The translations under genes and the position numbers were made by a program. DNA of 26,132 bases from a virus: positions 1 to 26,132 of the IMG/VR virus record IMGVR_UViG_3300042504_000415. One strand, given 5' to 3'. Of the stretch, positions 1 to 26,132 are shown piece after piece. Below the pieces are notes generated by a model. That model was not told the DNA's origin. It worked only from the letters and a program-made list of their open reading frames with translations, and did no database searches. Numbering within the stretch: the first letter of the stretch is position 1; the number at the start of each line of letters is the position of its first letter.

Positions 1-1116
1 ATGAATCACTCTAAGATCGTTGGCGGCTCGACCGCCAAACGTGTGATCAACTGCCCTGGGTCGGTGGCGCTTGTGCAGCAAATGCCACCGCAGGTCGAGA
101 GCAAGTACGCAGCAGAGGGTACGCTCTTGCACGCGTGCATGGAAGACTTACTCGGCGCGTCGACGTTGCCTGAGGTTGCAGCCAAGCACAACCTAACGGA
201 CGAGCAGATCGAGAAGCTCGCCTTTTGCGTGCAGGCACTTGAAGCGATTGATCCTGGTCAGTCGATGGAGTTCGCGCAAGAGGTGCAGGTTGAGTTTGAA
301 GGCGTCAAAGGTCTTGAGGGCGTCTTCGGTAACGTCGATCTGATCGGGCGCATTGGCCGCACAGCCGTGGTCCTTGATTGGAAGTTTGGCGATGGCGTGA
401 TCGTTGACGCCGAAGAAAACTATCAAGGTCTTTTTTACGCTGCCGCTGCGATGGCAACTAATAAGCTGTCGTGGGTGTTTTATTTCGCAGATGAGATCGA
501 GATCATCATCGTACAGCCGCCTGCCGTGCGGCGCTGGGTGACGACCTTTGAGCGTGTGCAGCAGTTTGTCGCCGAACTACAGACGGCTGTGACCTTAGCC
601 AGCAAACCCAACGCGCCGCTTGAGATTGGTGATTGGTGCCGCTGGTGCACAGGCAAGCCCGTCTGCCCTAAGATGACCGGCGAGATCGATCGCGTTGTGC
701 ATCTGAAGCTAGAGGCGCTTGCGCCTGATCAATTAGCGTCGGCGCTTGAGATGGCTGATAAGCTAGAGTCCTTCATCGCAGAGGCTCGCAAGTTGGCGTA
801 TAACCGGCTTGAGAAAAACATGCCCGTGCCGGGGTATAAACTTGTATCGAAACGCGCAACGCGTCAGTGGGCGGACGAGAGCAAAGCAGACGCTGCACTG
901 GCGCAGCTTGGCATCCCTGACAGCGAGCGCCGTAAGACCGAATTAATTAGCCCTACTCAAGCTGAGAAGGTGCTGAAAAAGAGCAAGCTAGCACTGCCTG
1001 ACGATCTTGTCATCGCAGTGTCGAGCGGCAGCACGTTAGCGCCGGAGAGCGATCCCCGGCCTGCCGTGCTTAACGTTGGGTTGCACTTAACTGCTGCCCT
1101 TTCTAAACTTCAGTAA
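1..1116 (+). CDS. DUF2800-type PD-(D/E)XK nuclease (Cas4/RecB-like), phage replication/recombination protein
   Basis: This 371-aa protein is recognised as the phage DUF2800 family, a RecB/Cas4-like nuclease group often encoded beside phage DNA polymerase and primase genes. Visible motifs are the N-terminal ST-A-R-x-x-N-C-P-G signature with Cys18, the AEGTLLH motif ending in His44, Asp113 in GNVDLIG, the catalytic pair Asp126/Lys128 in VLDWKFG, and a following Q-x-x-x-Y at 142-146. Cys213, Cys216 and Cys222 together with Cys18 have the spacing of a Cas4/AddB-type iron-sulphur cluster. It probably trims or resects DNA ends during phage replication or recombination; that role is inferred. The window starts exactly on its ATG, so the ribosome site cannot be seen and a longer N-terminus cannot be excluded. 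The next gene starts 10 nt downstream, which suggests one operon. Confidence 0.85.
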   Translation: MNHSKIVGGSTAKRVINCPGSVALVQQMPPQVESKYAAEGTLLHACMEDLLGASTLPEVAAKHNLTDEQIEKLAFCVQALEAIDPGQSMEFAQEVQVEFEGVKGLEGVFGNVDLIGRIGRTAVVLDWKFGDGVIVDAEENYQGLFYAAAAMATNKLSWVFYFADEIEIIIVQPPAVRRWVTTFERVQQFVAELQTAVTLASKPNAPLEIGDWCRWCTGKPVCPKMTGEIDRVVHLKLEALAPDQLASALEMADKLESFIAEARKLAYNRLEKNMPVPGYKLVSKRATRQWADESKADAALAQLGIPDSERRKTELISPTQAEKVLKKSKLALPDDLVIAVSSGSTLAPESDPRPAVLNVGLHLTAALSKLQ

Positions 1117-1126
1117 GGAAATCGTG

Positions 1127-1777
1127 ATGTCTAATCTAGTAGCTTTCAGTCAAGCAAATCTCCCATCAGTAGCAAGCCTTTCCACAGCACTGCGTACACT
1201 TGAAAAGGACGTTGGCCCGTCTGGCATCGTCATTCTTAAGATGGACAAGACCGGCCACTGGGTCTTTGGTGCTGATCAGACCGAGATCGAAGATGGTTCG
1301 ACTTGGGCAGTCAATCCCTTCTCGTTTGTCCACGGCTACATTGCGTGGGGTGATGGCGAGGTGTTGGCTGAGAAGATGGTGTCGGTATCTGAGCCTTTGC
1401 CCAACATCGATGTCGCCCCGCCAGGCGCAAAGAAGGGTTGGGAAACCCAAGTCGGCATGTCGCTTAAGTGTCTGACAGGCGACGATCAAGGTATGGAAGC
1501 CCGCTATACCACCACGTCAGTCGGTGGTAAGCGCAGCGTACAGACGCTCGCGCTAGCGATCGCCGCGCAGGTTGAGAAGGATCAATCAAAGCCTGTGCCT
1601 GTCGTGAGGCTCAAGAAGGACCACTACACACACAAAAGCTATGGCAAGATATTCACGCCAGTGTTTGAAGTTGTGGAGTGGGCAAGCATGGACGGTAAGA
1701 CCGAGGAAGTGGACGCACCGGAGGAGGCCAACCCCGCCGCTGAAGATGCGCCGCGTCGTCGTCGTCGCGTAGCCTAA
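1127..1777 (+). CDS. Putative single-stranded DNA-binding protein (inferred from position)
   Basis: This 216-aa protein is of no family I can name securely. It sits between a DUF2800 nuclease and a DNA polymerase, the place where such phage modules usually carry a ssDNA-binding protein. The middle is rich in aromatic and basic residues (for example HYTHKSYGKIF), followed by an acidic stretch (EEVDAPEEANPAAEDA). An acidic tail is typical of SSBs such as T7 gp2.5, but here it is capped by five arginines, which is unusual. I chose the ATG at 1127, 6 nt after AAGGAA, over the GTG at 1124, which would be only 3 nt away. The gene ends just before a strong terminator, so it may close the first transcription unit. 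Confidence 0.6.
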   Translation: MSNLVAFSQANLPSVASLSTALRTLEKDVGPSGIVILKMDKTGHWVFGADQTEIEDGSTWAVNPFSFVHGYIAWGDGEVLAEKMVSVSEPLPNIDVAPPGAKKGWETQVGMSLKCLTGDDQGMEARYTTTSVGGKRSVQTLALAIAAQVEKDQSKPVPVVRLKKDHYTHKSYGKIFTPVFEVVEWASMDGKTEEVDAPEEANPAAEDAPRRRRRVA

Positions 1778-1788
1778 CTAGCTTGGAG

Positions 1789-1819
1789 AGCCACGGTGTA
1801 ACAGCCGTGGCTTTTTTTT
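1789..1819 (+). terminator. Intrinsic terminator inside the replication block
   Basis: A perfect 8-bp stem (AGCCACGG / CCGTGGCT, 1789-1796 and 1805-1812) with an 8-nt loop is followed by eight T residues (1812-1819). It lies between the putative ssDNA-binding gene and the 55-aa gene. It would stop or attenuate transcription before the polymerase and primase genes unless read-through or antitermination occurs. I see no clear promoter immediately after it. Confidence 0.85.
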
Positions 1820-1833
1820 CTTTGGAGAAAACG

Positions 1834-2001
1834 ATGGAACACCCTTATGAAACGCTTACGCATTTATTGCGCGAATATAAGCATCTATGCGACATGTGTG
1901 ATGCGGTTGGTGCGCTTGAGTGCGCGATGCAGATCAGGCGCACCGCTTCGGAGTTGGTTGTGTTGGCTGCACAAAATGCTGAACCGACGTTGGGTCCGTA
2001 G
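1834..2001 (+). CDS. Small protein of unknown function (55 aa)
   Basis: This is a 55-aa protein starting MEHPYETLTHLL, probably all helical, with paired cysteines in LCDMCDA. I do not recognise a family. The start at 1834 is preceded by GGAG at 1824-1827, right after the terminator hairpin. A TTG-initiated extension back to 1783 would run through the terminator and has no ribosome site, so it was not used. The gene abuts the HNH endonuclease gene directly: its TAG stop ends at 2001 and the next ATG is at 2002. It is a likely part of the polymerase transcript. Confidence 0.65.
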   Translation: MEHPYETLTHLLREYKHLCDMCDAVGALECAMQIRRTASELVVLAAQNAEPTLGP

Positions 2002-2523
2002 ATGAGCGTGCTGATTTTAAATATGACTGAAAGCTGGAAAGATGTGTCAGGCTATGAGGGGTTGTATGAAGTCAGCGACATTGGACGCGTATTGTCAAAA
2101 CGTACCAATCGACCGCTTAAACCGAACATCATGAAACACGGATATGCCTGCGTTCATTTGTATTCGGGCGGTAAACAAACCCGCGTCGTTAAAACCATAC
2201 ATCAGCTTGTAGCGCAGGCGTTCATCCCTAACCCGCAAGGCCACCGCGAAGTCAACCACAAAAATTTTTTGAGGCGTGATAACCGCGTAGACAATTTAGA
2301 GTGGGTATCGCGCAAGGAAAACGTGCAGCACGCGCTAGCCGCTGGGCGGCGAGTCAAACCGGAAAAGCGCGTCATGGGCATCAACTTACGCACCAAGACG
2401 ACGGTATGTTTTGGGAGTCAAATCGCGGCTGAAATTGCCCTACGCGGCAAGCAAACTGGTGGTATCAGCGGAGCGATGAAACGCGGAAAGCCCGCGTATG
2501 GATACGTATGGTGGTTCGCATGA
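2002..2523 (+). CDS. Free-standing HNH homing endonuclease (NUMOD4 - HNH_3 - NUMOD1)
   Basis: This is a 173-aa homing endonuclease. An N-terminal NUMOD4 DNA-recognition motif (W12, VSGYEGLYEVS at 15-25, GRV at 28-30) is followed by an HNH_3 core (His67 in IHQLVAQAFIPNP, Asn85-His86, Asn94-Arg95, Asn98 in DNRVDNLEWV). The C-terminal ~50 residues resemble a NUMOD1 helix-turn-helix. Such enzymes cut a specific site in a related genome and spread by repair. It lies directly before the DNA polymerase gene, a common target neighbourhood, and its stop overlaps the polymerase start (ATGA), so polymerase translation may be coupled to it. An internal ATG at 2023 (MTESWKD) is an alternative start close to the conserved region; neither start has a strong ribosome site. 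Confidence 0.9.
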   Translation: MSVLILNMTESWKDVSGYEGLYEVSDIGRVLSKRTNRPLKPNIMKHGYACVHLYSGGKQTRVVKTIHQLVAQAFIPNPQGHREVNHKNFLRRDNRVDNLEWVSRKENVQHALAAGRRVKPEKRVMGINLRTKTTVCFGSQIAAEIALRGKQTGGISGAMKRGKPAYGYVWWFA

Positions 2524-4490
2524 GTGTATTGTGGCTTGACACAGAAACAAGAAGTCGCGTTGATCTTATTTCAAGGGGCTCTTACAACTACGCTCAAGAC
2601 CCATCGACATCGTTACTGTGTTTGTCATATGCGTTTGACGACGAGGAAGTTAAAACTTGGATACCTGATCAACCTTTCCCCCAGCGTGTGGCGGATCACT
2701 TCGCAAATGGCGGCCGCATCTATGTTCATAACGCGGCGTTTGATCGTTTAATTCTGTGGTATGTGGTTTGTCCGGAATTTGACGTTCCTGAACCCCGACT
2801 TGAGCAGTTTTATTGCACTGCAACACAGGCGCGTGCTAACTGTGCGCCAGGGTCGCTTGAGGACGTGGGGCGGTTTGCTAGCGCAGACATGCGTAAGGAC
2901 TACCGTGGGGCGCAACTGATAAGGCGGCTATGTATGCCGCAGGCAGACGGCAAGTTTTGCCAAGATGCGGCACTTTTTGCCGAGATGGTGGCCTACTGTG
3001 AACAAGACGTTCGCGCCATGCGAGCCATCTCCAAGGCCATGCGCGACCTATCAGCCGAAGAACTAGCCGACTACCATGTGAACGAGCGCATCAACGACCG
3101 TGGTGTGCTGGTGGACGTAGCGCTGTGCAAGGCCGCGATCGACTACGCGTCAGACGAGTTGGTCGAGATCGAGCAACTGGTCGCTGAAGTAACGCAAGGT
3201 GAGATTATGAGCGTGCGCTCGCCCAAGATGCGTCAGTGGGTCATGGACCGCGTTGGTCCTGAGGCGCTCAAGCTCATGGAGTCTTACAAGGACGGTGAGA
3301 AGAAGTATTCGATTGATAAGACCGTTCGCGCTAATTTGCTTGCGATGGACGATCCTGAACAGGTGCCACCGGACGTTGCTGACGTGATCCAGTGCGCGGA
3401 CGACCTGTGGGCTAGCAGTGTGGCGAAGTTCGCTCGCCTGGCTGCGCTTGCAGATGATGAGGACCATCGCGTCAGGGGTGCGTTCGTATTCGCTGGCGGC
3501 TCGGCCACGGGTCGTGCGTCGTCTTACGGCGCACAAGTTCACAATTTCACGCGCAAGTGTGCGGATGACCCCGAGGCTGTGCGGCACGCGATGGTGCGCG
3601 GTCACAAGATCGTGCCGACCTACGGGCGACGCGTCACTGACGTACTTAAAGGAATGCTACGGCCTGCGCTGATGCCTGCGCCTGAGCATGTGCTTATCGT
3701 AGCAGATTGGGCGGCTATTGAAGCGCGTATGAACCCGTGGCTGTCAGCGCATGTGACGTCTGAGGCTAAGTTAGATTTGTTTCGCACGGGCGCTGACATT
3801 TACAAACACAACGCGAGTCGAACCTTTAACGTGCCCATTGAACAGATCGACAAGGAGCAGCGCCAGATCGGGAAGGTCCAAGAGCTTGCCTGTGGTTACG
3901 GTGGCGGCGTGGGTGCGTTCGCCTCGATGGGGCGCATTTATGGCGTTAACCTTCCCGAGGCTGACAGCAGGCGCATGGTGGACGCGTGGCGTCGCGCTAA
4001 CCCGTGGGCGGTGCACTACTGGCAGGCACTTGAGTCCGGTTACTTGCGTGCGATGAAGCATCCAAAGTCTGAGTTTAAGGCTGGCCGTGTGACATATTAT
4101 TTTGACGGTCAGCACCTATGGTACGCGCTGCCGTCAGGGCGCATCCTATGCTATCCCTACGCTAGGCTAGAGGAAGATGGCGTGTCCTACGCTAAGGCGT
4201 CATGGAAGCCTGCTGCGGACGCTAAGGAGTGGCCTAGAGCGCGGCTGTGGAAGGGATTGGCAGCAGAGAACATCTGCCAGGCAGCGGCTAACGACATCTT
4301 GCGCTCGTCGCTGCGTCAGCTTGATGGCGTGGTGTTGCATGTGCATGATGAGATTGTTTTAGAGGTTCCAGCGTCTGACGCTGACGCTGCGGTGGCAATG
4401 CTGCATAGCGTCATGTGTACGTCGCCCGCATGGGCAAGCGGTCTGCCCTTAGAGGCCGAGATCAACGTTATGACAAGGTACGGAAAATGA
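2520..4490 (+). CDS. Family A DNA polymerase with 3'-5' exonuclease domain
   Basis: This 656-aa replicative polymerase carries all expected motifs. The DEDDy proofreading exonuclease shows Exo I Asp7/Glu9 (WLDTET), Exo II Asn71/Asp75 (HNAAFD) and Exo III Tyr159/Asp163 (YCEQD). The polymerase shows motif A with Asp396, Glu401 and Arg403 (DWAAIEAR), motif B with Arg448, Lys452 and Tyr460-Gly461, and motif C with His609-Asp610-Glu611. No 5'-3' exonuclease domain is present, as usual for phage PolA-type enzymes. All catalytic residues are intact. I chose the ATG at 2520, which overlaps the HNH stop as ATGA and has GGTGG upstream, over the ATG at 2508, which lies inside the HNH gene. It ends with an ATGA overlap to the primase-helicase gene, so the two are probably made together. 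Confidence 0.95.
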   Translation: MSVLWLDTETRSRVDLISRGSYNYAQDPSTSLLCLSYAFDDEEVKTWIPDQPFPQRVADHFANGGRIYVHNAAFDRLILWYVVCPEFDVPEPRLEQFYCTATQARANCAPGSLEDVGRFASADMRKDYRGAQLIRRLCMPQADGKFCQDAALFAEMVAYCEQDVRAMRAISKAMRDLSAEELADYHVNERINDRGVLVDVALCKAAIDYASDELVEIEQLVAEVTQGEIMSVRSPKMRQWVMDRVGPEALKLMESYKDGEKKYSIDKTVRANLLAMDDPEQVPPDVADVIQCADDLWASSVAKFARLAALADDEDHRVRGAFVFAGGSATGRASSYGAQVHNFTRKCADDPEAVRHAMVRGHKIVPTYGRRVTDVLKGMLRPALMPAPEHVLIVADWAAIEARMNPWLSAHVTSEAKLDLFRTGADIYKHNASRTFNVPIEQIDKEQRQIGKVQELACGYGGGVGAFASMGRIYGVNLPEADSRRMVDAWRRANPWAVHYWQALESGYLRAMKHPKSEFKAGRVTYYFDGQHLWYALPSGRILCYPYARLEEDGVSYAKASWKPAADAKEWPRARLWKGLAAENICQAAANDILRSSLRQLDGVVLHVHDEIVLEVPASDADAAVAMLHSVMCTSPAWASGLPLEAEINVMTRYGK

Positions 4491-6799
4491 CAAAAAATTT
4501 TTTGGAGTTCCTAATTTCTCTTGCGCCCGAGGGCGAAACGCCGCTCATCGTGCGGCAAAAGCCTATGATGAAGGACGGTCAACTACAGTTCCATGCGGAT
4601 GGCGCGATTAAGTGCACATGGCCTGCCCATCTGCCGGACATTAAGAAGATCAAGCCCGATCAGGCGTGGTATGGCAATACTGCGTCGTTTATTGTTGATC
4701 GCTTTGGCGATCATGTGTCGGCATCGGCGGCTAACTGTGAGTACTGTCTGGTGCTTGTGCTTGATGACGTGGGCACTAAGTCGAAGGCGCCGACGCTTGC
4801 GCCGACGTGGATTATGGAAACATCGCCTGGGTCGTACCAGTATGGCTATGCCTTTAGCGATGACCAACCCACCAAAAGCGAGTTCAGCGCGGCTATTAAA
4901 GCAATTGCCAACGCAGGTTACACCGACCCAGGCGCAACCAACGCCGTGCGTAACTTTCGCTTGCCTGGCTCGATCAACCTTAAGCCAGGTCGCAATAACT
5001 TTGCCGCGCAGCTTGTCGAGTTCCACCCCGATCGACTGTTTACGCTGCCTCAGATCTGCGAGGCGCTAGGCGTTACGCCGAGCGAGGCTGATAGCGCAGG
5101 CCCAAGCCCGATCAAGATCGCTGACACGGGCGATGATGATGTCTTTGCGTGGCTTGCCGCGCAGGGTCTTGTCTTGTCGCGCCCGAACCAAGAAGGATGG
5201 GCTGGCGTGATCTGCCCGAACCATGCCGCGCACACGGACGGCAACCCCGAAGGGCGTTATAAGCCTGCCCTGCGGGCGTATTGCTGCCTTCACTCGCACT
5301 GCGTGGACTTCGACACCAAGACGTTCTTATCGTGGGTCGCCGAGCAGGGCGGGCCTGAACACGCGCTTGGCTTGCGTGATGATCTGCTTGCGGCCACCAT
5401 GCAATCGACCCTTAACAAGATCGAGCCTTCGACGTTCTTTAGTGATGATGCTAAGAAAGTCATCGAGGAAGTTGAGCGCAAAGAACTTGGTCGCGTGGAG
5501 ATGAAGGGATGGTTTGAGCGCTTTGCATATCTTCAATCCGACGATTCGTTTTTTGATATGCAAGATCGGCGCGAGGTGCCGCGTTACGTGTTCAATGCGC
5601 TCTATCGCCATGTGAATTGCATCTCGATCAACAGTAAGCGTAAGGTCGAGGCAGCTACCGCATTTGATGAGCAGCGCCAGGCGATGGGCGCTCGTACCCT
5701 AGTGGGCGTGACCTATGCAGCAGGCGAAAGTCTGCTTGTTGCGCGTGATGGGGACGTGTATGGCAACCGTTGGCGCGATGCGCGTCCTGAAGTCGATAAA
5801 GCATACGTTGGGGACGTTAGCCCTTGGCTTGAGCACTGCGAGCGCTTGGTGCCTGAGCCTAGCGAGCGCGAGCATCTTTTTAACGTGATGGCATACAAGT
5901 TGCAGCATCCCGAAGTCAAAATCAATCACGCCGTGCTGCATGGCGGCGATCAAGGGTGCGGTAAGGACACTATGTGGGCGCCTTTTCTTTGGGCGGTATG
6001 CGGGCCAGGATTGAAGAATCGCGGTCTGCTCGATAACGATTCGCTGTCGTCGCAGTGGGGTTATCAACTTGAGTCCGAGGTGTTGATCATCAACGAGTTG
6101 AAGGAACCCGAGGCGGCTGCGCGGCGTGCGCTTGCGAATAAACTTAAGCCCATCATCGCTGCGCCTCCAGAGATGCTTCCGATCAATCGCAAAGGCCTGC
6201 ATCCTTATGACATGCTTAACCGATTGTTCGTGTTGTCGTTCACGAATGACCCGCTGCCCATATCGCTTGACTCGCAGGATAGGCGCTGGTTTTGCATATG
6301 GTCGCGTGCGCCTCGTATGCGCGATGATGATGCAAGGCAACTTTGGGAGTGGTACAAGTCTCATGGGTTTGTCGCCATTGCCGCATGGCTCTATCAGCGC
6401 GACGTATCGGCGTTTAACCCTGCCGCTACGCCTGCATGGACCGAGTTCAAATCGAATCTTGTTGAACACTCTATGAGCACGGCTGAGAGTTGGCTTGTCG
6501 ACATGATGCGCCGCCGCCAGGGTGAGTTTAGTAAAGGTGCAGTCGGGTCGCCCTTCCATGCGCTTATTGATCGATTGCTTGGCAGTATGCCTGCCGGTAT
6601 CAAAGTTCCCCAGGCTGCGCTGTTACATGCGCTCAAAGAAGCCGGATGGGTCGACGTGGGCCGGTTAGCGTCGGCAGAGTATTCGACTAAGAAGCATGTC
6701 TTTGCTGCTCCTGAGCTTGCCAATCGACTAAGCAAGTCCGAGCTAAGGCGCTTGGTCGAAGATACTGCGCCGCCTTCTAAGATGACGCTTGTAAAGTAA
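4487..6799 (+). CDS. Primase-helicase (RepB/AEP-like primase, zinc-finger-like region, DUF5906/VirE SF3-type helicase)
   Basis: This 770-aa fusion protein probably primes and unwinds DNA at the phage fork. The N-terminal ~220 residues resemble a RepB/archaeo-eukaryotic primase domain, with Asp93-Asp94 in VLVLDDVGTKS and RNFRLPGSIN later on. A zinc-ribbon-like region follows, with Cys243 and His246 then Cys266, Cys267, His269, His271 and Cys272. The helicase half has a Walker A (GGDQGCGKDT, about 486-495), a Walker B-like EVLIINELKE, and a sensor/arginine-finger region (FTNDP at 585-589, DRRW from 598), as in the DUF5906 family to which the NrS-1 phage PrimPol-helicase belongs. The start at 4487 overlaps the polymerase stop as ATGA, with AAGG about 8 nt upstream. 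The earlier ATG at 4415 lies inside the polymerase frame overlap and was rejected. Confidence 0.85.
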   Translation: MTKNFLEFLISLAPEGETPLIVRQKPMMKDGQLQFHADGAIKCTWPAHLPDIKKIKPDQAWYGNTASFIVDRFGDHVSASAANCEYCLVLVLDDVGTKSKAPTLAPTWIMETSPGSYQYGYAFSDDQPTKSEFSAAIKAIANAGYTDPGATNAVRNFRLPGSINLKPGRNNFAAQLVEFHPDRLFTLPQICEALGVTPSEADSAGPSPIKIADTGDDDVFAWLAAQGLVLSRPNQEGWAGVICPNHAAHTDGNPEGRYKPALRAYCCLHSHCVDFDTKTFLSWVAEQGGPEHALGLRDDLLAATMQSTLNKIEPSTFFSDDAKKVIEEVERKELGRVEMKGWFERFAYLQSDDSFFDMQDRREVPRYVFNALYRHVNCISINSKRKVEAATAFDEQRQAMGARTLVGVTYAAGESLLVARDGDVYGNRWRDARPEVDKAYVGDVSPWLEHCERLVPEPSEREHLFNVMAYKLQHPEVKINHAVLHGGDQGCGKDTMWAPFLWAVCGPGLKNRGLLDNDSLSSQWGYQLESEVLIINELKEPEAAARRALANKLKPIIAAPPEMLPINRKGLHPYDMLNRLFVLSFTNDPLPISLDSQDRRWFCIWSRAPRMRDDDARQLWEWYKSHGFVAIAAWLYQRDVSAFNPAATPAWTEFKSNLVEHSMSTAESWLVDMMRRRQGEFSKGAVGSPFHALIDRLLGSMPAGIKVPQAALLHALKEAGWVDVGRLASAEYSTKKHVFAAPELANRLSKSELRRLVEDTAPPSKMTLVK

Positions 6800-6824
6800 A
6801 AAAAAGCCCGTCACTTGGACGGGC
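6798..6824 (-). terminator. Intrinsic terminator of the minus-strand operon
   Basis: On the minus strand a 7-bp stem (GCCCGTC / GACGGGC, 6806-6824) with a 5-nt loop is followed by eight T residues (plus-strand A run 6798-6805). It ends transcription of the small minus-strand genes just before it would enter the primase-helicase gene from the opposite side. Read in the plus direction it has no T run, so it acts mainly on the minus strand. Confidence 0.85.
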
Positions 6825-6861
6825 ATAAGAGTAGGGGCATCGTCACCCCAACTTGAGGAGG

Positions 6862-6939
6862 TCACAAGTCTAGCAGTTCGCTAATCATCCACGCAAGCAA
6901 TATTGCAATCAGCGCTGTTAGCATGGCGGTAACGTCCAT
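6862..6939 (-). CDS. Very short hydrophobic peptide (25 aa, one predicted membrane segment)
   Basis: A 25-codon reading frame encodes MDVTAMLTALIAILLAWMIS followed by ELLDL. Most of it is a single hydrophobic helix long enough to span a membrane, with charged ends. It is the last frame before the minus-strand terminator and overlaps the end of the preceding 61-aa gene by 22 nt, consistent with translational coupling. AGGA lies too close to this ATG to be ideal; an in-frame ATG at 6924 would give a 20-aa form. Function is unknown; a small membrane-acting phage peptide is possible. Such a short frame could be chance, but a similar one lies in the same operon at 7458-7526. Confidence 0.45.
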   Translation of the reverse strand: MDVTAMLTALIAILLAWMISELLDL

Positions 6940-7103
6940 GTCCTAAACGCTTTGTGTTTTGCCATTGTTTCAGGACACTCGGTCGAAGGCGGTCGCCAGC
7001 CATAGCGCCGCCATATGGTTTCGACGGGCACGCACCATCTATCTGGCGTGATTTGGTGCGCGAGTAGCGCGAGCCATTCAGGCGGTTTATTGTCGTCGGT
7101 CAT
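6918..7103 (-). CDS. Small phage protein of unknown function (61 aa)
   Basis: This 61-aa protein (start MTDDNKPPEWLALLAHQ) is rich in tryptophan and proline. No family is recognised with confidence. Its ATG overlaps the stop of the upstream NinX-like gene as ATGA, and AAAGGAA lies about 8 nt before the start, which is strong support for a real gene. It belongs to the eight-gene minus-strand operon. The WRRYGWRPP motif looks like a compact nucleic-acid or protein-binding module, but that is a guess. Confidence 0.7.
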   Translation of the reverse strand: MTDDNKPPEWLALLAHQITPDRWCVPVETIWRRYGWRPPSTECPETMAKHKAFRTWTLPPC

Positions 7104-7447
7104 GCTGTTAGTTCCTTTGGTATTTCAACTTCATCGCCTAACTTGCTTGCCACATAGCAGCGCATGGCTGCTATCAATGGGGTTGGAGAGGGTTCCTCAT
7201 ACTTTGCTTCGTCGAACAAGGGCAGTGCTGCGATCCACCCATCTATCTTCCCCTCGCAACGAACGCAGTCAATATCAACTCCCTCGCGCTCCACTATCGG
7301 GCCACCCAGCGCCCAATTGGTTGATGGTTTATAGCCGTTGTTTGTCCACAGGGTTTCAAGTTGGCCTTTTATTAACCTCACTTCTTCACCCTCACACTTC
7401 GCGACTGCCCAGTCAAGGGCAGCGCCGATTAGTTCGTTAGTTTTCAT
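7100..7447 (-). CDS. NinX-like protein (DUF2591)
   Basis: This 115-aa protein matches the DUF2591/NinX pattern: the N-terminus MKTNELIGAALDWAVAKCEG, a middle GYKPSTNWALGGPIVERE and a C-terminal PTPLIAAMRCYVASKLGDEV. NinX is a lambdoid and P22-like phage protein of unknown molecular function from the early nin region. I chose the ATG at 7447 because family members begin at this MKT-type start; a 19-residue extension to 7504 would overlap the small hydrophobic gene upstream and looks non-conserved. It is followed with ATGA overlap by the 61-aa gene. Confidence 0.8.
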   Translation of the reverse strand: MKTNELIGAALDWAVAKCEGEEVRLIKGQLETLWTNNGYKPSTNWALGGPIVEREGVDIDCVRCEGKIDGWIAALPLFDEAKYEEPSPTPLIAAMRCYVASKLGDEVEIPKELTA

Positions 7448-7457
7448 TTGATACACC

Positions 7458-7526
7458 CTATAAGTTGAAGAAAATAGCGCAGGCAAGCGCAACGCCGAAC
7501 ACAAGCGCGACTATCCAGTCAGTCAT
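7458..7526 (-). CDS. Very short hydrophobic peptide (22 aa, one predicted membrane segment)
   Basis: A 22-codon frame starts MTDWIVALVFGVALACAIFF and ends NL. It is essentially one transmembrane helix with a short charged N-terminus. The ribosome site GAAGGG sits about 7 nt before the ATG, well placed, and the frame overlaps the end of the 52-aa gene by 8 nt. It lies in a tightly packed operon with no spare space, which favours a real gene despite its length. Function is unknown. Confidence 0.55.
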   Translation of the reverse strand: MTDWIVALVFGVALACAIFFNL

Positions 7527-7677
7527 TTTTCATCCCTTCAATAATATGAGCTACTGCCAACCAATAGCGATATCCAAGCCCATCGTGGGCGAACTTATCG
7601 GCCATGTAAGAGCAAAATACAAGCGCATGATCGCCGTACATGCTGACGACCTTATGCGCGGCTCTGGTTGGGTTCAT
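7519..7677 (-). CDS. Small phage protein of unknown function (52 aa)
   Basis: This 52-aa frame starts MNPTRAAHKVVSMYGDHALV, continues with aromatic residues (GYRYWLAVAHIIEGMK) and stops with TGA at 7519-7521. Its ATG overlaps the stop of the upstream 63-aa gene as TAATG, a typical coupled start. I do not recognise a family, but similar short A/Y/W-rich proteins with a DHA...YWLAVA pattern are common in phage early regions. It fills the gap between the 63-aa gene and the hydrophobic peptide without a break. Confidence 0.7.
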   Translation of the reverse strand: MNPTRAAHKVVSMYGDHALVFCSYMADKFAHDGLGYRYWLAVAHIIEGMKND

Positions 7678-7868
7678 TAGTACAATGCCTCCCCATAGTT
7701 TTCAATGGTTTTCTTGTCGCGCACTAGGCGCAATTGCTTGCGCGGATACACGAGCCATTCAGGCAGCGGAAAGCGTTGGCCGATCAAGCGCACGGTGATG
7801 CTATCGCCGTGCACGCCTTCGACCACGCCTAGGCCTTTGGGCGTTGTGACGCGATCATGCTTTTTCAT
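7677..7868 (-). CDS. Small SH3/KOW-like protein (63 aa)
   Basis: This 63-aa protein starts MKKHDRVTTPKGLGVVEGV and continues DSITVRLIG, a run of short beta strands with glycine turns like an SH3- or KOW-type barrel. Such folds in small phage proteins often bind nucleic acid or host RNA polymerase, but no specific role can be assigned. Its ATG overlaps the stop of the upstream gene as ATGA (7865-7868) and its stop overlaps the next ATG as TAATG, so it is translationally coupled on both sides. Confidence 0.7.
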   Translation of the reverse strand: MKKHDRVTTPKGLGVVEGVHGDSITVRLIGQRFPLPEWLVYPRKQLRLVRDKKTIENYGEALY

Positions 7869-8206
7869 TCGCAGCCAGTTACTACGTAATGAGGATCATC
7901 AACGCCGTCGGGATAGTCGTCTTCGTCTTCGTCTTCGTCTTCGTCTTCGTCTTCGTCATTTGCGATCAAATGATTAGCAATTGCCCACCAGTCAACATCG
8001 GACAAGAAAGCTCTTGCGTAATCACGCGCAAGACCTTCGTTTGACGTTGCGTCGATTAGTTCTTCAGCATATTCGGCGCACGCGTCTTTTAATTCCGCAA
8101 CGGAAAATACAGTGCGTCCTGTTAAGTCGCGTGCTGTCATGCCATCAAATATTTCAAGATTGACGCGCCAAGTCGCGTAGTTCGTCCATCCGTTGTAAGT
8201 TGCCAT
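7865..8206 (-). CDS. Phage protein of the NGWxNYxTWxVNL type with a poly-(Glu-Asp) tract (113 aa)
   Basis: This 113-aa protein has the N-terminal NGWTNYATWRVNLEIFDG signature of a widespread phage and plasmid family (DUF7249-like, function unknown). The middle is helical and rich in Asp/Glu, and near the C-terminus it carries an uninterrupted Asp-Glu alternation (DEDEDEDEDEDED) encoded by a 6-bp repeat at 7918-7957. The acidic tail could mimic DNA or compete for a basic host protein; that is a guess. The start at 8206 has AAAGGA about 10 nt upstream. It overlaps the next gene as ATGA. Confidence 0.75.
   Translation of the reverse strand: MATYNGWTNYATWRVNLEIFDGMTARDLTGRTVFSVAELKDACAEYAEELIDATSNEGLARDYARAFLSDVDWWAIANHLIANDEDEDEDEDEDEDDYPDGVDDPHYVVTGCE
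7918..7957. repeat. 6-bp tandem repeat coding for Asp-Glu alternation
   Basis: The plus strand reads CGTCTT six times followed by CGTC, which on the minus strand is GAAGAC repeats coding Glu-Asp. Because the unit is a multiple of three, slippage changes the length of the acidic tract without breaking the frame. Confidence 0.9.
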
Positions 8207-8234
8207 GATTGATTGTCCTTTACTGTATTGGATT

Positions 8235-8254
8235 AAAAAGGCCCGTAGGCCCTC
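8235..8254 (-). terminator. Possible attenuator/terminator between the first two minus-strand genes
   Basis: On the minus strand GGCC-TACG-GGCC forms a short stem with a C(UACG)G loop (a stable UNCG-type tetraloop), extendable by weak G-U and A-U pairs, followed by five T residues (8235-8239). It lies between the 68-aa gene and the next start at 8206. The core stem is only 4 bp, so partial termination is more likely than full. Confidence 0.45.
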
Positions 8255-8257
8255 AAA

Positions 8258-8464
8258 TTAGCGTGTTGCTTTCTTGTAGTCTGGATGAAAGATGCCAACA
8301 GAATAGCTGAGCGAGCGTATCGCCCAGTCTTTAGCGTACTGCTGGCGCTCGGGATACGTGAAGTTTTCCGAGTCAATGATGCGAATAGCATCTTCCAGGC
8401 AGAAGCGAGAGTTACTGCAAGATGCGTGTTTACGCGCCAGTGCAATTACTTGTTGTGTCGTCAT
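8258..8464 (-). CDS. Small helical phage protein of unknown function (68 aa)
   Basis: This 68-aa protein starts MTTQQVIALARKHASCSNSR and contains DAIRIIDSENF and YAKDWAIRSLSYSVG, a helical pattern. No family is recognised with certainty. It is the first gene of the minus-strand operon. GAGGGG lies about 6 nt before its ATG, and a candidate promoter sits about 33 nt upstream of the ATG. The next gene is separated by a possible attenuator, so this gene may be expressed more strongly than the rest. Confidence 0.75.
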   Translation of the reverse strand: MTTQQVIALARKHASCSNSRFCLEDAIRIIDSENFTYPERQQYAKDWAIRSLSYSVGIFHPDYKKATR

Positions 8465-8496
8465 TTTTAACCCCTCAAGTTTGTTTGTGAGCCTTC

Positions 8497-8525
8497 AGTG
8501 TAAAGCATTGTTTTGCAAAATGCAA
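8497..8525 (-). promoter_or_regulatory. Candidate promoter with palindromic operator for the minus-strand operon
   Basis: Read on the minus strand, TTGCAT (8520-8525), a 17-bp spacer and TACACT (8497-8502) resemble a sigma70 promoter of moderate quality. The spacer contains the perfect 10-bp palindrome TTTTGCAAAA (8511-8520) inside a larger imperfect dyad (8505-8523, GCATT ... AATGC). Binding of a repressor there would block the promoter. It sits about 33 nt before the ATG at 8464, leaving room for the GAGGGG ribosome site. Confidence 0.45.
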
Positions 8526-8704
8526 GATTGGCAAGTTTAAAGGCGTGAATTGCCCAGGAAATGGGGGGTGGATTGCCAATGATTGCCAATGTTAAATCGT
8601 TGATTTACAAGGAGATTACACGGCTATTGGCAATATTGTCATTTATTTTCTATTGCAAGGAGCTATCAAAGTGGGGCTAGGCTAACTTAAAAGGCATGAC
8701 AATT

Positions 8705-8793
8705 TTGCCAAGATTGCCAATGATTTTGGGCTTTTCGCCCCCATCGCCCCCCGCGCTTATTCCCCCGCCCAAAATCATTGGCAATCTTGGCAA
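8705..8793. repeat. 27-bp-arm inverted repeat (potential large hairpin)
   Basis: The 27 bases at 8705-8731 are the exact reverse complement of 8767-8793, with a 35-nt C-rich spacer (8732-8766). Five more outer pairs (8698-8702 with 8794-8798) form if two T residues bulge. Each arm carries a TTGCCAAG and a TTGCCAAT box, so the hairpin displays the same boxes as the rest of the array. It has no T run of a terminator. Confidence 0.9.
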
Positions 8794-8802
8794 TTGTCTT
8801 GT

Positions 8803-8929
8803 CATTGCCAAGATTGCCAATGGTTACAAAGTCTAGAGCATGACCCAAACTGCCAATGGTTACAAATAGCAGATCATTGCCTAGATTGCCAATTGCTACA
8901 AACTTTGGAGCATGACCCAAATTGCCAAT
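8803..8929. repeat. Duplicated 72-bp unit carrying 36-bp-spaced boxes
   Basis: The segment 8803-8857 and the segment 8875-8929 agree at 48 of 55 positions, giving a 72-bp repeat period. Each unit contains CATTGCC, AGATTGCCAAT, TACAAA and GAGCATGACCCAAA. Inside the unit the box GCCAAT recurs every 36 bp, so the 72-bp period is two 36-bp steps. Confidence 0.85.
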
Positions 8930-9057
8930 CGGTCGGCGGTCGGTCGGCGGTCGGTCGGCGGTCGGTCGGCGGTCGGTCGGCGGTCGGTCGGCGGTCGGTC
9001 GGCGGTCGGTCGGCGGTCGGTCGGCGGTCGGTCGGCGGTCGGTCGGCGGTCGGTCGG
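8930..9057. repeat. 11-bp minisatellite, eleven perfect copies
   Basis: CGGTCGGCGGT is repeated eleven times without a single mismatch (8930-9050), followed by a partial copy (CGGTCGG, 9051-9057). The unit is not a multiple of three, so it is not coding. The period is close to one DNA helical turn, and the plus strand is a series of GG tracts that could form two-layer G-quadruplexes. It starts directly on the last TGCCAAT box. Confidence 0.95.
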
Positions 9058-9149
9058 GGCGGCTTGGCTTGAGGCCCCCCGGGTAGGGCCGACGGCCTGG
9101 CAGGTCAGGGCCGGAGGGTCCACAAGAAATTTTTTTATTTTTATTAAAT

Positions 9150-9178
9150 TACATGCCCCTAGCCAAAAGTATTAGAAT
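9150..9178 (+). promoter_or_regulatory. Weak candidate promoter for the terminase operon
   Basis: TAGAAT at 9173-9178 matches a sigma70 -10 box at five of six positions and lies downstream of an AT-rich stretch (9127-9150) that could act as an UP element. The -35 position (about 9150-9155) is poor. It is the only candidate I see before the terminase small subunit gene; a phage-specific late promoter is equally possible. Confidence 0.25.
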
Positions 9179-9216
9179 CCCTTACGCTTAGGTCATCTTG
9201 GTAAAATTGTCACGCT

Positions 9217-9708
9217 ATGTTTAAGAGCCTACCCCTCACAGTCCGAACGATTGAAGCGACAGAAGCTGTACTGGAGCGCATCTACAACGCTGCGTATCTT
9301 GGCTTGAAAGAAGATTCGTTGGCGTTAGCGGCAGGGTTGTTACCTGTAGAGTACCGGCTACTTAAACAGCATGACAAACTTGCCGAAATTGCCGAACTCA
9401 AGGGACGCGCAGATAGTGAGCGCGAGCACAGCCAGCACATGTTGAACGCGGCGCGGCAAGGCGACGCTAAGGCGGCGCTAGAGATACTGAAGCACACGCA
9501 TGGTTGGGTCGCCAAGCAGGCGGTGAGTATTGAGGTGGATCAGCGCATCAGCGTGATCGACGCGCTCAGAGCGGCGGAGACGCGCGTTGATGAGGGTAAA
9601 GTGATCGACGTGACGCCACAAAGTGAAAAGCTAACACATGCAGAAACCAATATACAATCCGGAAGACGAGCAACTGCTGATGACGCGGTTGTGGTCCCCC
9701 GCGATTAA
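9217..9708 (+). CDS. Terminase small subunit
   Basis: This 163-aa protein is helical, with a terminal-type helix-turn-helix in the first ~60 residues (LGLKEDSLALAAGLLPVEYR) and a conserved later segment (AALEILKHTHGW) often seen in phage small terminases. It would recognise viral DNA and hand it to the large subunit. Its gene lies directly upstream of the large subunit gene and overlaps it by 71 nt. No ribosome site precedes the ATG at 9217 (GTCACGCT), which is unusual in this genome; expression may be low or leaderless. The repeat-rich region immediately upstream could be its binding site. Confidence 0.75.
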   Translation: MFKSLPLTVRTIEATEAVLERIYNAAYLGLKEDSLALAAGLLPVEYRLLKQHDKLAEIAELKGRADSEREHSQHMLNAARQGDAKAALEILKHTHGWVAKQAVSIEVDQRISVIDALRAAETRVDEGKVIDVTPQSEKLTHAETNIQSGRRATADDAVVVPRD

Positions 9709-11164
9709 AGACGACCCGGAAGCGTTTGTATTGTTCGCCTTCCCGTGGGGGCAGGAGAACACGCCGCTGGCGAAGTACGACGGCCCGCGCATGTGGCAGC
9801 GACAGGTGCTGCGCGACATCAAGGCGCACATACAGGAGAACAAGGGTAAGGTAGACATGGACACGCTGCGAGAGGCAGTCAGTTCAGGTCGAGGGATCGG
9901 TAAGTCGGCGCTGGTGAGCTGGCTGATTATGTGGATGCTGTCCACACGGATAGGGTCAAGCGTAATTGTGAGCGCTAACAGTGAGGCGCAGCTACGGTCG
10001 GTGACATGGGGCGAGCTAACTAAGTGGTCTACGATGATCATCAACGCGCACTGGTGGGAGATCAGCGCAACCAAGCTGCAACCGGCTAAGTGGCTATGCG
10101 ACATCGTGGAGCGTGACCTACGGAAGGGAACGCGCTACTGGGCCGCAGAGGGTAAGTTGTGGTCGGAAGAAAACCCTGACAGCTACGCAGGGGTGCACAA
10201 CCATGACGGCATGATGCTGATCTTTGATGAGGCGTCAGGTATTCCTGACGGCATCTGGTCGGTGGGGGCTGGGTTCTTTACAGAGAACATATTAGATAGG
10301 TATTGGTTCGCGTTCAGTAACCCGCGACGCAACACGGGGTACTTTTTTGAGTGCTTCCACGCCAAGCGTGACTTCTGGCACACGAGGCAAGTGGACGCAA
10401 GGACGGTTGAGGACACCGACAAGCAGGTGTATCGACAGATCATTGAGGAGTACGGTGAGGACTCAAGCCAGGCGCGGGTCGAGGTGTACGGTGAGTTTCC
10501 ATCAAGTGGTGACGATCAGTTCATCTCGCCAAGCCATGTGGCTGACGCTGCCGCCAGACCTCGGTACAAGGACGAGACTGCGCCGATCGTGATCGGGGTC
10601 GATCCAGCACGAGGTGGGGCGGACTCGACAGTGATCGCGGTGCGGCAGGGGCGTGACCTGGTGGCGATCCATCGGTATCATGGCGAGGACACGATGACGA
10701 TCGTGGGTCGGGTGATTGATGCGATTGAGCAGTACAAGCCAACGCTCGTGGTGCTGGACGAAGGTGGGCTAGGGTACGGTATATTAGATAGGCTACACGA
10801 GCAGCGCTACAAGGTGGTGAGAGGGGTGAACTTTGGTTGGAAGGCAAAGAACCCTGTGATGTACGGTAACAAGCGGGCCGAGCTGTGGGGCACGATGAAG
10901 GAGTGGCTTAAAACTGCTTCCATTCCGAACGATAGGGCGTTAAAGTCTGATCTGGTTGGGCCTACCATAAAACCCAATTCGTCGGGTACAATTTTCTTGG
11001 AAGGCAAAAAGGAAATGAAAGCCCGAGGATTAGCATCACCCGACGCTGCTGACGCACTGGCAGTAACGTTTGCATTTCCTGTCGCGCACAGGCAGTATAC
11101 TGAAAAGCCTACTAATCGTGCGTATAACGCTAACGGCGTAACGACATCTTGGATGAGTGCTTGA
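9638..11164 (+). CDS. Terminase large subunit (ATPase and nuclease)
   Basis: This 508-aa packaging motor protein has both halves intact. The ATPase has a Walker A-like SSGRGIGKS (82-90, Lys89), a Walker B LIFDEAS (Asp197, Glu198) and a coupling motif FSNPRR. The RNase H-like nuclease has Asp322 in GVDPARGG, Asp374 in VVLDEGG and Asp469/Asp472 in SPDAADA. It cuts concatemeric DNA and pumps it through the portal. The start at 9638 lies within the small subunit gene; a later ATG at 9680 is possible. The stop overlaps the next ATG as TGATG. Confidence 0.95.
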   Translation: MQKPIYNPEDEQLLMTRLWSPAIKDDPEAFVLFAFPWGQENTPLAKYDGPRMWQRQVLRDIKAHIQENKGKVDMDTLREAVSSGRGIGKSALVSWLIMWMLSTRIGSSVIVSANSEAQLRSVTWGELTKWSTMIINAHWWEISATKLQPAKWLCDIVERDLRKGTRYWAAEGKLWSEENPDSYAGVHNHDGMMLIFDEASGIPDGIWSVGAGFFTENILDRYWFAFSNPRRNTGYFFECFHAKRDFWHTRQVDARTVEDTDKQVYRQIIEEYGEDSSQARVEVYGEFPSSGDDQFISPSHVADAAARPRYKDETAPIVIGVDPARGGADSTVIAVRQGRDLVAIHRYHGEDTMTIVGRVIDAIEQYKPTLVVLDEGGLGYGILDRLHEQRYKVVRGVNFGWKAKNPVMYGNKRAELWGTMKEWLKTASIPNDRALKSDLVGPTIKPNSSGTIFLEGKKEMKARGLASPDAADALAVTFAFPVAHRQYTEKPTNRAYNANGVTTSWMSA

Positions 11165-11424
11165 TGGCAAAGAAAGGTGTGTCACTATCAGTCGGACGTG
11201 GTGAGAAGCTGCCAGTGTCTAAGGGCGCAGGGCTGACGGCTAAGGGCCGTGAGAAGTATAACCGCGAGACAGGTAGTAATCTTAAGGCACCCGCACCGAA
11301 TCCTAAGACCGAGGCAGACAAGGGGCGCAAGGCATCGTTTTGCTCTAGGATGTCTGGCGTTGTTAAGAACGCTAAAGGCGACGCCGAGCGAGCTAAAGCA
11401 TCACTTAAACGATGGAAGTGCTAA
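11164..11424 (+). CDS. Small basic phage protein, DUF6321-like (86 aa)
   Basis: This 86-aa lysine- and arginine-rich protein has GVSLSVGRGEKLPVSKGAG, GLTAKGREKYNRETGSNLKAP and a C-terminal FCSRMSGVVKNAKG...ASLKRWKC, the pattern of a small family common beside phage terminase and portal genes (DUF6321). Function is unknown; its charge suggests DNA or virion binding. I chose the ATG at 11164, overlapping the terminase stop, instead of 11149 inside the terminase gene. It is the first of three consecutive small basic genes. Confidence 0.8.
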   Translation: MAKKGVSLSVGRGEKLPVSKGAGLTAKGREKYNRETGSNLKAPAPNPKTEADKGRKASFCSRMSGVVKNAKGDAERAKASLKRWKC

Positions 11425-11426
11425 TC

Positions 11427-11591
11427 ATGGCTACTAAACCTGGACTATACGCTGCAATCCATGCTAAACGCGAACGCATCGCTGCGGGCAGTGGTGAGAA
11501 GATGCGTAAGCCTGGCACTAAGGGTGCCCCTACAGCAAAGGACTTTCGTGACTCGGCAAAGACTGCCAAAAAGCCGATGAAAGGAAAATAA
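11427..11591 (+). CDS. Small basic phage protein (54 aa)
   Basis: This 54-aa protein starts MATKPGLYAAIHAKRERIAA and continues GSGEKMRKPGTKGAPTAKDF. It is strongly basic and probably disordered. The pattern MxxKPGLYANIHAKRxRIAAGSGEKMRKPG is common among small proteins between terminase and portal genes of many podoviruses and siphoviruses; function is unknown. The stop overlaps the next ATG as TAATG. Confidence 0.8.
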   Translation: MATKPGLYAAIHAKRERIAAGSGEKMRKPGTKGAPTAKDFRDSAKTAKKPMKGK

Positions 11592-11758
11592 TGCCACTCG
11601 TAAAATCAACCAGCAAAGAAGCCTTTCGCAAGAACATCAAGGCTGAAGTTGCCGCAGGAAAACCGATAGCCCAAAGTGTTGCAATTGCGTATTCTATTAA
11701 ACGTGCGGCGGCGAAATCTCCTGCGGCAAAGAATCCTGTTTCAAAGCGCTCCAAATAG
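11591..11758 (+). CDS. Small basic phage protein with a replaced C-terminal tail (55 aa)
   Basis: This 55-aa protein starts MPLVKSTSKEAFRKNIKAEV, then AAGKPIAQSVAIAYSIKR and a basic tail. The body matches a common small phage family (...AGKPxxQAVAIAYSVKR...) usually encoded near the portal. The last ~20 codons (11697-11758) are antisense to the 3' end of an HNH endonuclease gene. A second tail of the same type (VKREAAKKAPTTKKK) lies beyond the HNH gene at 12215-12265, just before the portal. The likely reading is that the cassette split the original gene and the present tail is a substitute. It seems functional: frame and stop are intact. Confidence 0.75.
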   Translation: MPLVKSTSKEAFRKNIKAEVAAGKPIAQSVAIAYSIKRAAAKSPAAKNPVSKRSK

Positions 11759-12134
11759 GCCGCATGCGTTCTTCAAGCTCAATTTTTTGGTGTGCTGCAT
11801 TTGACAAAACAGCTAAATTTTCTAACCGGTTGTCATGAGAATTACCATTGATGTGATGGACATGCTCCCACGAAGCCAATTTTCTGCCCAAATGCTGTTC
11901 CATAATGTATCTATGGACACGCACTTGTTTCCCATTTACATTCATGGTTTTGTAAGTGCGAGTTGGTTTACCAGTAGGACGAAAACGAAAATGCGAAAAT
12001 TGTTCCAAATGCTCTTTTGCCAAGCAAGAACGAGAGCAATATTTAGCTTTTTCTTTTCTATATGTGGGGACTCTAAAAAGTTTATTACATACGGCGCAAG
12101 TCAAAATAGCGCCAGTTCGGTCACGTTTTTTCAT
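11697..12134 (-). CDS. HNH homing endonuclease with N-terminal zinc finger, antisense to the late genes
   Basis: This 145-aa protein has an N-terminal zinc-finger-like region (Cys13, Cys16, Cys33, Cys37) and an HNH_3 core (RVHRYIMEQHLGR, His93-His94, Asn96, Asn102-Arg103, Asn106 in DNRLENL). It is complete. TAAGGAGCT lies about 9 nt before the ATG at 12134, one of the best ribosome sites in the window, and a good promoter with TATAAT lies just upstream. It is transcribed against the surrounding structural genes, so it is an independent unit. Its last ~20 codons overlap the plus-strand 55-aa gene. It probably spreads by cutting versions of this locus that lack the cassette. Confidence 0.9.
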   Translation of the reverse strand: MKKRDRTGAILTCAVCNKLFRVPTYRKEKAKYCSRSCLAKEHLEQFSHFRFRPTGKPTRTYKTMNVNGKQVRVHRYIMEQHLGRKLASWEHVHHINGNSHDNRLENLAVLSNAAHQKIELEERMRPIWSALKQDSLPQEISPPHV

Positions 12135-12164
12135 ATACGATAGCTCCTTACGTTGCTATTGCAT

Positions 12165-12193
12165 ATTATACAGGGTTAAAAATGAAAGCGCAA
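12165..12193 (-). promoter_or_regulatory. Promoter of the antisense HNH gene
   Basis: On the minus strand TTGCGC (12188-12193), a 17-bp spacer and a perfect TATAAT (12165-12170) form a convincing sigma70 promoter about 30 nt before the HNH start codon. It fires against the structural operon and could make antisense RNA to the upstream small genes. Confidence 0.65.
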
Positions 12194-12265
12194 AATTTTT
12201 GGGTTTATTGCTTGGATGTAAAGCGCGAAGCTGCTAAAAAAGCACCGACAACAAAGAAAAAATAA
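12182..12265 (+). pseudogene. Displaced 3' end of the small basic gene split by the HNH cassette
   Basis: The frame MKAQNFWVYCLDVKREAAKK followed by APTTKKK runs 27 codons into the portal start (TAATG at 12263-12267). From residue 13 it matches the usual end of the family of the 55-aa gene at 11591 (SVKREAAKK followed by a lysine tail). The first dozen residues look unrelated. It is most simply the orphaned C-terminus of that gene; it might still be translated as a short peptide that couples to the portal start. Confidence 0.5.
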
Positions 12266-14511
12266 TGGCAACGCTTAAACAAGATCCTACAGGTATCGAG
12301 GGCGCAGGTAAAGTATCTGCACGCGGTGGGCCGGACCAGAAAGACCATCGCGACACGTTGCAACTGATGCGTGATCGACTGCGGCAGGCGATCGGTGCGT
12401 ACTCGGAAAGCCGTGAAGATGAGTTAGATGACTTGCGATTCATGGCAGGCTCGCCTGATAACCAGTGGCAATGGCCGCAAGATGTACTGGCAACACGCGG
12501 CTCGGTGCAAGGGCAGACGGTCAACGCCAGACCGTGCCTGACGATCAACAAGCTGCCGCAGCACGTAAGGCAGGTAACCAACGAGCAGCGCCAGAACCGA
12601 CCAAGCGGCAAGGTCATACCCGTCAATGATCAGGCTGACGTAGAGGTCGCTGAGGTGCTCGACGGTATTGTGCGGCACATTGAGTACATGTCAGACGCTG
12701 ACGTCGCTTATGACACGGCGTGCGAGAACCAAGTAACTTACGGTGAGGGCTACATTCGTATCCTGACCGAGTATTGCTACGAAGATAGTTTTGATCAAGA
12801 CATCAAGATCGCTCGCGTACGCAATAGCTTCAGTGTCTATATGGACCCGCTGATCCAAGATCCGTGCGGGGCGGACGCTGAGTGGTGCTTCATTACTGAG
12901 GACATGCTCAAGGAAGACTACCAGCGCATGTATCCTAACGCTGCGCCGCTGTCATCGATCATGGCGCAAGGTATTGGCGACCAAGACATCAGTCAGTGGA
13001 TTACCGAAGATACGATCCGTATTGCTGAGTATTTCTACATCGCACACAAGCGGGAAACGCTTTACTTGTTCCCTGGCAATAAATCGGTGTTTAAAGGGTC
13101 TGTCGAAGACGCTACGCTGCGCTCGATGGGTCTAGTGCCCATACGTGAGCGTCAGGTAGACCGTAAAAAAGTCATGTGGATGAAAACCAATGGCTTTGAG
13201 GTGCTTGAAGAACGTGAGTGGGCGGGCAACTGGATACCTGTCGTACGTGTAGTGGGTAACGAGTTCCAAGTTGACGGTCGTATCTTCATTTCAGGCATTG
13301 TGCGTAACGCCAAAGATGCCCAACGGATGTATAACTACTGGACAAGCCAAGAAGCTGAAATGCTTGCGCTTGCCCCTAAAGCGCCATTTATTGGGTATGG
13401 CGGTCAGTTTGAGGGCTATGAGTACCAGTGGAAGACGGCTAACACGCAAAACTGGCCGTATTTAGAGGTCAATCCAGACGTTACAGACGGCGCAGGATCG
13501 ATTCTGCCGCTGCCACAGCGTGCTGCACCACCTTTACCTCAAACGGGCCTCATACAGGCTAAAATGGGGGCTTCTGAGGACATCAAAGCTACCACAGGCC
13601 AGTACGATGCAAGTCTGGGCCAGGTGTCAAACGAACGTTCTGGACGTGCTATTTTAGCAAGACAGAAGGAATCTGACACCGGTACGTACCACTATGTGGA
13701 CAATTTAGCGCGTGCTGTGCGCTACGTGACCCGTCAACTGGTGGATTTGATACCAAAAATCTACGACACGCAGCGTATTGCTAGAATTGTTGGTATTGAT
13801 GGTGAAACCAACATGGTCAAGATCGATCCGACTCAGCAAGAGCCGGTCAAAAAGATCATGGATCAGACGGGCGTGGTAATCGATAAGATCTACAACCCAT
13901 CAGTAGGCCGTTACGACGTAGTGGTGACCACAGGCCCAAGCTATATGACCAAGCGTCAGGAGTCGATGGACGCCATGTCGCAGATCTTGCAGGGCAACCC
14001 CAACTTGTGGGCCGTGGCAGGCGATTTGTTTGTTAAAAACATGGATTGGCCCGGTGCTCAGGAGATGGCAGCACGGCTTCGCAAGACAATTGACCCACAA
14101 CTGCTTGCTGATCAAGACAACGATCCAGCACTACAAGCGGCTCAAAAGCAAATGGAAGCAATGGCTGCTGAGATGCAGCAGATGCACGATATGCTGATGA
14201 ACGTTAATCAGTCGATTGAGGCCAGAGACGTCCAAGTACGTGAATTTGAAGCTAAAATTAAGGCGTTTGATGCTGAAACTAAGCGTATTTCGGCCACAAT
14301 GCCCGGTATGTCGATGGAGCAAATTCAAGATATTGTGATGGGCACGCTTGCTGCGGCGCACGATGCGGGTGATTTAGTACCTCCGCAGCAAATGCAAGGT
14401 CCAATCATGCCCGAGTCAGAGGGTATGGGCCTAGAAGCTGAGATTATGGCCCGCCAAGAAGAAGCTCAACAAGCCAGACCAATGCCTAATGTAGTACCAC
14501 AGGAAAGCTAG
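12265..14511 (+). CDS. P22-type portal protein
   Basis: This 748-aa protein is recognised as the P22-like portal family (P22 gp1, about 725 aa). Family-like segments are RPCLTINKLPQHVRQVTNEQ near the N-terminus, YGEGYIRI and VYMDPLIQDPCGADAEW in the wing/stem region, then FEGYEYQWKTANTQNWPY and the barrel-type helical C-terminus rich in Met, Gln and Glu (about 620-680). Twelve copies form the ring through which DNA enters and leaves the head. The start overlaps the upstream remnant as TAATG; ribosome binding is weak (AAAGAAAA), so coupling to the upstream frame may matter. Confidence 0.95.
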   Translation: MATLKQDPTGIEGAGKVSARGGPDQKDHRDTLQLMRDRLRQAIGAYSESREDELDDLRFMAGSPDNQWQWPQDVLATRGSVQGQTVNARPCLTINKLPQHVRQVTNEQRQNRPSGKVIPVNDQADVEVAEVLDGIVRHIEYMSDADVAYDTACENQVTYGEGYIRILTEYCYEDSFDQDIKIARVRNSFSVYMDPLIQDPCGADAEWCFITEDMLKEDYQRMYPNAAPLSSIMAQGIGDQDISQWITEDTIRIAEYFYIAHKRETLYLFPGNKSVFKGSVEDATLRSMGLVPIRERQVDRKKVMWMKTNGFEVLEEREWAGNWIPVVRVVGNEFQVDGRIFISGIVRNAKDAQRMYNYWTSQEAEMLALAPKAPFIGYGGQFEGYEYQWKTANTQNWPYLEVNPDVTDGAGSILPLPQRAAPPLPQTGLIQAKMGASEDIKATTGQYDASLGQVSNERSGRAILARQKESDTGTYHYVDNLARAVRYVTRQLVDLIPKIYDTQRIARIVGIDGETNMVKIDPTQQEPVKKIMDQTGVVIDKIYNPSVGRYDVVVTTGPSYMTKRQESMDAMSQILQGNPNLWAVAGDLFVKNMDWPGAQEMAARLRKTIDPQLLADQDNDPALQAAQKQMEAMAAEMQQMHDMLMNVNQSIEARDVQVREFEAKIKAFDAETKRISATMPGMSMEQIQDIVMGTLAAAHDAGDLVPPQQMQGPIMPESEGMGLEAEIMARQEEAQQARPMPNVVPQES

Positions 14512-14513
14512 CC

Positions 14514-14876
14514 ATGAAATGCGCTGAATTTGTAGGTATGTTGTTTTTGGCCCGTGATGTTGCCCACTCTGTACACTTAAATACGCGCAGCTACAGCAAA
14601 CACAAAGCGCTAGGTAAGTTTTACGACGAGATTGTTGATCTAGCCGATAAATTTGCTGAAGCCTATCAGGGCAAACATGGTTTAATTGGCCCAATTTCAT
14701 TGATGAATGCTGGTAAAACCTCTAACATCCTAGATTTTATGCAAGATCAAGTTGATGAGATCGGAAAAATCAGGTATGAAGTGTGTGATAAGAGCGAAAC
14801 CGCAATACAAAACATCATCGATGAGATTGTGGGGCTGTACTTAAGTACAATATACAAACTTAAGTTTCTTGCATAA
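14514..14876 (+). CDS. DUF5856-like phage protein (120 aa)
   Basis: This 120-aa helical protein has the pattern AHSVHLNTRSYSKHKALGKFYD and VDLADKFAEAYQGKHG, which I recognise as the DUF5856 family of phage proteins. The repeated His, Asp and Glu on helices recall a ferritin/Dps-like four-helix bundle, but the activity is not known. It starts 2 nt after the portal stop with GGAAAG upstream, so it is made with the portal. It may be a virion or DNA-protection factor; that is inferred from its family shape and place only. Confidence 0.7.
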   Translation: MKCAEFVGMLFLARDVAHSVHLNTRSYSKHKALGKFYDEIVDLADKFAEAYQGKHGLIGPISLMNAGKTSNILDFMQDQVDEIGKIRYEVCDKSETAIQNIIDEIVGLYLSTIYKLKFLA

Positions 14877-14885
14877 GGAACCAAG

Positions 14886-15194
14886 ATGGAACTTCTTAAC
14901 CCTATGGGTAAAACCGATTACCCGACCTACACAGCAACAGCCGGTGCTACGGCTGGCAACACGACAGCGTGGGGCGCAGGGCCACAAGGTGTCTTAGTGT
15001 GGTGCGATGTAGCGTGTTATGTTGAAGTTGGTGTAGACGCTGTTGCTACAACAGCCAGCACTGCAATCACAGCTAACACACCCATACCTTTTGTTGTGCC
15101 CTTGAATACCACTGGTGCTCCGTGGCGTGTTAGTGTTCTGCGGGTTGGTGGCACTGACGGAACCGCTTACTGTAAGCCTATTAACAAGCAATGA
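14886..15194 (+). CDS. Small Ala/Thr-rich structural-type protein (102 aa)
   Basis: This 102-aa protein is rich in Ala, Thr, Gly and Val (GATAGNTTAWGAGPQGVLVW, VTTTA-like runs), with predicted beta strands and no helix-forming core. It resembles small accessory virion proteins found beside tail-fibre genes, with a VLVWCDVACYVEVGVDA segment like those in phage decoration proteins. No firm family is known to me. AAGGAA lies about 5 nt before the ATG. Its stop overlaps the next start as ATGA. Confidence 0.65.
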   Translation: MELLNPMGKTDYPTYTATAGATAGNTTAWGAGPQGVLVWCDVACYVEVGVDAVATTASTAITANTPIPFVVPLNTTGAPWRVSVLRVGGTDGTAYCKPINKQ

Positions 15195-15376
15195 GTTACT
15201 TCGGCGTTGATCTTAGAAATTCTGTTGCTATAGGGCTAGCGGGTATTACGTCTTTATTTTCAGGATCTAAAGATGTTCCTACACCACCCTCCGGAAATTT
15301 TATTATCTTAGAAACGTCTGGCTATCTTGTGCAAGAAGTAGGCACAGCACCAAATAATCGTTTTGAGTTGGAGTAA
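15191..15376 (+). CDS. Small protein of unknown function (61 aa)
   Basis: This 61-aa protein starts MSYFGVDLRNSVAIGLAGIT with a mildly hydrophobic N-terminal third, then a Pro/Ser-rich middle and a charged tail (NNRFELE). No family is recognised. It overlaps the previous gene as ATGA and ends 3 nt before the first fibre gene, so it is part of the adhesion block. The N-terminus could be a short virion anchor, but this is a guess. Confidence 0.6.
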   Translation: MSYFGVDLRNSVAIGLAGITSLFSGSKDVPTPPSGNFIILETSGYLVQEVGTAPNNRFELE

Positions 15377-15379
15377 TCA

Positions 15380-17035
15380 ATGGCAGATTCCAAGATCTCC
15401 GCACTAACAAGCGGTAACCCAGCGCAATCAGGTGATGAGATCCCTATAGCGCGTGGCGGTGCTAATTACAAAATTACAGCAGGCAGCATTGCGTCACTTG
15501 GTGGTGATGTAGATGGTCCAGCATCCTCAGTTGATAATCAAATTGCATTGTTTGACAGCACAACGGGCAAATTGATCAAAGCTGCAACGACAACAGGTGT
15601 CCTTAAAGCGTCTTCTGGTGTGATTGCAGCGGCTACAAGCGGTACAGATTATGCTCCGGCAACATCAGGCACAAGCATACTTAAAGGTTCTGGTACTGGA
15701 GGCTTTAGCAATGCTGCTGCTGGCACTGATTACGCGGCAGCAACAACAGGTACGAACGCGCAATTACTTGCTAACAATGGGTCGGGTGGTTTTTCCAACG
15801 TAACGGTTGGGTCCGGTCTTTCTTTAGCTGCTGGTACGTTAACTGCGACCGGCGGCGGTGGCGGTCTTTCTTGGCAATCCGTGCAGACCACGGGGTTTAC
15901 AGCTGTAGCCGGAAATGCCTATCCGTGTAATACAACCTCAGCAGCATTTACCGTCACGCTACCTGCTAGTCCAAGCGCAGGAAATCTTATTACGCTGACA
16001 GATTATGCGGGGACGTGGGGTACTAATAACCTGACGGTTAACCCTAACAGCAATAAATTAAACGGATCAACAGCGAACGGAATAATTAATACAAGTCGCG
16101 GCTCTGTGAATTTAGTTTATGTTGACGCAACGCAAGGCTGGATTTCGTATAGCAATGTTTCTTCAAACACCATTAGCCAAACAATTTCAATTGAATACCT
16201 TCTTGTTGCGGGCGGTGGTGGAGGTGGTATTAATTCTGGCGGTGGGGGCGGTGCTGGTGGCTTTAGAAAATCATCAACAAATCTAACGCTGACGTTTGGA
16301 ACAACTTATACGATTACCGTTGGAAACTCTGGAGCAGGGGCAACATCAGTATCAGCGCGTGGATCATCCGGCGGGGATTCATCAATTGCGGGAACAGGTA
16401 TTACAGAAAGCCCATCAGGAGCAGGAACAAATACCATTAAAGCGTATGGCGGTGGCGGTGGCGGCTCAAATTCAACGGGGGCGCGTACTGGTGGTGACGG
16501 CGGATCTGGAGGCGGAGGCGGTGGAAATGATGGTGCTGGTGCAGCAGGTAATGGAAATACACCTTCTACATCTCCATCACAAGGAAATAGCGGCGGAACA
16601 GGTAGTAATGCGTCAGGGAATTTTGGTGGTGCTGGCGGAGGCGGATCTGGAAGCGCTGGTTCAAGCGCTTCTGGATCGGTAAGCGGTGCCGGCGGTACTG
16701 GCAGTGAATGGCCTACTAGCTCAGGTGTTTTTTATGCAGCAGGCGGTGGCGGAGGTGGTTATACATCTTCTGGATCTGGTGGAAGTAGTATAGGCGGGAA
16801 TGGAGCCAGTGGTGTTGGTTCACCCACTGCTGGGGCGATCAATACTGGTAGCGGTGGTGGTGGCTCTGCTGGTGGTTCTTCTGTTGCCGGGGGAGCCGGT
16901 GGGTCAGGTGTTGTGATAGTCCGTTATGTAGACACATATCCAGCAGCATCGGCAACAACAGGATCACCAACGATTACAGTAAGTGGCGGTTATCGCACCT
17001 ACAAATTCACCGGCAACGGCACGATCACATTCTGA
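15380..17035 (+). CDS. Tail fibre/adhesin with glycine-rich C-terminal domain
   Basis: This 551-aa protein has three parts. Residues 1-95 form an N-terminal module shared with the fibre at 17401. Residues about 85-265 carry fibre repeats (GTDYAPATSGTS, GTDYAAATTGTN) and a beta-rich spacer. From residue 272 (EYLLVAGGGGGG) to about 510 lies a glycine-rich domain, closing with VVIVRYVD and a TYKFTGNGTITF ending. This type is known from phage adhesins such as S16 gp38 and is thought to pack as polyglycine helices with variable loops that touch the receptor. GGAG precedes the ATG. It probably binds the host surface; the docking module would be the shared N-terminus. Confidence 0.8.
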   Translation: MADSKISALTSGNPAQSGDEIPIARGGANYKITAGSIASLGGDVDGPASSVDNQIALFDSTTGKLIKAATTTGVLKASSGVIAAATSGTDYAPATSGTSILKGSGTGGFSNAAAGTDYAAATTGTNAQLLANNGSGGFSNVTVGSGLSLAAGTLTATGGGGGLSWQSVQTTGFTAVAGNAYPCNTTSAAFTVTLPASPSAGNLITLTDYAGTWGTNNLTVNPNSNKLNGSTANGIINTSRGSVNLVYVDATQGWISYSNVSSNTISQTISIEYLLVAGGGGGGINSGGGGGAGGFRKSSTNLTLTFGTTYTITVGNSGAGATSVSARGSSGGDSSIAGTGITESPSGAGTNTIKAYGGGGGGSNSTGARTGGDGGSGGGGGGNDGAGAAGNGNTPSTSPSQGNSGGTGSNASGNFGGAGGGGSGSAGSSASGSVSGAGGTGSEWPTSSGVFYAAGGGGGGYTSSGSGGSSIGGNGASGVGSPTAGAINTGSGGGGSAGGSSVAGGAGGSGVVIVRYVDTYPAASATTGSPTITVSGGYRTYKFTGNGTITF

Positions 17036-17043
17036 GGTAAAGC

Positions 17044-17379
17044 ATGTCTCACTTTGCAAAGCTAGATCAGAACAACGTGGTGCTTGAAGTCCATGTCGTT
17101 CACAACAACGAACTGCTTGACCAAAACGGCCAAGAGCAAGAATGGAAAGGCGTTTGGTTTCTCCAAAACTGGTCAGGCGGCTATCCGCACTGGAAGCAGA
17201 CCAGCTACAACGGCAACTTCAGGAAAAATTATGCGGGGGTCGGCTACACCTACGACCCCGTTCGTGACGCGTTTATCCCACCAAAACCAACACCAGACGC
17301 TGTACTTGATGAAGCAACTTGTCAGTGGATTGTGCCTGAATTTGTTGCTGCTGACTCCATCGGTGCTGATTCGGTATAA
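17044..17379 (+). CDS. Small tail-associated protein of unknown function (111 aa)
   Basis: This 111-aa protein starts MSHFAKLDQNNVVLEVHVVH and contains WKQTSYNGNFRKNYAGVGYT and YDPVRDAFIPPKP, a pattern very common in marine and freshwater phages next to tail-fibre genes. Its molecular role is unknown; a fibre-associated or chaperone-like role is only suggested by position. AGGTAAAG precedes the ATG. It sits between two fibre paralogues. Confidence 0.75.
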   Translation: MSHFAKLDQNNVVLEVHVVHNNELLDQNGQEQEWKGVWFLQNWSGGYPHWKQTSYNGNFRKNYAGVGYTYDPVRDAFIPPKPTPDAVLDEATCQWIVPEFVAADSIGADSV

Positions 17380-17400
17380 ATATCAAAGTAAGGACTAACC

Positions 17401-18534
17401 ATGTCAACCATCAAAATATCGGCGTTGCCAAGTGGTAATCCGGCACAGTCAGGCGATGAAATACCTATTGCTCGCGGCGGCACAAGCTACAAGATCACTG
17501 CCGGAAGCATTACAGACCTTGCCGGTAACGTAAGTGGACCTGCTTCTTCGGTAAACAACCAAATTGCTTTGTTCGCAGGCACGGCAGGTGACAGCATTCA
17601 AGCAGCATCGACAACCGGTCTGTTGAAAGCAAGTTCAGGTGTTATTGCTGCGGCTGTGCCAGGTGTTGACTATGGTGATGTTAGCGGCGCTGATACGATT
17701 TCTACCGATAACGCGCTTGCAAGATTTGATGGTACGTCGGGTAAGGTCATACAAAAATCGGTTGCTACACTTAGCGACGCAGGCGCTTTAGCGCTTCCAG
17801 GGACAACCAACACCTTAACGCTTAGTGGGTCGTCTACAGGCAATCCCGCAACGATTGCTGCAACCGGCACTGACACAAACATTGAACTAAGACTTACCGG
17901 CAAGGGTGTTCTTGGCGGCGTTTCCCTTGGTACGGCTGACGGAACATCACTATTTGCATACACTTTTGGCGCACCTACCGTTAATTACTTTCAGGTCGTA
18001 GGCTCCCCAACAGGCTCAAGTCCGTTGTTTTATGTCGCAGGGTCCGACAGCAACGTATCCATGTATTTTGGTACGCAAGGTACGGGTGTTTTTGACTTTG
18101 CTACCAACTCTACGGATAGACAATTTCGCGTAGCGCATACCGCAAATTCTTACAATTATCTTGAAGTCACTGGTGGTAATTCATCTAGTGCGCGAGTCAA
18201 AATTAATGCTCAAGGATCAGATGCTAACGTTGTTATTCAATATCTTGCTAAAAATAGCGGTTTTCATGTTTTTAGCACTGGTGGCGGTGAACAGTTTAGG
18301 GTAGGAAATCTTGCTTCAGCAGTTAACTATTTGCAGGCCAGAGGCGGTGTAACAGGGAGTGGTGCTGAATTGATGGCTGGAGGTTCCGACTCAAACATTG
18401 ACATACTTTTCACACCCAAAGGCACGGGTAATGTTAGTTTTGGAACGTATACAGGCACTATTTTATCAATTGCAGGCTACATAGAGATTAAAGATTCTGG
18501 CGGCACTGTTCGCAAACTTGCTGTTGTAGCGTAA
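17401..18534 (+). CDS. Second tail-fibre-like protein with shared N-terminal module
   Basis: This 377-aa protein opens with the same ~90-residue module as the fibre at 15380 (KISALPSGNPAQSGDEIPIA, YKITAGSI, LKASSGVIAAA), then diverges into a beta-rich body with repeated units of the type GSDSNVSMYFGTQGTG, GSDANVVIQYLAKNSG and GSDSNIDILFTPKGTG. Such repeats are typical of trimeric phage fibre shafts. The C-terminus lacks the glycine-rich domain and a peptidase-type chaperone. AAGGA precedes the start by 7 nt. Either both proteins dock on the same virion site or one is an alternative tip carrier. Confidence 0.75.
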   Translation: MSTIKISALPSGNPAQSGDEIPIARGGTSYKITAGSITDLAGNVSGPASSVNNQIALFAGTAGDSIQAASTTGLLKASSGVIAAAVPGVDYGDVSGADTISTDNALARFDGTSGKVIQKSVATLSDAGALALPGTTNTLTLSGSSTGNPATIAATGTDTNIELRLTGKGVLGGVSLGTADGTSLFAYTFGAPTVNYFQVVGSPTGSSPLFYVAGSDSNVSMYFGTQGTGVFDFATNSTDRQFRVAHTANSYNYLEVTGGNSSSARVKINAQGSDANVVIQYLAKNSGFHVFSTGGGEQFRVGNLASAVNYLQARGGVTGSGAELMAGGSDSNIDILFTPKGTGNVSFGTYTGTILSIAGYIEIKDSGGTVRKLAVVA

Positions 18535-18545
18535 AGGACTTCATA

Positions 18546-18866
18546 ATGGCAACAGTATTGACTTGGAAAATTGAATCGCTGCGGGTGATGCAAACGCCTG
18601 GGCCAAACACCGTGGTCTTGAGCAACTTCACGGTTAGAGGCGTTGATGGTGCGCTAACAGCCTCTGCAAACCATGCTGTTATGCTTAAACCTGCTGACCC
18701 AAACAACTTCTTACCTTTTGATCAACTAACGCATGAGCAAGTCATTGCTTGGACTAAAGAGGCTTTAGAGCCTGCTGGCGTTTTGTCGATTGAGCAAGAA
18801 GTGCAAAACCAGATTGACGAGCAAAAACAACCTGTAGCGACTAAGGTTGATTTGCCTTGGAATTGA
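18546..18866 (+). CDS. Small phage protein, DUF7936-like (106 aa)
   Basis: This 106-aa protein starts MATVLTWKIESLRVMQTPGP and runs through VVLSNFTVRGVDGALTASAN to a helical C-terminal half (THEQVIAWTKEALEP). The W-x-I-x-x-L ... V-x-G-x-D-G pattern is seen in small proteins beside tail-fibre genes (DUF7936-like; this name is tentative). Function is unknown. AAAGGA precedes the start and the gene lies 11 nt after the second fibre, so it is co-expressed with it. Confidence 0.65.
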   Translation: MATVLTWKIESLRVMQTPGPNTVVLSNFTVRGVDGALTASANHAVMLKPADPNNFLPFDQLTHEQVIAWTKEALEPAGVLSIEQEVQNQIDEQKQPVATKVDLPWN

Positions 18867-18868
18867 CT

Positions 18869-19039
18869 ATGCAGAATATCAAACTTGACTTAAATATTAA
18901 TGAACTTAATAGTATTTTGAATGCTTTAGGCGCCATGCCTTACGTGCAAGTGGTTGCCTTGATTGACAAACTCAAAGTTCAAGTAACGCCTCAAATCCAA
19001 GAAAAACCGGATCATAATGACGATGATCATGTCCGTTAA
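18869..19039 (+). CDS. Small acidic protein of unknown function (56 aa)
   Basis: This 56-aa protein starts MQNIKLDLNINELNSILNAL, a helical segment, and ends with an acidic-histidine tail (DHNDDDHVR). The ELNxILNALGxxPYxQVxxLIxKL pattern is seen in small phage proteins near tail genes; no function is assigned. The ATG at 18869 was chosen over a TTG at 18857 that lies inside the previous gene. The ribosome site is weak (TTGGA). Confidence 0.65.
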   Translation: MQNIKLDLNINELNSILNALGAMPYVQVVALIDKLKVQVTPQIQEKPDHNDDDHVR

Positions 19040-19078
19040 ACAAAAGTTTAACGTCAGAGCTGCAATAAGGAGTTAGCT

Positions 19079-21037
19079 ATGACCGTCTTTATTTCAGCGC
19101 TTGGTGGCGCGGCAGCACAGTTTTTTGATAGCAGCGGCAACCCTTTGACGGGCGGGTTACTTTACTCATACGCCGCGGGCACCACAACACCTCAAGCTAC
19201 CTTTACATCGTCAGCCGGTTCAACGGCGCACACAAACCCAATCGTGCTGGACGCAGCAGGGCGCGTCTCATCGGGCGAGATCTGGCTATCGGATGGTCTT
19301 AGCTACAAGTTTGTGTTGCGTGACAGTGCTGGTGCGCTGATTGGAACGTACGATAATTTGACTGGCATCAATTCAAATTATTTGAATTACACCAACAGCC
19401 AAGAGATCCAAACTGCGACGTCTGGTCAGACAGTGTTCACGCTGACCACGATGCAGTACGCCCCCGGTACAAACAGCTTATCAGTGTTTGTTGATGGTAT
19501 TAATCAATACGGGCCAGGGGCGCAGTACGCGTATACAGAGACTAATAGCACGACAGTAACGTTTAACACGGGTTTGACGGCAGGGCAAAAAGTCAAGTTT
19601 ACGAACTCTGAGATCAACGGGTCATCGTATGGCACTGCGACTCAAATATCGTACACGCCACCGTTTACAAGCAGTTCAGCCACCAACGTCTCAAACAAGT
19701 TGGCGCAGACTGTTAGCGTCAAAGATTTTGGCGCTGTGGGTGACGGGGTGGCTAATGACACAACGGCCATTCAGACCGCTATTACGCAATCAGCAGGCAA
19801 GACGCTTTACTTTCCTAGCGGTACTTACGTGGTAAGCACTCAAATCAACTTGGTGTCAAACATCACCTTGCTTGGTTACAACGCTACTATTACTTGCGCT
19901 ACGACGCCAACGACCGATTTGTTGTTTGGTGCGTCTAAAACAAATGTTGTCATTGAAGGTCTTACCTTTGACGGCGGCAGCTATACAGTTGCTACCAACA
20001 TCGGTTTGGTTGCCTTCCAGCTTTGCACTGACGTTAAAGTATTGAATTGTCGTTTTGTCAACATGGATCGGTTCGGTTTGATAGCAAACGGTGGTTCGCG
20101 CTACTTGTTTGACGGCAACTACATCAAACGAAACACGGCAGTTAATACGCAGAACCAAGCGATTTTAGTATCCACGTCGGCAGGTGTTGTGACGCAATCG
20201 ACTATCTCGAACAACATCATGCTGAATAGCGCCTTGAATGTGTCGATGTCTGCAAGCACAATCGCAAACAACTACATATCAGGATGGCGGTTTGGTGGCG
20301 GTATTACGACTGAGCAAGACCCCAACTGCAAATCCTTGCAGATCCTAAATAACTACTGCGGCGATTCAGTAGGTACTGACGTTAACTTAAACGTGTGCCA
20401 AGGCATCGAAAACTGGGCCGCGCTGTCTATTATCTCGGGTAACTACTGCATCGACAACGCTGGCAGTGGCATTGACCAAGGCGGCAAGAACAGTATTTGC
20501 GCCAACAACTACTGCTTTAACAACGGAAAAACCGCTAATTCACCAGGTATTGTCGCAAGATACGGCACTTCAACATACAACGCTAATTACTCGCTGTTTA
20601 GCGGTAATTTGTGCTACGACTCTAACGGTGCAGGCGGTACGCAGACGTATGGTTACGTCGAACAAAGTGCGCTGTTGGAAGGTCTAATGGTTACAGGCAA
20701 TCAGTTTGCCACCAATAAAACCGGCAACGTAAGCGTTCTATCGACAACCACTAGCTATCAAGGTCCAGTAGCGTACGGCACGCAAGCGTACGGATCAACA
20801 ACGATTGCTAATGGCGCTCGTACGACGGTCAACATAACGACGCCTGGCGCTGCGCTGGGTGATATGGTTACTGCGGCATACGATAAGGATTTGCAGGGTG
20901 TTACGGTATTCGGTTACGTCAATGCAACCAACGCAACCACGTTAATTTTGTCCAACAACACGGGCGGCAGCGTTACGTTAGCTGCTGGTAACTTCTATGT
21001 GCAGTCGCAAAAAAGTTTGATTTCGCCAGCCTATTAA
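19079..21037 (+). CDS. Tailspike with pectate-lyase-type beta helix (candidate polysaccharide depolymerase)
   Basis: This 652-aa protein has an N-terminal virion-binding type domain (GGLLYSYAAGTTTPQATF, NPIVLDAAGRVSSGEIWL, YKFVLRD), a linker domain to about residue 205, and a right-handed parallel beta helix starting with VKDFGAVGDGVANDTTAIQ (214-232), the Pectate_lyase_3 signature. Repeated rungs with NxxI/NNYC patterns follow to about residue 540, then a short C-terminal beta domain. Proteins of this type cut or bind capsular or lipopolysaccharide sugars; activity here is inferred and the active-site residues cannot be identified from sequence. AAGGAG lies about 7 nt before the ATG. It closes the adhesion block. 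Confidence 0.85.
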   Translation: MTVFISALGGAAAQFFDSSGNPLTGGLLYSYAAGTTTPQATFTSSAGSTAHTNPIVLDAAGRVSSGEIWLSDGLSYKFVLRDSAGALIGTYDNLTGINSNYLNYTNSQEIQTATSGQTVFTLTTMQYAPGTNSLSVFVDGINQYGPGAQYAYTETNSTTVTFNTGLTAGQKVKFTNSEINGSSYGTATQISYTPPFTSSSATNVSNKLAQTVSVKDFGAVGDGVANDTTAIQTAITQSAGKTLYFPSGTYVVSTQINLVSNITLLGYNATITCATTPTTDLLFGASKTNVVIEGLTFDGGSYTVATNIGLVAFQLCTDVKVLNCRFVNMDRFGLIANGGSRYLFDGNYIKRNTAVNTQNQAILVSTSAGVVTQSTISNNIMLNSALNVSMSASTIANNYISGWRFGGGITTEQDPNCKSLQILNNYCGDSVGTDVNLNVCQGIENWAALSIISGNYCIDNAGSGIDQGGKNSICANNYCFNNGKTANSPGIVARYGTSTYNANYSLFSGNLCYDSNGAGGTQTYGYVEQSALLEGLMVTGNQFATNKTGNVSVLSTTTSYQGPVAYGTQAYGSTTIANGARTTVNITTPGAALGDMVTAAYDKDLQGVTVFGYVNATNATTLILSNNTGGSVTLAAGNFYVQSQKSLISPAY

Positions 21038-21127
21038 GTTTTAGTTGACAGTTAATGTAAGATTGCCCCAGACTTAAGTTTAATTACCCGTACTGGCCCG
21101 GTAGACCAGGGTTCCTTTGGAACGAAG
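21038..21127 (+). promoter_or_regulatory. Short leader before the scaffold gene with two small hairpins
   Basis: The 90-bp gap has CTGG...CCAG (21092-21108 region) and GGTTCC-TTT-GGAACG just before the start codon at 21128. The second hairpin encloses the only purine-rich stretch (GGAACGAAG) that could bind the ribosome, so folding could control scaffold translation. No T run and no -10 box are visible; TTGACA at 21045 stands alone. Confidence 0.35.
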
Positions 21128-21922
21128 ATGACTGAGCAAGTTCAAGAAGCCTTAGCGGAAGTAGAATCCGCGCCAGCACCCGAGGTGACGGCCACCACGG
21201 AAAGTGCACAAAATGCGCCGGAAGCAGCTGAACAAGCGTCGGAACAGACTGAGGAAAAGCGTTACACCCAGGCTGAAATAGATGCGATGATCAGCAAACG
21301 CCTTGCAAGAGAGCAACGCAAGTGGGAACGAGAGCAGAAGCTGAGGGCCGCAACGCCCAATGTGCCGTCTGGTGATTTACCGACGCAAGATAGTTTTGCA
21401 TCGACCGAAGACTACGCGGAAGCGCTAGCCGAACGGAAGGCAGCAGAGTTACTTGCACGACGTGAAGCAGAACGACAGCGTGCCGAAGTTCTTGAGGTCT
21501 ATCACGAACGCGAAGAAGAAGCGCGGTCTAAGTACGAAGACTTTGAACAAGTCGCGTACAACCCCCGTCTTCCAATCACGACAGTGATGGCTGAGACGAT
21601 TCAAGCCTCTGATATTGGCCCCGAGGTAGCGTATTACCTTGGATCTAACCCAAAAGAAGCTGATCGTATTGCCAAGTTGTCGCCTTTTTTGCAGGCAAAA
21701 GAGATTGGGAAGATCGAAGCTAAGTTAAGTGAAAATCCTCCTGTTAAAAAATCGTCGAGTGCCCCAGCGCCGATTCAGCCTGTCACTCCTCGGGGTGGCA
21801 ACGCAAGAGTTTTAGACACGACTGACCCGCGTTCGATAAAGGAAATGTCAACGTCAGAGTGGATTGAAGCCGAGCGTCAAAGGCAGATTAAGAAATGGGA
21901 AGCTCAGAACCGAGTCCGCTAA
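21128..21922 (+). CDS. Scaffold protein (capsid assembly)
   Basis: This 264-aa protein is highly charged and helical: an acidic, Ala/Glu-rich N-terminal 45 residues, then RYTQAEIDAMISKRLAREQR and a long Arg/Glu coiled-coil-like stretch (about 50-145), a central PEVAYYLGSNP region, and a basic C-terminal helix (WIEAERQRQIKKWEAQNRVR). The order scaffold-coat, the composition and the YTQAEIDAMIxKRLARE motif are typical of phage scaffolds; the basic C-terminal helix is the coat-binding part in P22 gp8. It would be co-assembled with coat protein and then leave the head. Confidence 0.85.
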   Translation: MTEQVQEALAEVESAPAPEVTATTESAQNAPEAAEQASEQTEEKRYTQAEIDAMISKRLAREQRKWEREQKLRAATPNVPSGDLPTQDSFASTEDYAEALAERKAAELLARREAERQRAEVLEVYHEREEEARSKYEDFEQVAYNPRLPITTVMAETIQASDIGPEVAYYLGSNPKEADRIAKLSPFLQAKEIGKIEAKLSENPPVKKSSSAPAPIQPVTPRGGNARVLDTTDPRSIKEMSTSEWIEAERQRQIKKWEAQNRVR

Positions 21923-21942
21923 CTTTTTAAAAAGGAATTGTC

Positions 21943-23151
21943 ATGGCAAATAGCCTACTTACCATTGACATGATTACCCGCAAGGCGCTTGAAATCCTTG
22001 AGAATAATCTTGTCTTAACCCGTAACGTAAACCGTCAGTACGACGACAGTTTTGCTGTCGAAGGCGCTAAGATTGGTTCAACCCTGCGTATCCGCCTCCC
22101 GGACCGCGCTCTGGTTACCGACGGCGCCGCGCTGCAAGTTCAGAGCGACAACGAGCAGTTCACCACGTTGACTGTTGCTTCGCAAAAGCACATCGGCGTT
22201 AACTTCACATCTGCTGAATTGACGTTGCAGTTGGACGATTTCGCAGAGCGTGTGCTTAAGCCTCGTATTAGCCAGCTTGCTGCCAGCATCGACGCTGACG
22301 TTGCAAACTCGTACAAATACATCGGTAACACCGTTGGTACGCCTGGTACAACGCCTGCTACATCGCTGGTTCTGTTGCAAGCACAGCAAAAGCTCAACGA
22401 GAACGCTGCGGTCATGTCGCCCCGTTACGCCACAGTCAACCCAGCTGCTAACGCTGGATTGGTCGAAGGCATGAAAGGTCTTTTCAACCCCACTGATACG
22501 ATCAGCCGCCAGTTCAAAAACGGCATGATGGGTATGGGTGTGCTCGGGTTTGACGAGATCAACATGTCTCAGTCGATCAAGCAGTTCACCACTGGCTCGC
22601 GTACAGCGACCGGCGGCACGACCTCGGCTGCTGTGACAAGCGAAGGCGCAACCACTATCGCCATCACAGGCGCTGGTGCTAGCGCGACGGTTAAGGCTGG
22701 CGATGTGTTTACCGTGGCTGACTGCTATGCAGTTAACCCACAGACACGCGAGTCCACTGGATCGCTGTTCCAGTTCGTTGCGACGGTTGACGTCACGCTT
22801 AACGGTTCTGGCGCAGGTAACATCACTGTTGCTCCTATCTATTCGGCAGCTAACGCTTTAGCTACCGTAGATAGCCTCCCCGCTACTAGCAAGGCCGTAA
22901 CGTTTGTTGGTGCAGCTTCATCGCAGTACCCACAAAACTTGGTCTACCACAAAGATGCAATCACGTTCGCTACCGCCGATCTGATGATGCCGCAAGGCGT
23001 TGATATGGCGTCGCGTCAGGTTCATAACGGTATTTCGATGCGTATTGTCCGCCAGTACGACATCAACAACGACCGTATGCCCTGCCGTATTGACGTGCTG
23101 TACGGCTACAGCGTGATCCGTCCTCAAATGGGCGTTCGTCTCTGGGGCTAA
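21943..23151 (+). CDS. Major capsid (coat) protein, P22 gp5-like
   Basis: This 402-aa protein matches the P22 coat family: ITRKALEILENNLVLTRNVN at the N-terminus, IGSTLRIRLPDRALVTDG, HIGVNFTSAELTLQLDDFAE, VLKPRISQLAASIDADVANS, then a Thr/Ala/Gly-rich middle (about 220-310) in the place of the P22 insertion domain, and a conserved end (MASRQVHNGISMRIVRQYDI, RIDVLYG). The HK97-type fold is expected. AAAAAGGAATTG precedes the ATG. A UUCG hairpin follows the stop. Confidence 0.9.
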   Translation: MANSLLTIDMITRKALEILENNLVLTRNVNRQYDDSFAVEGAKIGSTLRIRLPDRALVTDGAALQVQSDNEQFTTLTVASQKHIGVNFTSAELTLQLDDFAERVLKPRISQLAASIDADVANSYKYIGNTVGTPGTTPATSLVLLQAQQKLNENAAVMSPRYATVNPAANAGLVEGMKGLFNPTDTISRQFKNGMMGMGVLGFDEINMSQSIKQFTTGSRTATGGTTSAAVTSEGATTIAITGAGASATVKAGDVFTVADCYAVNPQTRESTGSLFQFVATVDVTLNGSGAGNITVAPIYSAANALATVDSLPATSKAVTFVGAASSQYPQNLVYHKDAITFATADLMMPQGVDMASRQVHNGISMRIVRQYDINNDRMPCRIDVLYGYSVIRPQMGVRLWG

Positions 23152-23157
23152 TCAATA

Positions 23158-23190
23158 AGGGGGCTTCGGCCCCCTACCAAATTATTTTTT
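23158..23190 (+). terminator. GGGGGC-UUCG-GCCCCC hairpin after the coat gene
   Basis: A 7-bp stem (AGGGGGC / GCCCCCT) closed by a UUCG tetraloop starts 7 nt after the coat stop. A T run (23185-23190) follows after a 9-nt gap. This is weaker than a standard terminator but may stop part of the transcripts or protect the coat mRNA 3' end. Confidence 0.6.
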
Positions 23191-23203
23191 GAAAGGATCT
23201 ATC

Positions 23204-23599
23204 ATGGCAATTCCTAACGGTGCTGGTGGCTATCAGTACAACGACGGTAATACCGGCGAGGCTTTGTTGTTTGTCCAAGGTGCACCCACTGCGCTAACCG
23301 GCGCAGCAACGGTCACCGCCGCGCAACTGGCTAATGGTCTGTTCACGTTTGATGGCACCGCTGGTGCTATGACGTTGCCGACCGTTGCGTTGCTCGAAGA
23401 TGAAATTTCTTCGGCAGCTAAGGTCAACGCTGCGTTCACGTTTGCAGTCGTCAACATTGATGGTACTGACGCTGTGACCGTAACCGCAGGTACGGGCTGG
23501 ACGATTGTTGGTACCGCTGCGGTATCGGCTAACACGTCTTCGCAGTGGCTAGCACGCAAGACCGGTACCGGTACTTGGACGGCTTATCGTATTGCGTAA
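23204..23599 (+). CDS. Putative capsid-associated protein (131 aa)
   Basis: This 131-aa protein starts MAIPNGAGGYQYNDGNTGEA and is beta-rich with many Ala, Thr, Val and Gly, plus the near-repeats NGLFTFDGTAGAMTLPTVAL and DGTDAVTVTAGTGWTIVGTA. It resembles small decoration or head-fibre proteins found right after coat genes; no exact family is known to me. The ATG at 23204 follows AAAGGAT by 7 nt and is preferred to 23189, which would begin within the hairpin tail. A second hairpin follows. Confidence 0.7.
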   Translation: MAIPNGAGGYQYNDGNTGEALLFVQGAPTALTGAATVTAAQLANGLFTFDGTAGAMTLPTVALLEDEISSAAKVNAAFTFAVVNIDGTDAVTVTAGTGWTIVGTAAVSANTSSQWLARKTGTGTWTAYRIA

Positions 23600-23602
23600 T
23601 TG

Positions 23603-23626
23603 ATAGGGGGTTCGCCCCCTATTTTT
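23603..23626 (+). terminator. Hairpin with UUCG loop and T run
   Basis: An 8-bp stem (ATAGGGGG / CCCCCTAT) with a TTCG loop is followed by five T residues (23622-23626). It starts 4 nt after the stop at 23599 and lies upstream of the next ribosome site (AAAAGGAT). It fits an intrinsic terminator or attenuator well. Confidence 0.75.
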
Positions 23627-23639
23627 AAAAGGATTAGCT

Positions 23640-24050
23640 ATGTCAAACACTAAGCCTATTGGCGTTGCTTACACAGACCAAGACATTATCGGCGCACAGT
23701 ACGTGCTGTCCGATGAGCAGTTTGGTTATACAGCAGCCGCGCAAGGTACGGTAACTCAAGCTACTAGCAAGTCTACAGCCGTAACGCTGAACAAGTCTGC
23801 CGGTCAAATCACGATGAACAACGCAGCTTTGGCGAGCGTAACCAACGTAACATTTACGTTGAACAACTCGTTCATTTCTACGAACGACATTTTGATTTTG
23901 AACGTAAGCGGCGGTGCTACTGCGGGCGCGTATAACTGCTGGGTATCTGGTTTAAGTGCTGGGGCGGCGACTATTACAGTACGCAACATTTCGGGTGGAT
24001 CGTTGTCGGAAGCAGTTGTTATTAATTTTGCTCTTATCCACTGCGTGTAA
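23640..24050 (+). CDS. Putative capsid-associated protein (136 aa)
   Basis: This 136-aa protein starts MSNTKPIGVAYTDQDIIGAQ and has a beta-rich C-terminal two thirds (KSTAVTLNKSAGQITMNNAA, SFISTNDILILNVSGG, ITVRNISGGSLSEAVVINFA). The VTLNKSAGQITMxxAAL pattern is widespread in phage virion proteins encoded next to coat genes; its role as a head decoration or fibre is inferred. AAAAGGAT precedes the ATG. It is bracketed by UUCG hairpins on both sides. Confidence 0.7.
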   Translation: MSNTKPIGVAYTDQDIIGAQYVLSDEQFGYTAAAQGTVTQATSKSTAVTLNKSAGQITMNNAALASVTNVTFTLNNSFISTNDILILNVSGGATAGAYNCWVSGLSAGAATITVRNISGGSLSEAVVINFALIHCV

Positions 24051-24055
24051 GGAAG

Positions 24056-24071
24056 GGGGGCTTCGGCCCCC
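24056..24071 (+). other. Third UUCG hairpin without T run
   Basis: GGGGGC-TTCG-GCCCCC forms a 6-bp GC stem right after the stop at 24050 and 9 nt before the next ATG. It has no T run, so it is not a classical terminator. It could instead block the ribosome site of the next gene or stabilise the upstream mRNA end. Confidence 0.6.
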
Positions 24072-24080
24072 AATTAAAAT

Positions 24081-24284
24081 ATGGCCGTCATCTACCTCCG
24101 CCACACCTCGCATGGTGCTAAAGTTGCAACATCTGACATGGAAGCTGACCGTGACAGAGAGAACGGTTGGGAAGATTACGATCCCAACAACTTGACTGTT
24201 GATGCTGCGCCAGACGAACTTGAGCCTGTTAACGAACTCCAACCTCGTCGTCGCAGTCGTAGGACTCAGGAGGCCGAACTATGA
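24081..24284 (+). CDS. Small acidic phage protein (67 aa)
   Basis: This 67-aa protein starts MAVIYLRHTSHGAKVATSDM, is acidic in the middle (EADRDRENGWEDYDPNNL) and ends in a basic patch (RRRSRRTQEAEL). The LRHxxHGxKVATSxxEAxxDRxxGW pattern is common in small proteins between coat and gp4-like genes. Function is unknown. No ribosome site is visible, and the UUCG hairpin occupies the place where it should be. The stop overlaps the next ATG as ATGA. Confidence 0.75.
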   Translation: MAVIYLRHTSHGAKVATSDMEADRDRENGWEDYDPNNLTVDAAPDELEPVNELQPRRRSRRTQEAEL

Positions 24285-24991
24285 CCACTGCTGCTGAACT
24301 CATTGACGGGTCGCTTAGACTCCTTGGCGTATTAGCGGAAGGTGAAACGCCCTCTGCGGCTGTTATGCAAGACTCCATCATGGCGATGAACCAGATGATT
24401 CAGTCTTGGGACACCGAACGCCTGTCAGTGTTCAGTACGCAAGATCAAGTGTTCACTTGGCCTGCTAACGTCCTTTCGCGCACGTTAGGTCCAACGGGCG
24501 ACTTTGTGGGTAATCGTCCTATTGAGATCGACGACGCCACGTACTTTAAAGATCCTTCCTCTGGACTATCGTTTGGCGTTAAGTTGATCAACCAGCAGCA
24601 GTACGATGGCATCGCGTTTAAGACGGTCACATCGACGTATCCGCAAGTTCTGTGGGTCAACAACACGTTTCCGAACATCGAAATGTATGTCTACCCTGTA
24701 CCCATTAAGGCGCTAGAGTGGCACATCATTTCGGTGCAGACGCTTGATGAAGTATCGAGCGTTGCTACAGATATTTATTTCCCGCCAGGCTATTTGCGTG
24801 CGTTTCGCTACAACTTAGCCTGTGAGTTAGCACCTGAGTTTGGTGTTGAGCCATCGCCTCAAGTGCAGCGCATTGCGATGACAAGCAAGCGCAACATCAA
24901 GCGTATCAACTTCCCCGGCGATCTTATGGCTATCCCATACCCGATTGTTGCAACGCGTCAACGGTACAACATCTACGCTAACAACTTCTAA
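24281..24991 (+). CDS. P22 gp4-like tail accessory / head-completion protein
   Basis: This 236-aa protein has the gp4-type start (AAELIDGSLRLLGVLAEGET, ALxxMNQMIQSWDTERL), a middle beta region (YPQVLWVNNTFPNIEMYVYP) and an end (PGYLRAFRYNLACELAPEFG) that I recognise from P22 gp4-like adaptors in many podoviruses. P22 gp4 is 166 aa, so this one is longer. It would bind below the portal ring after packaging and form the site for the next plug protein. It overlaps the previous gene as ATGA and the next as TAATG, so the three are coupled. Confidence 0.85.
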   Translation: MTTAAELIDGSLRLLGVLAEGETPSAAVMQDSIMAMNQMIQSWDTERLSVFSTQDQVFTWPANVLSRTLGPTGDFVGNRPIEIDDATYFKDPSSGLSFGVKLINQQQYDGIAFKTVTSTYPQVLWVNNTFPNIEMYVYPVPIKALEWHIISVQTLDEVSSVATDIYFPPGYLRAFRYNLACELAPEFGVEPSPQVQRIAMTSKRNIKRINFPGDLMAIPYPIVATRQRYNIYANNF

Positions 24992-26132
24992 TGAAAACGC
25001 CGATCCTAGGCTCGTCCTACGTTGCACGGTCCGTCAACGCAGCCGATGCGAGGATGGTCAATTTGTTTCCGGAAGTTGTACCCGAGGGTGGCAAAGAACC
25101 CGCGTTTCTTCAGCGCTGTCCTGGGCTGTTAAAACTTGCAACCATAGGTACAGGACCGATCAGAGGTCTATGGACCTTCTCGTCTGACAGCAGCGTTGCG
25201 TTTGTAGTATCCGGCAATTCGCTATACAAAATCACAACCAGTTACGCACCGACGTTGCTTGGCGTTATAGCAGGCACTGGGCCGGTCAGTATTGCTGATA
25301 ACGGTACGCAAGTTTTCATCGCGGCTAACGGGCCAAGCTACATCTATAACAACCTTACCAACACGTTCGCGCAAATACTGGACGAAGATTTCCCTGGCGC
25401 GGTGACGGTTGGCTACCTTGATGGCTATTTTGTCTTTAACGAGCCTAATAGCCAGCGCATCTGGGTCACGCAACTGCTTGATGGCACGTCCATCGACCCG
25501 CTTGACTTTGCTAGCGCAGAAGGCTCGCCTGATGGCGTGGTGGGCCTTATTGTCGATCACCGCGAAGTATGGGTGTACGGCACAGGAACGGTTGAGGTCT
25601 GGTATGACACAGGGTCGTCTGACTTTCCGCTTCAGCGCATCCAAGGCGCGTTTAATGAGATCGGGTGCATCTCCGCGTACACGATTGCCAAGATGGATAA
25701 CGGGCTGTTTTGGCTTGGTGCAGACGCTCGTGGGCAAGGTATTGTCTACCGCGCTAACGGCTACACCGGACAGCGCATCAGTACGCACGCCGTCGAATGG
25801 CAGATTCAGCAGTACAGCACACTAACCAACGCGATTGCCTACACCTATCAGCAAGACGGCCATAGTTTTTACGTCCTAACGTTCCCTAGTGGCAACGCAA
25901 CTTGGGTTTACGACGTCGCTACAGGCGCATGGCATGAGCGTGCTGGTTGGGATAACGGATTGTTTACGCGGCACCGCAGCAATTGCCAGATGGCGTTTAA
26001 CAATAAAATTGTCGTTGGCGACTATGAAAACGGCAATATCTACGCGCTTGACTTAAATACTTACGCTGATAACGGTCAGACGCAAAAGTGGCTGCGGTCG
26101 TGGCGGGCGCTGCCCACCGGTCAGAACAACCT
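24991..26132 (+). CDS. P22 gp10-like packaged-DNA stabilisation protein (3' end cut by window)
   Basis: The frame is open for 380 codons from the ATG at 24991 to the end of the window with no stop. It starts MKTPILGSSYVARSVNAADA, then RMVNLFPEVVPEGG, and continues with beta-propeller-like repeats (TGPIRGLWTFSSDSSVAFVV, GYLDGYFVF, DHREVWVYGTGTVEVWYDTG, MDNGLFWLGADARGQG, WHERAGWDNG). These match the P22 gp10 head-completion/tail-hub family (about 470 aa in P22), which closes the portal channel after gp4. The TAATG start is coupled to the gp4-like gene. Only the C-terminal ~20% is expected to be missing. Confidence 0.9.
   Translation, partial: MKTPILGSSYVARSVNAADARMVNLFPEVVPEGGKEPAFLQRCPGLLKLATIGTGPIRGLWTFSSDSSVAFVVSGNSLYKITTSYAPTLLGVIAGTGPVSIADNGTQVFIAANGPSYIYNNLTNTFAQILDEDFPGAVTVGYLDGYFVFNEPNSQRIWVTQLLDGTSIDPLDFASAEGSPDGVVGLIVDHREVWVYGTGTVEVWYDTGSSDFPLQRIQGAFNEIGCISAYTIAKMDNGLFWLGADARGQGIVYRANGYTGQRISTHAVEWQIQQYSTLTNAIAYTYQQDGHSFYVLTFPSGNATWVYDVATGAWHERAGWDNGLFTRHRSNCQMAFNNKIVVGDYENGNIYALDLNTYADNGQTQKWLRSWRALPTGQNN

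Follow-up and report, generated by a model that had tools for sequence, protein, structure and literature searches.

What reads the short repeated boxes that crowd the interval between the leftward small genes and the putative terS of a P22-like podophage, and what would they be for? The DNA analysed here (the window) is a 26,132-base fragment, IMG/VR virus record IMGVR_UViG_3300042504_000415, which by its gene content is part of a P22-like podophage genome, with genes for a DUF2800 nuclease, a family-A DNA polymerase, a primase-helicase, leftward small proteins, a putative terminase small subunit (TerS), the large subunit TerL, and a P22-type portal and coat. Its top GenBank match, the circular 38.8-kb podophage record MW202483 from Manatee Spring, is 56.5% identical in the polymerase and 53.4% in the primase. 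The interval is bounded by the leftward ORFs, which end at 8464, and by the putative terS, which starts at 9217 and is so named because of its position before terL, its product having no Pfam or PHROGs match. Two of these genes recur below:

2508–4490, plus strand: family-A DNA polymerase, presumed to carry out primer extension
9217–9708, plus strand: putative TerS, named from its place before terL

The window also holds two HNH endonuclease-like genes, one within the replication module (2002–2523, plus strand; NUMOD4 plus HNH_3) and the other between terL and the portal gene (11697–12134, minus strand; HNH_3). At 7917–7957, 6.8 copies of TCGTCT code for an acidic Asp/Glu stretch of a DUF7249 protein. 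A tRNA scan found no tRNA, and six Rfam matches at E up to 1 were all far below their gathering scores.

An ordered array of boxes

A preliminary description, made from the sequence of the window, had reported an ordered array of TGCCAAT boxes here, and the array proved to be as described: ten copies, seven on the plus and three on the minus strand, lie within 8527–8929, and the last four plus-strand boxes start at 8815, 8851, 8887 and 8923, exactly 36 bp apart, with GCCAATKGYTACAAA repeated exactly at 8816, 8852 and 8888. Boxes at equal density elsewhere were not seen in the window, where ten of the 12 copies fall inside the array and the other two are at 4256 and 6718. Shuffled windows (n=100) held a mean of 4.9 copies and a maximum of ten per whole 26 kb, and the densest 403-bp stretch of Markov-resampled windows (n=300) held three. 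In 200,000 trials with seven sites placed at random, three successive spacings came out equal 58 times. The 36-bp spacing is a local duplication, and the first half-site of its units, read from the sequence, alternates between TTGCC[AT]AGA and TGACCCAAA.

A better form of the box is ATTGSCAAT, a near-palindrome with eight exact copies, all within the array. Both orientations had been counted correctly, but the division into direct and inverted boxes amounts to the central base alone, because the box is nearly palindromic. Several boxes are paired as tandem dimers at a pitch of 9–10 bp. The features of the interval are as follows:

8527–8929, no strand assigned: array of ATTGSCAAT-type boxes in both orientations, putative iterons of a proposed origin
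8808–8929, plus strand: tandem array of period 36 bp in 3.4 copies (Tandem Repeats Finder), with a box dimer at 9-bp pitch in each unit
8612–8661, no strand assigned: lowest-GC 50-mer of the interval (GC 0.30), candidate unwinding element
8705–8793, no strand assigned: perfect 27-bp inverted repeat of box dimers (8705–8731 and 8767–8793)
8507–8534, minus strand: promoter-like match (consensus match only) facing the leftward genes

The candidate unwinding element is weak in comparison with those of many relatives. The inverted repeat folds as single-stranded DNA with a z of -9.2. The first hexamer of the promoter-like match, TTGCCA, overlaps the leftmost box, and the region holds three such matches against 0.8 expected. 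A scan of 8400–9300 found no terminators, and a nucleotide search with 8200–9300 against a phage collection returned four Enterococcus records only (E 0.3), whose matches span 48 bases at 8441–8488, outside the array.

Elements between the array and terS

Adjoining the array, at 8929–9057, are 11 full copies of an 11-bp GC-rich tandem repeat, TCGGTCGGCGG; there are four in L004, which is 100% identical to the window in TerS and in as much of the primase as it includes. Other short GC-rich tandem repeats occupy the same interval in several relatives. A G-rich element beginning GGGTAGGGCC follows at about 9070–9140, and then AGAAATTTTT-type sequence before terS; this G-rich element ahead of terS recurs in the relatives read and could be a packaging site. 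One relative, L030, has a leftward 198-aa ORF (L030:4770–5366), common to L042 and L052, which by eye we take to resemble a sliding-clamp-type protein. L030 and L046 carry a gene for a 23-aa PqqA peptide just before terS (L030:7188–7256 and L046:4966–5034; Pfam PF08042, E 3e-10), which hints at methylotroph hosts for this clade. PqqA in a virus has already been reported, from Lake Baikal (PMC7678222).

Relatives keep the array and change the box

Relatives were gathered by searches with TerL and the primase. From 302 records, 213 unique primase loci remained once duplicates had been removed on the basis of a 600-bp stretch; terS lay downstream in 160 of them, and 159 were analysed. The primase was complete, with boxes and TerS also present, in 143, and 119 were left after removal of primases at least 97.5% identical. 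These loci are metagenomic contigs, many of them related, and box similarity comes from a home-made 6-mer caller that in some GC-rich loci took GC-rich 6-mers and not boxes. Of 50,697 phage records, 25 match the primase, one of them across at least 80% of its length. Among the genome contigs of 84,980 species genomes one primase relative was confirmed, on a lake MAG contig (L325); a single match is in line with a rarely integrated family, in a scan that detects close relatives only. The family is thus known here almost only from metagenomes.

The genomes nearest to the window share its TGCCAAT cluster. Other relatives are without it, and in many of them the interval is occupied by another repeated box, frequently with a pitch of 8–11 bp: TGACCGAA, TGACCTAA, TGACCCAAA, TTGTCCACA, GCCCACA, ATTGCCTACAT, TGACTACAT or GCCAACA, with GTTTACATAAAC-like repeats in MW202483 and no clear box in the interval of some loci. 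The exact 36-bp phasing holds among the nearest relatives and does not extend to the wider family: it occurs in 22 of the 30 rows compared (28 distinct contigs, L086 and L091 being duplicate contigs of L005 and L006), and the other eight rows lack it with the boxes kept. In one genome, G002, 15 of 34 copies of TG[CA]CAAT lie outside the array, the expectation for the whole genome being about nine. The preliminary description had held that related genomes keeping the genes but not the array would speak against it. The array is in fact kept by relatives, with a box sequence that differs by lineage, and that test would mislead, to the point of rejecting a real feature, because genes and array both persist while the box changes with its presumed reader.

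A primase-helicase with a predicted winged helix

No initiator gene had seemed obvious in the window, and yet our best candidate for the reader is encoded there:

4415–6799, plus strand: primase-helicase (RepB_primase and DUF5906), proposed initiator and box reader
6443–6757, plus strand: C-terminal winged-helix-like domain of its predicted structure, about residues 677–781
6668–6688, plus strand: predicted wing tip, residues 752–758 (ASAEYST), of which 752, 754 and 757 covary with the box

Pfam identifies RepB_primase and DUF5906 in this protein, DUF5906 above its cut-off, and no TOPRIM at E up to 0.001. No known plasmid Rep family was matched by the selected window proteins scanned. AlphaFold2 modelled the whole protein with a pLDDT of 83.3 and a pTM of 0.50, and the last 155 residues alone with a pLDDT of 84.4, mostly above 90 for residues 51 to 140 of that segment. 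In the models, helices lead into a hairpin of two strands whose tip is formed by residues 752–757, and helix 733–742, which precedes the hairpin, is largely conserved; the predicted layout is that of a winged helix whose wing carries the variable residues. With the domain alone, fold searches were weak: Foldseek found nothing below E 0.001, and the best VIA-align hit, an extended winged-helix domain, had a Z of 6.5, within the range of common arrangements, although rows 1 and 3 are titled winged-helix domains. P4 alpha and SaPI Rep were not among the best 50 VIA-align rows, which excludes nothing. Nor did the C-terminal domain recur elsewhere, for example in an Odn-like nuclease: 270 of 325 loci had a match, always in a single place.

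The helicase part has a clearer counterpart. Its closest solved structure, in sequence as in fold, is the C-terminal region of the NrS-1 primase-polymerase (PDB 6k9c, 6k9e and 6lrb), with a PDB profile E of 3e-11, a Foldseek E of 6.7e-16 and a TM-score on target of 0.63. Identity in the structural alignment is 14%.

Box and wing change together

Close relatives allow the candidate readers to be separated. Compared with L030, TerS is 97.1% identical in L042, 98.5% in L041 and 97.8% in L046, TerL is 98.8–99.2% identical in all three, and the polymerase is 98.6% identical in L042 and 98.7% in L041 (the L046 contig does not cover it); the primase is 99.9% identical in L042, 96.2% in L041 and 96.3% in L046. 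L030 and L042 have TTGCCAAT/TGACAAT boxes in common, L046 has GCCTACAT and L041 has TGACTACAT. The primases of these four differ mostly in their last 160 residues, with a dense cluster at columns 741 to 773, and L037, also with TGCCAAT boxes, has the L030 residues at columns 741, 746, 747, 760 and 768. Genomes that are 96% identical in primase and 97–99% in TerS therefore carry different boxes where the wing differs.

The same pattern was seen across the 143 loci, where pairs counted as close if they were 92% or more identical in the primase without its C-terminal part and 90% or more in TerS. Mean box similarity was 0.813 in the 140 close pairs with the same residues at 752 and 754, and 0.122 in the 50 pairs with different ones. 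In eight groups of close relatives the wing belongs to two or more classes. Six of these groups show a box change alongside the wing change, with the primase apart from its wing 90–96% identical; in the other two, where the wing changes are S/G or A/G, the box is kept or partly kept. Among neighbours below 72% identity, box similarity was 0.212 for those nearest by wing, 0.096 for those nearest by the rest of the primase and 0.050 for those nearest by TerS.

The wing segment was spotted by eye first and was then recovered by a scan of all windows, in which identity in a sliding 7-residue stretch of the primase was compared with box similarity over the 119 loci by a partial Mantel test, with the remainder of the protein as control. 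The scan has one clear peak, at ASAEYST (r 0.42), and the best window not touching this segment reaches 0.19; the best single columns are 752 (0.44), 757 (0.345) and 754 (0.225), the next being 0.139. The Mantel permutation ignores the tree, for which the comparisons of close pairs and close groups are the better control. With the wing controlled for, the partial r with the box is 0.29 for TerS and 0.36 for the rest of the primase, a residual correlation that would be expected from shared ancestry and is inseparable here from other causes.

Because box and wing tip change together across relatives, we take the primase-helicase to be the most likely reader, and the covariation, together with the contrasts between close relatives, makes it most likely that the array is an iteron origin. 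The earlier idea of iterons read by a replication initiator is thus well supported by an array that changes with the primase wing; what has to be amended is that a candidate initiator is encoded in the window. A hidden, linked reader elsewhere in the genome would need to mimic a peak at three primase residues.

Other readers of the same boxes can be weighed against these results. The boxes might form an operator array through which a small regulator of the leftward or another operon controls divergent promoters, as they lie between divergent genes and one of them overlaps a promoter-like match. However, the ORF families (40 aa or longer) encoded between primase and TerS are each present in at most 35 of the 119 loci, too few for a common reader, and the small leftward proteins were rejected in this role (their most widespread family reaches that count; a NinX-like protein was not scored separately). 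A regulator encoded elsewhere would need linkage to three primase wing residues, and we consider an operator array unlikely; autoregulation by the primase-helicase would not conflict with origin reading.

TerS had also been put forward as a reader, and the boxes would then be a packaging site of the pac or cos type, bound by the terminase small subunit encoded downstream. The array is directly upstream of terS with the conserved G-rich element in between, and box similarity does correlate with TerS identity, both raw (r 0.37) and with the wing controlled as above. At the same time, TerS is 97–99% identical between genomes with different boxes, and its identity does not follow the box: L041 and L046, with the more similar TerS, differ from L030 in their boxes while L042, with the less similar one, shares them. 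The best TerS window, at the C-terminal end, reaches 0.25 against 0.42 for the wing, and distant neighbours by TerS do not share boxes. Close relatives and the window scan thus both go against TerS, and a packaging site is very unlikely. That the array is a by-product of tandem duplication or repeat expansion with no dedicated reader, as the duplicated 36-bp unit and the adjoining 11-bp repeat (11 against four copies in near-identical genomes) might suggest, is highly improbable given that throughout the family this interval repeatedly contains arrays, of differing sequence, and that box sequence covaries with a specific protein segment.

A wing–box correspondence and its exceptions

In many loci Arg at 754 goes with boxes ending in ACA and other residues with boxes ending in A[AT], and at 752, K or R goes with C, M or Y with T, and A with A. 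Bases could be called in 84 of the 117 loci with a recognisable wing (of 119), leaving 33 uncalled. Arg754 was found with C in 42 of 49 calls and other residues with T in 33 of 35; at 752, K was with C in 26 of 32, A with A in 36 of 40 and M with T in all six. Six K-x-R loci were called AAT; four of these (L292, L293, L308 and L311) show TCCACA boxes, and their calls are likely due to CACAAT arising where the box overlaps a following AT.

The rule was fixed in advance and then run on fresh loci (182 new loci, 115 unique primases). Ten were skipped, four without a wing motif and six without terS downstream, and the 105 tested gave 95 predictions. The outcome was mixed: 43 of the 61 called were right (34 of the 95 were uncalled), with calls that stem from only 12 distinct wing sequences. 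K/R-x-R predictions were right in 28 of 28 cases, and M/Y-x-R wings did not occur. For A-x-R, 11 of 28 called predictions were right, 17 were wrong and three further ones uncalled; the wrong loci mostly have an ASREYQT wing, which pairs with more than one box type (ATGACC[CT]ACA in L406, and CCAACA also within the class). For A-x-notR, four of 36 were right, one was wrong and 31 were uncalled because the wings V-A-S-G and V-A-S-S pair with TGACC[CTG]AA boxes, a type absent from the rule. With patterns widened post hoc, all 64 loci with Arg754 have ACA-type boxes, and 35 of the 41 with another residue have A[AT]-type ones, counts that are descriptive only, considering that the ACA pattern is broader and ties were counted as A[AT].

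One counter-example, L065, has the wing of L194, from which its primase differs at five positions, none in the last 60 residues, yet it carries mostly TGACCCAC-type boxes near the AT-rich element. The array of another locus, L352, holds two box types. Both may be recombinants or mixed assemblies, between states.

A proposed origin of replication

Around the lowest-GC 40-mer the boxes of the family face inward (minus strand on the left, plus strand on the right) in a fraction of 0.778, where random split points gave 0.649 (maximum 0.687); in 88 of the 99 loci with usable boxes, each side of the 40-mer has boxes on the strand expected there. The boxes of the window itself are not cleanly split around its AT-rich element, with two left and two right on the minus strand and two left and six right on the plus strand. 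Cumulative GC skew, suggested earlier as a check, does not switch sign at the array, and its extremes lie off the array in seven records (six IMG/VR contigs and MW202483).

Taken with the predicted fold and the analogy to known initiators, the covariation makes it very probable that the boxes are iterons of a replication origin and that their reader is the winged-helix domain at the C-terminus of the phage-encoded primase-helicase. From homology and analogy we infer binding, helicase loading, priming and origin function. Several copies of the primase-helicase would bind the box dimers around the AT-rich element, a helicase ring would be loaded and the DNA opened, the N-terminal primase domain would lay primers, and the phage's family-A polymerase would extend them. 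Speculatively, as one box overlaps the leftward promoter-like match, the protein may also repress early genes.

Relation to known systems

Judging by analogy, the system of the window most likely works like the Rep-ori of PICI/SaPI or the alpha-ori of P4, and is a member of neither. With PICI/SaPI it shares a primase and initiator module with iterons, and as there the C-terminal domain of the initiator helicase would set origin specificity, here as judged by covariation only. A PICI origin is described as an AT-rich region with a set of iterons on either side (PMC6092414). Unlike a PICI origin, which is immediately 3' of rep, the array starts at 8527, 1.7 kb beyond the end of the primase gene at 6799, with leftward ORFs between; and unlike PICIs, integrating satellites that depend on helper structural genes, the window has a P22-type portal and coat, terL and its own polymerase. 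An excerpt of the PICMI paper makes no mention of iterons (PMC10803314).

In SCCmec, the isolated C-terminal domain of Cch2, a D5/Primase_Cterm-type helicase, is reported in the text available to bind direct repeats at a putative origin (PMC7581432). It differs from the window in that priming is by separate proteins and the iterons are three of 5 nt, and the same portion of that paper describes no lineage-wise change of iterons with the protein. P4 alpha, a protein that has been compared with pRN1, joins primase, helicase and an origin-repeat-binding winged helix in one protein (PMC4234260). The P4 primase is of the bacterial TOPRIM type, and that of the window is RepB_primase by Pfam.

Covariation of initiator and iterons has precedents. 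In the Vibrio PLE, the DNA-binding domain of a RepA_N initiator is reported to vary in step with the origin that bears the iterons, the two being exchanged together, with an origin-directed nuclease proposed as the pressure (PMC8263062). RepA_N is another protein family, and there a whole domain covaries, compared with a few wing residues in the window phages. Geminiviruses, which infect plants and have single-stranded DNA, use a Rep of an unrelated type. Their iterons are short, differ between close relatives and match each virus's own Rep, according to an excerpt of PMC12548392. In the open-licence PMC literature, no title or abstract among the matches listed deals with this origin or with a wing–iteron code.

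We conclude that the array is a real feature and that it is most likely an iteron origin recognised by the primase-helicase that the phage itself encodes, whose wing–box pair has been switched repeatedly. On a bolder reading, to which we would give an even chance, a large, apparently virulent podophage family replicates from a satellite-like origin with a self-loading primase-helicase, in which about three wing-tip residues set specificity by a near one-residue-to-one-base code, 752 going with the variable base and Arg or another residue at 754 with ACA or A[AT]. Origin specificity would then have flipped repeatedly between phages whose primases are otherwise more than 90% identical, as though under pressure from nucleases that target origins, from satellites or from competing relatives. 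The result is a testable proposal for the origin and the initiator of a phage family met here nearly always in metagenomes. Moreover, its relatives form a natural library of wing–iteron pairs, which could show how DNA is read by the wing of a winged helix and how the specificity of an origin shifts, and which leaves the drivers of such switching open to experiment.

Follow-up and report, generated by a model that had tools for sequence, protein, structure and literature searches.

Multiple short protein-binding sites lie near the terminase genes in the pac site of phage P1 and the cosB site of phage lambda, where they are functionally required. The 11-bp tandem array described here, just upstream of the gene for the terminase small subunit (TerS) in an IMG/VR virus record (G000), is unlike these sites in that it appears dispensable in relatives; the whole 26,132 bp of this record were analysed and are referred to as the window. 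The pac region of SPP1 and SF6 contains direct repeats (boxA-C) around the terS start, and the array is alike in presenting direct repeats just upstream of terS (PMC4737164). However, the repeats are largely retained between the pac regions of SPP1 and SF6, which share 80% identity, whereas the array here is absent from relatives despite near-identical TerS, and its pac counterpart, if any, would be a conserved 70-bp element lying beside it. The array also resembles VNTR or minisatellite loci of bacteria and viruses in its exact short units, in a copy number which varies between near-identical genomes, in a compound unit built from a shorter one and in being non-coding. It differs from these loci in its position in a phage spacer beside a candidate packaging element and in its recurrence there with unrelated units. 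In a literature search of partial coverage, no paper describing such arrays at terS was found.

Terminase genes and upstream region of the window

The window encodes a P22-type portal protein, a family A DNA polymerase, a RepB-type primase and a terminase large subunit (TerL) with 36–38% identity to the TerL of epsilon15-type phages (Table 1). The ORF directly before TerL gave no match by sequence to PHROG, Pfam, NCBIfam or PDB at the usual thresholds; members of its family weakly match three PHROG TerS families (best E 0.002). An AlphaFold2 model built from 18 relatives (mean pLDDT 65.5, with 77–92 over residues 11–90) placed helices, mostly confident, over residues 16–94. Foldseek returned no significant match for this model, and a second look with VIA-align ranked two Sf6 TerS chains first (Z 6.7, 58 residues, rmsd 2.5), followed by phBC6A51 (Z 4.8) and TetR-type structures (Z 4.2 or less). 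With its position, an N-terminal HTH and a helical hairpin, this ORF is predicted with moderate confidence to encode TerS.

Table 1. Features of the terminase region of the window.
Feature	Position	Strand	Description and basis
TTGCCAA box array	8564..8933	no strand	Operator or origin candidate; layout only
11-bp tandem array	8929..9057	no strand	TCGGTCGGCGG, 11.7 exact copies; Tandem Repeats Finder; variable or absent in relatives, least conserved stretch
Conserved element	9073..9142	+	C-run, AGGGCCGAC block, GGAGGGTCCACAA block, A/T tract; candidate pac or cos site; conservation in relatives
TerS (terminase small subunit), 163 aa	9217..9708	+	TerL overlap, helical model, Sf6 TerS structural match, weak PHROG matches
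TerL (terminase large subunit), 508 aa	9638..11164	+	PHROG phrog_2, E 3.6e-43

The array is located in a 752-bp stretch without a credible gene, between the end of a minus-strand ORF (8464) and TerS. Tandem Repeats Finder reported a period of 11 with 100% match and no indels, corresponding to eleven full units (8929–9049) and 8 further bases, and the array was found once in the record. This agrees with the eleven perfect G-rich repeats of a preliminary description, which had set the start one base later, at 8930. The placement given there, adjoining the box array and about 160 bp from the TerS start, was also borne out, with one base shared between the left edge of the array and the last TTGCCAAT box and with 160 bp from its right end to the ATG. 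Period-11 runs in the window reach 129 bp, whereas 200 sequences simulated under a first-order Markov model gave runs of 26 bp at most when periods 4, 8 and 11 were considered. The array is very probably non-coding, as had been suggested: PHROG gave no match for the overlapping 87-aa ORF, frames across it are open because a stop-free 11-mer stays open in all frames, and its sequence is not conserved among relatives.

The adjoining TTGCCAA boxes occur as direct and inverted copies, partly with a spacing of 36 bp, a layout from which an operator or origin may be proposed. Inside this box array lies a perfect 27-nt inverted repeat (8705–8731 and 8767–8793, 35 nt apart; span 8705–8793), which could represent a cruciform, an operator or an origin. 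Upstream of TerS at loci L064, L066, L112, L141–L153, L158 and L206, the boxes were noted to be replaced at the same place by other repeated words (TGACCCAAATGACC, TGTTTACATAAACA, GAACAGCTGTTCATATG, TGACAATT and TTGGGTCAT). The DNA-binding partner seems to change between lineages.

Comparison of the array among relatives

A scan of viral contigs yielded 80 loci encoding relatives of TerS, of which about 60 showed 93–100% TerS identity. Within the window's own clade, the upstream region was found in three states: with the 11-mer array (the window, L004 and L058), with a TCGG array containing scattered CGG (L005 and L008), or without an array (L006, L007, L009–L014 and others). L004 and L005 share their TerS sequence with the window, and the TerS of L006 differs by a single residue (E121D); L006, L010 and L011 (TerS 97–99% identical) have no array. 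The arrays of L005 and L008 comprise 34–35 TCGG units mixed with CGG and have their right junction in common with the 11-mer arrays. In the matching spacer of the sister clade, 8-mers of CCGACCGC or CGACCGCT are present in 3–17 copies in the opposite orientation, or there is no array. In an alignment of 42 relatives, conservation within the region was lowest at the array, with an identity of 0.06–0.33 over its interior compared with mostly 0.78–1.0 at the neighbouring element (9077–9146).

These comparisons bear on the earlier proposal that the array may be a pac site bound by TerS, each copy being close to one helical turn. In a reading of this kind, the subunits of a TerS ring would sit on phased 11-bp copies and headful packaging would start there. 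Such a role would suit the position just upstream of terS, the period and the direct repeats known from the SPP1 pac region (PMC4737164). However, a pac repeat should be kept with the same TerS, and L006, with one TerS substitution, is without an array; it is the neighbouring element which is conserved instead, and the DNA-binding domain of SF6 TerS showed low specificity for the repeats (PMC4737164). Because the array is absent, or replaced by arrays of other periods, in close relatives whose TerS is near-identical, a role as pac site finds no support and is considered very unlikely. The phasing is likewise not kept, relatives showing periods of 4, 8, 10 or 16 or no array. The preliminary description would have abandoned its pac reading if the array were absent in close phages that package normally; the absence is seen in L006, and normal packaging there is assumed. 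As judged from these sequences, TerS probably does not need the array.

The window and L004 show 99.93% and 99.64% identity in two segments over 8 kb, and the array of L004, with 4.7 copies versus 11.7, lacks exactly 77 bp, or 7 units. A difference in whole units between near-identical genomes is the behaviour of a slippage minisatellite or VNTR, with the caveat that all contigs are metagenome assemblies in which arrays near read length can be mis-assembled, and part of the length difference could therefore be artefact. That the array or its length is altogether a product of assembly is barely credible, even though a 129-bp perfect repeat is near a common short-read length and the L206 contig ends inside such an array, since the independent contigs L004 and L058 share unit and junctions and the 10.7 copies of L058 are interrupted by 1-bp breaks.

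Recurrence of tandem arrays in the spacer

The occurrence of arrays with a period of 13 or less and a score of 50 or more was determined over 65 contigs. Between −500 and −150 relative to TerS, such arrays account for 7.3% of bases (in 19 contigs of 65). The corresponding values are 0.17% at −5000 to −760, 0 between 0 and +5000, and 0.9% in a further gap which is roughly non-coding. Their units differ: the spacer of L248 (TerS 50%) contains TCGG/CTGG arrays together with seven copies of CTGCGTGC, that of L140 contains CGATCT and GCGTCGACCG arrays and that of L156 a 31-mer array, with a CCGACCGC array being present at the matching contig end of L206 (polymerase 61%). The presence of different units at one place in several lineages suggests that the spacer has been repeatedly colonised by arrays. 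This clustering may partly reflect relaxed constraint, the spacer being the longest non-coding stretch, with no hotspot required.

The TCGG unit was considered as a marker of the family and rejected, (TCGG)6 alone being a common microsatellite in unrelated viral contigs. Other repeats were also observed in the region. The window carries 6.8 copies of TCGTCT at 7917–7957, with equal copy number in L004 and L058. About 460–530 bp upstream of TerS, L058 has 7.9 copies of TCGCCCCCA, of which the window has about two.

Strand folding and proposed expansion by slippage

The single-stranded G-rich strand of the array was predicted to fold at −30.2 kcal/mol compared with −24.5 for shuffles (z −3.7), forming a wobble-paired hairpin of C-G pairs with G-T wobbles, and the C-rich strand at −9.3 kcal/mol compared with −17.1. 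In the sister clade this asymmetry again goes with the G strand (−44.1 and −70.1 kcal/mol on the minus strand); it is also present in L248 and is weak in L005. Slippage involving a self-pairing strand is therefore plausible. The hairpin energy could alternatively point to the G strand itself, as a hairpin or as a quadruplex (the preliminary description had suggested one of two layers), being a replication or transcription signal, and G4Hunter gives +0.81 in the window; but with the G strand on opposite strands in the two clades (G4Hunter −1.4 on the same strand for the sister-clade arrays) and with array-less relatives in existence, a signal of this kind is highly improbable.

Expansion by slippage had been offered in the preliminary description as the alternative to a pac site, and it is supported by the differences in unit number, by the mixed 4-mer/11-mer arrays and by the repeated appearance of arrays of other units at this position. 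The array would probably have started from a short CGG/TCGG-rich seed which grew into a TCGG microsatellite. Loss of one T would have given the compound unit TCGG-TCGG-CGG, which would then have been amplified by whole units, and a G-rich strand which folds on itself, with a C-rich strand which barely does so, would favour expansion in lagging-strand or repair synthesis. The array of L005, in which TCGG runs are mixed with single CGG units, would look like an intermediate between TCGG and this compound unit. Against slippage stand the fold of L005, which is little better than shuffles (z −1.0), and the CGGTCGG/CCGACCG word which the sister-clade arrays and the window array have in common, making a shared function possible. 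On balance, the array is probably a replication-slippage minisatellite in a length-tolerant non-coding spacer, dispensable for TerS, with the adjacent 70-bp element more likely to provide the packaging signal.

The conserved element beside the array

The element consists of the blocks AGGGCCG(A/G)C and GGAGGG(T/G)CC(A/G)CAA, 30–35 bp apart, followed by the A/T tract, and it is preserved together with its spacing in most relatives with TerS identities as low as 53%. In OR003940 (TerL 74%), the TerS of which is only 28% identical and unrelated, a pattern allowing up to three mismatches gave no match. The same strict pattern also missed MW202483 (TerS 54%), in which a degenerate form was recognised by eye (GGGACTGCACGAAATTTTTATTATTTT). 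An apparent co-inheritance of element and TerS would fit a packaging site, either pac or cos. From its conservation, the element would be a better pac or cos candidate than the array. Contig ends were scattered in a contig-end pile-up and contigs of up to 34.6 kb span the element; metagenome contigs cannot decide on a cos site. No similar element was detected in annotated phages (all E above 1), no intrinsic terminator was found at the element, its fold was no better than shuffles and GC skew showed no clear switch at the region. The host search returned MAG fragments only. Rfam gave only sub-threshold matches, of miRNA type and one of lncRNA type, which were taken as chance.

A link between element and array may be sought in the word CGGTC: of 47 element cores, 35 contain it or its complement (compared with a mean of 8.9 for shuffles), as does every array unit, and the sister-clade arrays carry the word on the other strand. 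By multiplying the CGGTC of the element, the arrays could then offer optional sites to which TerS, an initiator or a regulator would bind, with copy number tuning the start of packaging or replication. This is possible, if unlikely: many close relatives are array-less, the units of other lineages (CGATCT, CTGCGTGC) are without the word, and the cores are related by descent, so their enrichment is not independent evidence. It is also unlikely that the spacer is a true mutational hotspot in which terminase cutting or origin activity beside it would repeatedly generate arrays de novo, those multiplying CGGTC being kept for their effect on the start of packaging or replication.

Further changes were observed around the element. 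Upstream of TerS in L009, L016 and L046, its A/T tract (CACAAGAAATTTTTTTATTTTT) is duplicated or triplicated. MW202483 (L112) has an annotated homing endonuclease gene (10712–11158) between the place of the element and TerS, and an HNH-like reading frame, seen by eye, lies just upstream of TerS in L143–L145, apparently in the same interval. In L165, a run of more than 30 G is present at the element, about 90–130 bp upstream of TerS and near the contig start, which may be a poly-G sequencing artefact.

Significance of the region

The locus is a warning that a tidy repeat array next to terS should not be taken for a pac site on sight, a question which is settled here by the relatives. Of most further interest are the conserved element next to the array and the recurrent instability of the spacer. 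The 70-bp element is a candidate packaging element, apparently undescribed, in a family of uncultured podoviruses, and the recurrent tandem-repeat site beside it could serve for studying slippage in phages.
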